In this document: one piece after another, positions 1 through 61,400 of the stretch | How the letters are laid out: every line of letters starts with the position of its first letter | How positions within the stretch are numbered: position 1 is the stretch's first letter | Origin: Guyparkeria hydrothermalis | Lineage (GTDB): Bacteria > Pseudomonadota > Gammaproteobacteria > Halothiobacillales > Halothiobacillaceae | Reading direction: 5' to 3' | DNA length: 61,400 bases | Assembly (NCBI RefSeq): GCF_023555375.1 | Contig: NZ_JAJSEE010000009.1 | Span: 1-61,400 of the forward strand | Position numbers and translations under genes: made by a program | The notes under the pieces: model-generated | Seen by the model: only the letters and a program-made list of their open reading frames with translations | Told to the model about the DNA's origin: nothing | Database searches by the model: none

Positions 1-152
1 CCCTTGGAGGCCCGCCCGGACGGGGCTCGCGGGTTTGCCCGCACTCGGCGTTGTCGTCCCTCGACGGGCAACGAGCCCGTCTTCGGTCCGGCGCCAGAAA
101 AGCGAACAAACCCGCGAGCCAGAGATGCCATCGATTCGTGCAGAGTTTCCCT
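1..152. repeat. Palindromic intergenic repeat, copy A (left end cut by window edge)
   Basis: The right terminus (about 126-152) contains ATTCGTGCAGAGTTTCC, the same end as the copies at 29873-30040 and 43576-43764. The body has perfect 13-bp inverted arms, GCTCGCGGGTTTG at 25-37 and CAAACCCGCGAGC at 107-119, around a GC-rich loop containing GCGTTGTCGTCC, which also occurs in copy C. The left terminus should lie just outside the window. It sits immediately upstream of the Do-family protease gene. No reading frame in it looks coding. Confidence 0.75.
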
Positions 153-221
153 GGTCATGGCGCCGATCCCGGTGTCGTCCCCCAGCCGACGTTTTTCGCG
201 TATCCCCGGTCAGATTTCCCC

Positions 222-1715
222 ATGCAGTCACTCCGATTGAGCTCTCCGCGCCTCGCCGTCTGGCACGTTCTCGCCCTGGTCGCGCTGGTGGCGGTCGTGT
301 TGCTTGCCGGTTGCACCGATCCGGAGGACCAGCGCCCGGCCGAGCAGGTCACCGGCCTGCCGGACTTCACCCGGTTGGTGGAGGCGAATGCCGCGTCGGT
401 GGTGAATATCACCGGCGTGAGCAGCCTGCCGTCGCTGTCCGCCGACGGGCAGGGCGGGGGCAGTCGCCACGACTGGTTGCGCGGGCTGTTCGGCGAGCGG
501 GCCGACGAACTGCCCGGTCCGCTGTTGCCGCAGGAGAATGACGGGTCGGGCTTCATCCTCAGCGAGGATGGCTACATCGTGACCAACGCCCACGTGATCG
601 ACGGGGCGAGCAAGGTCTTCGTGCGTCTGATCGACGGCCGCGAGCTGGTCGCCGACGTGGTCGGCATCGACGGGATCGGCGACATTGCCTTGCTGAAGGT
701 GGATGCCGACGGGCTGCCGTCGGTCTCGCTGGGCGATTCCGACGCGGTCCGGCCGGGGCAGTGGGCCCTGGCGATCGGTTCGCCGTACGGTTTCGACCAG
801 ACCGTGACCGCGGGCATCATCAGCGGGCTTGGACGGCACCTGCCGGGCCAAGCGAATCAGCCCTACGTGCCGTTCATCCAGAGCGATGTCGCCATCAACC
901 CCGGCAACTCGGGTGGTCCGCTGTTCAACACCCGCGGTCAGGTCGTTGGCATCAACGCGCAGATATTCACCGAGTCGGGCGCGTTCAACGGGATCTCGTT
1001 CGCGATCCCGATCAACTACGTCGTCGACGTGATCCGTCAGATCAAGCAGAACGGCGAGGTGCGGCGCGGGTTCCTGGGCGTCGAGGTGCGCGGCGTGACC
1101 CGTGAACTGGCCGACCGCCTTGGCCTGGACGCCGCCCGAGGGGCGGAGGTGGTGCGAATCGTCGAGGGCTCGCCCGCGGCGGACTCCTCCATCATCGACG
1201 GGGACATCATCCTCGCCGTCAACGACATCCCGATCGCCGACGGGGCCGGTCTGACCGAGGCGCTCGGCTCGCTTCCGCCCGGTTCCGAGGCCACCCTGGA
1301 CGTGTTGAGTGACGGCGAAACGCGGCGCGTGGCGGTCACGCTCGGCGAATTGCCCGAGCCGGAACGGTCACAGGCGAGCACGACCATCCCGGAGTCCGAA
1401 CAGGAGCCGGAACTGGTCGTCATCGAGACCCTCGGCATGATCCTCCGTCCGCTCGAGGACGGGGCGGGGGTACGTATCGGTGAGCTCGACCCCAAGGGCC
1501 CGGCCACGCTTGCGGGCCTGATGCCTGGCGACCGGGTGATCTCGATCGATCGAAAACCCGTCGAGACGCTGTCCGAGGCGTACCGCGAGATCGCCCGGAT
1601 CGCGCACAACCGGGCCGGCAAGGGTAACGACCTGGTGCTGTTTCTGGTCGAACGTGACGGCGAGCAGCGCTTCTTCATGCCGGCCTTTTCCGGCAACCCG
1701 CACGGCTCACGCTGA
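222..1715 (+). CDS. Do/DegQ-family periplasmic serine protease, predicted lipoprotein
   Basis: A trypsin-like HtrA protease that should degrade or hold misfolded envelope proteins. I chose ATG 222 (497 aa) because it opens directly into a lipoprotein signal peptide ending LLAGC (lipidated Cys31, followed by Thr, which favours outer-membrane sorting). The upstream in-frame extension runs into repeat DNA. The catalytic triad is visible: His124 in TNAHVID, Asp154 in DIALLKV, Ser230 in GNSGGPLF. Two PDZ domains follow, roughly residues 283-370 and 400-490. Classic DegP and DegQ have Sec signal peptides, so the lipobox is a variation. It lies ahead of lepA with a 122-bp gap. Confidence 0.93.
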   Translation: MQSLRLSSPRLAVWHVLALVALVAVVLLAGCTDPEDQRPAEQVTGLPDFTRLVEANAASVVNITGVSSLPSLSADGQGGGSRHDWLRGLFGERADELPGPLLPQENDGSGFILSEDGYIVTNAHVIDGASKVFVRLIDGRELVADVVGIDGIGDIALLKVDADGLPSVSLGDSDAVRPGQWALAIGSPYGFDQTVTAGIISGLGRHLPGQANQPYVPFIQSDVAINPGNSGGPLFNTRGQVVGINAQIFTESGAFNGISFAIPINYVVDVIRQIKQNGEVRRGFLGVEVRGVTRELADRLGLDAARGAEVVRIVEGSPAADSSIIDGDIILAVNDIPIADGAGLTEALGSLPPGSEATLDVLSDGETRRVAVTLGELPEPERSQASTTIPESEQEPELVVIETLGMILRPLEDGAGVRIGELDPKGPATLAGLMPGDRVISIDRKPVETLSEAYREIARIAHNRAGKGNDLVLFLVERDGEQRFFMPAFSGNPHGSR

Positions 1716-1837
1716 CGGCCGGGGCCGGTGGGCGCGGTTTCGTGCAGCCGCGCGGCTTGACCTATATACTGTGCGGCTTCTCCCGTGGCGCCCTCGTCGG
1801 CCGCGGGGCGTCCCCACGAACCGAAAGTTAACCCCTT

Positions 1838-3652
<1,815 letters not shown>

Positions 3653-3695
3653 TCGTCGCCGAGCGCGACCCGACAGACCCAACGCGGAGCACGTC

Positions 3696-4535
3696 GTGGA
3701 TTTCGAACTTCTTCTGGTGGTCGCCACCCTCGTTAGTGGCCTGGTCTGGCTGATCGACCGGTTGGCCTTTCGGCCAAGGCGGCGCGCGCGCTTGGCGAAC
3801 GAGGCCCGTGCACTCGGCAATGAGGCGGGGATCGAGTCCGGCCAGGTCAAGGACAACGAGCCGCTGCTGGTCGACTACGCCAAGTCGTTCTTCCCGATCC
3901 TGCTGGCCGTGCTGGTGATCCGTTCGTTCCTGTTCGAGCCGTTTCGGATCCCGTCGGGATCGATGATGCCGACGCTCTTGGTCGGCGACTTCATCCTGGT
4001 CAACAAGTACAGCTACGGCCTGCGCCTGCCGGTGATCAACACCAAGGTCGTGCCGATCGGCGAGCCGGCGCGCGGCGACGTGGCGGTGTTCCGCTATCCC
4101 GAGCAGCCCGAGGTCGATTACATCAAGCGCATCATCGGTCTGCCGGGCGACACCGTGCGCGTCGATGACCAACGGCTGTGGATCAACGGCGACGAAGTCG
4201 ATCTCGAGATCGACGGCCGCTACGAGGGGGATGCCAACCTCAAGCACGCCGGCCTGACCCAGGCGATCGAAACGCTGCCCGACGGCGGACCACACGAAAT
4301 CTTGATGGATACCGACCGCCGGCTGGGTACCGCGCAGTGGACCGTGCCCGAGGGGCACTATTTCGTCATGGGCGACAACCGCAACCACAGCAACGACAGC
4401 CGTTTCTGGGGCTTCGTGCCGGAATCGAATCTGGTGGGCAAAGCGGTTATGATCTGGCTGCACTGGAACTGGCAGGATGGCGGTTTCGACGCCGGGCGCA
4501 TTGGCCGCTCGATCGACACCGTGGATGCCGACTGA
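3696..4535 (+). CDS. lepB: Signal peptidase I
   Basis: A 279-aa inner-membrane protease that removes Sec and Tat signal peptides. The start is GTG 3696, preceded by GCGGAG. Two N-terminal membrane segments (about 3-22 and 62-80) come before the periplasmic catalytic domain. Ser89 in SGSMMPTL is the nucleophile and Lys144 in DYIKRIIG is the general base. The GDNRNHSNDSRFWGFV box E is intact. It is shorter than the E. coli enzyme (324 aa) but complete in all boxes. It follows lepA, and the next gene starts 46 bp downstream. Confidence 0.97.
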   Translation: MDFELLLVVATLVSGLVWLIDRLAFRPRRRARLANEARALGNEAGIESGQVKDNEPLLVDYAKSFFPILLAVLVIRSFLFEPFRIPSGSMMPTLLVGDFILVNKYSYGLRLPVINTKVVPIGEPARGDVAVFRYPEQPEVDYIKRIIGLPGDTVRVDDQRLWINGDEVDLEIDGRYEGDANLKHAGLTQAIETLPDGGPHEILMDTDRRLGTAQWTVPEGHYFVMGDNRNHSNDSRFWGFVPESNLVGKAVMIWLHWNWQDGGFDAGRIGRSIDTVDAD

Positions 4536-4581
4536 CGTCAAACGAGGGACTGCCCCGCGCAAACCGGGGAGCAAGGCGAGG

Positions 4582-5007
4582 ATGAAGGAAATGGAAAACG
4601 GCGTGATGAAGGAAGTGAACCCGGTAAACGCGTTGCAGGGCGGGGCGGTCGGCCGGCGCCAAGGCGGCATGTCGCTGGTGGGCTTGATCATCGCCGCGAT
4701 CGTGCTCGGTTTCGCCGCGCTGGTCGTGATGCAGGTGGTGCCGCTCTACATCGCCGACCAGAAGCTGACCACCATCTTCAAGAGCCTTGAAGGCGAGGCC
4801 GCCGGCAGCCCGGCCGAGATTCGCCGCAAGATCGACAAGCAGCTGGACATCAACGAAGTCGATGACCGTTTCGATTCCAAGGAATTCGAGATCCGCCCGG
4901 TCACCGGCGGTTACAGCGTCACCTACAACTACGACGGGCGTGCCACCCTGTTCGGCAACCTGTCACTCGTCGCCGAGTTCAAACACCAGACCCGTGTCAG
5001 TAACTAG
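4582..5007 (+). CDS. DUF4845 family protein with prepilin-like N-terminus
   Basis: About 141 aa from ATG 4582, preceded by AAGGCGAGG; ATG 4591 or 4606 are alternatives. A charged, Gln/Arg-containing leader ends RRQGG and is followed by MSLVGLIIAAIVLGFAALVVMQVV, broken here as MSLVGLIIAA then IVLGFAALVV. This resembles a type IV prepilin segment but lacks the Glu at +5. The rest is a small soluble domain. DUF4845 genes are known to sit between lepB and rnc in many gammaproteobacteria, and their function is unestablished. The end overlaps the rnc start by 14 bp, which suggests translational coupling. Confidence 0.85.
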   Translation: MKEMENGVMKEVNPVNALQGGAVGRRQGGMSLVGLIIAAIVLGFAALVVMQVVPLYIADQKLTTIFKSLEGEAAGSPAEIRRKIDKQLDINEVDDRFDSKEFEIRPVTGGYSVTYNYDGRATLFGNLSLVAEFKHQTRVSN

Positions 5008-5737
5008 AAGCAGCAACCCCCTGATCCGTGATCCGGACACCCTGGCCCAATCGCTGGGGCTGTCCTTCGACAATGCCGATCTGCTCGGCCAGGCGTTGCG
5101 TCACCGCTCGTCCGGACGCCTGAACAACGAGCGCCTGGAGTTCCTGGGCGATTCGATCCTCAATCTGGCCATTTCGGACTACCTCTACCGTCACAAGCCG
5201 GAGGCCTCCGAGGGCGCGCTGTCGCGTCTGCGGGCGTCCGTGGTCCGCGAGGAGACCCTGGCGCGTGTGGCCCGACGCATCGGGCTGGGCGACTTCCTGG
5301 TGATGGGGTCCGGCGAGTTGAAAAGCGGTGGCCACCGACGCGATTCGATCCTCGCCGACGCCCTTGAGGCCATCATCGGCGCCCTTTACCTCGACCAGGG
5401 GTTCACCCCGGCACACGGCTGGGTCCAGTCCCTGTTTGCCGAGGAATTGACCTCGCTGCCGGACGCGCAACAACTCAAGGACGCCAAGACCCAGTTGCAG
5501 GAGTACCTGCAGCGCGATCGGCAGCCGTTGCCGGAGTACGAGGTGCTCGAGCAGACCGGTCAGGCGCACAAGCAGACCTTTGAGGTGGCCTGTCGCGTCA
5601 CCTTCCAGAACGAGCCGTTCGCCACGCGTGCCAGCGGGTCGTCCCGCCGGCGGGCCGAGCAAACCGCCGCGCGACGGATGCTCAAGACCCTGCAGGATCG
5701 AGACGACAAACCCGCCCCGTCGGAGAAACAGACATGA
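4994..5737 (+). CDS. rnc: Ribonuclease III
   Basis: An endonuclease for double-stranded RNA that processes rRNA precursors and some mRNAs. I chose GTG 4994, which overlaps the end of the DUF4845 gene and gives 247 aa with the family N-terminus; the longer upstream frame is shadow sequence. The signature ERLEFLGDSILNLAISD carries the metal-binding acidic residues, and a second acidic patch is LADALEAIIGALYLD. A C-terminal dsRNA-binding domain covers roughly residues 155-225 (TQLQEYLQRD, then RRRAEQTAARRML). The end overlaps era in an ATGA junction. Confidence 0.97.
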   Translation: MSVTRSSNPLIRDPDTLAQSLGLSFDNADLLGQALRHRSSGRLNNERLEFLGDSILNLAISDYLYRHKPEASEGALSRLRASVVREETLARVARRIGLGDFLVMGSGELKSGGHRRDSILADALEAIIGALYLDQGFTPAHGWVQSLFAEELTSLPDAQQLKDAKTQLQEYLQRDRQPLPEYEVLEQTGQAHKQTFEVACRVTFQNEPFATRASGSSRRRAEQTAARRMLKTLQDRDDKPAPSEKQT

Positions 5738-6633
5738 CCAACGCCACCCGTTTCGGCCACGTGGCGATCGTGGGTCGCCCCAACGTGGGCAAGTCCACGC
5801 TGGTCAACCGCCTGGTGGGGCAGAAGGTGTCGATTACCGCGCCCAAGCCGCAGACCACCCGCCATCGTGTCACCGGCATCATCACCGAAGCGCGGGGGCA
5901 GATCGTGCTGATCGATACCCCGGGGCTTCACCAGGGCGGCAAGGATGCGCTCAACCGGCAACTCAACCGCACCGCCCGCAGCGCGCTCGAGGGCGTCGAC
6001 CTGATCCTGTTCATGGTGCAGGCCGGCCAGTTCGGGCCCGAGGACGAGGACGTATTGCGCCTGTTGTCGCAGGTCGAGGCGCCGGTGGTGCTGGTGGTCA
6101 ACAAGGTCGACCTGGTCAACGACAAGACCGACCTGCTGCCGTTTCTCGCCAAGGTGGGCGAAAAGGGCGACTTCGCCGAGATCTACCCGATGAGCGCCCG
6201 GCGTCGCCGCGGCCTGGACGGATTGCTCGACCTGGTGTTCTCCTATCTGCCCGAGGGGCCGATCGGCTACGACGAGGATCAGGTCACCACCGCGCCGGTG
6301 CGCTTCATGGCCGCCGAGATCATCCGCGAGAAGCTGGCCCGCTCACTGCACGACGAGCTGCCGTACCAGACCACGGTGATGATCGAGCGCTTCGAGGAAA
6401 CCGATCGCCTGGTGACCATCGGGGCGGTGATCTACGTGGCCCGTGCCGGGCAGAAGGGGATCGTGATCGGCAATCGCGGCTCTCGCCTGAAGGTCGTCGG
6501 TCAGCAGGCCCGCGAGGCGATCGAGCATTTGCTGGAAAAGCGGGTGATGCTCGATCTCTGGGTCAAGGTCGCCGACGACTGGGCCGACGACGAGCGCTCG
6601 GTCGCCTCGCTCGGTTACCAGCTGCCCGAATGA
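5734..6633 (+). CDS. era: GTPase Era
   Basis: A 299-aa Ras-like GTPase that binds the 3' end of 16S rRNA and assists 30S assembly. Visible motifs are GRPNVGKSTLVN (G1), the switch region KPQTTRHRVTGI, DTPG (G3) and NKVD (G4). The C-terminal KH domain includes IVIGNRGSRLKVVGQQAR. Its ATG overlaps the rnc stop by 4 bp, so the two are co-translated. The length matches E. coli Era (301 aa). Confidence 0.98.
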   Translation: MTNATRFGHVAIVGRPNVGKSTLVNRLVGQKVSITAPKPQTTRHRVTGIITEARGQIVLIDTPGLHQGGKDALNRQLNRTARSALEGVDLILFMVQAGQFGPEDEDVLRLLSQVEAPVVLVVNKVDLVNDKTDLLPFLAKVGEKGDFAEIYPMSARRRRGLDGLLDLVFSYLPEGPIGYDEDQVTTAPVRFMAAEIIREKLARSLHDELPYQTTVMIERFEETDRLVTIGAVIYVARAGQKGIVIGNRGSRLKVVGQQAREAIEHLLEKRVMLDLWVKVADDWADDERSVASLGYQLPE

Positions 6634-6663
6634 CCGGGACGCGCGGTCGGGTGAACTGACGGC

Positions 6664-7386
6664 GTGCGCGGTTTCCTGCTCCATGCCCGGCCGTTCAAGG
6701 AGCACGGGCTGTTGCTCGACTGGCTGACCGATACCCGCGGCTGGGTGCGGATACGCCAGAACGGCGGCCGGCGGGTCAAGAAGCGCGGCAACCAACGCCC
6801 GCCCAGTTTCGTCTGCCTCGAGGTGGAGACGGCCGGGCGCGGCGGCTGGCCGGTGCTGACCGGGGCCGAGCCGGTGGAGGGATTGCGCTTCCTGCATGGT
6901 CAGCCGCTGGCCGCGGCCTTCTACCTGCACGAGTTGATTCTGCGGGCCCTGCGCCCGGAAGAGGCAGTGCCGGGCCTGTTCCTCGACTACTGGAAGAGCC
7001 TGGCCATGCTCGAATCCCCCGTGATGCCGGTGTCCGTGGTCGTGCGGCGGTTCGAGCGTCGCCTGCTGGATCATCTGGGTGCCGGGCTGGACTGGGAACA
7101 CGCCGCTGACGGGCAACCGATCGACGCGGAGGGTCGCTACCGCGTCGGTCTGCAGATCGGCATCGTGCCGGCCGGAGGGACGAATGGCGTGCCGGGGCAC
7201 GTGCTTCGGGCCATTGCACGGGACGAGGTGCTCGCGGACGGCGAGGAGCGCCGCCAGGCCCGCGACCTGATGCAAGGCCTGCTGGCGCCTCACGTGGGTT
7301 CCGCCCCGTTTCTTTCGCGCCAGTTGTGGCCCGGTGCGACCCGGACGGTACGCCCGGGCGATGCAGGCGATTCCCACAGCCCGTAG
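6664..7386 (+). CDS. recO: DNA repair protein RecO
   Basis: A 240-aa RecO that loads RecA on SSB-coated gaps in the RecFOR pathway. The start is GTG 6664, 30 bp after era, giving the usual opening RGFLLHARPFKEHGLLLDWLT of the OB-fold domain (here as RGFLLHARPF plus KEHGLLLDWL). The mid-region YLHELILRALRPEEAVPGLF matches the helical domain. No zinc-finger cysteines are seen, as in the enterobacterial type. The era-recO-pdxJ-acpS order is conserved in enterics. Confidence 0.94.
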   Translation: MRGFLLHARPFKEHGLLLDWLTDTRGWVRIRQNGGRRVKKRGNQRPPSFVCLEVETAGRGGWPVLTGAEPVEGLRFLHGQPLAAAFYLHELILRALRPEEAVPGLFLDYWKSLAMLESPVMPVSVVVRRFERRLLDHLGAGLDWEHAADGQPIDAEGRYRVGLQIGIVPAGGTNGVPGHVLRAIARDEVLADGEERRQARDLMQGLLAPHVGSAPFLSRQLWPGATRTVRPGDAGDSHSP

Positions 7387-7461
7387 ACTGTGGGTGCCGA
7401 CGATCAAACCGAACCCATTCTGTCTCTGTACCGCCCAATTTAGCCCTGGAAGCCGACGACC

Positions 7462-8226
7462 ATGACCAACCGCGTCACCGCTCAGTATCCCTTGCTCGGT
7501 CTCAACATCGATCACGTCGCGACCCTGCGTCAGGCACGTGGCACGCGTTACCCGGACCCGGTCCATGCCGCGTTGCTCGCCGAACAATCCGGCGCCGACA
7601 GCATCACGCTGCACCTGCGCGAGGATCGTCGCCACATCCAGGATCGAGACGTGGCCACGCTGCGTGACCTGCTGCAGACTCGCATGAACCTCGAGATGGC
7701 CGCGACCGACGAGATGATCGAGCTCGCCTGCCGGCTGCGTCCGCACGACGTCTGCCTGGTCCCCGAGCGACGCGAAGAGCTGACCACCGAGGGCGGTCTG
7801 GACGTGGCCGGCCAGATCGAGCGCATCCACGCCGCCTGCGACCGGATGGGCGAGGCGGGCATCCGCGTCTCCCTGTTCGTCGATGCCGACCCGCGCCAGA
7901 TCGACGCGGCCGTGGCCTGCGAGGCACCGGTGATCGAGATTCACACCGGCCACTACGCCGATGCGACCGACGACCACGCCGTCGCCGAACAGCTCGAGCT
8001 AATCCGCCAATGCGCGCGTGATGCCGCGGACGTGGGCCTGGCGGTCAACGCCGGTCACGGCCTGCATTACCACAATGTGGCGGCGATCGCGGCGATCGAG
8101 CAGATCGAGGAGCTCAACATCGGTCACGCGATCATCGCCCAGTCGGTCTTCTCCGGGCTGCCGGCGGCCGTGCGCGAGATGAAGACGCTGATGCACGCCG
8201 CCCGCTTCGGACGTTCCGGCGCCTGA
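7462..8226 (+). CDS. pdxJ: Pyridoxine 5'-phosphate synthase
   Basis: A 254-aa TIM-barrel enzyme that condenses deoxyxylulose 5-phosphate with 3-amino-2-oxopropyl phosphate to make vitamin B6. The diagnostic N-terminus [17 protein letters not shown] is present. Further motifs are [16 protein letters not shown] and [14 protein letters not shown] near the phosphate site, and [17 protein letters not shown] at the end. It starts 75 bp after recO and precedes acpS by 53 bp, the classic pdxJ-acpS pairing. Confidence 0.98.
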
Positions 8227-8279
8227 CCGGGCTCGTTCGGCACGTATCGGCATGATCCAAGACACATGACCCAGGGCAC

Positions 8280-8654
8280 ATGATCCTCGGCATCGGCACC
8301 GACCTGGTCGAGATCGCGCGCATCGAGGCGGCACTCGAGCGTCACGGTCCTCGGCTGGTCGAGCGCGTGCTCGGCCCCGACGAGCGTGACCGGTTGCCCG
8401 AGCGCCACCCGGCGCCGTGGCTCGCCAAGCGCTTCGCCACCAAGGAGGCCGTGGCCAAGGCCCTGGGCACCGGGTTTCGCGATGGGTTGCGCCTGGTCGA
8501 CATCCAGACCGGGCATGACGACTACGGGCGACCGCGTGTCCTGCTTGCGGGCAAGGCGCTCGACCGCTTCGAGTCCCTGGGAGCGGTGTCGATCGAGCTG
8601 TCGGTCAGCGACGAGCGCGCCTACGCGCTCGCCTTTGTCGTGATCAGCCGTTGA
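8280..8654 (+). CDS. acpS: Holo-[acyl-carrier-protein] synthase
   Basis: A 124-aa phosphopantetheinyl transferase that converts apo-ACP to holo-ACP using CoA, so it is essential for fatty acid synthesis. The N-terminal GIGTDLVEIARIEAALER contains the Mg-binding Asp. WLAKRFATKEAVAKALGTG contains the catalytic Lys/Glu motif. The start is ATG 8280, and the length is standard (126 aa in E. coli). It is the last gene of the string; its 3' end overlaps the convergent DUF1275 gene by 11 bp. Confidence 0.97.
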   Translation: MILGIGTDLVEIARIEAALERHGPRLVERVLGPDERDRLPERHPAPWLAKRFATKEAVAKALGTGFRDGLRLVDIQTGHDDYGRPRVLLAGKALDRFESLGAVSIELSVSDERAYALAFVVISR

Positions 8655-9336
8655 GCCCGCGACGGCGTCGTTGATAGACGGCATCGATCGTCGCGATCGC
8701 TGCGGTCGCGAGGGTGGGGACAAGCAGGTTGTTGATCGTTCCCAGTGATCCTTGCGCGAATACCGCCATGGCGCCGCCGGCCACGTAGCCGCCGAGCAGG
8801 GTGAGCAGGAGCCAGCCCTGCCACGACCAGGCGCGGCGCCGGATCAGGCGTGCCAGGTACACGCCCAGGTCGGTGGCGATGCCGGTCACGTGGGTCGTGC
8901 GGATCAACAGGCCGCGATAACTGGCCACCAGGGCGTTCTGCAGGCCACAGGCGATCGCGGCGGCGGCCAGGGCGGCAATGGCGCTGCCCAACGCCACGCC
9001 GATCACCGCGCCCCCCAGCAATAGCGACTCGAGACCCAGGGCCCATGCATACCGGCTGCTCTCGGGAAAGGGCCGCCGCCCGATCAACAGGCCCGAGAGC
9101 GTCGCGCCGCCGATGAACCCGGCAAGGATGATCACCGCGGTGATCACCACCATCGGGTTGGCCAGGGCCATGCCTTCGCTCAGATGGGATGCCGTGCCGG
9201 TCATCTGGCTGACGGGCAAGCCGAAGGCCATCAACATGACGCTGTTGACGTGACCGGCCAGGCCCGCCATCACGAAGGCGACCACAAACGCCTTGGCGGA
9301 CGCGGACTCGTCGGTGCTGCGGGGCGGGTAGGGCAT
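8644..9336 (-). CDS. DUF1275 (YoaK-like) integral membrane protein
   Basis: 230 aa from the ATG at 9336; the longer frame upstream would cover the rpsF promoter and leader, so I reject it. About six hydrophobic segments are visible, for example AFVVAFVMAGLAGHVNSVML and VVITAVIILAGFIGGATLSG. The family-typical stretch THVTGIATDLGVYLARLI (TG..TDLG) is clear near residue 150. Function is unknown in the family; transport is only a suggestion. It is transcribed away from rpsF and toward acpS. Confidence 0.88.
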   Translation of the reverse strand: MPYPPRSTDESASAKAFVVAFVMAGLAGHVNSVMLMAFGLPVSQMTGTASHLSEGMALANPMVVITAVIILAGFIGGATLSGLLIGRRPFPESSRYAWALGLESLLLGGAVIGVALGSAIAALAAAAIACGLQNALVASYRGLLIRTTHVTGIATDLGVYLARLIRRRAWSWQGWLLLTLLGGYVAGGAMAVFAQGSLGTINNLLVPTLATAAIATIDAVYQRRRRGLNG

Positions 9337-9389
9337 GGTCGTGGTCTCTTGAGGATTAAGAGGCGTCGAGGGTAATCGGATGATAGCCC

Positions 9390-9418
9390 TTGATGTGGCC
9401 GCGGAATGGCCGTAGAAT
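9390..9418 (+). promoter_or_regulatory. Sigma-70 promoter of the rpsF-rpsR-rplI operon
   Basis: -35 TTGATG at 9390-9395, a 17-bp spacer, and -10 TAGAAT at 9413-9418. Transcription would begin near 9425 and give a leader of about 65 nt before rpsF. Confidence 0.75.
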
Positions 9419-9433
9419 GCGCCGCTTGTTTCT

Positions 9434-9461
9434 CCTGCCTGACCGTTCCGCATGCGGCAGG
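9434..9461 (+). promoter_or_regulatory. Possible S6:S18 autoregulatory leader hairpin of rpsF
   Basis: CCTGCC at 9434-9439 pairs with GGCAGG at 9456-9461, with a loop that contains CCG twice (GACCGTTCCGCATGC). Autoregulatory leaders of rpsF operons in many bacteria bind the S6:S18 complex through a hairpin with a CCG-containing loop. The position, about 30 nt before the rpsF start, fits. Assignment is by eye only. Confidence 0.45.
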
Positions 9462-9490
9462 CTGCCTTCAATCCACAGGAGTTTTGATCC

Positions 9491-9901
9491 ATGCGTCATT
9501 ACGAAATCGTCTTCATGGTCCACCCGGACCAGAGCGACCAGGTCCCGGCCATGATCGAGCGCTACCGCGGCATCATCGAAGCCGCTCAGGGCACGGTCCA
9601 TCGCCTCGAGGACTGGGGTCGCCGTCAACTGGCCTACCCGATCAAGAAACTGGTCAAGGCGCACTACGTCCTGCTGAACGTCGAGACCGACCAGGAAGCC
9701 CTGGCAGAGCTCGAGGAAGCGTTCAAGTTCAACGACGCGGTTCTGCGCCACATGACCATCCGTTGCGACGAGGCCTACACCGAAGCCTCCCCGATGATGC
9801 AGGAGCGCGAGGCCGAGCGCCGTCCGCGCCGTCGTGACGATGACAACAAGCGCGAAGAGCGTCGTGACGACGACAAGAAGTCCGACGACTCCAGCGAATA
9901 A
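9491..9901 (+). CDS. rpsF: 30S ribosomal protein S6
   Basis: 136 aa. It opens [22 protein letters not shown] and contains [19 protein letters not shown] and [13 protein letters not shown], all typical of S6, which forms a dimer with S18 on the 30S platform. The C-terminal tail after residue 105 is an unstructured, alternating Arg/Asp/Lys/Glu stretch ending KKSDDSSE. A strong SD (CAGGAG) precedes the start. It heads rpsF-rpsR-rplI. Confidence 0.98.
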
Positions 9902-9920
9902 GTTTCAAGAGGTTTGATCC

Positions 9921-10145
9921 ATGGCCCGTTTTTTCCGTCGCAAGCGTTTTTGCCGTTTCACCGCCGAGGGCGTGAAGCACATCGACTACAAGGACATTGA
10001 CACCCTGCGTCAGTACGTCACCGAAACCGGCAAGATCGTGCCGAGCCGCGTGACCGGTACCAACGCTCGCTATCAGCGTCAGCTGCAGACCGCCATCAAG
10101 CGCGCGCGCTTCCTGGCCCTGCTGTCGTACACCGACCGTCACTGA
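9921..10145 (+). CDS. rpsR: 30S ribosomal protein S18
   Basis: 74 aa, the usual length (75 in E. coli). Motifs are [12 protein letters not shown] at the start and [52 protein letters not shown] through to the end. It binds S6 and 16S rRNA on the platform. It starts 19 bp after rpsF with SD AAGAGG. Confidence 0.98.
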
Positions 10146-10180
10146 TCGCGTCCGTCCCCCGATTCCAGGAGTCAATATCC

Positions 10181-10636
10181 ATGCAAGTCATTCTGTTGAG
10201 TAAGGTCGAGAACCTGGGCTCGCTGGGCGACGTGGTTCGCGTCCGCCCGGGTTATGCCCGTAATTTCCTGATCCCGTACGGCAAGGCCAAGCCGGCCACC
10301 AAGGCCAACATGGAAGAGTTCGAGGCGCGTCGCGCCGAGCTCGAGAAGAAGGCCGCCGAAGAACTGGCCGCGGCCCAGGCCCGTGCCGACAAGATCGGCG
10401 AAGAGGCCAGCGTCACCATCCCGGTCAAGGCCGGTTCGGAAGGCAAGCTGTTCGGTTCGGTCGGTACCGACGAGATCGCCGCCGCCGTCACCGAGGCGTT
10501 CGGTGTCGAGATGGAGAAGCGTGAAGTCCGGATGCCGGAAGGTGCCCTGCGCGCGCTGGGCGAGTTCCCGATCCAGCTGCACCTGCACTCGGAAGTCGAC
10601 GTCGAAATCAACGTCATCGTCGTTCCGGAGCAGTAA
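10181..10636 (+). CDS. rplI: 50S ribosomal protein L9
   Basis: 151 aa. The N-terminal rRNA-binding domain ([19 protein letters not shown], then [15 protein letters not shown]) is followed by the long connecting helix (about 45-75) and the C-terminal globular domain ([16 protein letters not shown]). It binds the base of the L1 stalk. SD AGGAG precedes the start. The operon ends with the terminator at 10687-10724. Confidence 0.98.
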
Positions 10637-10686
10637 TCCCCGCGATGGATGGCCGCCGGGCGCCCGGCGGCCATCCAATCGACGAC

Positions 10687-10724
10687 AAGGCCCGCCCTCG
10701 ACAGAGGCGCGGGCCTTTCTTTTT
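10687..10724 (+). terminator. Rho-independent terminator of the rpsF operon
   Basis: AAGGCCCGC at 10687-10695 pairs with GCGGGCCTT at 10709-10717, followed by the T-rich run TTTCTTTTT. The 210 bp between here and dnaB are GC-rich; I see no further gene there and no clear promoter. Confidence 0.9.
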
Positions 10725-10933
10725 GCCGATCGGGATTACGGCGCGGTCCGGTAGGACAGGGCGGTACTCGACCGGGGAACCGACCGGTATCGGCGTGGTC
10801 AATGCCGGTTGCAAGGCGTATCATCGGCTCTTCCCTTGGGCTCGAACCCGGCCGCCGCCACCGGCACACGCGGGCGCGCCTGGCGTCCGGTCCCGGCGCC
10901 CTCTGCCCTGACACCTTCTGGTACACGAGATTC

Positions 10934-12358
10934 ATGTCACTTCCGGATTACGATTCCGACTCGCCCAAGCCCCAACGCCGCACGAGCGCGACGTCCGGCT
11001 CGCCGCTGGCCCTGCGGGTGCCTCCGCATTCACAGGAGGCCGAACAGGCGGTGCTTGGCGGGTTGATGCTCGATCCACTCGCCTTCGAGCAGGTGGGCGA
11101 CAAGCTCACCGCCCCCGACTTCTATTTCCACGACCACCGCGTCATCTTCCAGGTAATCGGTGAACTCGCCGAGCGCAACCAGCCGTTCGACGCGATGGTG
11201 GTCTCCGAGCGCCTCAAGACGCTGGAAAAGCTCGAGGACATCGGCGGGAACGACTACCTTGCCGCCCTGGTCGACTCGGTGCCGAGTGCGGCGAACATCG
11301 CGGCGTATGCCGAGATCATCCGCGAGCACTCGCTGCTGCGTCGGCTGATCGAGGTGGGCACCGAGATCTCGCGCAAGAGCTATCAGACCGAGGGGCAGAC
11401 AGCCTACGACGTGCTGGAGATCGCCGAGAAGGAGATCTTCGCGATCGCCGACGAGGGCTCGCGTACCCGCCGGGGGTTCCGGAGCATCACGGATCTGTTG
11501 ACCGTGGCAATGGACCGCATTGCCGAGCTCTACGAGAACAAGGGCGAGGTCACCGGCATCAGCACGGGGTTCAGCGATCTCGACGAGATGACCACCGGCC
11601 TGCAGAAGGGCGACCTGGTCATCGTGGCCGGGCGCCCGTCGATGGGCAAGACCACGTTCTCGATGAACATCGCCGAGAACGTCGCCCTCTACAGCAAGAA
11701 GGCCGTGGCCGTGTTCTCCATGGAGATGCCCGGCGACCAGCTCGCCGTGCGGATGCTCTCCTCGCTGGGTCGCATCGACCAGACCAAGGTGCGCACCGGT
11801 CGGCTCGAGGACAGCGACTGGCACCGGATTTCCGGGGCGGTCGGTCAGTTGAGTCAGACCAAGATCTTCATCGACGACACGCCGGCGCTTTCGCCGTCGG
11901 ACCTGCGCTCGCGCGCCCGCCGGCTGGCCCGCGAGGAGGATCTCGGCCTGATCGTGGTCGACTACCTGCAGCTGATGCAGGTGCCGGGCTCCAAGGAGAA
12001 CCGCACCACGGAAATCTCGGAGATCTCGCGCTCGCTCAAGGCGGTCGCCAAGGAGCTCGACGTCCCCCTGATCGCGCTCTCGCAGCTCAACCGGTCGCTC
12101 GAGCAGCGGCCCAACAAGCGCCCGGTGATGTCGGACCTGCGTGAATCCGGGGCGATCGAGCAGGATGCCGACATCATCATGTTCATCTACCGGGAAGAGG
12201 TCTACGAGCCCGACACCGAGAAGAAGGGCATGGCCGAGATCATCATCGGCAAGCAGCGTAATGGGCCGGTAGGCACCGTGCCGATGACGTTCCGGGGCCA
12301 GAACACCCGGTTCGAGGACTTCATCAGCCCCGAGAGCGTGCCGGAAGCCTACCGGTGA
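10934..12358 (+). CDS. dnaB: Replicative DNA helicase DnaB
   Basis: 474 aa from ATG 10934, close to E. coli DnaB (471). The upstream in-frame extension crosses the rplI terminator, so it is rejected. The N-terminal DnaB domain starts near residue 30 (RVPPHSQEAEQAVLGGLMLD). The RecA-like ATPase domain has Walker A GRPSMGKTTFSMNIAENVAL and the arginine-rich hexamer region DLRESGAIEQDADIIMFIYR. It unwinds DNA at the replication fork. The stop overlaps the alr start in a TGATG junction. Confidence 0.98.
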   Translation: MSLPDYDSDSPKPQRRTSATSGSPLALRVPPHSQEAEQAVLGGLMLDPLAFEQVGDKLTAPDFYFHDHRVIFQVIGELAERNQPFDAMVVSERLKTLEKLEDIGGNDYLAALVDSVPSAANIAAYAEIIREHSLLRRLIEVGTEISRKSYQTEGQTAYDVLEIAEKEIFAIADEGSRTRRGFRSITDLLTVAMDRIAELYENKGEVTGISTGFSDLDEMTTGLQKGDLVIVAGRPSMGKTTFSMNIAENVALYSKKAVAVFSMEMPGDQLAVRMLSSLGRIDQTKVRTGRLEDSDWHRISGAVGQLSQTKIFIDDTPALSPSDLRSRARRLAREEDLGLIVVDYLQLMQVPGSKENRTTEISEISRSLKAVAKELDVPLIALSQLNRSLEQRPNKRPVMSDLRESGAIEQDADIIMFIYREEVYEPDTEKKGMAEIIIGKQRNGPVGTVPMTFRGQNTRFEDFISPESVPEAYR

Positions 12359-13455
12359 TGCGTCGGGCACGATTGCTGATCGACACCGCCGCGATGCGTC
12401 ACAACCTCGGCGTGGCGCGCGACGCGGCGGGTACCCGTTCGATCTTCGCGGCGGTCAAGGCCGATGGCTACGGCCACGGGCTGCTGACGGCCGCCCGGGC
12501 GTTTTCCGCGGCCGGCACCGATGGGTTCGCGGTGGCTACCCCGGGCGAGGGCCTGGCCCTGCGCGAGGCGGGGCTCACCGAGCGCATCCTGGTCCTGCAG
12601 GGCGCGTTGACCGCCGATGAGCTCGCGGTTGCCGCCGAGCGGTCGCTGGACCTGGTCTTCCACGAGCTCGCGCAACTCGATCTGCTCGACCAGCACGCCG
12701 CCTCGCTGCCGCCGGGTCGCATCCGCGCCTGGATCAAGGCGGACACCGGCATGCACCGTGAAGGTCTGATGCCCGAGACCGTCCCGACGGCCCGTGAGCG
12801 ACTGCTGGCCTGCCCGGCGATCGGTGGCACCATCGGGTTGATGACGCACTTCGCCCGCGCCGACGAGCCGGACCTCGGGCCCACGGAACAGCAGATCGAG
12901 ACGTTTCGCGCCATCGCGGCCGGCGGGCCGGGCGAGACCAGCCTGTGCAACTCGGCCGGTCTGCTGGGCGCGACGGCGGCCGGAGGTGACTGGGTGCGTC
13001 CCGGTGTGATGCTCTACGGCGGCAACCCGTTCATTTTCGGTGAGGCGGCGCAGTTCGATTTGCGGGCCGCGATGACGCTCAAGACCGTGCTGGTCGCCGT
13101 GCGGCAGGTGCCGCGCGGGGAGTCGATTGGTTACGGGGGCCGCTTTGTGGCGCCCGAGACCATGCCGGTGGGGCTGGCTTCGGTCGGGTACGGCGACGGC
13201 TACCCGCGTCACGCGCCCGATGGCACGCCGATCCTGGTCAACGGTCAGCGCAGCCAGATCGTCGGGCGGGTATCGATGGACCTGGTCACGGTCGACCTGC
13301 GCGGCATCCAGGCGCAGGTCGGCGACGAGGTCGAGTGCTGGGGGAGCGGGCTACCGATCGACCAGGTGGCCCAGTCCGCGGGCACGATCAGCTACGAACT
13401 GATGTGCCAGGTCAGCGGCCAGTTGCGTGCCGAGGCGACGATTCTGGGGCAGTAG
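12358..13455 (+). CDS. alr: Alanine racemase
   Basis: 365 aa from ATG 12358 (TGATG overlap with dnaB); the GTG immediately upstream is a less likely start. A PLP enzyme of fold type III making D-alanine for peptidoglycan. The PLP-binding Lys is in FAAVKADGYGHGL. WIKADTGMHREGL and CNSAGLLGA are family motifs, and the phosphate/active-site region is GLASVGYGDGYPRHAPDG. The dnaB-alr pairing is common in gammaproteobacteria. Confidence 0.97.
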   Translation: MRRARLLIDTAAMRHNLGVARDAAGTRSIFAAVKADGYGHGLLTAARAFSAAGTDGFAVATPGEGLALREAGLTERILVLQGALTADELAVAAERSLDLVFHELAQLDLLDQHAASLPPGRIRAWIKADTGMHREGLMPETVPTARERLLACPAIGGTIGLMTHFARADEPDLGPTEQQIETFRAIAAGGPGETSLCNSAGLLGATAAGGDWVRPGVMLYGGNPFIFGEAAQFDLRAAMTLKTVLVAVRQVPRGESIGYGGRFVAPETMPVGLASVGYGDGYPRHAPDGTPILVNGQRSQIVGRVSMDLVTVDLRGIQAQVGDEVECWGSGLPIDQVAQSAGTISYELMCQVSGQLRAEATILGQ

Positions 13456-13476
13456 GCGTCGAGCGCCTTCGGCAGT

Positions 13477-14046
13477 TTAATCCGCTTCCCGCTCGAGTCG
13501 GTCGAGCGCGGCGAGCGTGCGTTGGATCAGGCCAGCCTGCGCGTTGACGTGTGTCGCGAGCAGGGCATCCGCGTTCCGCTCGCCCTCGACCATGGCCACG
13601 AAGGCGTGCGCCGTCGAGCCTTCCATCCCCGCCGCGCGCGCGGCCTCGCGCATCTCGTTCAGTGCCGCGAGTGCCTCCCGCTCGCCCCAGGTGGCGGCGA
13701 GTATCAGGGCGGCGATCTGGTCGGCGGCCTGCGTCTCGGCCTGCTCGGCGACCTGTGACAGCCAGCCGGGATCACGCGCGGCCCGAACCGCCGCCGCGAG
13801 GATCATCCGATCCTCCTCGTCCAGACGCGATTCATCGATCCGCTCGCCGTTCCCGGCTTCTTCACCGGCCAGGCGTGCGCCGAGCGCGTCCGCCAGGGCG
13901 TGCCAGCCGTCCTGCCGGTAGCGGTCGATCAGGCACGAGGCGGCGGTCCGGGTGGGGGTGTCGGGGGCGGTCGCGGCGAGGGCGGCGCCCACCGCCTCGA
14001 TCAGCTCAAGGTGTGCGGCGGCAACCTGACTGGAAACGTCTGTCAT
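13477..14046 (-). CDS. Hypothetical alpha-helical protein, unrecognised
   Basis: About 189 aa from the ATG at 14046 (MTDVSSQVAAAH). The frame is open much further upstream, but that extension crosses the repeat at 14125-14185 and the start of tas. The protein is Ala/Glu/Leu/Arg-rich, predicted helical and soluble, with no cysteine cluster, no signal peptide and no motif I recognise. Codon use matches neighbouring genes. It is convergent with alr, 21 bp away. I do not propose a function. Confidence 0.7.
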   Translation of the reverse strand: MTDVSSQVAAAHLELIEAVGAALAATAPDTPTRTAASCLIDRYRQDGWHALADALGARLAGEEAGNGERIDESRLDEEDRMILAAAVRAARDPGWLSQVAEQAETQAADQIAALILAATWGEREALAALNEMREAARAAGMEGSTAHAFVAMVEGERNADALLATHVNAQAGLIQRTLAALDRLEREAD

Positions 14047-14124
14047 CTCGGCTACTCTACTGGGCTGGCTGAATGGGACGTGGCCGAACCGCTCCGCGCG
14101 GGGCTGGGGCGGTCTCGTTCCGCC

Positions 14125-14185
14125 AAGGAAACCCGGCACGAATGCCAGGCTCCGCGGAGCGGCATGGCATTGGTGCAGAGTTTGG
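14125..14185. repeat. Palindromic intergenic repeat, copy B (short, 61 bp)
   Basis: The left end (GGAAACCCGGCACGAATGCC) and the right end (GGCATTGGTGCAGAGTTTGG) are imperfect inverted repeats of each other. They match the termini of the longer copies at 29873-30040 and 43576-43764. The centre is the perfect palindrome GCTCCGCGGAGC at 14149-14160. It looks like a deletion derivative consisting of the termini only. It lies between two divergent genes, 33 bp before tas. Confidence 0.75.
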
Positions 14186-14218
14186 CTAACGACACAGACT
14201 AAATCGCGTGGAGTAACG

Positions 14219-15259
14219 ATGGAATACCGACGTCTTGGCAACAGCGGACTCAGGGTCAGCGAAATCTGTCTCGGCACCATGACCTTCGGTGAGCAGAACA
14301 CCGAGGCCGAGGCCCACCGGCAGCTCGACCACGCGGTCGCCGCCGGCATCAACTTCATCGACACCGCCGAGATGTATCCGGTCCCGCCGCGCGCCGAGAC
14401 CCAGGGACGAACCGAGAGCTTCATCGGTTCCTGGTTGCGTCACCAACAGCGCGACCGGCTGATCCTGGCCACGAAGATCACCGGGGCGGGGCGAACGAGC
14501 CTGAACCACGTGCGCGGCGGCCCGCGGGTGACGCGCGAACAGGTTCGCGAGGCCATCGATGGTAGCCTCAAGCGACTGCAGACCGACTACGTCGACCTCT
14601 ACCAGATCCACTGGCCGGATCGCTACGTGCCGAAGTTCGGCCAGGTCTACTACGATCCCGCACAACGCTGGGAGAGCGAGTCGATCGACGACCAGCTGCA
14701 CGCCCTGGCCGAGCAGGTCGAGGCGGGCAAGGTCCGTTACCTGGGGCTGTCCAACGAGACCCCCTATGGGGTGATGGCGTTTGTCGAGGCGGCGCGTCGC
14801 CATCACCTGCCGGTGGTTACCTCGGTACAGAACGCCTATCACCTGATGAATCGCAGCTTCGAGACCGGCGGCCTGGCCGAGGTCTGCAACGAGCTGGACG
14901 TGGCCTTGCTGCCGTACAGCCCGCTTGCCTTCGGTCACCTGACCGGCAAGTACCTGGACGATCCCGCCGCCCCCGGGCGGATCACGCAGTTCCCGGACTT
15001 CGGTCAGCGGTACGAAAAGCCCAACGCCGCGGCGGCGACCCGCGCCTACGTGGCGCTGGCGCGCGAGCATGGCCTGTCGCCGGCCCAGATGGCGATCGCC
15101 TTCACGCTGCGTCGCCCGGAGGTGGCGGCCACCATCATCGGCGCGACCACCATGACGCAGTTGGAGGAGAACATTGCGGCCGCCCAGGTGTCGTTGTCGT
15201 CGGAGTTGCTCGAGGCGATCGATGCGATCGATGCCCGTTACCCGAACCCCACGGTCTGA
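14219..15259 (+). CDS. tas: NADP(H)-dependent aldo-keto reductase, Tas-like
   Basis: 346 aa, the same length as E. coli Tas. It opens MEYRRLGNSGLRVSEICLGT; the cofactor-barrel motifs include GINFIDTAEMYP (active-site Asp/Tyr), ILATKITG, and the catalytic His region YVDLYQIHWPDR. The long loop between strand and helix is typical of the Tas subfamily. Its natural substrate is not established. SD GGAG sits 8 bp before the ATG. It appears co-transcribed with the downstream dehydrogenase, 12 bp away. Confidence 0.92.
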   Translation: MEYRRLGNSGLRVSEICLGTMTFGEQNTEAEAHRQLDHAVAAGINFIDTAEMYPVPPRAETQGRTESFIGSWLRHQQRDRLILATKITGAGRTSLNHVRGGPRVTREQVREAIDGSLKRLQTDYVDLYQIHWPDRYVPKFGQVYYDPAQRWESESIDDQLHALAEQVEAGKVRYLGLSNETPYGVMAFVEAARRHHLPVVTSVQNAYHLMNRSFETGGLAEVCNELDVALLPYSPLAFGHLTGKYLDDPAAPGRITQFPDFGQRYEKPNAAAATRAYVALAREHGLSPAQMAIAFTLRRPEVAATIIGATTMTQLEENIAAAQVSLSSELLEAIDAIDARYPNPTV

Positions 15260-15271
15260 AGGAAGGCGAGC

Positions 15272-16735
15272 ATGAGTGACGATCTGGTGGGAACAATCCG
15301 TTCCACCCCCCTGTTCCGGGAGGAGTGTTTCATCGACGGACAGTGGGTATCGGCCGGGGAGGCCGAACGGCAGGCGGTGGTAAACCCGGCCAATGGCGAG
15401 ACCATCGGCTCGGTGCCGCGACTGGGCGTCGAGCCGACCCGCCAGGCGATCGAGGCGGCCGAACGGGCCTGGCCGGCCTGGCGCGAGCAGACCGCCGAGG
15501 CACGTGGTTCGATCCTCTATCGCTGGTACGAGCTCATGCTCGACAACGAGGAGATCCTGGCGCGGATCATGACCCTCGAGCAGGGTAAGCCGCTCGCCGA
15601 GTCGGCCGGCGAGATCCGTTACGCCGCCTCGTTTCTCAAGTGGTTTGCCGAGGAGGCCCGCCGGGCCTATGGGCGGACTATCCCGGCGGCAAAGCCGGGG
15701 CAGCAGATCGTCGTGCTGCGCCAGCCGATCGGCGTCTGTGCGGCGATCACGCCGTGGAATTTCCCCTCGTCGATGATTACCCGCAAGGCGGCCGCCGCGC
15801 TTGCCGCCGGCTGCCCGATGCTGGTCAAGCCGGCGAGTGCCACGCCGTTTTCCGCCCTGGCCCTGGCCGCGCTCGCCGAAAAGGCCGGGGTGCCGGCCGG
15901 CGTGTTCAACGTGGTGACCGGCTCAGCCAGCGAGATCGCCGGCGAGATGACCGCCAACCCGGCCGTGCGCAAGATCTCGTTTACCGGTTCGACCGAGGTG
16001 GGCAGCCAGCTGATGCGCGAGGCGGCCGGGAACGTGCAGAAGCTCTCGCTCGAGCTCGGTGGCAATGCGCCGTTTATCGTCTTCGATGATGCCGATCTCG
16101 ACGCGGCGGTCGAGGGCGCCATCGCCGCCAAGTTTCGCAACACCGGCCAGACCTGCGTCTGCGTCAACCGCTTCTACGTTCAGGACGGCGTCTACGAGCC
16201 GTTCGTCGTGCGCCTGAAGGCCCGCATCGAGGGCCTGCGGCTCGGTGACGGGATGGACCCGGATTCCGACGTCACGCCCCTGATCGACAAGGCCGCCGCC
16301 GACAAGGTAATGGCCCAGATCGAGGAGGCGACCGGGCAGGGCGCGACCCTCATGGCCGGCGGGCAGCGCGACCCGCGCGGCGAGAATTACGTGGTGCCCA
16401 CCCTGCTGACCGAGATCCGGCAATCGATGCGGGTGATGCAGGAGGAGACCTTCGGGCCACTGGTCGCCGTGTCACGGTTCACCGACGAGGTCGAGGCCGT
16501 GGCGTTGGCCAACGACACCCCCTTCGGGTTGGCCGCGTATTTCTACAGCGAGAACGTCCACCGCGTCTGGCGGGTGGCCGAGGGCATCGAGGCGGGGATG
16601 ATCGGCATCAATACCGGGCTGATCTCCAACGCGGCGGCGCCGTTCGGCGGGGTCAAGGCGTCGGGACTGGGCCGCGAGGGAGCGGTCGAAGGCCTCGACG
16701 AGTACCTGGAGACCAAGTACCTGCTGATGGGCTGA
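15272..16735 (+). CDS. gabD: Succinate-semialdehyde dehydrogenase (NAD(P)+)
   Basis: A 487-aa aldehyde dehydrogenase of the GabD type. The general-base Glu261 is in LELGGNAPF and the nucleophile Cys295 is in NTGQTCVCVNRF. The opening ECFIDGQWV and the end GGVKASGLGREGAVEGLDEY (then LETKYLLMG) are characteristic of GabD. It oxidises succinate semialdehyde to succinate in GABA or 4-hydroxybutyrate catabolism. No GABA transaminase is seen nearby, so other short-chain semialdehydes are possible. SD GGAAGG precedes the ATG. Confidence 0.93.
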   Translation: MSDDLVGTIRSTPLFREECFIDGQWVSAGEAERQAVVNPANGETIGSVPRLGVEPTRQAIEAAERAWPAWREQTAEARGSILYRWYELMLDNEEILARIMTLEQGKPLAESAGEIRYAASFLKWFAEEARRAYGRTIPAAKPGQQIVVLRQPIGVCAAITPWNFPSSMITRKAAAALAAGCPMLVKPASATPFSALALAALAEKAGVPAGVFNVVTGSASEIAGEMTANPAVRKISFTGSTEVGSQLMREAAGNVQKLSLELGGNAPFIVFDDADLDAAVEGAIAAKFRNTGQTCVCVNRFYVQDGVYEPFVVRLKARIEGLRLGDGMDPDSDVTPLIDKAAADKVMAQIEEATGQGATLMAGGQRDPRGENYVVPTLLTEIRQSMRVMQEETFGPLVAVSRFTDEVEAVALANDTPFGLAAYFYSENVHRVWRVAEGIEAGMIGINTGLISNAAAPFGGVKASGLGREGAVEGLDEYLETKYLLMG

Positions 16736-16775
16736 CTCTTCCGAAGACGGCCCCGCGCTCAAACCCGCACCGGAC

Positions 16776-17435
16776 TCAGGCGATCGCGTCGAGGTTGGCC
16801 CCGGCATTGGCCGGCTCGGCGGCGCGGCGATAGGGGGTGGTGGGGTCACTGGTGTCCTTGTCGCTCGCCGACCGATCATCGGTGCCGCTGTCGCCGTTGT
16901 CGGCGCGCGCCTCCGACTGGGCGCGGTTGCGCTCGGCGGTCGCCTGGGCGGCCACGGCCAGATCGGTGGGGGACGGTTCGGCCGGGGCGAGGGCCGCGCG
17001 GATGACCTGCGCCATCTTCTCCGCGGTCGCGCGCGGGTCCCCGGCAACGGGCGTGGTGTCGATCTGGACATCGCCGCCGATCGCGTAGCGCTTGCCGTCC
17101 GGTCCCTGCTGATAATCGTACGAGCCACCACGCACCAGGTCGCCGCCGGCGGCACGGTGCGCGTTTTCATGGGCGCGCACCTCCTGATCGCGGGCCTTAA
17201 GTTCGGCCAACACGCGCTGCTCCTCGTTCGACATGCCCTCGCTGGCGGTTGGGGAGCGAGTGGTGGGCCGATTCGGCGAGCCCGCCTCGGTGGCTTTGTC
17301 CACGCCTCGTACGCGTGACGGGTCCGAGGTCAGGGAGGGTGCCGGCCTGGCCTCGGGCGCCACGCCGCCTGCGCCCCCCGGCATGAAGCGCGGGGCAGGG
17401 GCCAGGCTGGGCAGTGAGGCGGCGATCGGGGTCAT
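16776..17435 (-). CDS. SprA-related putative metalloprotease (CJM1_0395-type)
   Basis: 219 aa. The N-terminal 65 residues are Pro/Ala-rich and low-complexity. The core runs from about 70 to 155: EEQRVLAELKARDQEVRAHE followed by NAHRAAGG. The HENAH motif (residues 89-93) resembles an HExxH zinc site. It continues with SYDYQQGPDGKRYAIGGDVQ and ends in an Ala/Glu helix and a disordered tail. No signal peptide is evident. This protein family is annotated as a putative metalloprotease, but activity is unproven. It is convergent with gabD, 40 bp away. Confidence 0.85.
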   Translation of the reverse strand: MTPIAASLPSLAPAPRFMPGGAGGVAPEARPAPSLTSDPSRVRGVDKATEAGSPNRPTTRSPTASEGMSNEEQRVLAELKARDQEVRAHENAHRAAGGDLVRGGSYDYQQGPDGKRYAIGGDVQIDTTPVAGDPRATAEKMAQVIRAALAPAEPSPTDLAVAAQATAERNRAQSEARADNGDSGTDDRSASDKDTSDPTTPYRRAAEPANAGANLDAIA

Positions 17436-17481
17436 GCAAAAACCGGCTTGGGTCAGCGTATATCAATGGGTTATATCCCCT

Positions 17482-17498
17482 TTGCAGTTTATCTGCAA
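17482..17498. promoter_or_regulatory. Perfect inverted repeat TTGCAG-N5-CTGCAA, possible operator
   Basis: Arms TTGCAG (17482-17487) and CTGCAA (17493-17498) surround TTTAT. The site lies in an unusually AT-rich patch 46 bp upstream of the SprA-related gene and 165 bp upstream of the YqjD-like gene, so it could control either. No regulator is identified. Confidence 0.35.
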
Positions 17499-17587
17499 TG
17501 CCCGAGCGCAAATGGGGGATTCAGGTGGTGGCCCTTGGAGACCGACGGAACCGAGGCCGGTAACGCGTGTCCCCACCATGGCGTCGT

Positions 17588-17616
17588 TTGGATTCGTCCG
17601 CTGCGAGGACTACGCT
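17588..17616 (+). promoter_or_regulatory. Possible promoter of the yqjD-like operon
   Basis: TTGGAT (17588-17593), 17-bp spacer, TACGCT (17611-17616). It lies 47 bp before the ATG at 17663. The match to consensus is moderate. Confidence 0.4.
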
Positions 17617-17662
17617 CTTTGCTGGCGCAACCGATCTTGTCACTCAACAGAGGATTATCGAC

Positions 17663-18004
17663 ATGGCACAGGCACCTCAGAAAGACAACAACGCCGAGCT
17701 CGAGGCGGTAAAGGCCGATCTCGCGCAGCTACGCGGTGACGTGGGCGACCTGCTCAAGGCCTTCAAGGAACAGAACGAGGCGCGGGTTCGCGACCGGGCC
17801 GGCCAGGCGCGCGACGAGGTCAAGGCGGCCTTCGACGAAGGCATGGAAACCCTGAACCGCGGGTACCAGCAGGCTCGTCAGCACGGCGAGAAACGCGTCG
17901 AGGAGGCCGAGCAACTGGTCGGCAACCATCCGTTGACCTCGGTCGTCGCCGCCTTCGGCGTCGGGTTCGTGATTGCCAAGCTGCTCGACGGAGGCCGACG
18001 CTGA
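17663..18004 (+). CDS. ElaB/YqjD/DUF883 family membrane-anchored protein
   Basis: 113 aa from ATG 17663, preceded by AGAGGA. A long amphipathic, heptad-like helix (about 12-85, rich in Lys/Glu/Arg) is followed by one C-terminal hydrophobic segment, LTSVVAAFGVGFVIAKLL, and GGRR. This is the YqjD/ElaB architecture: a C-tail-anchored inner-membrane protein. In E. coli YqjD and ElaB associate with ribosomes in stationary phase. It overlaps the next gene, and the order yqjD-yqjE-like-small gene mirrors E. coli yqjDEK. Confidence 0.85.
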   Translation: MAQAPQKDNNAELEAVKADLAQLRGDVGDLLKAFKEQNEARVRDRAGQARDEVKAAFDEGMETLNRGYQQARQHGEKRVEEAEQLVGNHPLTSVVAAFGVGFVIAKLLDGGRR

Positions 18005-18276
18005 AAGCCCTGACCGACTATGTCCTCGCGCTGACGAATCTGGTCGAGGCCGAGGGACGGGTGTTGCGCCAACAGATCGGGCGAGTTGCGGCAGCCGTGG
18101 TGCTGCTGGGCGTGGTCGGGGTGCTGGTCATGGTCGGCATCGCGCTGGGCTTGGCCGGTATCTATCACTGGGTGGCGCCGATCTGGGGCGCGGCCGGCGG
18201 CTTCGGCGTGATTGCCGCCTTGAGCCTCACGGTTGCCGCCGTTCTCGGAGTTTGGGCCTACCGATGGCTGCGCTGA
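18001..18276 (+). CDS. YqjE-like (DUF1469) small membrane protein, probable CTG start
   Basis: 91 aa if it begins at CTG 18001 (71 aa from GTG 18061). The codons between 18001 and 18060 read as a helix, KALTDYVLALTNLVEAEGR, that fits the conserved N-terminal amphipathic helix of the family. GGAGG at 17990-17994 lies 6 bp upstream of the CTG. No in-frame ATG, GTG or TTG is available near it. Two transmembrane segments follow (VAAAVVLLGVVGVLVMVGIA and FGVIAALSLTVAAVLGVWAY). It overlaps the yqjD-like stop by 4 bp, so translation is probably coupled. Confidence 0.7.
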   Translation: MKALTDYVLALTNLVEAEGRVLRQQIGRVAAAVVLLGVVGVLVMVGIALGLAGIYHWVAPIWGAAGGFGVIAALSLTVAAVLGVWAYRWLR

Positions 18277-18608
18277 ACGTGGCTGCCCGGCGACTCGAGC
18301 AACGGGCCCGGGTCGCCGAGATCGAACGGGCCCCGGGGCAATCCGCGTCGCCGACGCCTGCGCAGGAACTGCAACAGGCCAAGTGGGCGCTTCGGGACTC
18401 GGAACGTCGCCTCGGTCTCGAGATGGAGGCGGTCTGGGTGCCGATTCGCGTCGGCATGCGGTCCCGCCCCTGGAGGACGCTTGCGCTATCCGTGGCGGCG
18501 GGGGGCGTGTATGGCTGGGCCGACGGTGCCACTCGCGGGGCGATTTCCCGACTGACGTGGCGCGTATTGCGAACGAGTCTGTCCGGTCACGGTCTCAGAA
18601 TGCGGTAA
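18264..18608 (+). CDS. Small protein in yqjK position
   Basis: 114 aa from ATG 18264, overlapping the yqjE-like end by 13 bp. The N-terminal half is a charged helix (AARRLEQRARVAEIERAPG, then AQELQQAKWALRDSERRLGL). The C-terminal half has a weakly hydrophobic stretch, TLALSVAAGGVYGWADGATR. I do not recognise a domain. Placement matches YqjK of E. coli but sequence similarity is not obvious. Probably the third gene of the stress-membrane operon. Confidence 0.65.
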   Translation: MAALNVAARRLEQRARVAEIERAPGQSASPTPAQELQQAKWALRDSERRLGLEMEAVWVPIRVGMRSRPWRTLALSVAAGGVYGWADGATRGAISRLTWRVLRTSLSGHGLRMR

Positions 18609-18651
18609 CCCCATTGAGGTGGGTTTTCCACCGGCTAACGGGAGAGCGGGC

Positions 18652-19287
18652 ATGCCGCGTGATGAGGATCGAACACCCACGGACCAGGCGCTGGCCGTAA
18701 ACGAAGCGCCCCGCAATCTGGGCGATCTGCTACAGCGGATCGCCCAGGTGGCTTCCGATCGCGACGAGGTCTATCTCGCCACGATCATGGATGCGTTGGG
18801 CACCCGGTCCTTCGGTCCCGTGTTGCTCCTGATCGGCGTGATACTCGTGTCCCCCCTGAGTGGTCTGCCGGGGATGCCGACGACCATGGGCATCGGTCTG
18901 GTGTTGATCTCGCTGCAATTGGTGATGGGGCGAGAAGCATTCTGGCTGCCCCGCTGGCTGCTCCAGCGCCACGTCGCCAGCCATCGGCTGCAGGGGGCGC
19001 TTGAATGGCTCGATCGACCGGCCCGATTCATCGACTGGTGGCTGCGCCCACGCCTGTCCCTGCTTGCCTCGAACGGTGGCGCGATCGTGATCGCTGCCGT
19101 GTGCCTGCTCCTGGGGTTGAGCATGCCCGTGATGGAACTCGTGCCCTTCTCGGCGACGGCCGCGGGGCTCGCCGTGGTGGCCTTCGGACTGGCGCTGGTC
19201 GCCATCGACGGGCTGTTCGTCATCCTCGGCCTGTTCTACCTGTTGACCGTGGCGAGCCTCGCGGTGGCCGGCCTGGTCGCCAACTGA
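18652..19287 (+). CDS. ExoD family integral membrane protein (paralogue 1)
   Basis: About 211 aa from ATG 18652, preceded by GGGAGAG. The ExoD core is clear: LGTRSFGPVLLLIGVILVSP, GMPTTMGIGLVLISLQLVMG, REAFWLPRWLL, then PARFIDWWLRPRL and several more membrane segments. ExoD was named from Rhizobium exopolysaccharide mutants, and its molecular function is not known. A paralogue lies at 21840-22469. It is convergent with the decarboxylase gene, 30 bp away. Confidence 0.88.
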   Translation: MPRDEDRTPTDQALAVNEAPRNLGDLLQRIAQVASDRDEVYLATIMDALGTRSFGPVLLLIGVILVSPLSGLPGMPTTMGIGLVLISLQLVMGREAFWLPRWLLQRHVASHRLQGALEWLDRPARFIDWWLRPRLSLLASNGGAIVIAAVCLLLGLSMPVMELVPFSATAAGLAVVAFGLALVAIDGLFVILGLFYLLTVASLAVAGLVAN

Positions 19288-19317
19288 CGGGCCTGTCGGC
19301 CGACGCCGAGAGTTTCC

Positions 19318-21579
19318 TCAGTCGTCGCGCACGCAATCGATGAAATAGCGCAGCCCGTCGTCGGTCTCTTCGGCCACCAGGCCGTGCACGTCGGTCTCGA
19401 ATCCCGGCACCTGCTTGTTGAAGTGACGCACGAACTTCAGGTACTCGACGATGCGCGCGTTGAAGCGTTCGCCGGGCACCAGCAGGGGGATACCCGGCGG
19501 GTAGGGGGTCACCAATGACGCGGTAATCCGTCCCTCCAGATCGTCGATCGCGACGCGATCGATCTGCTTTCTCGCCATCTTCGACCAGGCATCCGCCGGG
19601 CGCATCGCCGGTTGGATATCCGAGAGGTACATCTCGGTGGTCAGCTTGGCGACGTCGTGCTCGCGGTACACCGCGTGCAGCTTGTCGCACAGGTCGCGCA
19701 GGCCGACGCGCTCGTAGCGCGGATGGTCGTTCACGAATTCCGGCATGATCCGCCACAGCGGCTGGTTGCGCTGGTACTCGTCCTTGAACTGCTGCAAGGC
19801 GGTCAGGAGCGTGTTCCAGCGGCCCTTGGTGATGCCGATGGTGAACATGATGAAGAAGCTGTAGAGACCGGCCTTCTCGACTACCACGCCGTGTTCGGCG
19901 AGATAGCGGGTGACGATCGACGCGGGGATGCCCCAATCGTGGAAATCGCCGTCGACGTCGAGTCCCGGCGTGATGATGGTCGCCTTGATCGGGTCGAGCA
20001 TGTTGAACCCGGTCGGCACCTGACCGAAGCCGTGCCAGCGGTCGTCCTCGTGCAGCATCCAGTCATCGCGCGTGCCGATGCCTTCCTCCGGGATGCTGTC
20101 CGGTCCCCAGACCTTGAACCACCAGTCGTCGCCGTACTCGGCATCCACCTTCTGCATGGCGCGACGGAAGTCCATTGCCTCGAAGATCGACTCCTCGACC
20201 AGCGCGGTACCGCCCGGCGGCTCCATCATCGAGGCGGCCACGTCGCAGGAGGCGATGATCGCGTACTGCGGCGAGGTCGAGGAGTGCATCAGGTAGGCCT
20301 CGTTGAAGACGTCCTGGTCGAAGCGCTCCTTCTTGCAGTCCTGCACCAGCACCTGGGAGGCCTGCGACAGGCCGGCGAGCAGCTTGTGGGTCGACTGGGT
20401 GGAATAGATCACCGAGTCGTCACAGCGGCGCCGGTCGGCACCGATGGCGTGGTAGTCGCCGTAGAAGTCGTGGAAGGCCGCGTGCGGCAACCAGGCCTCG
20501 TCGAAGTGCAGTACCTCGACGAACCCGTCGAGCTCGTCCTTGATCTCCTCGACGTTGTAGAGGATGCCGTCGTAGGTCGACTGGGTGATGGTCAGGATCT
20601 TGGGCTGCTGGTCGTCGGCCTGGCCGGCGAACGGATGCTCGGCGATCTTCTTCTTGATGTTCTCCTTGGAGAATTCCCGGCGCGGGATCGGGCCGATGAT
20701 GCCGTAGTGGTTGCGAGTCGGCATCAGGAACACCGGGATGGCGCCGGTCAGGATGATCGAATGCAGGATCGACTTGTGGCAGTTGCGGTCGACCACCACC
20801 ACGTCACCCGGGGCGACGTTCGAGTTCCAGACCATGCGGTTGGACGTCGAGGTGCCGTTGGTCACGAAGAACAGGTGGTCGGCATTGAAGATGCGCGCGG
20901 CGTTACGCTCGGAGGCCGCGACCGGACCAGTGTGATCGAGCAGCTGGCCCAGTTCCTCGACGGCGTTGCAGACGTCGGCCCGCAGCAGGTTCTCGCCAAA
21001 GAACTGGTGGAACATCTGCCCGACCGGGCTCTTGAGAAAGGCCACGCCGCCGGAATGCCCCGGGCAATGCCAGGAGTAGGAGCCGTCGGCGGCGTAGCCG
21101 GTCAGGGCGCGGAAAAAGGGCGGGGCAAGCGAGCTGAGATAGCTGCGCGCCTCGCGGATGACGTGCCGGGCCACGAACTCGGGCGTGTCCTCGAACATGT
21201 GAATAAAGCCGTGCAGCTCCTTCAACACGTCGTTGGGCAGGTGCCGGCTGGTGCGCGTCTCGCCGTAGAGGAAGATGGGAATGTCGGCGTTGCGAAAGCG
21301 GATTTCCTGGATGAAGTTGCGCAGCTGGACGATGACCTCGAGCGACTCGTCGACCGGGTCATTGCCGCCGTGGAATTCCTCGTCGTCGATCGAGATCACG
21401 AATGCCGATACGCGGGCCTGTTGCTGGGCAAAGGCGGCGAGGTCGACGTAGCTAGTAACCCCGAGCACCTCTTCGCCCTCGGCACGGATCGCTTCGGCCA
21501 GCGCGCGAATGCCCAGGCCCGATACGTTCTCGGAGCGAAAATCCTCGTCGATAATGACGATGGGGAAGCGGAAGATCAT
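19318..21579 (-). CDS. Orn/Lys/Arg decarboxylase, fold-type I PLP enzyme
   Basis: A 753-aa three-domain enzyme with N-terminal receiver-like wing domain (1-130), PLP domain and C-terminal domain. The PLP Lys is Lys399 in STQSTHKLLAG. HFDEAWLPHAAFHDFYGDYH contains the Asp and His that hold the cofactor, and CPGHSGGVAF is the family opening of the PLP domain. Length is nearest to the AdiA-type arginine decarboxylase (about 755 aa), but lysine or ornithine cannot be excluded. It makes a polyamine (or precursor) and consumes a proton, so roles in polyamine supply or acid resistance are possible. No antiporter is adjacent. Confidence 0.93.
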   Translation of the reverse strand: MIFRFPIVIIDEDFRSENVSGLGIRALAEAIRAEGEEVLGVTSYVDLAAFAQQQARVSAFVISIDDEEFHGGNDPVDESLEVIVQLRNFIQEIRFRNADIPIFLYGETRTSRHLPNDVLKELHGFIHMFEDTPEFVARHVIREARSYLSSLAPPFFRALTGYAADGSYSWHCPGHSGGVAFLKSPVGQMFHQFFGENLLRADVCNAVEELGQLLDHTGPVAASERNAARIFNADHLFFVTNGTSTSNRMVWNSNVAPGDVVVVDRNCHKSILHSIILTGAIPVFLMPTRNHYGIIGPIPRREFSKENIKKKIAEHPFAGQADDQQPKILTITQSTYDGILYNVEEIKDELDGFVEVLHFDEAWLPHAAFHDFYGDYHAIGADRRRCDDSVIYSTQSTHKLLAGLSQASQVLVQDCKKERFDQDVFNEAYLMHSSTSPQYAIIASCDVAASMMEPPGGTALVEESIFEAMDFRRAMQKVDAEYGDDWWFKVWGPDSIPEEGIGTRDDWMLHEDDRWHGFGQVPTGFNMLDPIKATIITPGLDVDGDFHDWGIPASIVTRYLAEHGVVVEKAGLYSFFIMFTIGITKGRWNTLLTALQQFKDEYQRNQPLWRIMPEFVNDHPRYERVGLRDLCDKLHAVYREHDVAKLTTEMYLSDIQPAMRPADAWSKMARKQIDRVAIDDLEGRITASLVTPYPPGIPLLVPGERFNARIVEYLKFVRHFNKQVPGFETDVHGLVAEETDDGLRYFIDCVRDD

Positions 21580-21839
21580 GGATGGTCAACCTCGGGATCC
21601 GCAGGTGGCTGTCTCGGCGAAACCAAAGCCCGTTCGTCGGGTCGGAGAGAGTGCCGCGCCAATGGCAAAACCCGGGGCAGGGCCCCGGGCGAAATCGTGG
21701 GCCAAGTTTACAACAAATGCCCGCCGGCGCCGCGCCGATCGTCGGCCCAGGGCGGCGCTCGATACGCATGATTTTGTCTTGCCGCCTTGGTGGTGATCCA
21801 TGACCGGCAATGACAGACCTTTCGACCAAGGTGGCAAGC

Positions 21840-22469
21840 ATGTCCGATTCGACACAGTCGCAACCCGACCCCACGGATGAGGTGGCAAGGGAACCTGACG
21901 GCCTGGTCTCCCTGCTGCAGCTGCTGGCCAATGTCCGCGAGGAGGGCGGCTCGGTGCGACTGGGCACGGTGCTTGACCTGGTCGGTCGGCGCTCGTTCGG
22001 GCCGATGCTGTTGCTGGCCGGCCTGATCACCGTCGCCCCGCTGATCGGCGACATCCCCGGGGTGCCGACGTTGATCGGCATGTTCGTGTTCCTGATCGCG
22101 CTGCAACTGATGCTGGGGCGGGAGCACTTCTGGCTGCCGGGGTTCCTGCTCGAGCGGGAGATCCGCCGGCGGACGCTGCACAAGGCCGTGGTCTGGATGA
22201 TGCCCACCGCCCGGTTCATCGATCGATTCCTGCGCCCGCGCTTGACCTTCCTCGTCAACGGGGGCGCGAGCTACGGGGTGGCGCTGCTTGCCATGCTGGT
22301 CGCCCTGTTGATGCCGATGATGGAGTTCATCCCGTTCTCGGCCAATGCCGCGGGACTGACCCTCACCGTGTTCGGTCTTGCCCTGATCGCCCGCGACGGC
22401 CTGCTCGCCTTGATTGCCTTCGCCCTGACCGGGCTCAGCCTCGGGGTGATCGTGTGGGCCCTCTTATGA
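21840..22469 (+). CDS. ExoD family integral membrane protein (paralogue 2)
   Basis: About 209 aa from ATG 21840, with AAGGTGG 5 bp upstream; ATG 21810 is an alternative. It aligns with the protein at 18652-19287 along its length: GRRSFGPMLLLAGLITVAPL, GVPTLIGMFVFLIALQLMLG, REHFWLPGFLLEREI, ARFIDRFLRPRLTFL, and a shared MMEFIPFSANAAGLTL end. It is therefore a duplicated ExoD. It is divergent from the decarboxylase and overlaps the convergent MFS gene by 6 bp. Confidence 0.88.
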   Translation: MSDSTQSQPDPTDEVAREPDGLVSLLQLLANVREEGGSVRLGTVLDLVGRRSFGPMLLLAGLITVAPLIGDIPGVPTLIGMFVFLIALQLMLGREHFWLPGFLLEREIRRRTLHKAVVWMMPTARFIDRFLRPRLTFLVNGGASYGVALLAMLVALLMPMMEFIPFSANAAGLTLTVFGLALIARDGLLALIAFALTGLSLGVIVWALL

Positions 22470-23636
22470 GTTGTCCGGAATTGGAGCGGACCGACGGGCG
22501 AGCAGCGGACGCATGGCCACGACGCCAAGTACCGCGCCGGGGAGCAGCAGCCAGCTCACCCCGGCCCCCATGTCCTGCCACAGGGCGGTGGTGAGCGGGA
22601 TCGCCAGTGCACTTAGTCCAAAGCCAATACTGTTCATGATGGCCAGGGCGCTGGCCACGCCCTCGGGGGGCGCGTGCGCGCTGGCCAGGGCAGAGAACTG
22701 GGCGGAATCGGCAATGACCGCGATTCCCCAGATCAGCAACGCGGCAAGCGCCAGGCCCGCGGATACCCCGGTCAACCACGGGTAGACCAGGCAAAGGGCG
22801 CCCGAGACGCTCAGGGCGATCACGGCCACGCGGGCACTACCCAGGGTGCGGGAAAGCCGTCCGGCCAGCACGCAGCCGGCCGCGCCGAGTCCGATCACGG
22901 TGAAGGCGAGCAGGGCGACCACGGCGGAGGGTGCCTGCGGGTAGAGCGCGCCGACAAACAGGGGCACGAGCACCCAGAAGGCATAGAGCTCCCACATGTG
23001 GCCAAAGTAGCCCAGGGCCGCGGCCCGGAATCCGCGCCGGGCGAACGCACGGAACGCGCCTCCCCATTGCAGCGTCGCGGACCGGGCCAAGTGAGGGCCG
23101 TCACCGAGCCAGGCGATCAGCCCACCCCCGGTCACCGCCAACAGCGAGGCGAAGGTGACCGCCCAGGGCCAGGCCAGCCCCAGGCTCAGCCCCTCCAGCA
23201 GGTGGGGTGTGGCGGTGCCGAGGGTGAGCATGCCGACCAGCCAGGCCAGGGCCTCGCCGCGACGCTCCGGCGCCCAGCTCACCACCAGCTTCATGCCGAC
23301 GGGGTAGATCCCCGCCAAGGCAAATCCGGTAAGGAAGCGGTAGATGGTGGCCGTTGCCATGTCCTGCGCCAGCCAGGCCAGCGCCAGGTTCGCCGTGGCC
23401 CCGGTCATCGCCGAGACCAGGAACACCCGGCTGGCCGCGAAACGATCGGCTACGCCCGACACGGCGAACAGCAGGGTCCCCACGATAAAGCCCAGCTGGA
23501 CCGCCGCGGTGAGCGTGCCGATATCGGCCGGCAGCAGATCCCAGTCGCGCATCAGCGCATCGCCAACCCCGTTCGCGCTGAACCAGAGCGAGGTGCCGAA
23601 TAGCTGGGCGAGGACGATGAGGGGAACGGGACGCAT
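22464..23636 (-). CDS. MFS transporter
   Basis: 390 aa with about 12 hydrophobic segments. LAQLFGTSLWFSANGVGDAL opens the first helix. The loop after TM2 contains SGVADRFAASRVFLVSA (MFS-type GxxxDRxxxRR analogue). The second half repeats the fold (LSRTLGSARVAVIALSVSG). Substrate unknown; related families include sugar and drug exporters. It has its own start, with the cspA terminator upstream. Confidence 0.88.
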   Translation of the reverse strand: MRPVPLIVLAQLFGTSLWFSANGVGDALMRDWDLLPADIGTLTAAVQLGFIVGTLLFAVSGVADRFAASRVFLVSAMTGATANLALAWLAQDMATATIYRFLTGFALAGIYPVGMKLVVSWAPERRGEALAWLVGMLTLGTATPHLLEGLSLGLAWPWAVTFASLLAVTGGGLIAWLGDGPHLARSATLQWGGAFRAFARRGFRAAALGYFGHMWELYAFWVLVPLFVGALYPQAPSAVVALLAFTVIGLGAAGCVLAGRLSRTLGSARVAVIALSVSGALCLVYPWLTGVSAGLALAALLIWGIAVIADSAQFSALASAHAPPEGVASALAIMNSIGFGLSALAIPLTTALWQDMGAGVSWLLLPGAVLGVVAMRPLLARRSAPIPDNS

Positions 23637-23726
23637 CAGCCGGGCATGATACCGACATCCGCGCCGGGATGACGCGAGGGCAGCTCAGGTGGCGGACATG
23701 GGTTTCGAAACAGATAGTCCAGGCAA

Positions 23727-23756
23727 GAAAAAACCCCGCACAAGGCGGGGTTTTTG
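23727..23756 (-). terminator. Rho-independent terminator of cspA
   Basis: On the minus strand CCCCGC(C)TTGTGCGGGG forms a hairpin flanked by A and T runs (plus strand AAAAAACCCCGC at 23728-23739, GCGGGGTTTTT at 23745-23755). It lies 23 bp after the cspA stop. The A/T symmetry makes it potentially bidirectional. Confidence 0.9.
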
Positions 23757-23778
23757 CGTCGACCGGATTCGGCCAGAG

Positions 23779-23979
23779 TTAGATCTGGACGTTTACCGCG
23801 GCCGGGCCCTTCTGGCCTTGCTCGACCTCGAAGGTGACGGTCTGGCCTTCGGCCAGCGACTTGAAGCCGCCGCCCTGGATGGCGCTGTGATGGACGAATA
23901 CGTCCTTGGAGCCGTCGCTCGGAGCGATGAAGCCAAAGCCTTTCTCGTCACTGAACCACTTAACGGTGCCTGTAGCCAT
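23779..23979 (-). CDS. cspA: Cold-shock protein CspA family
   Basis: A 66-aa OB-fold single-stranded nucleic acid binding protein. RNP1 KGFGFIAP and RNP2 DVFVHHSAI are intact, with the opening [10 protein letters not shown]. It acts as an RNA chaperone and may be constitutive rather than cold-induced. The paralogue letter cannot be fixed from sequence alone. It has its own terminator and a long upstream gap. Confidence 0.97.
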
Positions 23980-24440
23980 GATGGATACCTCTGATGCTAT
24001 GCATGTGCATATTTGGATTGAAAAACGAGGGGGTACTGAAGGACTGCAAAAGCGTCAGAGAACTGCAAATCGTAGCGGGGTAATACAAACTGGATAATTC
24101 AATCTGTGGTCCTGCGGGGTTCGAGCCTGGTGCAATTGAGGAGTCCTTAACCGATTCCTCTCGGGAAAGCGTTGTTTCGTTTTCCCGGAGCGCATTATCC
24201 GCCTTCGCCCTCTCAAACCCTAACTTTTTTTTCCAAGCCAATGATTTTTCGCCAACTCGGGCGGTGCGGCAATGCGGCACAACGCGATAATAGGTGCCTG
24301 TTGCACGAACTAGGGCGCTTTTGCCGTCGATTTCGGCGACGCAATGTCGCGAAACGTTTTGCCGCCCATCGCGGCTTCTGGCTCGACCGGACCGCAACAC
24401 TTGCGGTTTTCGGCCGCAAAACGCCGGCCGACGAGCGGTC
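23980..24440. other. 461-bp non-coding gap: cspA leader and promoter region
   Basis: AT-richer than the surroundings, especially 23995-24110 and 24165-24260 (runs such as AACTTTTTTTTCC). I see no convincing coding frame: short open frames in it are Arg-rich and lack family features. It probably holds the cspA promoter and a long structured 5' leader, as is typical for csp genes, but I could not fix a -10/-35 pair. The 24340-24440 part has short palindromes (CCGCAA-CAC-TTGCGG followed by TTTT at 24391-24409) that may terminate plus-strand transcripts. Confidence 0.55.
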
Positions 24441-25340
24441 CTAGCCGTCGGTGACGGCCTTTTCCGTGGCGATTCCGGTGCCAACGTCGGTGGCAATGGT
24501 GGCAGACAGGACGTGCCGCTCGCCCGGGCCGAGGCGGTAGGCATTGTCCAGCGCGTTCGCGGTCTCCACGCACAGCATCGTTGACCAGGCGTCATCCGGG
24601 ATGTCATCGAAACCGCGCACACCCTCCGGTCCGGGATTCCAGACAACGGTGGTGGCACTGCCGTCCTTGGCGATGCGCAGGCGACGCCCGGCATCGTGGA
24701 TCACCGCCTCGCCTCGGTGGTCGAAGAACACCCGGTCGATCGGTGGCTGGACGATCACATCGGACGATTGTCGGCCACGGACACCCCCTTGCTGCTTGTC
24801 CCAGTAGCGCAAGCCCGCCAACCCGTCGATATGGACGCCGCGCGCATCGCGTACGCGGAAGTAGCTGTGCAGTGCCTCGGATACCTGCCATTCGGCATCG
24901 CCACGGTTCTCCGCGGCCAGTTCCAGGTGCAGGCGCTCGTCGAGGCGGACGGTCAGCGTCAGGCGAAACGGATGGGGCCACTGCGCTCGCGTGGTGTCGT
25001 CGTCCGTGAGGCTGAACACGGCAATGGCCTGGCGCTCGTCGTTGTCCATCCGCTCGATCTGCCAGGGCAGGTGTCGGGCGAAGCCATGGGCACCGCGGTC
25101 GGGGTCGCTGGGATGGGCGCCGAACCACGGCCAGCAGACCGGGATGCCGCCCCGGATCGGTCGACTGCCGTCCAGGCGGGAGGTGGGGCTCAACCAGAGC
25201 ACGTCGGTGTCACTGGCATCCCGGTATTCGACGACGGTGGCGCCGAGGCGGGCGATGGTCGCCCGGCCGTGCGGGGTCGAGAGTTCGACGGTCTCGAGAT
25301 CGCCCAGGCGGGCGAGGCGAGCGCTGGTCAGGTCGCGCAT
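24441..25340 (-). CDS. yeaD: D-hexose-6-phosphate mutarotase (YeaD-like)
   Basis: A 299-aa aldose 1-epimerase-fold enzyme that interconverts the anomers of glucose 6-phosphate. RPIRGGIPVCWPWFGAHPSD carries the conserved substrate-binding Arg and WFG, and GAHGFARHLPWQIE contains the active-site HGFAR. EALHSYFRVRD and the late Glu in CVETANALD (catalytic Glu) fit the family. It starts 22 bp after the diguanylate cyclase stop and may be co-transcribed. Confidence 0.9.
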   Translation of the reverse strand: MRDLTSARLARLGDLETVELSTPHGRATIARLGATVVEYRDASDTDVLWLSPTSRLDGSRPIRGGIPVCWPWFGAHPSDPDRGAHGFARHLPWQIERMDNDERQAIAVFSLTDDDTTRAQWPHPFRLTLTVRLDERLHLELAAENRGDAEWQVSEALHSYFRVRDARGVHIDGLAGLRYWDKQQGGVRGRQSSDVIVQPPIDRVFFDHRGEAVIHDAGRRLRIAKDGSATTVVWNPGPEGVRGFDDIPDDAWSTMLCVETANALDNAYRLGPGERHVLSATIATDVGTGIATEKAVTDG

Positions 25341-25362
25341 GATTGTGGCCCCCGAAGATCGG

Positions 25363-26631
25363 TCAGGAATCGGGTTGTTCCGGCCCGACCACCCGGTCGC
25401 GCCCGAGTCGCTTGGCCGTGTAGAGGCGCTGATCGACGCGGTGGACCGAGTCCTCCGGGGAGAGTTCGGCCGACAGGGCCGCCACGCCGAAGCTGGCCGT
25501 GACCCGCCCGACCTCGGGAAACTCGCTACTTCGGACCAGCTCGCGGAGCTTCTCGGCCAGCACCATCGCGGCGGCCTCGTCCGTGTCCGGCGTGATCAGC
25601 ATGAACTCCTCGCCACCCCAGCGGGCGAAGCTGTCGGTGGTGCGGACGTGTTCGCCGACCAATCGGGCGAAGCGGGTGAGAACCGCGTCCCCGCACGGGT
25701 GACCGCAGTCGTCGTTGATCTGCTTGAAGTGATCGATGTCGATCATGATCAGGCTGGCCGGGTGGCCGTAGCGCTGGACCCGTTCGTGCTCGTGGTCGAG
25801 CAGCTTCTCGAAATGCATCCGGTTGATCAGGCCGGTGAGCATGTCGGTGGTGGCCAGGCGCTTGAGTTCGTTTTCCGTATGGACGCGGTCGGTGATGTCC
25901 TTGCCTACGGACACGTACCCGGTGAGCTCGCCGTGCTCGTCACGCACCGGCGTGATGGTCTCCTCCATGTGGATGAGCTGACCGTTCTTCCGCTTGTCGA
26001 TGAACGTGTCGCGGAACACCTCGCCGCGTTGCAGCGTGTCCCAGAGGCGTTGGTAGAAACTGCGATCGTGCATGCCCGATTGGAGCACGCTGGGGTTCTT
26101 GCCGCGCACCTCGGCCCGGCTGTAGCCGGTGTGGTCTTCGAAGGCACGGTTGACGTCCAGGATGCGGTTTTCCCGGTCGGTGATCACCACGCTGTCACTG
26201 CTGGCGTCCAGGGCGTAGACCAGCATCTGCCGGCGCTCGTGCTCGCGCGTCTCCTCGGTGATGTCGCGCTGGACCGAGACGAAGTGGGTGATGTCGCCCG
26301 ACTCGCCGCGCACCGGCGAGATGCTCCACTCGACGTCATAGGCCGAGCCGTCCTTGCGGTAGTTGACGGTCCGAGCCGAGAAACGCTCGCCGGCCGCCAG
26401 GGTTTCCCGCAGGCGATCGAGCATCTGGCGGTTAGTGCCTTCCCCCTGGAACAGTCGCGGCGAGTTGCCCAGCAGCTCGTCCAGCTCATAGCCGGTCATG
26501 GCCAGGAACGCCGGGTTCGCGTAGACGATTTCCGGACCGGGACGATCGAGTTCGGCCGTGGTGATCACCACGGCGTCGAAGGATTGGTCCACGGCGGCCT
26601 GGAGCAGCCTCAGGTACTCGAGATCGTGCAT
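25363..26631 (-). CDS. PAS-PAS-GGDEF diguanylate cyclase
   Basis: 422 aa, predicted cytosolic. PAS1 (about 8-125) contains GYELDELLGNSPRLFQGEGT, which resembles a LOV core but lacks the flavin-adduct Cys. PAS2 (about 135-255) follows with GKNPSVLQSGMHDRSF. The GGDEF domain (about 265-420) has an intact GGEEF signature, RWGGEEFMLI. An inhibitory RxxD I-site (RTTD) lies exactly five residues upstream. It should make c-di-GMP with product inhibition. Ligand sensed by the PAS domains is unknown. Confidence 0.93.
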   Translation of the reverse strand: MHDLEYLRLLQAAVDQSFDAVVITTAELDRPGPEIVYANPAFLAMTGYELDELLGNSPRLFQGEGTNRQMLDRLRETLAAGERFSARTVNYRKDGSAYDVEWSISPVRGESGDITHFVSVQRDITEETREHERRQMLVYALDASSDSVVITDRENRILDVNRAFEDHTGYSRAEVRGKNPSVLQSGMHDRSFYQRLWDTLQRGEVFRDTFIDKRKNGQLIHMEETITPVRDEHGELTGYVSVGKDITDRVHTENELKRLATTDMLTGLINRMHFEKLLDHEHERVQRYGHPASLIMIDIDHFKQINDDCGHPCGDAVLTRFARLVGEHVRTTDSFARWGGEEFMLITPDTDEAAAMVLAEKLRELVRSSEFPEVGRVTASFGVAALSAELSPEDSVHRVDQRLYTAKRLGRDRVVGPEQPDS

Positions 26632-26778
26632 GGGGCCGTCAGCTCAGCGTGTGGATGGTCGGGGAAGGGCGGCAGACAGTGGCCCGGCGGCCGTTGGTCG
26701 GTCGCCGGTCTGCCCGTCCTAGCCTAGGGAATCCCGCCCCCGATTGCCATGACAGTACGGTGGCGAGAGAAGTGGCAA

Positions 26779-27258
26779 TCACCCGTAGCGGATCTCGACG
26801 ATTTCCCAGGCCAGATGGCCGCGGTCGTCGCCGGCCGGCAGCCGCACCACGTCACCGGGGCGCCGCCCGATCAGCTTGCGGGCCACCGGCGAGTCGATGC
26901 TGATCCAGCCCTGGCTCGGATCGATCTCGTCGGGCCCCACCAGTCGCAGGGTGCGTTCGAGTGCCTCGGGCTCGCATTCCATCTCGACGAAGGCCGCGAA
27001 ATAGACCTTGTCGGTGTCATCCGGGGCGCGATCGACCACCTTGAGGTTCGGCAGGCGCTTTTGCAGGTAACGGATGCGTCGGTCGATCTCGCGCAGGCGC
27101 TTCTTGCCGTAGATGTATTCGGCGTTTTCCGATCGATCCCCCAGCGCGGCGGCCTCGGAGACCGCCTGAACCACCTCGCGGCGCTCGACGCGCCACAGCC
27201 GGTCCAGCTCGGCCTCCAGCGCCTTGAAGCCGGGCCGGGTGATGATCGGCGTGCTCAT
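26779..27258 (-). CDS. greB: Transcription elongation factor GreB
   Basis: 159 aa. It rescues backtracked RNA polymerase by stimulating transcript cleavage. The N-terminal coiled coil carries the catalytic acidic tip, LGDRSENAEYIYGKKRLREI, with the Tyr-Ile-Tyr-Gly-Lys-Lys that distinguishes GreB from GreA. The C-terminal FKBP-like domain follows (VGPDEIDPSQGWISIDSPVA). Its ATG overlaps the stop of the DHH gene by 4 bp. Confidence 0.96.
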   Translation of the reverse strand: MSTPIITRPGFKALEAELDRLWRVERREVVQAVSEAAALGDRSENAEYIYGKKRLREIDRRIRYLQKRLPNLKVVDRAPDDTDKVYFAAFVEMECEPEALERTLRLVGPDEIDPSQGWISIDSPVARKLIGRRPGDVVRLPAGDDRGHLAWEIVEIRYG

Positions 27259-28340
27259 CGCTCGCCGCCGGCCGGGGTCTTCTCGAGGGTTTTCTGGATG
27301 GCGCTGACGGCGTGCGCGAGATCGCGCAGGCGGGTGTCCTTGAGCTCGCCGCCGGCCGCGCCCGGGTGGCCGCCGCCACCGAAGTAGCGCGCGGAGATCT
27401 CCCCGGCGTTGACGCCGGGGTTGGCGCGCAGCGAGAGCCGGCCGTTGCCGCGGATGCCCATCGCCATGTCGATCTGGCCGCGCACCTCCATCATGTCCAT
27501 GATCACGCCGCGCCAGACATCGTGCGGCCAGTTGAAGAACACGCCCGTGCGCACGCCCTCGATCTCCAGCACCGGCACGAAATCCTCGTCCAGCACCGAG
27601 GCCGACAGCATGTGGAACTTGTCGTTGAGCGGCAGGTTTTCGTCGTTGAAGACGCGCTTTTCCACCCGACCCTTGAGGAAGGCCTTGCGCACCTCGAACA
27701 GCTGGCGCTCGAAGGCCTCCAGCGACTCGCCGGACTCGTGCGAACGGAAGAACGCCTCCATTACGTGGAAGCGGTAGGCGCGCTTGAGGTCCTTGAGCGG
27801 CGGGGCGAGGTGGTCGTCCTGCATGACCAGGCCGATCAGGTAGATCGCACGGCGGAAGTCGTCGTGATCGCGCAGCCAGCGATCGCCCACGTCGATGAAC
27901 TCGGCGCGCTGGCGCATCAGCTCGCGCTTGCCCTCGTCGAACTGGTCGGCGACGGCGTCGAAGGCCAGCAGGCTCGCGCAGCGCTCGGTGTCCAGGTAGT
28001 ACCAGTCAAACGCCTCGGCGCAATCGGCGCCGGTGGCGTGATGATCGAGCAGCTGCAGCTCGATCGGCACCTTGCACTTGGTCACCCGCTTGTCCAGGGC
28101 GCGCGCCTGGTCGAGTGTGAGGTTGAGGTCGGTGATCAGCAGGCCCGCCGGCTCGCCACCCTTGACGATGCGCCCGATGATCTCGTCGATCGCGTTGTTG
28201 ATGTCGCGGTAATCGGCGTTGAAGAAATGGCAGCGCTGGTCGGTCTGGTCGACCATGTACTGCGCGCCGTAGCCGTCGAGATCGGTATGCGACAGGTGAT
28301 ACAGCCAGCCTTCGGGGCGGATGATGTTCGGAGTGCTCAT
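27255..28340 (-). CDS. DHH/DHHA1 family phosphoesterase
   Basis: 361 aa from the ATG at 28340 (MSTPNIIRPEGW); the longer frame upstream lacks support. DHH motifs: I HTDLDGYGA, II TDLN, III LLDHHATG, IV FIDVGDRW. The C-terminal DHHA1 domain has YFGGGGHPGAAGG. Members cleave short RNAs or cyclic dinucleotide products (NrnA-like), or other phosphoesters. A role in oligoribonucleotide turnover is plausible but unproven. Coupled to greB by a 4-bp overlap. Confidence 0.88.
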   Translation of the reverse strand: MSTPNIIRPEGWLYHLSHTDLDGYGAQYMVDQTDQRCHFFNADYRDINNAIDEIIGRIVKGGEPAGLLITDLNLTLDQARALDKRVTKCKVPIELQLLDHHATGADCAEAFDWYYLDTERCASLLAFDAVADQFDEGKRELMRQRAEFIDVGDRWLRDHDDFRRAIYLIGLVMQDDHLAPPLKDLKRAYRFHVMEAFFRSHESGESLEAFERQLFEVRKAFLKGRVEKRVFNDENLPLNDKFHMLSASVLDEDFVPVLEIEGVRTGVFFNWPHDVWRGVIMDMMEVRGQIDMAMGIRGNGRLSLRANPGVNAGEISARYFGGGGHPGAAGGELKDTRLRDLAHAVSAIQKTLEKTPAGGER

Positions 28341-28453
28341 GGATGCTCGCTGACAGCGACCGGCAAGGTGTCGGTCGTGAATGAAAGGGTGGTTGCAGGA
28401 TGTTGACTGACCGGGAAAACTCAAGGGTTTCCCGGTGGTCGCTGGAGGGGGCG

Positions 28454-29842
28454 TTACTGCCGGCGCCAGGTGGTGCCCTGCGCCCCATCCTCGAGGGTAA
28501 TGCCGTTGTCCAGCAACAGGTCACGGATGCGATCGGACTCCTCGAAGTTCCGGGCCGCGCGGGCCTCGGCACGCTGGGCGATCAGCTGGTTGATCTCGGC
28601 GTCGTCGAAGGTGTCCTCGCGATCGCCCTCGGCGCTCCAGTGCAGGAAGGCGTCGGGATCGAGCTGGCCGAGGTTGAGGATCGCGCCCATCGCGTTGATG
28701 CTCGCCGCGTGCGGGGCGGCCGCTTCCTTGTCCTGCTCGCCGATCTTGTGCACCAGGCTCAGTTGTTCGTGGATCAGGGCGATCGCCTTGGGCGTGTTGA
28801 AGTCGTCGTCCATTGCCTCGTGGAAGGCGTCCATCACCTCGGGGATCGGCTCGGCGTTCGCCGGCACCTTCTTCAGGGCGCTGTACCAGCGTGACAGGCT
28901 CGCCTGGGCGGCATCGAGGTTCTGGTCGGAATAGTTGAGCGGGCTGCGGTAGTGGCTGGAGAGGATGAACAGGCGGACCACCTCGGGATGGTAGCGTTGG
29001 GTCACCTCCTCGATGGTGAAGAAATTGCCCAGCGACTTGGACATCTTCTCGTCGTCGACCCGGACGAAGCCGTTGTGCATCCAGTAGTTGACGAAATGGC
29101 AGCCCGTGGCGCACTCGCTCTGGGCAATCTCGTTCTCGTGGTGCGGGAACATCAGGTCGTGCCCGCCCCCGTGGATGTCGAAGGTGGTGCCGAGCGCGTC
29201 GGTCGACATGGCCGAGCATTCGATGTGCCAGCCGGGCCGCCCCGGACCGAAGGGGGCCTCCCACTGCGGCTCGCCCGGCTTGGCGTGCTTCCAGAGCACG
29301 AAGTCGAGCGGGTCGTCCTTGGCCTCATCGACTGCCACGCGCGCGCCGGCACGCAGGTCGTCCGGGTCGCGGCCGGAGAGCGAGCCGTAGCGCTCAAAGG
29401 TCGAAACGTCAAAGTAGACGTCGCCGTTGTCGGCGCGGTAGGCATTGCCGCGCTCGATCAGCGTCTCGATCATCGCGATCATCTCGTCGACGTTCTCGGT
29501 GGCGCGCGGCTGCGAGGTCGGTGGCAGGCAGCCCAGCGCCTCGGCGTCCCGGCGCATCAGCTTGATGAAGCGGTCGGTGAGCGACTCGATGCTTTCGGCG
29601 TTTTCGGCGGCCCGCGCGATGATCTTGTCGTCGATGTCGGTGATGTTGCGGACGTAGTTGACGTCGAAGCCGCGCTCCTTGAGGTAGCGCACCACCATGT
29701 CGAAGACCACCAGCACCCGGGCGTGCCCGATGTGACAGCGGTCGTAGACCGTCATCCCGCAGACGTAGATGCCGACGTGACCGGGTCGGATCGGGGTGAA
29801 CTCGCGCTTGGCGCGGGCGGCGCTGTCATAGATTGTGAGCAT
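28454..29842 (-). CDS. cysS: Cysteinyl-tRNA synthetase
   Basis: 462 aa from the ATG at 29842 (E. coli 461); the upstream extension enters the repeat and is rejected. A class I synthetase with the HIGH motif CHIGHARV, the zinc-site Cys in [17 protein letters not shown] and the KMSKS loop [10 protein letters not shown]. The C-terminal anticodon-binding part ends [11 protein letters not shown]. It is divergent from ppiB across a 293-bp gap that holds repeat copy C; a 113-bp gap separates it from the DHH gene. Confidence 0.97.
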
Positions 29843-29872
29843 GTTGGCTACGATTCCGGGTCGAAGGTCGGG

Positions 29873-30040
29873 AAGGAAACTCTGCACGAATGCCAAGCCC
29901 CGCAGGGCGCGTCTTGAGCCGGGCATCTGCTGCGTTGTCGTCCGAGGATGCGGGAATCACCCTTCCGCGGCGGACGAGCGCCTTGCATCTGCCCGGCTCG
30001 GGACGCGCAGAGCGGTATGGCATTCGTGCTGAGTTTCCTT
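29873..30040. repeat. Palindromic intergenic repeat, copy C (168 bp, intact ends)
   Basis: Terminal inverted repeats: AAGGAAACTCTGCACGAATG at the left, and its complement ending CTGAGTTTCCTT at the right, matching at 22 of 23 positions. Internal arms: GCGCGTC 29908-29914 with GACGCGC 30002-30008, and GAGCCGGGCA 29916-29925 with TGCCCGGCTC 29990-29999. The apical part carries GCGTTGTCGTCC, shared with copy A. It lies between the divergent cysS and ppiB genes. The remaining 95 bp up to ppiB probably hold the ppiB promoter. Confidence 0.85.
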
Positions 30041-30135
30041 AAACTGTTTCGCATTCTGGCAAAGGCGCGGGCCGAGGGCATCACGCCATCGAGCAAACGC
30101 GTAGTTTAACGGTCCCTACTGACGAGATAAAACGC

Positions 30136-30648
30136 ATGAGTGACATCAAGAGCAAGATCCGCTTCTCCACCCGCCTGGGCGACATCGAAATCGGCCTCTA
30201 CGACGACAAGGCCCCCAAGACCGTGGAGAACATCCTTGCCTATGTCGATTCCGGGCACTTCGCCGGCACGACCTTCCACCGCGTGATCCCGGGCTTCGTC
30301 GTCCAGGGCGGCGGCCTGACCCCGGAGATGGAGCAGAAGGCCACCCGCGCGCCGATCGAGAACGAGGCCAATAACGGGCTGAAGAACAAGCGCGGCACGC
30401 TGTCGATGGCCCGCACCCCGGACCCGCATTCGGCGACCAGCCAGTTCTTCATCAACCTGGCCGACAACGCCTTCCTCGACTTCTCTTCGGAGACCCCGCA
30501 GGGTTGGGGCTACGCGGTGTTCGGCGAGGTGATCAACGGCATGGACGTGGTCGACAAGATGGCCACCCTGCAGACCGGGTCGCGTTACGGCCACCAGGAC
30601 GTGCCGGTTGACGACGTGCTGATCGACAAGGCCGAGCGCATCGACTGA
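30136..30648 (+). CDS. ppiB: Peptidyl-prolyl cis-trans isomerase B (cyclophilin)
   Basis: A 170-aa cytoplasmic cyclophilin with no signal peptide. Active-site motifs: [14 protein letters not shown] (Arg, Phe and Gln), [19 protein letters not shown], and the late [17 protein letters not shown]. It accelerates proline isomerisation during folding. The cysS divergent from ppiB-lpxH order is the same as in E. coli. It precedes lpxH by 38 bp. Confidence 0.97.
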
Positions 30649-30686
30649 ATCGCACGGAAATCACGGGCAAGGAGAAGAGCCGGTCC

Positions 30687-31445
30687 ATGGCCGAAACCCT
30701 GATCATCGCCGACCTCCATCTCGCGCGAGCCGAGCCCCGCACGCTCGCGTTGCTGGACGTCTTTCTCGAGCGCGCCCGCGATGCCGAGGCGGTCTACATT
30801 CTCGGCGACCTGTTCGACTACTGGATCGGTGACGACCAGCCGATCGATCCGGCGATCGCCGAGCGACTCGAACGCTTCGCCGACCTGTCTGCGAGCGTGA
30901 CGTTTCAGCCGGGCAACCGGGACTTTCTGGTCGGCAACGACCTGCTCAAACGCCTGGGTGCCAAACAGCTGCCCGACCAGACCGTGCTCGAGCACGCCGG
31001 GCGCCGCTGGCTACTCACCCACGGCGACGAGCTCTGCATCGACGATGCCGCCTACCAGGCGATGCGGGCGCAACTGCGCGATCCGGCCTTCGTGCGCGAT
31101 TTCCTCGCCCGGTCGCTTGCCGAGCGCATCGCGATCGCCGAGGACCTGCGCAAGCAGAGCAGGACGGCCTCCTCGAGCAAGCCCGAGGACATCATGGACG
31201 TCAACGCCGCGGCGGTCGACGAGATCCTCGAACGCACCGGCTGCGACGGCCTGATCCACGGGCACACCCATCGTCCGGCCATCCATCGACTCGAGGACGG
31301 TCGCCCGCGGGTGGTGACCGGAGACTGGGGCGAAAGCGGTTGGCTGGTCGCCCTCGATGACGATCGCGTGACCCTGGAGCGATTCACGCCCGAGGAACGC
31401 GAGATCGTCGCCGCCTGGCCGACCCGTGGGGAGGTGGGCGCATGA
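30687..31445 (+). CDS. lpxH: UDP-2,3-diacylglucosamine diphosphatase
   Basis: A 252-aa calcineurin-like metallophosphoesterase that makes lipid X in lipid A synthesis at the inner membrane. Metal-binding motifs: ADLHL, YILGDLFDYWIGDD, GNRDFLVGND, THGDELCIDD and HGHTHRPAIH. It is a little longer than E. coli LpxH (240). It shows that the host makes lipopolysaccharide. The end overlaps pgsA by 4 bp. Confidence 0.95.
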   Translation: MAETLIIADLHLARAEPRTLALLDVFLERARDAEAVYILGDLFDYWIGDDQPIDPAIAERLERFADLSASVTFQPGNRDFLVGNDLLKRLGAKQLPDQTVLEHAGRRWLLTHGDELCIDDAAYQAMRAQLRDPAFVRDFLARSLAERIAIAEDLRKQSRTASSSKPEDIMDVNAAAVDEILERTGCDGLIHGHTHRPAIHRLEDGRPRVVTGDWGESGWLVALDDDRVTLERFTPEEREIVAAWPTRGEVGA

Positions 31446-32026
31446 ACCTGCCGATGACGCTGACCTGGTTGCGGATCGCGGCGATCCCGCTGCTCGTGGT
31501 CGTGTTCCTGTTCACGCCGGTGGAGTTCGCCCGTCCCGCCGCCGCCTGGATTTTCGGTCTGGCCTCGCTGACGGATTTCCTCGACGGGTATCTCGCCCGC
31601 CGCTGGAACCAGCAGTCGGCCTTCGGTGCCTTCCTCGACCCGGTGGCGGACAAGCTCATCGTCGCCGTGGCGCTGGTGTTGCTGGTCTTTACCGACGGCG
31701 ATCTCCCCATCGTGATCGCCACGGCGGTGATCATCGGTCGGGAGGTGTTCGTCTCGGCCCTGCGCGAATGGATGGCCGGGCGCGGCATCAGCGCGGCGGT
31801 AAAGGTCTCCTCGCTGGGCAAGCTCAAGACCACGGCGCAGATGTTCGCCATTCTGTTCCTGCTTTACCACTTCCCCCTGTTCGGACTGATCGACGTCCAC
31901 GTGATCGGCTACTGGCTCCTGATGGTTGCCGCGCTGCTGACCTTCGTCTCCGGCGCCCAGTACGCCCGCGCCGCGGTGGTCGCCGTCAAGCAGGCCGAGG
32001 CGGAATCCCAAGCGCGGGACACCTGA
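31442..32026 (+). CDS. pgsA: CDP-diacylglycerol--glycerol-3-phosphate 3-phosphatidyltransferase
   Basis: A 194-aa inner-membrane enzyme that starts phosphatidylglycerol synthesis. The CDP-alcohol phosphotransferase motif runs through SLTDFLDGYLARRW, then FGAFLDPVADK, with all Asp and Gly residues. Four to six membrane segments are visible. The ATG overlaps the lpxH stop, and the next acyltransferase gene follows by 7 bp, so the operon is a lipid-synthesis unit. Confidence 0.95.
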   Translation: MNLPMTLTWLRIAAIPLLVVVFLFTPVEFARPAAAWIFGLASLTDFLDGYLARRWNQQSAFGAFLDPVADKLIVAVALVLLVFTDGDLPIVIATAVIIGREVFVSALREWMAGRGISAAVKVSSLGKLKTTAQMFAILFLLYHFPLFGLIDVHVIGYWLLMVAALLTFVSGAQYARAAVVAVKQAEAESQARDT

Positions 32027-32033
32027 CGTCGAC

Positions 32034-32819
32034 ATGGCGGCCATCTGGCGTGCCCTGTCGCGCGGCCTGCGGTTGCTGGCCTACCTGGTGGCCGGTCTCT
32101 GGCACGCTCGGCGACTGGCCGGCCTCGACGAGGCGGCTCGGTCGGAGCAGGTCCGGGCCTGGCTGGACGGTGCGGCCCGGGTGCTCGGCGTACGCGTTCG
32201 CGTCGAGGGCCGTGAGCGGTTGTCCGATCTGCCGTCTGGCAGCCTCTGGCTGCCCAATCACGTCAGCTGGCTGGACATCCCGTTGCTGGGCGGTCTGCAA
32301 GGGGGAACCGTGTTTCTGGCCAAGAGCGAGATCCGCCACTGGCCGGTGATCGGTCGGCTGGCGCGACTGGCGGGGACGGAATTCATCGAGCGCGGTCGCG
32401 GTAGCGAGGCCGCGGGCGAGGCGGTGGAGCGGGGGCTTCGGCACGGCCGCCAGATGGTGGTTTTCGCCGAAGGCACCACCACGAACGGTCACACGGTCCG
32501 TCGGTTCCACGCCCGCCTGCTCGGCGCGGCGGTGCGCCTGGAACGCCCGGTGGTACCGATTGCGCTGCGTTACTTCGATGTCGCCGGCAACCGCAGCACG
32601 GCCCCGGCGTTCATCGACAACGAAAGCCTGTGGCCCTCGTTGTGGCGGGTGCTCTCCGGCAAGGGGCTCGAGGCGCGGATCGACGTGCTCGAGCCCATCG
32701 TCCCGCGCCCCGACGAGACACGCAGCGAGCTTGCCCGCCGGGCTCACCGCGCCGTGTCCGCCCACGTGACCCATCGCGAGGATCAGAGTGCGACGCCGGG
32801 GTCGTCGACTGACGGCTGA
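32034..32819 (+). CDS. 1-acyl-sn-glycerol-3-phosphate acyltransferase (PlsC-like)
   Basis: 261 aa. The acyltransferase motif I is LPNHVSWLDIPLL (HxxxxD given as NHVSWLD) and motif III is VVFAEGTTTNG. One N-terminal membrane segment, GLRLLAYLVAGLWHA. It should acylate lysophosphatidate or a related lysophospholipid. Because another plsC may exist elsewhere, the exact substrate is open. The C-terminal 25 residues are hydrophilic and unlike the core. Confidence 0.88.
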   Translation: MAAIWRALSRGLRLLAYLVAGLWHARRLAGLDEAARSEQVRAWLDGAARVLGVRVRVEGRERLSDLPSGSLWLPNHVSWLDIPLLGGLQGGTVFLAKSEIRHWPVIGRLARLAGTEFIERGRGSEAAGEAVERGLRHGRQMVVFAEGTTTNGHTVRRFHARLLGAAVRLERPVVPIALRYFDVAGNRSTAPAFIDNESLWPSLWRVLSGKGLEARIDVLEPIVPRPDETRSELARRAHRAVSAHVTHREDQSATPGSSTDG

Positions 32820-32854
32820 CCCCCGCTGGTACGCCTCGACTATCTGACTTTCGA

Positions 32855-32878
32855 CTGAGGCAGTCCTGCCTCGCTCAG
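32855..32878. terminator. Hairpin between convergent genes, probable bidirectional terminator
   Basis: GAGGCA (32857-32862) and TGCCTC (32867-32872) form a stem with loop GTCC, inside an outer CTGAG/CTCAG pair. No long T-tract follows on the plus strand. It overlaps the last codons of the minus-strand gene. Confidence 0.45.
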
Positions 32879-33570
32879 TTTCCCATCACCCCGCGCATCA
32901 GCTGCTGCAGATCGACCGGCTTGCTCGGCATGACGAAGCGGCCGTCGGGTTGCGGGTCGTCCGAGATCGACTCGAGTCGAAAATCGTCGCCGAAACGCAG
33001 CACGGCCAGTCCCCGTCGCTCGAGCTCGCGCTCGGCGGTCTCGTGACCGCTCACGCCGGTGCCTCGGGCGATTGCCCGCGTCATGCCGCCAAGCAGGGCG
33101 TCCTGCATCTCCATGACCAGGGGATCATCGGTCAGCACCGCCTCGTCGATGCGCGCACGTCCTTCGCTGTCCACCCAGCTCACCCGGTAACGCTCGCCGG
33201 CCACTCCGGCGACGGTTTCCGGCTGGCCGGTGGGCTCCAGCGCGGTGATCTGGGTGGGCACCACGGCATCCGGCCCCAGGCGGGCCAGGGCGTTGTGCTG
33301 GCCCAGGAGGGCGGCCAACTGGTCGAGGTCCATCGCGACCGGGTGGCCCGCCACCTTCGCCACCCCGTAGGCCTTGCCGTCAACGGCGATCACGTGGGCG
33401 GTTTCGTTCGGGGTGTCCAGTCGACTGCGCTCCGGGGCCTGCCAGCTGAACGTCAGCGACGGCATGGACGCATCGGCGGTCTGAAACACGGCTCTGCCAT
33501 CGGCCATGACGGTCGTGTGGATACCGGCACCGAGGCCGACGACAAGCAGCGAGTGGATCAATCGTTTCAA
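32875..33570 (-). CDS. Predicted periplasmic protein, unrecognised
   Basis: 231 aa. A typical signal peptide with cleavage after VMA (about residue 23): a KRL n-region then SLLVVGLGAGIHTTVMA. The mature part starts ADGRAVFQ-like and contains MPSLTFSWQAPERSRLDTPN and a late PSKPVDLQQLMRGVMGN. The shape suggests a DUF4412-like or outer-membrane lipoprotein-type beta fold, but I cannot assign a family. It has no conserved cysteine. It lies 86 bp downstream of the BASS permease gene on the same strand. Confidence 0.75.
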   Translation of the reverse strand: MKRLIHSLLVVGLGAGIHTTVMADGRAVFQTADASMPSLTFSWQAPERSRLDTPNETAHVIAVDGKAYGVAKVAGHPVAMDLDQLAALLGQHNALARLGPDAVVPTQITALEPTGQPETVAGVAGERYRVSWVDSEGRARIDEAVLTDDPLVMEMQDALLGGMTRAIARGTGVSGHETAERELERRGLAVLRFGDDFRLESISDDPQPDGRFVMPSKPVDLQQLMRGVMGN

Positions 33571-33656
33571 GCGCGGCTCCCTTCAATTGGCGGATCGAGA
33601 GGATTCGACCGTGGCGGCGCCCGGTAATTCCGCGCGGACCGTCGAGAGGGCGACTC

Positions 33657-34640
33657 TCAGCGAATGACCCTTGGGATGACCCGGGTGTAGGCGATCAGCC
33701 CGACCAGTTCGATCAGCGACTGCAGGATGATCACGGTCACGGCGGGTTGCAGTAATCCCGGCAAGGCGAGGGCGATCGGCAGGACCATGAAGGAGTTTCG
33801 ACTGCCGGCGCTAAAGGCGACGGTGCGCCGGGCGTGAACCGGCAGGTTGGCCAACCGTCCTGTCATCTCGGCGATCCAGGGCACGCTCAGGACATAGAGC
33901 AAGAAGACCACCGCGACCGGCCAGAGCGTGGCCAGATCGCCGGTTACCTGCGGGGCGTGACCGACCATGATCACGAGGAGCACCACGGCCAGCAGCGGCA
34001 CCGGCAGCCAGGCGAGCCGCTCGGTCCAGCGCGGCCCGGTCGGGCGGCGTCGTTCGCCAATGTCGGTAAGCCAGGCCGCCAGCAGGGGAAGGAGGATGAT
34101 CAAGACGAACGCGCCGACCATGCTGTCGATGGGCAGGTCCGCCCGGATGTCGCTTGCCGTAAACGCCCACAGGTAGACGGGCAGAAGCAGGATCTGGGCG
34201 AGCAGCAGCAATGGGGTGGCGGCGATCGCGCGCGGCACGTCGGCCCGACCCAGTTGCGAGAAGCTGATGAACCAGTCGGTGCAGGGCACCAGCAGGACCA
34301 GGAACACGCCGAGGGCGAGCACGGGGTCATCAACGAACACCCGTGTCAGGCCCCAGACGAGCAACGGCACCAGCAGGAAGTTGACCGCCAGCATCACGGT
34401 CAGAAAGCGGCGATCGCCGAATGCCTGGCCGATGGCCCCCAGGTGGGTCTGGGTAAAGGTGACGTAGAGCAAGACGGCCAACAGCGGCCAGATAAGCCAG
34501 TCGAGCCAGTCGAGCCAGTCGCCGGTGGGTGGGGTTGTCAGGCCGATGACCAGCCCCGCAGTCACGGCGACCAGGTAGACAACGACCTGGTATTTCTCGA
34601 GGACCAGTCGCGTATCGCGCCGTTCGGTTACCGCGGCCAT
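33657..34640 (-). CDS. BASS-superfamily permease (arsenic resistance/bile acid:Na+ symporter-like)
   Basis: 327 aa with about 10 membrane segments. LVPCTDWFISFSQLGRADVP and FSAGSRNSFMVLPIALALPG are reminiscent of the two substrate-binding regions of BASS/ACR3-type transporters. The stop of znuB is 1 bp from its start, so it is probably the last gene of the zinc operon. Substrate unknown: arsenite, an organic anion or a metal-linked ligand are all possible. No arsC or arsR is adjacent. Confidence 0.8.
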   Translation of the reverse strand: MAAVTERRDTRLVLEKYQVVVYLVAVTAGLVIGLTTPPTGDWLDWLDWLIWPLLAVLLYVTFTQTHLGAIGQAFGDRRFLTVMLAVNFLLVPLLVWGLTRVFVDDPVLALGVFLVLLVPCTDWFISFSQLGRADVPRAIAATPLLLLAQILLLPVYLWAFTASDIRADLPIDSMVGAFVLIILLPLLAAWLTDIGERRRPTGPRWTERLAWLPVPLLAVVLLVIMVGHAPQVTGDLATLWPVAVVFLLYVLSVPWIAEMTGRLANLPVHARRTVAFSAGSRNSFMVLPIALALPGLLQPAVTVIILQSLIELVGLIAYTRVIPRVIR

Positions 34641-34641
34641 C

Positions 34642-35463
34642 CTATCGTCGCGCGATGCCGATCAGCCGCTCGCCGCCGACCACCACCAGGTAGATCGCGC
34701 AGGCGGTGGCAATGATGGCGGGTCCCGAGCCGATGTCGAACCAGTAACTCGCGTACAGGCCGGCGAGGCAGAACAGCAGGCTGAATGCCCCGGAGAGCAG
34801 CATCATCCCGCCAAGGGTGCGCGTATAGCGCTGGGCAAGGTAGGGAGGCAGGGTCAGCAGTGCGATTACCAGCAACAGGCCGACGACCTGGATCATCATC
34901 ACGACGGTCTCGGCGACCAGCAGCAGCAACATGAAGTACAGGCCGGTCACCGGGATGCCCCGGGTGCGTGCGTAGACCGGGTCGAAGGAGAACGACAGCA
35001 GGTCGCGGTAGTAATAGAGCGCCAGGGAGACGATCACCGCATCGATGCCCGCCATGAGCCACAGATCGACCGTCGCAACGGTAAGGATCGAGCCGAACAG
35101 ATAGGTCATCAGGCCGGCCTGGTAGCCGGGCGTGAGCTCGACCAGGATCAGGCCCAGGGCCATGCCCGCCGCCCAGATCACGCCGATCAGGGTATCGGTC
35201 CGTTCGCGTTTTCGGCGCGTCAGCGCACCCAACAGCAGGGCGGCGCCCGCCGTGAACACCCCCGTGACCGGCAGCACCGGCAGCCCGAGGTAAATGGCGG
35301 TCCCCACGCCGCCGTAGGCCGTGTGGGCAATCCCGCCGGTCATGAACACCAGCCGGTTGACCACCACCAGCGCACCGACGATGCCGGCGGCAATGCTGAT
35401 CAGCACCGCGGCGATCAACGCGTGCTGAACGAATCCCTGGCCGAGCAGCTCGAGCAGGCTCAT
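34642..35463 (-). CDS. znuB: Zinc ABC transporter permease ZnuB
   Basis: A 273-aa permease of the ABC-3 family with about 8 membrane helices, including GIVGALVVVNRLVFMTGGIA and HTAYGGVGTAI near the N-terminus. It forms the zinc channel with ZnuA and ZnuC. Its start overlaps the znuC stop by 4 bp. Mn or Fe transport is a less likely alternative; the Zur-type box upstream of znuA favours zinc. Confidence 0.93.
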   Translation of the reverse strand: MSLLELLGQGFVQHALIAAVLISIAAGIVGALVVVNRLVFMTGGIAHTAYGGVGTAIYLGLPVLPVTGVFTAGAALLLGALTRRKRERTDTLIGVIWAAGMALGLILVELTPGYQAGLMTYLFGSILTVATVDLWLMAGIDAVIVSLALYYYRDLLSFSFDPVYARTRGIPVTGLYFMLLLLVAETVVMMIQVVGLLLVIALLTLPPYLAQRYTRTLGGMMLLSGAFSLLFCLAGLYASYWFDIGSGPAIIATACAIYLVVVGGERLIGIARR

Positions 35464-36266
35464 CGTGCCTCACCTCCCGGGTGGCTCGATGACGCCGACG
35501 GCGCCAGGTGGGCGTTGAGCGCCGAGTGACCCATCGGGCAGTCCGCGCCATGCTGGCCGTACATCAGGCCCAGCATTTCCTCGGTGATCGCCGGCCCATC
35601 GCCGCTGACCAACCAGCGGTTCACCGCCAGCACCTGCGAGACGGCCTGCCGGGTGATGCCGAGATCGTGGCTGACCATCACCCGCGTGAGCGTGCCGCCC
35701 AGCCCGTCGAGGGTCTCGTGGATGCAGGCGCGGCCATACGGGTCGATATTGGAAAACGGCTCGTCGAGCAGCAGCAGCTCGGGCTCCGTGATCAGGGCGC
35801 GAGCGATCAGTACGCGCTGTCGCTGCCCGCCGGAAAGCGCCCCGAACGGGCGCTGGGCCAGTTCAGGAATGCCGGTGCGCTCCAGCGCCAACTGGGCGCG
35901 CGCCCGCTCGTCGGCATGGAAGCCGGGACCGTGACGGCGCCCGTGCGGCAATCCCATCAGGACTACCTGCTCGACGGTGGCCGGAAACCCCGGGGCGAGA
36001 TTGCCGTGTTGCGGGACGTAGCCGATGCGCTCCGGGTGCCGGCCCGGCTTGTCGCCGAAGACGCGCACCGTGCCGGCATCGGGGCGATACAGGCCCAGGA
36101 TCAGGTGGAGTAGGGTGGTCTTGCCGCCCCCGTTCGGGCCGACGATCACGGCAAAGGCCCCGCGCGGGATGACGAGATCGATACGCTCGAGAATGGGTTC
36201 GCGGTCGAACCCGAAGCTCACCCCGTCGAGGACGATCGCTGGCTGGTCGGTCTCGGGAGTCGACAT
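35460..36266 (-). CDS. znuC: Zinc ABC transporter ATP-binding protein ZnuC
   Basis: 268 aa from the ATG at 36266; the longer frame upstream runs into znuA. Walker A GPNGGGKTTLLHLI, Q-loop IGYVPQHGN, signature LSGGQRQRVLIA, Walker B LLLLDEPFSNID and switch His in VSHDLG. The C-terminal tail contains HGADCPMGHSALNAHLAPS, a His/Cys-bearing extension as in other ZnuC proteins. It sits 7 bp from the znuA stop. Confidence 0.94.
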   Translation of the reverse strand: MSTPETDQPAIVLDGVSFGFDREPILERIDLVIPRGAFAVIVGPNGGGKTTLLHLILGLYRPDAGTVRVFGDKPGRHPERIGYVPQHGNLAPGFPATVEQVVLMGLPHGRRHGPGFHADERARAQLALERTGIPELAQRPFGALSGGQRQRVLIARALITEPELLLLDEPFSNIDPYGRACIHETLDGLGGTLTRVMVSHDLGITRQAVSQVLAVNRWLVSGDGPAITEEMLGLMYGQHGADCPMGHSALNAHLAPSASSSHPGGEAR

Positions 36267-36273
36267 GCGGGTC

Positions 36274-37269
36274 TCAGTGCTCGTGGCCGTTATGGCCGGT
36301 GACGTCGGACGCGGTGTCCCCGTGGAGCGCCTCGGCCAGGGTCGTGGCGATGGCCCGCATACCCGCCGGCCAGTCGCGCGCCAGCGGGTCGAGCGTGAGC
36401 ACCTCGCCACCGATCTCGCGGGCGATGGTGCGCGCGGCGCCCTGGGCGAACTGGGGCTCGATGAAGATCACCCGGATACCGAGCTCTCGGGCCCGTTCGA
36501 TGATACCGGCCAGTTCACGCGGTCCGGGCTCCTTGCCCTCGACCTCGATGGGCATTTGCTCCAGGCCGTAACTGGCGCCGAAGTAGCCGAAGGCTGGATG
36601 GAAAACCAGGAAGCGGCGCGCGCCAGGATCGATGTCGGTCAGGGCATCCAGAATGGCCCCGTCGATGTCGTTGATTTCCTCGGCGAGTTGGCGAAAGCCG
36701 CGATGAAATGCCGCAGCCTGTTGCGGGTTGGCCTCAATGAGCGCGTCGCGGATGGTTTCGGCCTGCAGGCGGACCAGCGGCGGTGACAGCCAGACGTGCG
36801 GGTCGCGGGCGGACGCCTCGGGGGCGTCATCGTGGTCGGGTTCTGCGTGGTCGTCACCGTGGTCATGGCCGGCGTGGGGCGTCATGGCCCGGCGTTGAAT
36901 GCGGGCCGTGGTGTCGATTACGGCCATGTCGGGGTTGCTGGCGCGAAAGCGGGGCAACCAGCCTTTCTCGAAGGGCACGCCGACGGAGAAATACAGCTCG
37001 GCCTTGGACAGCGCGGCCATCTGCCGTGGCGTGGGCTCGTAGGTGACCGGTTCGGCGTTTGCCGGCACCATCACCTGCACCTCGACGTGATCTCCGCCGA
37101 TTGCCTCGACCAGGTAGGCCTGCGGCGGGATCGAGACGGCAACTGGCAGGGTGGCGGCCTGAACCGGTGACGCCAGGAGCGCAGCGGCGAGGATCGCCCC
37201 GGTTGCAGCGAATCCCGGGCGGCCAAGGCGGCAGGTGATCGACCAGAGGCTGAAGCGGTGGCGGTTCAT
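36274..37269 (-). CDS. znuA: Zinc ABC transporter substrate-binding protein ZnuA
   Basis: 331 aa from the ATG at 37269. A signal peptide ends LLASPVQA. Cluster A-I fold motifs: SIPPQAYLVEAIGGDHVEV, the His-rich flexible loop HAGHDHGDDHAEPDHDD that gathers zinc, DPHVWLSPPLV, VFHPAFGYFG and FIEPQFAQGAART. A second His-rich end (TGHNGHEH) closes the protein. It is the first gene of znuACB, with the Zur box in its promoter. Confidence 0.95.
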   Translation of the reverse strand: MNRHRFSLWSITCRLGRPGFAATGAILAAALLASPVQAATLPVAVSIPPQAYLVEAIGGDHVEVQVMVPANAEPVTYEPTPRQMAALSKAELYFSVGVPFEKGWLPRFRASNPDMAVIDTTARIQRRAMTPHAGHDHGDDHAEPDHDDAPEASARDPHVWLSPPLVRLQAETIRDALIEANPQQAAAFHRGFRQLAEEINDIDGAILDALTDIDPGARRFLVFHPAFGYFGASYGLEQMPIEVEGKEPGPRELAGIIERARELGIRVIFIEPQFAQGAARTIAREIGGEVLTLDPLARDWPAGMRAIATTLAEALHGDTASDVTGHNGHEH

Positions 37270-37327
37270 GGGCGGCTCTCTCGGGGTCTCGTCGTCGCGT
37301 CGGGGCATCACCACAGGGGATGACAAA

Positions 37328-37345
37328 ACGTTATTGTATAACACT
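37328..37345 (-). promoter_or_regulatory. Zur-type operator overlapping the znuA promoter
   Basis: The palindrome GTTAT-TGT-ATAAC (37330-37342) matches the core of the gammaproteobacterial Zur box (GTTATANTATAAC). On the minus strand the sequence TACAAT within it could be the -10 element. It lies 61 bp upstream of the znuA start, as expected for zinc-dependent repression. Confidence 0.75.
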
Positions 37346-37386
37346 AACGCGCCGATTCATGCCAGCCGGTTTCCAACGGCTAGCGG

Positions 37387-39375
37387 TCAGGCCCGCCGCC
37401 ACGGCCACCGACCGCGCCAGGCGAGTCGCCGATGGACGTTGGCCAGCCGGTTGGTGAGCAGGCGGGCCTGCCGTCGGCTGGTCGAGCGGGCGTAACGCGA
37501 CGCCTCGAGCAACTGCCCGATGCGGCGCAGGTCGTCGGCGGCAAACGGCAGGGCCAGGGCCGCGCGCTTCAACAGGGCCCGTTCGCTTTCCGAGGTATCC
37601 CGCCGGATGCCCAACCGGGCCAGATCTTCCTGGAGTCGGGTCCACAGGTACTCGGCCTCGCTGCCCGCCTGCCGGCGACGTTCACGGCGGGCGAGGACCA
37701 GTAGCAGGCCCCACCACAGGCTCGCCGCAATCGCCAGTGCCCACAGTGCGCCCCATACCGGGTGGGTCATCGCGAGACCGATCCGGCCGAGCCAATCCTG
37801 CTGAAATCCGCCGTCGTAGCCGAGCACGTACTGGTTCCAGCGGTTGTCGAGCTGTTCGGCCAGCAGTCGCATCTGTCGCCGGAACGAGCCTTCGTCGCGG
37901 CGCACGGTGGCGGGCAGATCGGCATCATCGGCCGTCGAACGGGCGATCCCTTCGTCGATGCGTTCGGGCGCTACCGCGGCGGTGGGATCGACCCGTTGCC
38001 AACCGTCGGCCGCGGTCCAGACCTCGGCCCAGGCATGCGCATCCGACTGGCGGACCACGAGGAACTCGCCGTTGAACTCGCCCCCCTGGTAGCCGGTGAC
38101 CACGCGGGCGGGCACGTCGGCCGCGCGCATCAGGCGCACGAAGGCATCCGCGTAGTCCGCGCAATAGCCGCGTTGCGTGTCGAACAGGAAGGTATCGGCA
38201 CGATCCGCCCCGCCGCGTCGCCCGGGCGAGCGGCTGTACTCGAAGGGCTGTTCGCGAAAGTAGGCCAGCGCCCGCTCGATGCGTTCGGCCGGGGGGCGAT
38301 CACGCCACTCGGCGGCAAGGTCCGCCAACAGGGGGTTGAGCCCACCCCGGGCCAGGTACTGCTGCCGACGGAAACGCGGCAGGCTGCCGGCCTCCAGCCG
38401 GTAATCGAGCGCCGAGGTCATCGAGTAGCGCAATCGATCGTCGACCGCTTGCTCGCGCTGCACCACCAGGTTGCCGTCGACCCGGCTTCGTCGGGGTGTC
38501 TCGACTGCGGCGGCGAGGCTGGGCAGTTGGCGAGAGGCGGTCGGCTCGAGGGTGATCTCGTAGGCCACCCGGGAGTCGTCCAGGGTTTCCAGGCGGGGCG
38601 AGCCGGTGGCCGGGTCGGCCACCCAGCTTTCCGGGTCGTCCTCGGCAAATCCGCTCATCACGAACACGCGCCAGTAGCGCTCCCGGGGAGGAACCGGTGA
38701 GTCCTCGAAGCGTACCCGAAAGGCGGGAGTGGGATCCTCGGCGAGTTCGTCGAATTGCCCCGGGCGCATCTGTTCCGAAAGCCCCGTCTGCGCCTGCCCA
38801 CCGGGTTGCTGCACGCCCCACAAGGCCCCCGGTGGCCGGGGAAACAGCGCAAACAGGATCAGGGCAAAGGGCAACCCGAGCAGCAACAGCCGGCCGGCCT
38901 CGCGCAGGCGCTGACCAAGGGATTGTCCGGTCGACACGCCCGCCTGGGCAATGCCCATCCACGCGCCCACCAGCAGCCAGAAAAGCAGCATCACCAGGGC
39001 AAAGATCGGCATGGCCTGGTCGAACAAGAGCACGCTGATCAGGAGGAAGAAGGTCAGGAGCAGGACACTGACCTGGTCGCGGACCTCGTGGGTTTCCAGC
39101 AACTTGAGCCCGGCGGCGACCACCAGCAGCGCCACGCCGGCATCCCGGCCCCAGAGGGCGTGAAAGTGCAGCACCACCACGGCGGTGCTGCCAGCGGCAA
39201 GCAGCAGCAACAGCCAGCGCGGCGGCAGCGGCAGGCCGGCGACTTCGTGCAGGCGCCGCCAGACGAACGCCGCCACCACGATCGGCAGGACCGCGACGGG
39301 GAGGTGCGGCAATAACAGGCCGACCGAGCCGACCAGCACCAGCCAGAGCAGCGGGTCGAGGCGGGGCGCCGGCAT
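37387..39375 (-). CDS. tgpA: Transglutaminase-like membrane protein (DUF3488-TGc-DUF4129, TgpA-like)
   Basis: 662 aa from the ATG at 39375. The N-terminal part (1-190) has about six membrane helices (DUF3488). A periplasmic transglutaminase core follows with the triad Cys in TQRGYCADYADAF, His in SDAHAWAEVW and Asp in WQRVDPTAAV. A further helix and a C-terminal DUF4129 (YLWTRLQEDLARLGI) end the protein. The P. aeruginosa homologue TgpA is essential. It is the last gene of moxR-DUF58-tgpA. Confidence 0.93.
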   Translation of the reverse strand: MPAPRLDPLLWLVLVGSVGLLLPHLPVAVLPIVVAAFVWRRLHEVAGLPLPPRWLLLLLAAGSTAVVVLHFHALWGRDAGVALLVVAAGLKLLETHEVRDQVSVLLLTFFLLISVLLFDQAMPIFALVMLLFWLLVGAWMGIAQAGVSTGQSLGQRLREAGRLLLLGLPFALILFALFPRPPGALWGVQQPGGQAQTGLSEQMRPGQFDELAEDPTPAFRVRFEDSPVPPRERYWRVFVMSGFAEDDPESWVADPATGSPRLETLDDSRVAYEITLEPTASRQLPSLAAAVETPRRSRVDGNLVVQREQAVDDRLRYSMTSALDYRLEAGSLPRFRRQQYLARGGLNPLLADLAAEWRDRPPAERIERALAYFREQPFEYSRSPGRRGGADRADTFLFDTQRGYCADYADAFVRLMRAADVPARVVTGYQGGEFNGEFLVVRQSDAHAWAEVWTAADGWQRVDPTAAVAPERIDEGIARSTADDADLPATVRRDEGSFRRQMRLLAEQLDNRWNQYVLGYDGGFQQDWLGRIGLAMTHPVWGALWALAIAASLWWGLLLVLARRERRRQAGSEAEYLWTRLQEDLARLGIRRDTSESERALLKRAALALPFAADDLRRIGQLLEASRYARSTSRRQARLLTNRLANVHRRLAWRGRWPWRRA

Positions 39376-40316
39376 CAGTACGACTCCCCGGGAGGGACGT
39401 GATCGAAACCCTGCGCGTCCCGCGGGCGCTCGAACCGGGCGAGTTGCTGCAGCGCGGCGCGATACCGGCCGGCGCGGTTGGTGCTGCTGTCCGCCCGGAT
39501 CGCCTCCTTGCCGGGCAGCAAAAGCACCCATGGGCGCCGGACTCGCTCGAGCTCCATCAAGCGTTCGGTCATGGCCGACAGCCGGACCTCGCGTGGCCCG
39601 ACGAAGGCCGCGTAATCGATGCGCTCGGGGTCGGGTTGCTCCTCGTCGCTCTCCGGGTGCCGCGTGAGGAGCTGTCCGGACTTTGCGTAGTGACGGAAGA
39701 CGACATGCCGGATCGGGTCGCCGGGGTGATAGCCACGCAGGCGGGTCGGATCCCCCTCCATCGCGGGTTGCGCGCCGGACGCCTCGTTCGAATGCCGCTC
39801 CCCCCGTTGCTCGCCCGGTTCGGGACTGGGGTAGACCCATTGCCCGATTCCCGGCGACAGGCGCCGGCTGATCCGCCAGAGCCCCAGCGGGTAGGGGGTT
39901 TCGAGGGTGATTTCGGGCAGGGGGAGGTAGCCACGTGGTTCCCCCGGCAGGTCGAGCGACAGGGTGGTGCGGTTGCCGGCAGTCGCCGAGGTCGGCTCGA
40001 CCCGATCGGTGCCCGCATCGACCACGAGCGGGGGCAGGTTGCGGTTGGGTGTTCCCAGTTCGATGGCGAACGAGCCGGGTGCGCCGGCCGGGCGCATCTC
40101 GGGGGGCATGACCCGGGCGGTGACCGCGGACAGGGCGCGCCAGCCCTGCCAGGCGCTGTTGATCATCAGCGCGATCATCATGAAGGCGATCAGGAAGATC
40201 AGGTTATTGCCGTAGTTGATCGCGGCCAGCAGCATCGCCGCGGTAATCACCGCCAGCCCGAGGGCAAAACGGCGTGGGCGGATCTGCAGGGATGAGGGCA
40301 GGGGCTGGCGCTGCAC
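39375..40316 (-). CDS. DUF58 domain protein, MoxR partner
   Basis: About 313 aa if it starts at GTG 40316, 19 bp after the moxR stop with GGGAG some 11 bp upstream. ATG starts at 40394 or 40388 would overlap moxR by about 55 bp and are less likely. Two adjacent membrane segments, ALGLAVITAAMLLAAINYGN and LIFLIAFMMIALMINSAW, then a soluble beta region and the DUF58 motif RLRGYHPGDPIRHVVFRHYA. DUF58 proteins partner with MoxR ATPases and have VWA-like folds. The stop overlaps the tgpA start (TGATG). Confidence 0.87.
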   Translation of the reverse strand: MQRQPLPSSLQIRPRRFALGLAVITAAMLLAAINYGNNLIFLIAFMMIALMINSAWQGWRALSAVTARVMPPEMRPAGAPGSFAIELGTPNRNLPPLVVDAGTDRVEPTSATAGNRTTLSLDLPGEPRGYLPLPEITLETPYPLGLWRISRRLSPGIGQWVYPSPEPGEQRGERHSNEASGAQPAMEGDPTRLRGYHPGDPIRHVVFRHYAKSGQLLTRHPESDEEQPDPERIDYAAFVGPREVRLSAMTERLMELERVRRPWVLLLPGKEAIRADSSTNRAGRYRAALQQLARFERPRDAQGFDHVPPGESY

Positions 40317-40335
40317 GAATCGGATCGCTCCCGCG

Positions 40336-41256
40336 TTACGGCGTCGGCACGCGCTCGAGCAGCAGGTCGGCGGCGTCGCGTCCGTCATGGCCATCCAGCC
40401 CGACGCGGTGATTGACCAGATCCGGCAGGACGGCCTGGACGTCGTCGGGCAGCACGTGATCGCGCTGGTCGATCAGCGCCCAGGCCCGCGAGAGGTTGAG
40501 CAGGGTCAAGCCGGCGCGCGGCGAGAGACCCACCCGGAATTCCGGCGCCTGGCGGCTCGCCGCCAGCAGCGATTGGACGTAGCCGGCGATCCGATCGGCG
40601 ACGTGTACCCGCGCCGCCTGGGCTCGCAGGTGTTGCAATCCCTCCACATCGACGACCGGCTCGACCTCGTTCAGGTGAGCCCGCCCGCCACCGGAGAGCA
40701 GCATCTCGCGCTCGGTCTGGGCGTCCGGGTAACCCAGGCGAATAACCATGGCGAAGCGGTCGAGTTGCGACTCGGGCAGGGGATAGGTTCCGGCCTGGTC
40801 GAGCGGGTTCTGGGTGGCGATGACGAAGAACACCGCCGGCAAGGGGTAGCGCTTGCCGTCGACGGTGACCTGACGCTCTTCCATGGCCTCGAGTAGCGCG
40901 CTCTGCACCTTGGGCGGGGCCCGGTTGATCTCGTCGGCCAGCAGCATCTGGGTGAAGACCGGCCCCGGCACGAAACGAAAGCCCGAGGGCGCGCCGGCGA
41001 CCCCGGGCTGGAAGATCGAGCTGCCCACCACGTCGGCCGGCAGCATGTCGGCCGTGAACTGCACGCGCTTGAAGGACAGGCCGAGCACCTGCGCCAGGGT
41101 GTGCGCGAGCGTGGTCTTGCCCAGGCCCGGCAGGTCCTCGATCAACAGATGCCCGCCGGCGAGGATGCAGGTCAATGCCTTGCGAATGGCCGGGCGCTGG
41201 CCGACCACCACCGAGGCGGTACGGTCGATGATGCTCGGGCAGATGGTGGCGTCCAT
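40336..41256 (-). CDS. moxR: MoxR-family AAA+ ATPase
   Basis: 306 aa from the ATG at 41256. Walker A EDLPGLGKTTLAHTLA, Walker B LLADEINRAPPKVQSALLEA, sensor-1 ATQNPLDQAGTYPLPESQLD, and a C-terminal lid. A MoxR AAA ATPase acts as a chaperone-like activator of partner proteins; here the partners are DUF58 and the transglutaminase encoded next to it. It is the first gene of the operon, 31 bp after the ycaO stop, so ycaO may read into it. Confidence 0.93.
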   Translation of the reverse strand: MDATICPSIIDRTASVVVGQRPAIRKALTCILAGGHLLIEDLPGLGKTTLAHTLAQVLGLSFKRVQFTADMLPADVVGSSIFQPGVAGAPSGFRFVPGPVFTQMLLADEINRAPPKVQSALLEAMEERQVTVDGKRYPLPAVFFVIATQNPLDQAGTYPLPESQLDRFAMVIRLGYPDAQTEREMLLSGGGRAHLNEVEPVVDVEGLQHLRAQAARVHVADRIAGYVQSLLAASRQAPEFRVGLSPRAGLTLLNLSRAWALIDQRDHVLPDDVQAVLPDLVNHRVGLDGHDGRDAADLLLERVPTP

Positions 41257-41287
41257 GCGGGTGTGGTGCTCCTCGCTCGGTTTCGGT

Positions 41288-43096
41288 TCAGTTTGGCGGT
41301 CGTGTTGCCGCCAGATCCAGTTTTGCCTGGTAGGCGCGCCGATAGGCATCGATCAGCGCCGCGTGGCGGGGTTCGTTGCGAAAGCCCGGCTCCAGCGGCG
41401 TGAGGGGATGATAGCCCCATTGACCGGCCAGCACCCGGGAGGCCTCGTCAACGCGCTTGCCGGGGAACAGCGCCTCGAGCGATCGACGCGTCGCCTCGGA
41501 GGAGAGGCCCGCCTCGCTCTCGAGTTGCCAGAGGACCTGGGCGGCGCGATAGCGCTGCTGGCGCGCGGCCGGCAGGGGCGGCACGCTGGCGAGCCAGTCG
41601 ATGTCCATGCCGATCTCGTCGCTCTCGCGTGGCTCGATCGCGTGGGCGTGCAGGCGGGCGAGCACCTCCACCTCGCCAATGCGGGTGCCGGCCCAGACCG
41701 AATCCGGCCCGGCGCACAGGCCGATCACGTCGGACACCGGGGTGAGCGGGTCGAGTGCAAGCTCGGCGATGGCCGCGGCGAACTCGCGGCTTTCCTCGGG
41801 GGTGAGCCGATCGAGACGCTGGAAATAGGGCAGCAGGGCAAGCCCCTGGTTGTTGTTGCGCTCGATCAGCTCCTCGACCGGGTAGATCTCGGAGACCCCG
41901 GGCACCAGGATGCGGCAGGCCGGCAGCCCGAGGTGCTCGAAGTCGGCGATGTAGACGTCGTGACCGAGTTCGTGGAACGTCGCGATCAAGGCCTTCTCGT
42001 ACTCGACGTTCTTTTCGTGCCGGGTCATCTCGGCCACGTCCTCGGGCTCCATGCCCCAGGGGGTGAACGGGTAGTCCGGTTCGTCGCGCAGCATCTGCCA
42101 CGGCAGGATGCCGGAGGAGTCGATGAAATGGAGCTCGATGTTGTCCGGGTCGGCGGCCAGTTCCTGGTCGGCGGTCGGGGCGGGAAAGGCGTGCAGGTCG
42201 TCGAGATCACGGCCCTGGACCAGCTCGGTGAGCGTGCGCTCGAGCGCCACGTCGAAGCGCGGATGGGCACCGAACGAGGCGAACACCCCACCGGTCTCGG
42301 GATCGTAGAGCAGTACGCAGATCACCGGGAAGCGCCCACCCAGGGACGCATCGAAGGCTCGCGCGGCAAAGCCGGACTCGTTCAGGGCCTCGAGTGCCGC
42401 CCGGCTGGCCGGGAAGCGGGCCATCACCTCGTCGGGGATTTCCGGCAGGGCAATGCCCTCGGTGATGATCTGCTCCTTGACCGAACGTTCGAACACCTCG
42501 GACAGGCCCTGCGTGTGCGTCTCGGCCAGGGTGTTGCCGGCCGACAGGCCGTTGGAGACGTACAGGTTGCCGACCACGTTGACCGGGAAGAAGATCGTCG
42601 CCCCGTCGCGTTGGCGGACGAACGGCAGCGCGCAGATCCGGTCGCCCTCGCCACTGTTGAGATCGGCCCAGTCGGCGGTGGTCTCGAGCGCATCGCCCCC
42701 GTAGAAACTCCACAGTCGGTCATCGAGCAGCCCCTCGGGGCGTTCGCCGGGAGCGCCCAGCGTGAACCAGCGTTCGGCCGGGTCGTGCAGGGTGCGGCCA
42801 TCGACGCTCGCGAGCTCCTGGTGCCAGTGGAAGTCGGCAAAGAAGTACTGCGAGGCCAGTCGCTCGACGAACTCGCCCAGCGCCGAGGCGAGTGCCGCCT
42901 CGCGGGTCGCGCCCTTGCCGTTGGTGAACAGGGCGGGGCAGCCCCGATCCTTGATATGGACCGACCAGCAGTTGGGTAGCGGGTTGCGCCACAGGCTCGG
43001 TTCGATCTCGAATCCGAGGTCGCTCAGGCGGCCCTGGACGCGGGCGATGGTGTCTTCAAGCGGCGCGTCCTTGCCGGGGATCAGGGTTTCAGTCAT
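41288..43096 (-). CDS. ycaO: YcaO-domain protein, S12 methylthiotransferase accessory factor type
   Basis: 602 aa, close to E. coli YcaO (586). It opens KDAPLEDTIARVQGRLSDLG, and the ATP-binding region has ALGEFVERLASQYFFADFHW and the EVFERSVKEQIITEG motif with conserved Glu. A C-terminal tetratricopeptide-like region follows. In E. coli YcaO aids beta-methylthiolation of S12 by RimO. No RiPP precursor or partner cyclodehydratase E1 protein is nearby, so this housekeeping role is preferred. Confidence 0.92.
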   Translation of the reverse strand: MTETLIPGKDAPLEDTIARVQGRLSDLGFEIEPSLWRNPLPNCWSVHIKDRGCPALFTNGKGATREAALASALGEFVERLASQYFFADFHWHQELASVDGRTLHDPAERWFTLGAPGERPEGLLDDRLWSFYGGDALETTADWADLNSGEGDRICALPFVRQRDGATIFFPVNVVGNLYVSNGLSAGNTLAETHTQGLSEVFERSVKEQIITEGIALPEIPDEVMARFPASRAALEALNESGFAARAFDASLGGRFPVICVLLYDPETGGVFASFGAHPRFDVALERTLTELVQGRDLDDLHAFPAPTADQELAADPDNIELHFIDSSGILPWQMLRDEPDYPFTPWGMEPEDVAEMTRHEKNVEYEKALIATFHELGHDVYIADFEHLGLPACRILVPGVSEIYPVEELIERNNNQGLALLPYFQRLDRLTPEESREFAAAIAELALDPLTPVSDVIGLCAGPDSVWAGTRIGEVEVLARLHAHAIEPRESDEIGMDIDWLASVPPLPAARQQRYRAAQVLWQLESEAGLSSEATRRSLEALFPGKRVDEASRVLAGQWGYHPLTPLEPGFRNEPRHAALIDAYRRAYQAKLDLAATRPPN

Positions 43097-43169
43097 TCGG
43101 GAATCGTGTCTCGTGGGGCGTGAAAAGGACCGTGAGAAAGGCGCGGAAAAGGGAGAAACCAGCGGGTGG

Positions 43170-43538
43170 TCAGAGAAACACGAGCAGGCTCACCCGCCGC
43201 AGCTCGGAGGCGAGCACGGTGTAGGTGCGCAGCGCCGCGGCGGTGTCCATGTACTCGATGCCCACGCCCTGGCGCATCAGCGCGGCCGACAGGCTGGCCG
43301 GCCCCATCCGGGTGCGGGCGCCGGTGCCGATGATCACCACTTCCGGCTCATCGCGCAGCAGCAGGGACTCGCCTTCGACCGACAGGGCATCGAGCTCGTC
43401 GACCGGTACCTCGGCGTGCAGCGTGTCCGGCGTGAGCAGGAAGGGCTGCCGCAGCTCCTGGTCGTTTACGGTCACGTGGGACTCGGAGAAGCCGCGGATC
43501 ACGAATTGGCGGCCGCGATCGTCCTGGGTCAAGCGCAT
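43170..43538 (-). CDS. Mth938-like domain (DUF498) protein
   Basis: 122 aa. LLRDEPEVVIIGTGARTRMG and LSAALMRQGVGIEYMDTAAA (then LRTYTVLASELRRV) are the family core, with YTVLASE near the end. Related to NDUFAF3, an assembly factor of mitochondrial complex I; the bacterial role is not known. It lies 73 bp upstream of ycaO and 232 bp downstream of recD; repeat copy D fills most of the latter gap. Confidence 0.9.
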   Translation of the reverse strand: MRLTQDDRGRQFVIRGFSESHVTVNDQELRQPFLLTPDTLHAEVPVDELDALSVEGESLLLRDEPEVVIIGTGARTRMGPASLSAALMRQGVGIEYMDTAAALRTYTVLASELRRVSLLVFL

Positions 43539-43575
43539 GGCGTCTGTCCGTCCGGGTTGATGTGGCCGCTAGACT

Positions 43576-43764
43576 AAGGAAACTCTGCACGAATATCCAA
43601 CGCCTCTGCGGGTCCAAAGGGTTCCCGCCCTGCGGGGCTGGCCGGCTTGCCCGTCATCGGTGTTTCCGATCCTCGCCGGGTCATGAGCCCGCCTTCGTAT
43701 CGGCGCCTTGATGACGAACAAGCCGGCAAGCCAGAGACATTGGCTATGCGTGCAGACCTTCCCT
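43576..43764. repeat. Palindromic intergenic repeat, copy D (189 bp)
   Basis: The left end AAGGAAACTCTGCACGAATA and right end TGCGTGCAGACCTTCCCT are imperfect inverted repeats, with flanking ACTA/TAGT extending the palindrome. Internal arms: GCCGGCTTG 43641-43649 with CAAGCCGGC 43719-43727, and GTCAT 43653-43657 with ATGAC 43711-43715. The inner sequence GAACAA.CC.GC.AGCCAGAGA is shared with copy A. It starts 37 bp after the Mth938-like gene start and ends 6 bp before the recD stop codon. Confidence 0.8.
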
Positions 43765-43770
43765 AGTGGT

Positions 43771-45996
43771 TCAACCGTTCTCGTGCCACTTCCCGTCGTT
43801 ATGCTTGTCCAGGGCCAGTCGGGACATCAGCCGACGACGCAGGTGACCCGATCGGCGGGTGACGCTGGCGATCGCGGCGCGCAGCACCATGGTCGCCTGC
43901 TCCGCCGGCTGGCCCGCGTGCCCGTCGTCCGGGCGAACGGGCGATACCAGGGTGAACTGGCGCCTGGCGCGGGTGATCGCCGTGTAGAGCAATTCGCGCG
44001 TCAGGATCGGGTTACGGTACGCGGGCATCACCAGTGCCACCCGGGTGAACTCCGAGCCCTGCGACTTGTGAACGGTCAGCGCAAAGGCGGTTTCCACCTC
44101 GGTCAGGCGCGTGGGACTTACCCAGTGAAACCGCCGTCCCGGCGGGGCATTCGGGTCGTCGTTCGGGAATACCACCCGCAGACCGGTCTCCCCGCTTTCC
44201 AGACGCGCGGGCAGGGTCAGCCCCATGTCGCCGTTGGCGAGATTCAGCTGGGCGTCGTTCCGGGTGACGATCACCGGACGGCCCGCGTACCAGCCGGTCG
44301 ATCGGCCCATGCCCTCGGCGGCGGGCAGCAATCCGTCGCGGACCAAACAGTCCTGCACACGGGCATTCAGGCCCTCGACGCCCGCCGGCCCGCGACGCAG
44401 GGCGCAGAGCAGCTGGAAGTCGTTATGGCGGCGGAACAGTTCGGCCACGTCCGCTTCGTCGGCCGGCGCGGTCGGATCGAATCCCGCCGTCCGTTCGGCG
44501 AGCATCGACAGCCACGGGCGCAGCCCGTCGACGACCAGCCGGGGGAAACCGCCGGTCGGGTCGTCGCCGGCTCGGTCCAGCAACCACGCCACCTCGCGCT
44601 CGGCGATCGGGCCTTCGGCGGGGCGACCCAGCACGCCGGTCGCGGCGGTCGGATCGCCCCGGTTTACTGCCCGCGCCAACGCCCCGATCGCGCTGTCCTC
44701 GCCGAAGCGATGCGAGACGCGCAGGGTGGCAATGTGGGCGGCGACCGCGTCGGTCGTCTCGGTGAAGAGATCGGGCGGGGGCGCTGCCGGCAGGGATTGC
44801 CCCGTGGCGGCTTCGAGGTAGTCGTGCACGGGCCGCGGATAATCCGGGGTGTCGCTGTCACCGGCATGGCGGCAGAGCTCACCGAGCACCGCCCCGGCCT
44901 CGACCGAGGCGAGCTGGTCCTTGTCGCCCAGCATCACCAGGCGGCAGTGGGCGGGCAGGGCATCGACGAGCTGTGCCATCAGTTCCATGCCGATCATCGA
45001 GGCCTCGTCGACCACGACGATGTCGAGATCGAGCGGGTTGTCGCGGTGATGGCGGGGCCGTTCGGCCAGTGGCCGCGTGCCGATCAGGCGATGGATGGTC
45101 CGGACCTGATCGGGCAGGTGCGCGGCGACGCGGGCCCAGGATCCGCCTTCGAACCCGGTGTTCGTTGGCCCGTCGTCAAGGGCGGCGATCTCGCGCACCT
45201 TGTCGCCGATCGATTCCGACAGGCGTGCGGCGGCCTTGCCGGTCGGGGCACACAGCGCGATGCGGGGCGGGCCCAAGCGGTCAGATCCGTCGAGATGCAA
45301 CGCGGTCAGTGTCGCGAGCAGTCGCACCACGGTCGTGGTCTTGCCGGTACCGGGGCCGCCGGTGATGATCGCGAACGGCTGGTACGCGGCCAGCGCGCAG
45401 GCGAGCTTCTGCCAATCGGGAGCCGATCCCTGGCCCCGGACGGTGGGATACAGGGCATCGAGAATCGGACGCACGCGCGCGGCGGGTGCGGGTTCACCCG
45501 TGGTCCGGCCGGCGAGGCCGGCCGCGACCCGTCCCTCCACCTGCCAGTAACGACGCAGGTAGAGTTGGGGGCGCGTTGGGTCGACCAGCACCAGCGGTCG
45601 GCCATCACCGGCCTGGTGGTCCTCCCGCCAGGCCAGCGGGCGCACCGCCGGGTGCTCGGACAGGGCCTGCTGCCAATCGGCAACGCTCACCCCGTCGAGC
45701 ACGGCTGCCGGTGTGTCGGCTTCCGATCCGGCCCCGGTCGGCTCGGCGGGCGGCATCCGCAACGTCAGATCGGGGTTTTCCTTCACCGCGGTCAGGTCCA
45801 GACAGACGTGCCCGCTGCCGCTCTGGTGGCTCGCGAGTGCTCCGGCCAAAGCGGCCAACGGATCATTGGTCGGGGCATGAACGGCCAGGAAATCGGCCAC
45901 GGCGCGGTCGATCGGGCGCAGCCAGCCGATGCCGACCCAGCGATCGAGCAGGACACGCAGGCTGCCGTGGTCGGCAAGGGCCGGGTGACGGTTCAT
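43771..45996 (-). CDS. recD: Exodeoxyribonuclease V subunit alpha (RecD)
   Basis: 741 aa from the ATG at 45996 with GGAGG 8 bp upstream. A superfamily 1B 5'-3' helicase: Walker A ITGGPGTGKTTTVVRL, motif Ia CAPTGKAAARLSES, Walker B VVDEASMIGMELM, motif III GDKDQLASVEAGAVL, and the late TVHKSQGSEFTRVAL. Longer than E. coli RecD (608). It forms RecBCD with the two upstream genes, processing double-strand ends for RecA. The start overlaps the recB stop by 4 bp. Confidence 0.96.
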   Translation of the reverse strand: MNRHPALADHGSLRVLLDRWVGIGWLRPIDRAVADFLAVHAPTNDPLAALAGALASHQSGSGHVCLDLTAVKENPDLTLRMPPAEPTGAGSEADTPAAVLDGVSVADWQQALSEHPAVRPLAWREDHQAGDGRPLVLVDPTRPQLYLRRYWQVEGRVAAGLAGRTTGEPAPAARVRPILDALYPTVRGQGSAPDWQKLACALAAYQPFAIITGGPGTGKTTTVVRLLATLTALHLDGSDRLGPPRIALCAPTGKAAARLSESIGDKVREIAALDDGPTNTGFEGGSWARVAAHLPDQVRTIHRLIGTRPLAERPRHHRDNPLDLDIVVVDEASMIGMELMAQLVDALPAHCRLVMLGDKDQLASVEAGAVLGELCRHAGDSDTPDYPRPVHDYLEAATGQSLPAAPPPDLFTETTDAVAAHIATLRVSHRFGEDSAIGALARAVNRGDPTAATGVLGRPAEGPIAEREVAWLLDRAGDDPTGGFPRLVVDGLRPWLSMLAERTAGFDPTAPADEADVAELFRRHNDFQLLCALRRGPAGVEGLNARVQDCLVRDGLLPAAEGMGRSTGWYAGRPVIVTRNDAQLNLANGDMGLTLPARLESGETGLRVVFPNDDPNAPPGRRFHWVSPTRLTEVETAFALTVHKSQGSEFTRVALVMPAYRNPILTRELLYTAITRARRQFTLVSPVRPDDGHAGQPAEQATMVLRAAIASVTRRSGHLRRRLMSRLALDKHNDGKWHENG

Positions 45997-48900
45997 GCCG
46001 CGACCTCCTCGCCGGCAAACAGCCGGTCGAGCGACTCGATCAGGACGCGGTCCGGCCGGCAGGTGTAGACGCCGGCGTTGTCGGGGGCGTCGGTGGCCGC
46101 CTCGATCCCGCGCAGGAACACGTAGGCCGCCCCGCCCACGTGGCGGTCGTAGTCGTAGTCCGGCAACCGATCGCGCAGGTGGCGATGCAGGGCCACCAGG
46201 TACAGGACGAATTGCAGGTCGTAGCGCGAGTCGAGCATGGCCTGTTCCAGTGCCTCGGGCGTGTAGGCGGCCGCATCCGGACCCAGCCAGTTGGATTTCC
46301 AGTCGATCACGTAATACCGGCCGTCGCGCTCGAGGGCGAGATCGATAAAGCCCTTGAGCATGCCGTTGATGGCCGGCCCGGACAGGGGCGGTCGCGGGCG
46401 GCCCGGCGCGACGTGGTCGCACACGAGTCGGTCGAGCGGCGCGAGATCGGCGTCGTCGACGGCCAGCCAGAATTCCATTTCGGCCTGGTATCGGGTCGTT
46501 TCGGCCAGCGCGAGCTCCCCGCCGGTCGGCATCCGCCAGCGGCTGGCCAGCAGGGTCTCGAGACTTCGCGCGACGACATCGACCTGCGCCTCGTCGAGTG
46601 ATCGCAGCCCCGGGTGGGACGTGCGCGAGATCAGACGGGCGATCGATCCCGGGCGCTGGGCGTGACGATGAAAGCCGTCGGCGGCAATCGCCTCGATCAG
46701 GTCGTGCAGCAGGGTGCCGATCTGCGCCCCGCGTGGCAGCGCGTGGATGCCGATCGGCACCAGGTCGGTACGGAGACCCGTTGGCCCGAGGTCTGTCCTG
46801 GCCGTCACCGCGTGATCCGCGGTCGGCCGGGCCCGGGTGACTGCCTCCGCCTGCGATTCGAGACGCACTTCCTCGCGCGCGCCCTCCGGGGCGGGGAGGG
46901 GCACCCGGTGGCCGATCGAGGCGGTCAGCGCCGAGAAGCTCGAGATCCACCACGGTTCGAACGCCTCGAAATGCGGTATCCGAGGGCCGTGAAGCGCCGG
47001 TTCCGGCGGTGGCGTGAAGCGATGGCGGCGAGGATCGAGCGGCTCGGGCAGGTCCACGATCTCGATCGCTGCGTGCTCGGCCCAGCGAGCGAGCTTGTCG
47101 AGGTAGCCGGGGCGGTCGCAGGTCTCGTCGGGTGAAAAGCCGAGGAATTGCCCGAAGGCCGTCTTGCCGGGGTTGAACGCCTTGGCGTTACCGAACTTGA
47201 CCGGCCCGGCACCGAGCACACAGGCGTACTCCGCCCGGGTCATGGCCACGTAGAACAGCCGGATGGACTCGGCGATCGCCTCCTGGGCGGCCTCCGCGTT
47301 CGCCTCCTTCGTCGGCGCCATCTCCCAGACCGAGCCATCGTCGCGGTGACGGCGGGTCGGTTCGCCGCGGCGATGCGTGTCCGCCCCGAGCAGGGCGATG
47401 AAAGGCAGGAACACCACTGGGTACTGCAGGCCCTTCGACCCGTGGATGGTCACGATCCGCACCATGGCGTTGTCCTGCTCCAGGCGGATCTCCTGCTCGG
47501 CGGCCCCCTCGGTCACGGCCAGGTGCAGGCGGTGGAGCAGGGCGGTCTCGCCGTCGACGTCCTGGTCGGTCTGTTGCAGCCATTCGGCCAGGTGCAGCAG
47601 GTTGGTCAGTCGGCGCTCGCCGCGGCGGTTCTGGCGTGCGTCGGTCTCGAGCAGACGAGCCGGGATGGAGAAATGGTGCAACAGGCCCATGATCGCGGCG
47701 AGCACGCCCTGGGATTGCCAGGTCCGGTGCCATTCGTGGAATCGCTGGCAGATGGCGTCGAATTGGGTCTCGTCGCGCAGGAGGGCTTCCAGTTCCTCGA
47801 GCGGCAGGGCCATGCTGGCCGTGGCGAGCGCCTGACGGATCCGGTCGCTGCGCGCCGGCTCGGCCAGTGCCTCGAGCCACACGAGCATGTCGGCCGCCTC
47901 GGTCGAGGCGAACACCGAGGAGCGCTCGGACAGGAACACGGCCGGCACGCCGAAGTCGGCCAGTGCCCGGCGCATCAGCTTGCCTTCGTCCTGCGTTCGT
48001 ACCAGCACGGCGATATCGCGTGGCTCGAGCCCGCGCAGTGCGCCGTCGCCTTGAAAGCCGCAGCTGCCCGACTGGCCGCGATTGAGCAGTGCGGCGATTT
48101 CCCCGGCCGCCCGGACGGCCAGCGCGTCGCGGAAGGCGCCGCTGGTCCAGACCTCGTCGGGAGGCGATGCCCACAACGTCACGGCGGGCAGTTCACCGCC
48201 CCGGTCGACCAGGCGGTCGTCGCGTCCCTGGGCCTTGACCGGCTCGAACGGCAGCGGCGATGCCCCGCCATCGAGGGGGAAGCGAAACGCGCCGTCGGGG
48301 TGTTCATCGGCCACCGAGAACATCGCGTTGACCGCGCCGACCATGGCGTCGGTCGAGCGGAAGTTGCAGGGCAGGCTCGCGTGTCGTCCGGCCGTTGCCC
48401 GCCGCGCGGTGAGGTAGCTATGGATGTCCGCGCCGCGAAAGCTGTAGATCGCCTGCTTGGGATCGCCGATCAGCACGATGGCGTGCTCGTCCGAGGCGGG
48501 CGTCTCCGCCCCGAGCGGGTAGACGGCCGAGAAGATCGCGTATTGCAGCGGATCGGTGTCCTGGAATTCGTCGATCATCGCGACCGGATACTGGGAACGG
48601 ATCGCCTCGATCATGCCCCGGGCGTTGGGGTTTCGCTCCGGGTCGACCGCATCGCGCATCTGGATCAGCATGTCCTCGAATCCCATCGCGCGGCGGCTGG
48701 CCAGCAGGCTCGCGATGCGTTCGCGTATCCACAGCGCGGCGAAGGCCTGGACGGTGGGCTTGATCTCGTCGACTTGCTCGTCCAGGCGGGCAAGGGCGGC
48801 GTGCCAGTCGCCGATGGCATCCAGCGCCGGGTGCTCGGGCGGTTCGTGGCCCTTGTTGGTTGACGGGCGCGCGAGCTTCTTCCGGTCTGGCTCGCCAAGC

Positions 48901-49802
48901 GTCCCGGTACCGGCAGCCCAGTCGTCGACACCGGCAAGCCACGCCGCGAACGTGTCTTCCGTCTTGGCCTCGGCGTGACTCGTCTTGCTCAACCCCGGAC
49001 GCACGCCGTTCCACAACCCGTGCAGGGTGTCGATATCGGCGAGCCAGGCCTCGCGCGCCCGGCCCTCGGCCGTGTCCGCGCGCTCTTGCGCGACGGACAG
49101 TCGATCGAGTAGCTCGGCGGGTGAGGGCAGCTCCCCGGTGGACCCGGCCGTGATCTCGCCGACGGCAAGCCGGCTGCCGTCGCGCTTGATCAGGTTGCGT
49201 ACCTTCTCCTTGAGCGCCCCCGGCGTGTCGACCAGGCGGGCGAACTGCCGGGCGAGAGATTCCCTCGTGGTCAACGGGTAGCCGTGCGTGCGCCAGAAAT
49301 CGCGCACCGCCACGTGGATCAGGGGGTCGAGGTCGGTGATCAGCTCCTGCTCGAACAGGGCGCCGCTGTGGAAGGCGTGCTCGGCCAGCTGTCGTTGGCA
49401 GAACCCGTGGATGGTGAAGATGGCCGCCTCGTCCATCCATTCGGCGGCCCGTTGCAGCAGGAAGGCGCCGCGGGCGCGCTCGTCGGCATCGAACTCGTCG
49501 TACAGATCGCGCAGGGGTTGGTCGACCTCGTGCTCATCACGGGTGCCCGCAAACAGCCAGGCGGCCTGTTGCAGGCGGCTGCGAATCCGGTCACGCAGTT
49601 CGGCGACCGCCGCCTCGGTGAAGGTGCTGACCAGTATTTCCGGCGGGGTGAGCGGACGCGCGTGGCGTTGCTCGGGTCCGCGGTGGCCCAGTACCAGGCG
49701 CAGGTAGAGCAGCGAGATGGTGAAGGTCTTGCCCGTGCCCGCACTGGCCTCGATCAGCCGACTGCCTTGCAGGGGAAAGGTGATCGGATCAAGTTCGTTC
49801 AT
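45993..49802 (-). CDS. recB: Exodeoxyribonuclease V subunit beta (RecB)
   Basis: 1269 aa from the ATG at 49802 (SD GGGAGAGG). A 3'-5' SF1A helicase with a C-terminal nuclease. Walker A RLIEASAGTGKTFTISLLYL, motif II AMIDEFQDTDPLQYAIF, the late IVTIHGSKGLQYPVVFLPF, and the nuclease core GTLLHDLIEAI and VIDWKSNWLG with the metal-binding Asp and Lys. It is the engine and nuclease of RecBCD. Overlaps both recC and recD by 4 bp. Confidence 0.97.
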   Translation of the reverse strand: MNELDPITFPLQGSRLIEASAGTGKTFTISLLYLRLVLGHRGPEQRHARPLTPPEILVSTFTEAAVAELRDRIRSRLQQAAWLFAGTRDEHEVDQPLRDLYDEFDADERARGAFLLQRAAEWMDEAAIFTIHGFCQRQLAEHAFHSGALFEQELITDLDPLIHVAVRDFWRTHGYPLTTRESLARQFARLVDTPGALKEKVRNLIKRDGSRLAVGEITAGSTGELPSPAELLDRLSVAQERADTAEGRAREAWLADIDTLHGLWNGVRPGLSKTSHAEAKTEDTFAAWLAGVDDWAAGTGTLGEPDRKKLARPSTNKGHEPPEHPALDAIGDWHAALARLDEQVDEIKPTVQAFAALWIRERIASLLASRRAMGFEDMLIQMRDAVDPERNPNARGMIEAIRSQYPVAMIDEFQDTDPLQYAIFSAVYPLGAETPASDEHAIVLIGDPKQAIYSFRGADIHSYLTARRATAGRHASLPCNFRSTDAMVGAVNAMFSVADEHPDGAFRFPLDGGASPLPFEPVKAQGRDDRLVDRGGELPAVTLWASPPDEVWTSGAFRDALAVRAAGEIAALLNRGQSGSCGFQGDGALRGLEPRDIAVLVRTQDEGKLMRRALADFGVPAVFLSERSSVFASTEAADMLVWLEALAEPARSDRIRQALATASMALPLEELEALLRDETQFDAICQRFHEWHRTWQSQGVLAAIMGLLHHFSIPARLLETDARQNRRGERRLTNLLHLAEWLQQTDQDVDGETALLHRLHLAVTEGAAEQEIRLEQDNAMVRIVTIHGSKGLQYPVVFLPFIALLGADTHRRGEPTRRHRDDGSVWEMAPTKEANAEAAQEAIAESIRLFYVAMTRAEYACVLGAGPVKFGNAKAFNPGKTAFGQFLGFSPDETCDRPGYLDKLARWAEHAAIEIVDLPEPLDPRRHRFTPPPEPALHGPRIPHFEAFEPWWISSFSALTASIGHRVPLPAPEGAREEVRLESQAEAVTRARPTADHAVTARTDLGPTGLRTDLVPIGIHALPRGAQIGTLLHDLIEAIAADGFHRHAQRPGSIARLISRTSHPGLRSLDEAQVDVVARSLETLLASRWRMPTGGELALAETTRYQAEMEFWLAVDDADLAPLDRLVCDHVAPGRPRPPLSGPAINGMLKGFIDLALERDGRYYVIDWKSNWLGPDAAAYTPEALEQAMLDSRYDLQFVLYLVALHRHLRDRLPDYDYDRHVGGAAYVFLRGIEAATDAPDNAGVYTCRPDRVLIESLDRLFAGEEVAA

Positions 49803-52800
49803 GCCTCTCCCTCGCTTGCCATGCCCTCGGTGGCCGGGGCCTTGCGATGTTCGCCCCGCGTGCCGCTGAGCAGTGGCCGGTACAGGGCGTTGGCGACCGC
49901 CTCGAAGTCGGCGTGGGCCTCGAGCGCCGCGAATTCCGGCCACAATCGACGCAGGTCGGCATCGTACTGGGCGGCGTGGTCGAAGGCGGCGCGTGCGCCG
50001 CTGCGGCGCTTGAGGTCGTCTCTGGCGGTGAGCCAGGCGATCTGGGTGCGGGCCTCGGCCGGTAGCGGCTGGCGGCGGGCCTGGTGCCACCAGCCGACCA
50101 GGGCGGTCAACAGGTCGCGCGCGACGGTCGGATCGACCGGCTCCATTGCGACCGGGCGTTCGAGCAGGGAGTCGCGCTGGGCGTCGGATTCGCTGATCAG
50201 GTAGGTGGTCACCGGGCGGCCGCTCAACTGCGCCGCCAGGTGGGTCGGCCATTCACCCACCAGGCGGTGCCACTTGAGGTTCTTGCCCTTGTGCAGGGCG
50301 CCGGGCAGCAACCGCAGCCGAACCGCCTGATCCTCGCCGACCCGGATGTCGTCGATCTGCCCCGAGAGGACGGTGTCTTGATCGTTGCCAGCATCGGGGG
50401 TGAGACGAGCGTCGATATCGACGGCGGGCAGCAGGTCGGGATACCGGGCCTGGAACGCCGCCCAGGTGGTCAGCTGGCGGGCGAGCGGATCAGCATGATC
50501 ACGGCGCAGGGCCTCGTCGAACGGGGCCAGCGGCAGTTGGCCGGTGCCGGCAAGGCGGTCAAAGGCGGCCTCGATCCACTCCGGCAGCATCGCCTCGAGC
50601 CGCTCGCCGGAAAGGGATTGGACCGGCTCGCGGGCCAGACGTGCGCGCACCAGCTCGAGTAATTGGGCGCTGAGTTGCGACTCGCCCAGCGGGTCGAGCG
50701 CGAACGGCTCGTCGTCCTCCGGCAGGCGGATGTCGGTCCGTGGTGCCACCCCCAGGTGGCGGCCGAGGTAGACGCGCCAGGGCTGTTTCAATAACTGGGC
50801 GAGATCGCCGAGGGTGGGGATGGGGGCATCCATCTCGTCTTCGGTCTGCGCGGATGTGGCGGTATGGGTCACGTTCGGCCCGGCATGCACCTGCTGCCAT
50901 TCGGTGGCGTAACTGCTCAACTCCGGTCGCTCCGGGCCGAAGTACGCGCGGCTGAACGGCTGGAGCGGGTGCTCGGTCGTCAGTGAATCGGAGGCGGCGG
51001 TCTCGTCGGGCGAGTCCGTCAGCGACCAGCCGCGATCGATGTGATCGCGCAGCTGATTGACCAGAACGGAGGCCGGTCGCTCGTGGTTGTCGCGGATGTC
51101 GCGGCCCACCCAGCTGATCCAGAAACGGTCGCGCGCGGAGAGCAAGGCCTCGAGAAACAGGTAACGATCGTCCTCGCGACGCGATCGGTCACCGGGGCGG
51201 TAGCGACCGGCCATCAGGTCGAAGTCGGCGGCCGGCTGGCGCCGGGGGTAGGCCTCGTCGCTCATGCCGAGCAGGTAGACGTGGCGGAAGGGGATCGCAC
51301 GCATGGGCATGAGGGTGGCGAAGTTCACGGCCCCCACCAGGAATCGCTGATTGAGGCGGTGCTCGTCGAGCCGATCCAGCCAGGCGCTGCGGGCCGTCTC
51401 GATGCCGATGGGCTGATCGAATGCCGCCGAGCGGCAATCCTCGAGCCAGCCCGTGATCGCCTCGAGCACCCGGTCACGCAGGTTGACCGCCGACTCGCGC
51501 GCCGCCAGCGGATTGGCCTGGTCATCCTCGCCCGGCGGAATGGCGTCGGGATCGAAGAATGCCTCGACCAGCTCCTCGAAACGGGTGGCCCACCCGCCGG
51601 GGGATCGGCATTCGCCCAATCGGTGTCGCCACCGGCCAATGGTGTCGATCAGGTGGTGCAACGGACCGATGACCGCCGCGCTCATGCCCTCCATCCCGCC
51701 GACGGGCACGATGCCTTGCCAGTCGTCGTCCGCGCCGGCGAGGTAGCCGTACAGCAACCGGTCGAGGCCGAAATGCCAGGTGTTCTGCTCGATCCCGGCC
51801 GGCAGGCCGAATTCGGGCCGATGATCGCCGTCGAGCCCCCAGCGAATGCCGGCCGCGTCGATCCAGTGACGCAAGGTCGCTACCTCGCTGTCGGCAATCC
51901 CGAAACGCGCGCGCAACGCGTCCACTTCCAGTAGATCCAGTACCTCGCTGGCCGTCAGTCGCGCCTCCGGCAGATGCAGCAGACTCTCCAACGCACGCAG
52001 CATCGGGTGGGTATCCCGCTCCGGCCGGTCGGAGATGGCAAACGGCAGGTAGCGCGGGTCACGGCGGTCGAGTCGACCGAACACGGCACTGATGGCGGCG
52101 GCGTAGTCGGTCATGTCCGGGACCATGACGATCACGTCCCGCGGGCGCAGGCCGGGGTCGGCATCGAAGGCCGCCAGCAGCTGATCCTGCAGGATCTCGA
52201 CCTCGCGCAGCGGGCTGTGGGCGATGGTGAACCGCAGCGACTCGTCGGCCGCGTCGAGCCGACGTCCTTGCGCCTCCATCTCCGAGACCGGGCGCAGGTC
52301 GAGCAGGTCGGCCTGGATTTGTCCCAGCAGGTGGTCGGTCGTCGGTTCGGTAAACAGATCGATGTTGAGCGGGTCGCTGTGCCGCGCCCGTTCGGGTGCC
52401 TGGTCGAAGGCGTCGACCAGCCGCACGAGGTCACGCCCCTGCTTTCCCCAGGAGGCGAGCAGGGGGTGGGCGTGCTGATGGAGGTCGTGATCGGCGAGGC
52501 TCGCGTCGACCTTGCGCGCGCTGATCCGTCGGTAGGCGTGCCGGAACAGGTGACGGTCCTCCACGATGTCGCCCCAGTAGTGCCGGCAGGGGTTCTGCAG
52601 ACAGAAGATCACCTGGGTCCAACGCGAGATGGCGCCGAGGACCTCGAGGACCTGCGGCGGCAGGGCGGAGACACCGAAGACGACGATCCGGCGCGGCAGG
52701 TCGGGGGGACGTTCGGTGGCCTGGGCGGCCCGGTCGAGGAACGCGCGGTGCACCAGTGCCCGACCGGCAAAGTCCGCCGGCGCCGTGCCGTCCTCGGTCT

Positions 52801-53434
52801 CGGGCGGATGGCGTACGAGGTCGTCGAGCACCGCACGCCAGAGTGCCGGTTGCCACCGGGAATCGGCCGGAACGTCAGGGGCCTCGCCGAGCGGGCCGGG
52901 CAGGGCGAGTTCCTCGTTCGCCCAGCGTTCGAGCCAGTCGGCGCGATAGACCTGGTACTGGTCGAACTGGTCGGACAGGCGGGCGGCGAGCTGGTAGGCC
53001 CTGTGTTCGTCATCGACGATGTAATGCGCCAGGGGTTCGAAGACCGGATCGGCGCGGATCGCCGGGTCTCGCAGCAGCCGGAGCAGGCGCCAGGTCAGTC
53101 GCGCCTTGTCCAGCGGGGCCTCGGGGGGCACGTTCTGGCGTCCCAGCACGGCCCGGTAGCACTGCCACTGCAGGCGGGCCGGGAGCAGCAGGTCCATGGC
53201 CGTGGCGATGCCCAGCCCGCCCCGGCCATCCTCGTGTTGCGAGCGGCCAAGGGCGAGGCGCAGCCACTGGGCCATGCCGTTGCTCTGCACGAGGATGCGC
53301 TCGTCCTCCAGCGGCCCGAGCGGCGCTCGACGCAGCCACTCCACCAGCAGATCGCGCAGGCCCTCGAGGCGATTGCCCTGCAACACGATAAAGCCGGGCG
53401 TGATGGGGGCGTGGGCGTCCGTGGAGTCAGTCAA
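49799..53434 (-). CDS. recC: Exodeoxyribonuclease V subunit gamma (RecC), probable TTG start
   Basis: About 1211 aa if it begins at TTG 53434 (LTDSTDAHAPITPGFIVLQG); no in-frame ATG or GTG lies nearby, and the frame continues upstream through non-family sequence. The inactive helicase domain opens ILVQSNGMAQWLRLALGRS, and the RecC-typical FGVSALPPQVLEVLGAISRW and FATLMPMRAIPFRHVYLLGM follow. RecC recognises Chi. It heads recC-recB-recD; E. coli has ptrA between recC and recB, which is absent here. Confidence 0.93.
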   Translation of the reverse strand: MTDSTDAHAPITPGFIVLQGNRLEGLRDLLVEWLRRAPLGPLEDERILVQSNGMAQWLRLALGRSQHEDGRGGLGIATAMDLLLPARLQWQCYRAVLGRQNVPPEAPLDKARLTWRLLRLLRDPAIRADPVFEPLAHYIVDDEHRAYQLAARLSDQFDQYQVYRADWLERWANEELALPGPLGEAPDVPADSRWQPALWRAVLDDLVRHPPETEDGTAPADFAGRALVHRAFLDRAAQATERPPDLPRRIVVFGVSALPPQVLEVLGAISRWTQVIFCLQNPCRHYWGDIVEDRHLFRHAYRRISARKVDASLADHDLHQHAHPLLASWGKQGRDLVRLVDAFDQAPERARHSDPLNIDLFTEPTTDHLLGQIQADLLDLRPVSEMEAQGRRLDAADESLRFTIAHSPLREVEILQDQLLAAFDADPGLRPRDVIVMVPDMTDYAAAISAVFGRLDRRDPRYLPFAISDRPERDTHPMLRALESLLHLPEARLTASEVLDLLEVDALRARFGIADSEVATLRHWIDAAGIRWGLDGDHRPEFGLPAGIEQNTWHFGLDRLLYGYLAGADDDWQGIVPVGGMEGMSAAVIGPLHHLIDTIGRWRHRLGECRSPGGWATRFEELVEAFFDPDAIPPGEDDQANPLAARESAVNLRDRVLEAITGWLEDCRSAAFDQPIGIETARSAWLDRLDEHRLNQRFLVGAVNFATLMPMRAIPFRHVYLLGMSDEAYPRRQPAADFDLMAGRYRPGDRSRREDDRYLFLEALLSARDRFWISWVGRDIRDNHERPASVLVNQLRDHIDRGWSLTDSPDETAASDSLTTEHPLQPFSRAYFGPERPELSSYATEWQQVHAGPNVTHTATSAQTEDEMDAPIPTLGDLAQLLKQPWRVYLGRHLGVAPRTDIRLPEDDEPFALDPLGESQLSAQLLELVRARLAREPVQSLSGERLEAMLPEWIEAAFDRLAGTGQLPLAPFDEALRRDHADPLARQLTTWAAFQARYPDLLPAVDIDARLTPDAGNDQDTVLSGQIDDIRVGEDQAVRLRLLPGALHKGKNLKWHRLVGEWPTHLAAQLSGRPVTTYLISESDAQRDSLLERPVAMEPVDPTVARDLLTALVGWWHQARRQPLPAEARTQIAWLTARDDLKRRSGARAAFDHAAQYDADLRRLWPEFAALEAHADFEAVANALYRPLLSGTRGEHRKAPATEGMASEGEA

Positions 53435-53728
53435 GACGTCGTGTCTTCCCGGTGGTCGCAAATGGAGGTCCGCCGGGAAGTGTATGGGAAGCGGGCATGC
53501 GGTGAAAACGCGACCGGAGGTGTCGTTGGCGGGATGGCCTGGCGCCAGGGTGGTCAAAAAATGCGCAAACTGTGAAAAGAGGCATATAGTCAGGGTGTTA
53601 GGGAACGGCTTTTTGGCGTCCCGGTCAGGGGGCGCCACGTGAGCCGGGCCGGTCAGGCCACCGCCTGACCGGTAGGGCCAGACCAAGCAGGGACCGATGT
53701 ATGGATATGCCCTGGGGACGTCGCTGCC
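53435..53728. other. 294-bp gap between divergent recC and the sigma-54 activator
   Basis: No gene is seen. AT-rich part 53548-53590 includes TATAGT (53585-53590), a possible -10 for the activator gene, with no clear -35. A minus-strand TTGACC at 53552-53557 could belong to recC. The gap also carries the palindrome described separately. Confidence 0.5.
53649..53672. promoter_or_regulatory. 10-bp-arm palindrome upstream of the activator gene
   Basis: Perfect arms CCGGTCAGGC (53649-53658) and GCCTGACCGG (53663-53672) with loop CACC. It lies 56 bp upstream of the activator ATG. It could be an operator, an mRNA leader hairpin or a terminator-like stem (no T-run follows). Confidence 0.4.
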
Positions 53729-55096
53729 ATGAGTAGCGAGATGTGCATGTTTCGGCGATTGCCGATGCTGAGCCTGCGCGGGCCGGAGGCGGTCGAGGAG
53801 GTTCGCCGCATCGCCGAGCCGTTCTTCTGGGAAATCGTGGGCGTCGACGACCCGGACCGGTTATCCCGCCAGGTCAAGCGAGACCAGGTGCGGGTGGCAC
53901 TGATCGACCTGCGCGGGGCCATGCAGTCGGCAATGAGCTGGCTACCTGCCTTCTGTCACCAGTTTCCCAGTCTGCAACTGGTCGCCATCATCGAAAAGCC
54001 GCAGGCCGACAATCCCGCCCACGCCAGCTTCCTGCACGCCTACTTCTTCGATTTCTGCTTTGCCCCGATCGAGCCCACCCGGCTGACGTTCTCGATCGGT
54101 CACGCCTGGACCATGGCCCGGGTGGCCGATCTGCACGTTGCCAACGAGTCCGCCTGTGGTCTGGGCGACGGCGCCCACGAGATGGTGGGCAGGAGCGAGG
54201 CCATGCAGGCGGTCCGGCGCCAGGTGCACCGGTATGCCGGCAATCACCTGCCGGTGCTGATCACCGGGCCCACCGGCACCGGCAAGGAACTGGCCGCACG
54301 CTCGATCCATCATCAGTCCGATCGAACCGACAAGCCCTTCGTTGCGGTCAACTGCGGGACATTGAGCCCTAACCTCATCCAGTCGGAGTTGTTCGGCCAC
54401 GAAAAGGGCGCGTTCACCGGGGCGAGCAAGCGCCGCATTGGCTGGGTGGAGCAGGCCCAGGGCGGGACCCTGTTCCTCGACGAGATCGGCGATCTGCCAC
54501 TGGACGTGCAGGTCAACCTGCTGCGATTCCTGCAACAGGGCGAGATCCAGCGTGTTGGCGGGGACGCCACGATCGCGGTCGATGCCCGCATCATTGCCGC
54601 CACCCACGTCGATCTCAATCGCGCCGTGCTCGCGGGCACGTTCCGCGAGGATCTGCTGTTCCGCCTCGACGTGCTGCCCCTGGAGATGCCGCCGCTGGCC
54701 GAGCGGGGTGCCGATGTGCTCGAGCTTGCCGAGCACTACCTGGCCCGTTTTTGCGACGAGCTGGGAGTAAAGCGAAAGCGTCTGACCCCGGCGACCGAGG
54801 CGGCACTGCGTACCTATGCCTGGCCGGGCAACATCCGCGAACTCATGAACCGGCTGCGCCGCGGCATCGTGCTGGCCGACGGCAACATGGTCTCGCTGCC
54901 GGAGATCAGGCCGCACCACGACGACGACAGCAATTTCCCCACCCTGGCCCGCGCCCGGGAACTGGCCGAACGACGGGTGATCGCCGAGGCAATCGCCCGC
55001 GCGGGCAACAACGTCACCGAGGCCGCGCGCCTGCTCGACGTCTCGCGCTGCACCCTGCACCGACTGATCCGCAAGCACGACCTCTCGATCGACTGA
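53729..55096 (+). CDS. Sigma-54 dependent activator with receiver-like N-terminus (VpsR-like)
   Basis: 455 aa. N-terminal receiver-like domain (about 8-130) with Asp60 (VALIDLRGA) at the end of a strand, where a phospho-acceptor would sit; other receiver residues are weak. AAA+ domain (about 158-390): Walker A ITGPTGTGKELAARSIH, sigma-54 contact loop GAFTGA in HEKGAFTGASKRR, Walker B GGTLFLDEIGDLPLD, and arginine finger region. C-terminal Fis-type HTH NNVTEAARLLDVSRCTLHRL. The layout recalls VpsR of Vibrio, a c-di-GMP-binding activator. It is 347 bp upstream of a sigma-54 promoter, so it likely controls the Fap-like operon. Confidence 0.9.
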   Translation: MSSEMCMFRRLPMLSLRGPEAVEEVRRIAEPFFWEIVGVDDPDRLSRQVKRDQVRVALIDLRGAMQSAMSWLPAFCHQFPSLQLVAIIEKPQADNPAHASFLHAYFFDFCFAPIEPTRLTFSIGHAWTMARVADLHVANESACGLGDGAHEMVGRSEAMQAVRRQVHRYAGNHLPVLITGPTGTGKELAARSIHHQSDRTDKPFVAVNCGTLSPNLIQSELFGHEKGAFTGASKRRIGWVEQAQGGTLFLDEIGDLPLDVQVNLLRFLQQGEIQRVGGDATIAVDARIIAATHVDLNRAVLAGTFREDLLFRLDVLPLEMPPLAERGADVLELAEHYLARFCDELGVKRKRLTPATEAALRTYAWPGNIRELMNRLRRGIVLADGNMVSLPEIRPHHDDDSNFPTLARARELAERRVIAEAIARAGNNVTEAARLLDVSRCTLHRLIRKHDLSID

Positions 55097-55443
55097 CCCG
55101 GCGTTGCCACGTCGAGGGCGCCAGGTCCACCTTCACCGGTTCCCGTCCCGTCATTTCCGCTCGGCTCACGGTCGGGGCCGAGTCGTTTCCAACACGCGAC
55201 ACGCATTAACGCGTCACACCGGGCACCCAACGCCAACGGCGTCAGTGCACGCGCCCATGCGCCAGAATGGATCAACGGCCATTGGCGCTGTATCAGGATT
55301 GCGACGGTTCGACCGGGCCGACACCACGCCTGGATGCGACTCGCGCGGCGCCCCGCATTGCCGGCTGTATCACGCCTGCATCACTCGGCACCGGATCACG
55401 GGGGCTTATTTCGTAAGCCGCTGATTTTACGGCACTCAAAATC
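55097..55443. other. 347-bp regulatory gap upstream of the fap-like sigma-54 promoter
   Basis: No gene is seen. Three palindromes stand out: ACGCC-AAC-GGCGT at 55230-55242, an imperfect pair GCGCCAGAATGG / CCATTGGCGC at 55259-55288, and GGCTTA-TTTCG-TAAGCC at 55403-55419. The first two lie about 160-215 bp upstream of the -24 element, the usual range for activator binding sites of sigma-54 promoters. Assignment to the activator is inference. Confidence 0.45.
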
Positions 55444-55460
55444 TTGGCCCCGGACTTGCT
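55444..55460 (+). promoter_or_regulatory. Sigma-54 (-24/-12) promoter of the fap-like operon
   Basis: TTGGCCCCGGACTTGCT: the -24 GG and -12 GC are separated by the required 10 bp, and TTGGC and TTGCT match the consensus ends. The ATG of the first gene is 53 bp downstream. An activator gene with a GAFTGA loop lies directly upstream. Confidence 0.8.
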
Positions 55461-55512
55461 CCAGTGGGTGGCGTGGGAGCACGACGCTCCCCACCACTTC
55501 GGGAGCCAGGTC

Positions 55513-56121
55513 ATGAACGACGTGTTCGGCAAACAGGATTTCATCTCGATCGCCGGGGACAGGATTCGGGTAACCCCAACCCGATCCGCACCACGGATGA
55601 CCTCCGTGCCTTCGTCGGTTAACGAGTCCCGCCCGAATCCCGCGTTTACGGCCTCCCTCACGCTGACCCTGACCATCACCGCCACGCTGGCGGCCTCGCT
55701 GTGGTCGATCGATGCGTTTGCCGCCGGCTCAAGGGCCGCGGTCGAGGCCAGGCCGGGCGAGATCGTGCTCCAGCGTGCCGTCCCGACCCGCCATGCCGCC
55801 CGTGCCCAGCCCCCGGGGCGGGCCTTGCTGATCGATCCGAGTCCCAGGTCGGAAATGGAACAGGGCCTGTCTCACCTGGAAATATCCCCGGGCGGTTACG
55901 GGCAGGTGGCCGCGGGCGCAGGTAACGGCCCGTCGCACGCCGGCGGCATGGGCGGCTCCATCACCACGATCACCCAACAACTGGGCGGGTCCACGAACGG
56001 ACGCCACTCGGCACCCTCGGTAGCCGGCGGGGCGATCGGCTCGGCCACCGGGTCGATTGGCTCGACCGTGACCGGAGCGCTGTCCGGCGCCGGCCTGCTT
56101 GGACAGGGAGGGACACGGTGA
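55513..56121 (+). CDS. Secreted Gly/Ser-rich protein in fapA position
   Basis: About 202 aa from ATG 55513 (GGGAG upstream); ATG 55597 would give a shorter n-region before the hydrophobic segment LTLTLTITATLAASLWS and a likely cleavage near AFA. The mature part is low in complexity: PGGYGQVAAGAGNGPSHAGG, then Gly/Ser/Thr-rich to the C-terminus. It has no recognised domain. By position it matches FapA, which keeps subunits from early assembly in Pseudomonas, but I see no clear sequence similarity. The stop overlaps the next start (TGATG). Confidence 0.75.
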   Translation: MNDVFGKQDFISIAGDRIRVTPTRSAPRMTSVPSSVNESRPNPAFTASLTLTLTITATLAASLWSIDAFAAGSRAAVEARPGEIVLQRAVPTRHAARAQPPGRALLIDPSPRSEMEQGLSHLEISPGGYGQVAAGAGNGPSHAGGMGGSITTITQQLGGSTNGRHSAPSVAGGAIGSATGSIGSTVTGALSGAGLLGQGGTR

Positions 56122-56804
56122 TGGCCAGCCGCAGCAAGCATTCGCCCGATTTCACGCACCTGATCCGGTTTGCGCTGGTGGGGCTCGGGCTGTTCGCCCT
56201 GGCAATGACCGCCCAGATGATCGTTGCCGGCGACGCCCGCGCCGAGGCCTCCGTGCCCGGCGAATACGACTGGATGCTCGCCGTGCTCAACGACAACCAC
56301 ATCGGCGAGCACTTCGCCCAGGGGGCGACCGGCAACGTGTCCGTCAATACGGCCGCCGGCGCGGCAAATCTCCAGACCAACCAGCGCGCGTTGAACGGGA
56401 CGATCGATGCGACTCAACGCATCGACAACCCAGGCCAGGCACGCCCTGCATGGATGGAGACGAACACGCGCATCGACGGGCAGGCATTCAGTCGTGGACA
56501 GGGCGTGCTGGGAGTGAACCAGGTGGCCGGCGACGGCAACGCCCAGATCAATTCAATGGCCCTTGCCCCCGCAGGCAAGGGATTCAAGGAGATTCGCACG
56601 CTCGAACCGGTGAACCCGGTTGGGGCGTCGGATTCGGCCGCCCGGGACGACGGGCAGTCGGGGGAGGTCTCTTCGGGACGGTATCGCGCGGTTGTCACCG
56701 ACACCGCCTTTAGCGGATTCGGAGGGGTTCTCCAAATCAATCAGGTGTCGGGAAGCCGAAACGTGACGGCAAATCACTTCTCGATGTCCGGCCACCGACC
56801 CTGA
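56121..56804 (+). CDS. fapB: FapB-like minor amyloid subunit, three degenerate repeats
   Basis: 227 aa from ATG 56121. Signal region FALVGLGLFALAMTAQMIVA ending ARA. Three motif copies of the form F..G.G.(V).(V/I)N..AG..N.Q.N: ATGNVSVNTAAGAANLQTN, GVLGVNQVAGDGNAQINSM, and GVLQINQVSGSRNVTANHF. The spacing and pattern match the repeats of the downstream protein, so both are likely amyloid-forming. No C-terminal CxxC is present, unlike the next gene. A FapB-type nucleator role is inferred from order and repeats. Confidence 0.7.
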   Translation: MASRSKHSPDFTHLIRFALVGLGLFALAMTAQMIVAGDARAEASVPGEYDWMLAVLNDNHIGEHFAQGATGNVSVNTAAGAANLQTNQRALNGTIDATQRIDNPGQARPAWMETNTRIDGQAFSRGQGVLGVNQVAGDGNAQINSMALAPAGKGFKEIRTLEPVNPVGASDSAARDDGQSGEVSSGRYRAVVTDTAFSGFGGVLQINQVSGSRNVTANHFSMSGHRP

Positions 56805-56843
56805 ACTCATGATCGAAGAAACCCCAACAAGAAGGTAGATGCC

Positions 56844-58115
56844 ATGAAAACGCAACTCAAGATGACCCTGATCGCCTCGGCGGTCGCCGCGCTGGTCTCT
56901 GGCCCGGTAATGGCCTCCGAGTCCAACGGTGAGCATGAGGGCGGCCACCACAACATCCACATGAAGGTGAAGATCGATGTCGACAAGAACATCGATGTCG
57001 ACAAGACCGTGGACGTCGAAAAGAACCTCACCCTCAACAAGACCCGTAACGAGATCGACCACGTCGATCGTGAGTTGCGTGACATCGTGATCAACGCCTC
57101 GGCGGGTGCCTCGGCACACGATCGCCAGTTCATTCACGCCAACGACGTGCGCAACAAGAAGCTGACCAACAACGCCAGCATCGGTGACAACGTCGGTAAC
57201 GGCGCCTCGGGCAACATCGGCATGAACGTCGCCGCCGGTGACACCAACGTGCAGGACAACGCCGCCGCGCTGGCCGCCGTTGACGCCGGTTTCGTGTTCG
57301 GTGAGTCCTACGCCAGTGTCGACGTTGACCAGACGAACCTGGCCAACACCACCCGTAACAGCGGCGTGATGAACAACGCCAGCATCGGCCAAAGCGCGTT
57401 CGCGAACGCCTCGGGCAATATCGGCGTCAACGTCGCCGCCGGCACTGGCAACGGTCAGAAGAACACCATGGCGGCCTCGGTCTCCACGGCACGTGTAGCC
57501 AACGCCACCCTGAGCAGCAACCAGGAGTCGATCGGTAACAGCATTCGCAACGAAGGCCGTACCGAGAAGTACAGCGACACCACCCAGGTGCAGCTGGCCG
57601 GCTGGAGCATGGGTGGCTACATGGGTGGCGGCGTCGGTGGCTACTCCGGCACCACCAGCGGCACCATCGACGGTGAAATGGACCAGATCAACAATGTCTA
57701 CCCAGACATCTGGACTGGTTCGCAGCACACCGGCGGTTCCGCCGACGGTCACTTCGACCTCGACAACGGGGACGACGGTACCAACGGCACCCAAGGTGGT
57801 CTTGACCTCAACGACGACGGCGGCGCGCTGGCCTTCGGCACCCACGAGATGACCTACGAGGGCGAGGAGTCTGGTGGGCTGGGCTTCGTCGAAGGCGGCA
57901 AGGTCCTGCTTGGAAGCGTCATGAGCGGCGAAGTGGCCACCACGCGCTACGTGGTCGTCAACGCCAAGAACGACGCCTCCCTGCTGGGTAACGCGTTTGC
58001 CAACGCCTCCGGCAACATCGGCGTGAACGTCGCCTCGGGCACCGGCAACCTGCAGAGCAACGCACTCTCCATGGCCGTGGCCTGCAACACCTGCGCTGGT
58101 GGAACCGGCGAATAA
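56844..58115 (+). CDS. fapC: FapC-like major functional-amyloid subunit
   Basis: 423 aa with a signal peptide cleaved after VMA (residue 24). A charged region (35-80) with KIDVDKNIDVDKTVDVEKN-type repeats precedes three clear repeats: residues 109-144, 177-212 and 376-411. Their shared core is NASGNIGVNVAAGxGNxQxN. The first two are joined by a short linker, the third by a Gly/Asp-rich linker of about 160 residues. The C-terminus has the only two cysteines, Cys414 and Cys417, in a CNTC motif. Repeat pattern and CxxC match FapC of Pseudomonas. SD AAGAAGG precedes the start. Confidence 0.82.
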   Translation: MKTQLKMTLIASAVAALVSGPVMASESNGEHEGGHHNIHMKVKIDVDKNIDVDKTVDVEKNLTLNKTRNEIDHVDRELRDIVINASAGASAHDRQFIHANDVRNKKLTNNASIGDNVGNGASGNIGMNVAAGDTNVQDNAAALAAVDAGFVFGESYASVDVDQTNLANTTRNSGVMNNASIGQSAFANASGNIGVNVAAGTGNGQKNTMAASVSTARVANATLSSNQESIGNSIRNEGRTEKYSDTTQVQLAGWSMGGYMGGGVGGYSGTTSGTIDGEMDQINNVYPDIWTGSQHTGGSADGHFDLDNGDDGTNGTQGGLDLNDDGGALAFGTHEMTYEGEESGGLGFVEGGKVLLGSVMSGEVATTRYVVVNAKNDASLLGNAFANASGNIGVNVASGTGNLQSNALSMAVACNTCAGGTGE

Positions 58116-58134
58116 CCCGATCACTTGATCGGTC

Positions 58135-58158
58135 GACGGGGCGCGCAAGCGCCTCGTC
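58135..58158 (+). terminator. Terminator-like hairpin between fapC-like and fapD-like genes
   Basis: GACGGGGCGC (58135-58144) pairs with GCGCCTCGTC (58149-58158), one mismatch, loop GCAA, followed by TTT. A second small palindrome CCGATCA-CT-TGATCGG lies at 58117-58132. A weak terminator or mRNA-stabilising hairpin would leave more subunit mRNA than export mRNA. Confidence 0.6.
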
Positions 58159-58218
58159 TTTCCAGGCGACCACCCTCGATCGGTGTCGCCCGGAAAGACG
58201 ATTGACCCGAATCCATTC

Positions 58219-58998
58219 ATGGCCACTCCACCGCGAGATATCACCGTGCAGGCACCCTCCCTCCGACACAGCAGCGTCATCTTCGCTCGCGCGCTTTGCG
58301 CGGCGGGGTGGGCCTTGTTGGTCTCGGGGTGCCTCGCGGCCATTGCCGCTTTGCCGGCCTCGGCGGCCGACGTGCGGTTTGCCGGTGTTCTTCCCCACGG
58401 GCAGATGGTGGAGAAGCCCGTGGAAAGCCTGCTCGAGCGGCGTTATCGCAACGTCGTGCGTCAGCAGTTCGATTTCTCCTGCGGCGCGGCGGCGCTCGCG
58501 ACGCTGCTCAAGCACGCCTATGGCCTGAACCTCGACGAGGCGACGGTGCTGGCCGGGATGTGGGGGGTTTCCGACCCCGAGCAGGTGCGTACCCGCGGTT
58601 TTTCGCTGCTGGAGATGAAGCACTACCTCGAGCGGCTGGGCTATCGCGGTCGCGGTTACGAAATCGACCTGTCGCGTCTGGGTCGGATCAACGTGCCGAC
58701 GATCGTGTTGATGGACGTCAATGGCTACCAGCACTTCGTCGTCCTCAAGACGGCCGGCGACGGGTACGTGCACGTGGCCGATCCGGCGCTCGGCAACAAG
58801 CGTTACACCACCGAGGCATTCATCGAGGCCTGGCCCTCACGGACGGTGTTCGCGGTGATCGGTCCCGGATTCGATCGCCAGACGGTGCTGCTCGAACGCA
58901 CCGACATTCCCAGCAGCGGCGACCTGCATCGACGCTCGGGGCAGGTGCCCACGGCCGACCTGCTCGATTTCGGTTTTCAGCATGCCGACCTGTTCTGA
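58219..58998 (+). CDS. fapD: FapD-like C39-type cysteine protease
   Basis: 259 aa from ATG 58219 (GTG 58183 is an alternative). A secretion signal with VSGC, which resembles a lipobox, then LAAIAALPASA. The C39 core has QQFDFSCGAAALATLL (Cys88), GYQHFVVLKTAG (His172) and VADPALG (Asp188): Cys-His-Asp triad with oxyanion Gln. In Pseudomonas FapD is a periplasmic C39-like protease needed for fibril export. The C-terminus extends past the protease core with a Ser/Arg-rich tail ending GFQHADLF. No ATP-binding transporter domains are fused, unlike bacteriocin exporters. Confidence 0.85.
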   Translation: MATPPRDITVQAPSLRHSSVIFARALCAAGWALLVSGCLAAIAALPASAADVRFAGVLPHGQMVEKPVESLLERRYRNVVRQQFDFSCGAAALATLLKHAYGLNLDEATVLAGMWGVSDPEQVRTRGFSLLEMKHYLERLGYRGRGYEIDLSRLGRINVPTIVLMDVNGYQHFVVLKTAGDGYVHVADPALGNKRYTTEAFIEAWPSRTVFAVIGPGFDRQTVLLERTDIPSSGDLHRRSGQVPTADLLDFGFQHADLF

Positions 58999-59025
58999 GG
59001 CCGGTGGCTTTACGAGGGTACTCCC

Positions 59026-59853
59026 ATGAAACGCAAGCACTGCATCCGATCCATGCACTACTACAACCAGCCCGCGCCCAACCGTGAACGGCCCGCGCCG
59101 GGTCTGCCCACCAAGGCGCTCCTGGTCGGTGGTATCGCGGTCGGGCTGGCCTGCGCCGGCTTGCTGATCAGTGGGTCGGTGCTGGCGGCCAACCCCGCCA
59201 TCGTGGCGCTTACCGACCCGGAACTTGCCGAGATGCGAGGCCGCTTCCTCGCCGCGGACAACCGCGTGATGTATTTCGGCGTCGAGATGATCACGCAGTG
59301 GCAGACCACGGGCGGCACGATGGCCGCCGGCCTGAGCGTCGGTATCGACCGGGCCGGTCGGACACCCTCCGTGACCTTTGCCCCGACCGTGTCGATCCAG
59401 GGTGATCCCGGGATCAACACCTCGGGGTCCCATGTCGTCCAGGGCAAGGCCACGGATCGCACCCGCGGGGTACGCCAGCAGATCCAGGTCGCCGGCAATG
59501 ACAACCGGGCGGCTAACCAGTTCGACGTGCGGATCGAGCCGCATCGGCGGGGTGCCACCGGCTCGGAAGGCGGCTACAACGTAGAGGTGCGACAGGGCGG
59601 GGCGGTGGTTGCCGCGGGGCTTTCCAACGGCGGACGGCAGGCCGGGGTAAGCATGCAGCTGGGCAATTCGCGGGTCTTCCAGGGATTCCAGGCCGGCAAC
59701 GCCGCCCAGGTGATCCAGTTGGCCGGCGATCACCAGGTGGTCAACAACCAGCTGCGTCTGGTGGTGGGCATCGACCCGAGCCGGATGAGCAGTCGAGAGC
59801 AATTGCAGCGCCAGGTCGGCCAATCGTTGGCCACGCTGCGAGGCGGCATCTGA
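59026..59853 (+). CDS. Secreted protein in fapE position
   Basis: 275 aa. A basic n-region of 30 residues, then ALLVGGIAVGLACAGLLISG and a cleavage site near VLA (residue 54). The start of the mature part, LTDPELAEMRGRFLAADNRV, has a D-E-L..(R)G-type sequence. The rest is beta-rich with repeats of the form VAGNDNRAANQF, GNSRVFQGFQAGNAAQVI, and AGDHQVVNNQ, again Gly/Asn/Gln-rich like the amyloid repeats. I infer a FapE-type outer-membrane or fibril-associated factor by position. It starts 27 bp after the protease gene with SD GAGGG. Confidence 0.75.
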   Translation: MKRKHCIRSMHYYNQPAPNRERPAPGLPTKALLVGGIAVGLACAGLLISGSVLAANPAIVALTDPELAEMRGRFLAADNRVMYFGVEMITQWQTTGGTMAAGLSVGIDRAGRTPSVTFAPTVSIQGDPGINTSGSHVVQGKATDRTRGVRQQIQVAGNDNRAANQFDVRIEPHRRGATGSEGGYNVEVRQGGAVVAAGLSNGGRQAGVSMQLGNSRVFQGFQAGNAAQVIQLAGDHQVVNNQLRLVVGIDPSRMSSREQLQRQVGQSLATLRGGI

Positions 59854-59935
59854 AAACCGGTCGTTCACGTCCGGGACACCGCGTGAGCAGGACAACGAAT
59901 GGCGAGCGAGGGGACAATCCCCAAGGAGTCGGGCC

Positions 59936-61264
59936 ATGGATTTACCGGAAAGGGAACGGGCAGGGGGCGTCAGCCGCCTGCCGATTGGGTTGTCGACACT
60001 GACGGTCTGCCTGTCGCTGGGACTGGCGCCGATGGCCTGGGCGGCCAACGAGGCCGACAACGTCGAACAATTGCGGGCGGAGCTGGACGAACTCAAGCAG
60101 CGTTACGTCAACGAGGTGCGGCGATTGCGCGAAATTGACGCGCGCTTGATGGCCGTCCAGACGCGACTGTCCGAGGCGGGGGTGGAGCCCGAAGGGGATC
60201 TCGAACCGCGTCCGTCATTGGGGGCGCAGGCCGATACCGGCGAGGCCGCCGGCAGCGCCCCCACCGCCGAGGACAAGCGCCAGGCCACGCGCCGCAGCGT
60301 CGATGATTTCCTCCAGCAGGAACACGTCGCGTTCGACCGGCCGCTGGTACTCGAGGCGGGGTTCGAGTACAGCCGCTACGATCGCACGCAATTGACCTTG
60401 AACGGCTTTCTCGCTCTGGACGCGATCTTTCTCGGCAACATCGCCGTCGACAACGTCGCCTCGGACACCTTCAAGTACACCCTGGCGGCCCGCTATGGTC
60501 TGACGCCCCGCTGGAACATCGGCGTCTCCGCGCCGTTCATCCAGCGCTACACGACCTACCAGAAGGGTGGAGCCGGTGGATCGGCGGCCGCCTTCGCCGA
60601 GGTGGACCAGACCAGCGATCTCGCCATCGGCGACACCACCGTCAACATCAGTTACCGGTTACTGCCGGAGACGGCCAGTCGGCCCGACGTGGTCCTGACC
60701 GGCAGCGTGATCGCGCCCACCGGGCGCGAACCCTACGGGATCGACTGGCGCGTGATCGAGACCGGCGAGGATGCCGACGGCAACTCGTTTGTCCGCTTTG
60801 CCGTCCCCGAGGAGCAGGCGACCGGCAACGGGCTCTGGGGGGTGGGCGCCTCGGTGTCCGCGGTCAAGACCCTCGACCCGGCGCTGCTGTTCGCCAACTT
60901 CGGCTACACGCACTACATCTCGCGCAGCTTCGACGATCTCAACAACGATCCGGATACCGTCAATCCCGGCGAGGTAAGCCTGGGCGACAGCTGGAGTTGG
61001 GGACTGGGCCTGGCGTTCGCGTTGAACGATCGCGCCAGTCTGTCGATGTCGTACTCCCAGCAGATCAACGGCAAGGCCCGCACCAAGTACGACGGCGAGG
61101 AGTGGGTCGACCTGATCGGCAGCGATGCCAACTCCGCGATGTTCAATCTCGGGCTGACCTACGCGCTGGGCAAGAAGACCACCCTGGTCACCACGCTTGG
61201 CGTGGGCCTGACGCCCGATGCCCCGGATTTCACCCTCGGCATCCGTATCCCGTACGCGCTCTGA
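59936..61264 (+). CDS. fapF: FapF-like outer-membrane amyloid exporter
   Basis: 442 aa, with signal peptide to about residue 36. A coiled coil (41-82) runs through NVEQLRAELDELKQRYVNEV, a Pro/Ala linker follows, then a plug-like helix SVDDFLQQEHVAFDRP near 120-135, and a beta-barrel of about 12 strands to the C-terminus. Pseudomonas FapF is a trimeric channel with exactly this coiled-coil, plug and 12-strand barrel plan and about 430 residues. Barrel strands alternate, for example WSWGLGLAFALNDRASLSMS. It closes the operon. Confidence 0.82.
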   Translation: MDLPERERAGGVSRLPIGLSTLTVCLSLGLAPMAWAANEADNVEQLRAELDELKQRYVNEVRRLREIDARLMAVQTRLSEAGVEPEGDLEPRPSLGAQADTGEAAGSAPTAEDKRQATRRSVDDFLQQEHVAFDRPLVLEAGFEYSRYDRTQLTLNGFLALDAIFLGNIAVDNVASDTFKYTLAARYGLTPRWNIGVSAPFIQRYTTYQKGGAGGSAAAFAEVDQTSDLAIGDTTVNISYRLLPETASRPDVVLTGSVIAPTGREPYGIDWRVIETGEDADGNSFVRFAVPEEQATGNGLWGVGASVSAVKTLDPALLFANFGYTHYISRSFDDLNNDPDTVNPGEVSLGDSWSWGLGLAFALNDRASLSMSYSQQINGKARTKYDGEEWVDLIGSDANSAMFNLGLTYALGKKTTLVTTLGVGLTPDAPDFTLGIRIPYAL

Positions 61265-61308
61265 CCGCCCGGCAACGGGCGGCGTCGACCGATCCTCCTG
61301 CGGTCTTT
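61265..61308 (+). terminator. Hairpins after the fap-like operon
   Basis: CCGCCCG (61265-61271) and CGGGCGG (61276-61282) form a perfect stem with a GCAA loop; a second stem GACCG (61287-61291)/CGGTC (61301-61305) is followed by TTT. Together they likely terminate the operon. The final 90 bp of the window are AT-richer and probably upstream sequence of the next gene. Confidence 0.65.
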
Positions 61309-61400
61309 CCTCCGCCGCCCGAGTCAGGCCGGGAGCGGGGGATTTTTTAATGGAATGGCCTGCTCCCACCCTATTACGCTGTTTGGAGGAACAACCGAAC

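Follow-up and report, generated by a model that had tools for sequence, protein, structure and literature searches.

A predicted sigma-54 promoter with paired upstream palindromes precedes the functional-amyloid operon of Guyparkeria hydrothermalis

How the genes for a functional amyloid are switched on is the question that this locus of Guyparkeria hydrothermalis raises. The window, which is the whole stretch of 61,400 nt analysed here (contig NZ_JAJSEE010000009.1), belongs to a genome of 2.43 Mb with a completeness of 99.9%. The six NCBIfam models FapA to FapF match in order between 55513 and 61264 (Table 1); only FapC passes its curated cut-off, and FapA is the weakest match. By these matches, the region is a fapABCDEF functional-amyloid operon, for which amyloid fibres and export through FapF are predicted. 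Upstream of it, the 17-mer TTGGCCCCGGACTTGCT, a pair of palindromes and a site resembling that of the integration host factor (IHF) have, as judged from the DNA, the layout of a sigma-54 enhancer promoter, in which activator sites lie further upstream and an IHF site often stands in between. We consider it highly likely that this 17-mer is the sigma-54 promoter of fapABCDEF, activated by the adjacent BrfA-like enhancer-binding protein (EBP) through the two palindromes and IHF. The RpoN-type switch before the Fap operon is very probably real.

Table 1. Genes of the operon and putative regulatory features in the window.
Feature	Position	Strand	Description
EBP gene	53729..55096	+	455 aa; VpsR-type N-terminal domain, AAA+ with GAFTGA, Fis-type HTH
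Distal palindrome TGTATCAGGATTGCGACG (candidate UAS2)	55289..55306		155 bp before the 17-mer's first base
Proximal palindrome TGTATCACGCCTGCATCA (candidate UAS1)	55366..55383		78 bp upstream of the 17-mer
IHF-like site TAAGCCGCTGATT	55414..55426	+	8/9 to YAANNNNTTGATW; 30 bp upstream of the 17-mer
Predicted -24/-12 (sigma-54) promoter TTGGCCCCGGACTTGCT	55444..55460	+	start predicted at about 55471
fapA	55513..56121	+	NF058617, 28.7 bits, E 1.4e-6, below the curated cut-off of 110; operon position
fapB	56118..56804	+	NF058557, 68 bits, cut-off 190
fapC, major amyloid subunit	56844..58115	+	NF058558, 218 bits, above the cut-off of 195
fapD, C39 peptidase	58183..58998	+	NF058616, 237 bits, cut-off 330; PF03412, 1.4e-19
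fapE	59026..59853	+	NF058559, 71 bits, cut-off 250
fapF, outer-membrane amyloid exporter	59936..61264	+	NF058560, 394 bits, cut-off 700

The sigma-54 consensus is YTGGCACR-N4-TTGCW, in which GG and GC stand 10 nt apart in a TGGCAC-N5-TTGC context. In the 17-mer, GG occupies 55446–55447 and GC occupies 55458–55459 with ten nucleotides between them, and 52 nt separate the site from the ATG of fapA at 55513. The initial annotation had named a strong sigma-54 promoter here, with -24 GG and -12 GC at exact spacing; its sequence, coordinates and spacing were right, and the word strong was overstated, as the site has TGGCC in place of TGGCA and agrees with the consensus at 11 of the 13 specified positions. 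Across the whole window, GG-N10-GC sites scoring at least 11/13 occur twice on the plus strand and four times on the minus strand, this one included, and 1.6 per strand are expected under a first-order Markov model. For the 416-bp gap between the EBP gene and fapA, about 0.014 such sites are expected on the right strand. The match alone is thus good, not outstanding, and suggestive only. The plain -24/-12 consensus with up to two mismatches has 127 forward and 125 reverse matches in the whole genome, whereas its reversed control has more (205 and 207), and with two mismatches it has 334 matches in the window versus a shuffle mean of 254. Because the plain motif is so common at two mismatches, it cannot carry the promoter claim by itself; the site becomes convincing as a promoter because of the comparison with other fap loci. 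The sigma factor itself is encoded once in the genome (one Sigma54_DBD match, 1.1e-68).

To make this comparison, we used 99 loci, namely the window and its family, 79 named loci, and 11 of 13 further stretches (L137 and L141 were left out). An 88-locus set leaves out L142, which lies on the same contig as L061, four loci with no usable fapA–C match (L131, L148, L213 and L214) and six with fewer than 450 bases upstream (L138, L143, L144, L145, L147 and L151). Within the genus, GG-N10-GC is kept in all eight loci compared, the window included, with scores from 9 to 12; the lowest score belongs to L061. Of 94 regions that precede the first recognisable fap gene, 70 have a site of at least 11, versus 2 of 94 on the opposite strand; the 94 include five contig-edge stubs unable to score. 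A threshold of 10 gives 83 regions versus 26 on the opposite strand, so that a score of 10 alone is weak. When longer stretches were used where fapA was unrecognised, the site reached at least 11 in 75 of 88 loci and at least 10 in 87, comprising 8/9 loci of the window's family (L061 is the exception) and 79/79 outside it, many of the compared loci being from one order, the Lysobacterales (Stenotrophomonas and relatives). After similar upstream regions were collapsed into 73 representatives, the promoter (at least 10) was retained in 72, a palindrome in 69 and the IHF-like site in 41.

The upstream elements were recognised in an alignment of the EBP–fapA gap from eight same-genus genomes, two of the sequences being cut short at the fapA end. 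Amid otherwise diverged sequence, the -24/-12 site stands out as conserved, as do two blocks resembling palindromes and, between, a block reading TAA...TG.TTT. The window palindromes are imperfect, agreeing at 9/10 positions with the general pattern TGTnnCA-N4-TGnnACA and at 10/12 with a narrower one, and one palindrome of a same-genus locus (L058, genome G002) is perfect, TGTCTCACACATGAGACA. A scan of the window's genome for the strict palindrome TGTNTCANNNNTGANACA with at most one mismatch found no match because both window copies carry two mismatches. Genome-wide, a pattern derived from both window copies matches those two places only (reversed control, 0); given its derivation, this speaks for rarity and is no independent discovery. 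The adjacent EBP appears to be devoted mainly to the fap promoter. In two same-genus genomes, near-perfect sites also lie away from fap, at 228455 and 1852234 of G001 (the latter G001:C1:1852234) and at G007:C6:532405; the last two are near-perfect TGTATC-N6-GATACA palindromes and possible further EBP targets. Such sites speak against a strictly single target.

Across the 88 loci, a palindrome of at least 8/10 at -66 to -89 or -135 to -184 is found in 9/9 loci of the window's family and 75/79 outside it, versus 1.7% of 3950 random placements; the sigma-54 site serving as reference was picked among the four best candidates, partly weighted by palindrome score, and the random control had no such weight. 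The distal palindrome alone reaches this score in 9/9 and 72/79 loci, lying at -143 to -173 in other loci, and the proximal one in 9/9 and 39/79; the proximal palindrome is therefore the weaker outside the family. In total, 84 of 88 loci have a palindrome near -78 and/or -155, with both places occupied in 45 and neither in four (L136, L216, L218 and L220). The earlier, narrower pattern gave a similar separation, with at least 10/12 in 69/88 loci versus 18 of 880 random 350-bp windows. On this evidence, the two palindromes are likely docking sites for the adjacent EBP. A recognition-helix pattern, [VI]SR.[TS]..RL, occurs in 84 of the 89 fap-linked EBPs, which fits a palindrome common to fap loci. 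Regarding autoregulation through the same palindromes, the best match upstream of the EBP gene is only 6/10, so this idea is not supported.

The IHF consensus is YAANNNNTTGATW. An IHF-like site of at least 7/9 near -30 is present in 8/9 loci of the window's family and in 36/79 outside it, versus 0.7% of random placements. When all 65 bp upstream were scanned, a score of 8 or 9 was reached in 33 of 87 loci, compared with about 3 in Markov shuffles of these stretches, and 28 of the 33 fall in the -30 to -26 bin; restricting the scan to -33 to -27 places 28 loci at -30 and one at -29. The genome contains genes for IHF alpha and beta, both matching over the curated cut-offs. A stem-loop at 55403–55419 was considered as a terminator and rejected, as it has a weak tail and its stem, judged by eye, is not kept in the same-genus alignment. 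The IHF-like site fits this conserved stretch better than a terminator would.

The neighbouring gene had been described as encoding a GAFTGA-containing activator, and this description held. The protein matches VpsR (3.2e-7), Sigma54_activat (9.8e-69) and the Fis-type HTH (7e-10) in Pfam, with GAFTGA at residues 227–232 (window 54407–54424) and the Walker A sequence GPTGTGKE from residue 180. Among 89 fap-linked EBPs, GAFTGA is found in 72, GSFTGA in 16 and neither in one. The GSFTGA proteins (L134, L135, L160, L172, L185–L189, L195, L202, L203, L209, L211, L212 and L217) come mainly from the Stenotrophomonas maltophilia group, together with two from Dyella.

Full flanks were available for 73 loci, none of which is from the window's own family and which are not the same set as the 73 collapsed representatives; within the fetched flanks of 71 of them lies an EBP above 150 bits. 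Of the 71 genes, 53 are downstream and opposite, 11 upstream and opposite, 6 upstream on the same strand and 1 downstream on the same strand. From these four arrangements, it follows that the promoter stays put while the EBP gene moves. At L174, the -24/-12 site and the palindromes are present and the EBP is absent from the flanks; the other exception is L220, described below. Seven same-genus loci contain fap together with the EBP gene (the window, L057, L058, L059, L066, L098 and L099), and in each of them the EBP gene lies upstream in the same direction; L061 starts within the EBP gene. In the other genus of the window's family, it is downstream and opposite, in L100 (about 6.7 kb from fapF) and in L101.

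A maximum-likelihood tree places all 32 sampled fap-linked EBPs (of 89) on one side of a branch and 26 other EBPs apart (support 99/96; 98% of 200 bootstrap trees), where every outsider is from the family of the window, whose genome is among the sources, and some rows are long, e.g. L139 and L219. The EBP also follows the operon among genomes. FapF is found in 12 of the 27 genomes of the window's family, and 10 of these 12 have an EBP orthologue (at least 519 bits); none of the 15 genomes without FapF has one, the best match in each being at most 259 bits. One of the two exceptions, G010, is 79% complete and its fap contig starts inside fapC. The other, G009, has a remnant of the locus (L067, G009:C46:162001-178000, 6333–7231). 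In this remnant, EBP residues 1–143 are right beside pieces of FapF, and no other fap gene is present in the 16-kb stretch; to judge by these fragments, activator and operon have decayed together.

A counterpart of this promoter is known from Pseudomonas fluorescens PF07, where the biofilm matrix consists chiefly of Fap amyloid and fap regulation was called little known by the authors (PMC9207406). In that strain, 5' RACE mapped a -24/-12 element before fapA, and fap expression is lower in rpoN and brfA mutants (PMC9207406). Both systems thus have a -24/-12 element before fapA and a Fis-type EBP encoded beside fap. They differ in the position of the regulator gene: brfA of PF07 adjoins fapA–F downstream of fapF in reversed orientation (PMC9207406), whereas the window EBP gene is immediately upstream and co-directional. 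Another Pseudomonas locus, that of sp. G34 (L219), has its EBP gene downstream and reversed as in PF07; the site there scores 11/13 and the distal palindrome 8/10, and its EBP, on a long branch, falls in the same clade as the window EBP. The window EBP is therefore probably of the BrfA type, being fap-linked and in one clade with the L219 EBP, the Pseudomonas member used for the comparison, and the gene at 53729–55096 is a probable BrfA counterpart. The initial annotation had tied the amyloid to RpoN and to the adjacent EBP, and the comparison supports this tie through the site, the linkage, the clade, the co-occurrence with FapF, the palindromes and the IHF-like site, together with the PF07 counterpart.

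Two other regulators resemble the window EBP in part. VpsR of Vibrio cholerae shares the Pfam VpsR N-terminal domain (E 3.2e-7) and the AAA+ domain, with a PDB match to 7v2b. VpsR is not known to have a working GAFTGA motif or to act with sigma-54, and in this it differs from the window EBP, which has GAFTGA. Pseudomonas FleQ and the window EBP are both EBPs with an AAA+ GAFTGA domain linked to biofilm control, as PDB matches also reflect; unlike the system proposed here, FleQ controls genes of the biofilm matrix independently of RpoN (PMC9207406).

The elements, their conservation and spacing, the gene linkage, the EBP clade, and the rpoN and both IHF subunit genes are directly seen, and from them we infer protein binding, RpoN dependence and IHF action. 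In the mechanism that we propose, sigma-54 RNA polymerase would sit at 55444–55460 as a closed complex, and EBP oligomers would bind the two palindromes (TGTATCA-N4-TGnnnCA/G), which start 78 and 155 bp upstream. The DNA would be bent by IHF at the site between the palindromes and the promoter. By ATP hydrolysis, the AAA+ domain would open the closed complex with its GAFTGA loop. By analogy with BrfA, the EBP may be gated by c-di-GMP, so that the amyloid would be made in the sessile state.

Could a promoter of the sigma-70 type, or read-through out of the EBP gene, instead account for most transcription of the operon, with GG-N10-GC arising by chance in a GC-rich genome? On the window's plus strand there is indeed about one site of at least 11 per 30 kb, fap and the EBP gene point the same way in the window's genus, and the sole terminator-like match between them is weak. 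A chance site would, however, hardly recur in front of fap at 87 of the 88 loci, among them those with the EBP gene downstream or opposite, nor would palindromes and an IHF-like site keep fixed distances from it. A search for a sigma-70 consensus upstream of fapA on the plus strand found none, and the scan of 53400–61400 gave a sole match, on the minus strand inside the EBP gene. We therefore regard this explanation as very unlikely. To the same small degree, we credit a sigma-54 promoter whose main activator is another EBP of the genome, the neighbour regulating something else. EBPs can act at a distance, and eight Sigma54_activat matches above 150 bits are present in the genome, the adjacent EBP and seven further strong ones. 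Against this, the fap-linked EBPs that were sampled fall into a single clade and accompany fap in several orientations, their presence or absence tracks fapF within the family, no further genome match exists for the pattern derived from the window palindromes, and the brfA mutant of PF07 loses fap expression (PMC9207406).

The gating of this EBP is a separate matter. FleQ binds its c-di-GMP signal with the motifs KEVVARN after Walker A and LFRS before the AAA+ domain. These motifs are only partly kept in the window EBP, which has KELAARS where FleQ has KEVVARN, and LFRS before the AAA+ domain is not in its translation. The N-terminal domains also vary widely among fap-linked EBPs. These features would suit an EBP with no need of c-di-GMP, one in which the VpsR-type domain senses otherwise or which is constitutive. 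This modification of the preferred explanation is possible but the less probable form of it, because BrfA is reported to be a direct sensor of c-di-GMP and BrfA-type factors to be widespread across Pseudomonas (PMC13101488, citing Guo et al. 2024), and the genome has 44 GGDEF matches. These matches indicate that c-di-GMP signalling is available in the window's genome, and c-di-GMP gating here is extrapolated from BrfA. For a genome of this small size, they also form a dense c-di-GMP network.

The promoter type was already known from PF07; what the present analysis adds is a probable binding-site architecture and its wide conservation. By comparison, control by RpoN and an EBP is extended from one Pseudomonas strain to the fap loci of many Gammaproteobacteria, including Guyparkeria, the genus of the window, and a large number of Lysobacterales. 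The analysis also supplies a short binding pattern, fixed in its spacing, that can be tested. The terms palindrome, footprint, EMSA and IHF are absent from the main texts of PMC9207406 and PMC13101488, and the word 'sigma' is absent from the main text of Dueholm 2013. A search by titles and the starts of abstracts in a mainly open-access collection found no literature on sigma-54 control of fap outside Pseudomonas. On balance, we favour the view that most gammaproteobacterial Fap operons are under one ancient dedicated module, consisting of the EBP, its enhancer sites (TGTnnCA-N4-TGnnACA) some 78 and 155 bp upstream, often an IHF site at -30, and the -24/-12 promoter, in which the cis part is fixed, the EBP gene is mobile and c-di-GMP gating is included.

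Several single loci depart from the common layout. In L152, the order is fapF, a reversed EBP gene and then fapA–E, with fapF detached; a -24/-12 site of 10/13 is still found before fapA. L220 (Polaromonas) has fap without an adjacent EBP, palindromes or a convincing -24/-12 site, so that this locus is probably controlled in another way. L203, on a contig filed under Candidatus Eremiobacteraeota, is a fap locus whose EBP groups with one from a Rhodanobacter (98/93); this is perhaps a misplaced contig or a transfer. The draft contigs of L062, L063, L064, L065 and L147 start inside fapC (L143–L145 are on the same contigs as L063, L064 and L062, respectively); the fapC repeats therefore probably break assemblies and hide the fap promoter. 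Finally, L136, L138 and L141 contain several fapC- or fapB-like stretches in series, apparently expanded arrays of amyloid subunits.
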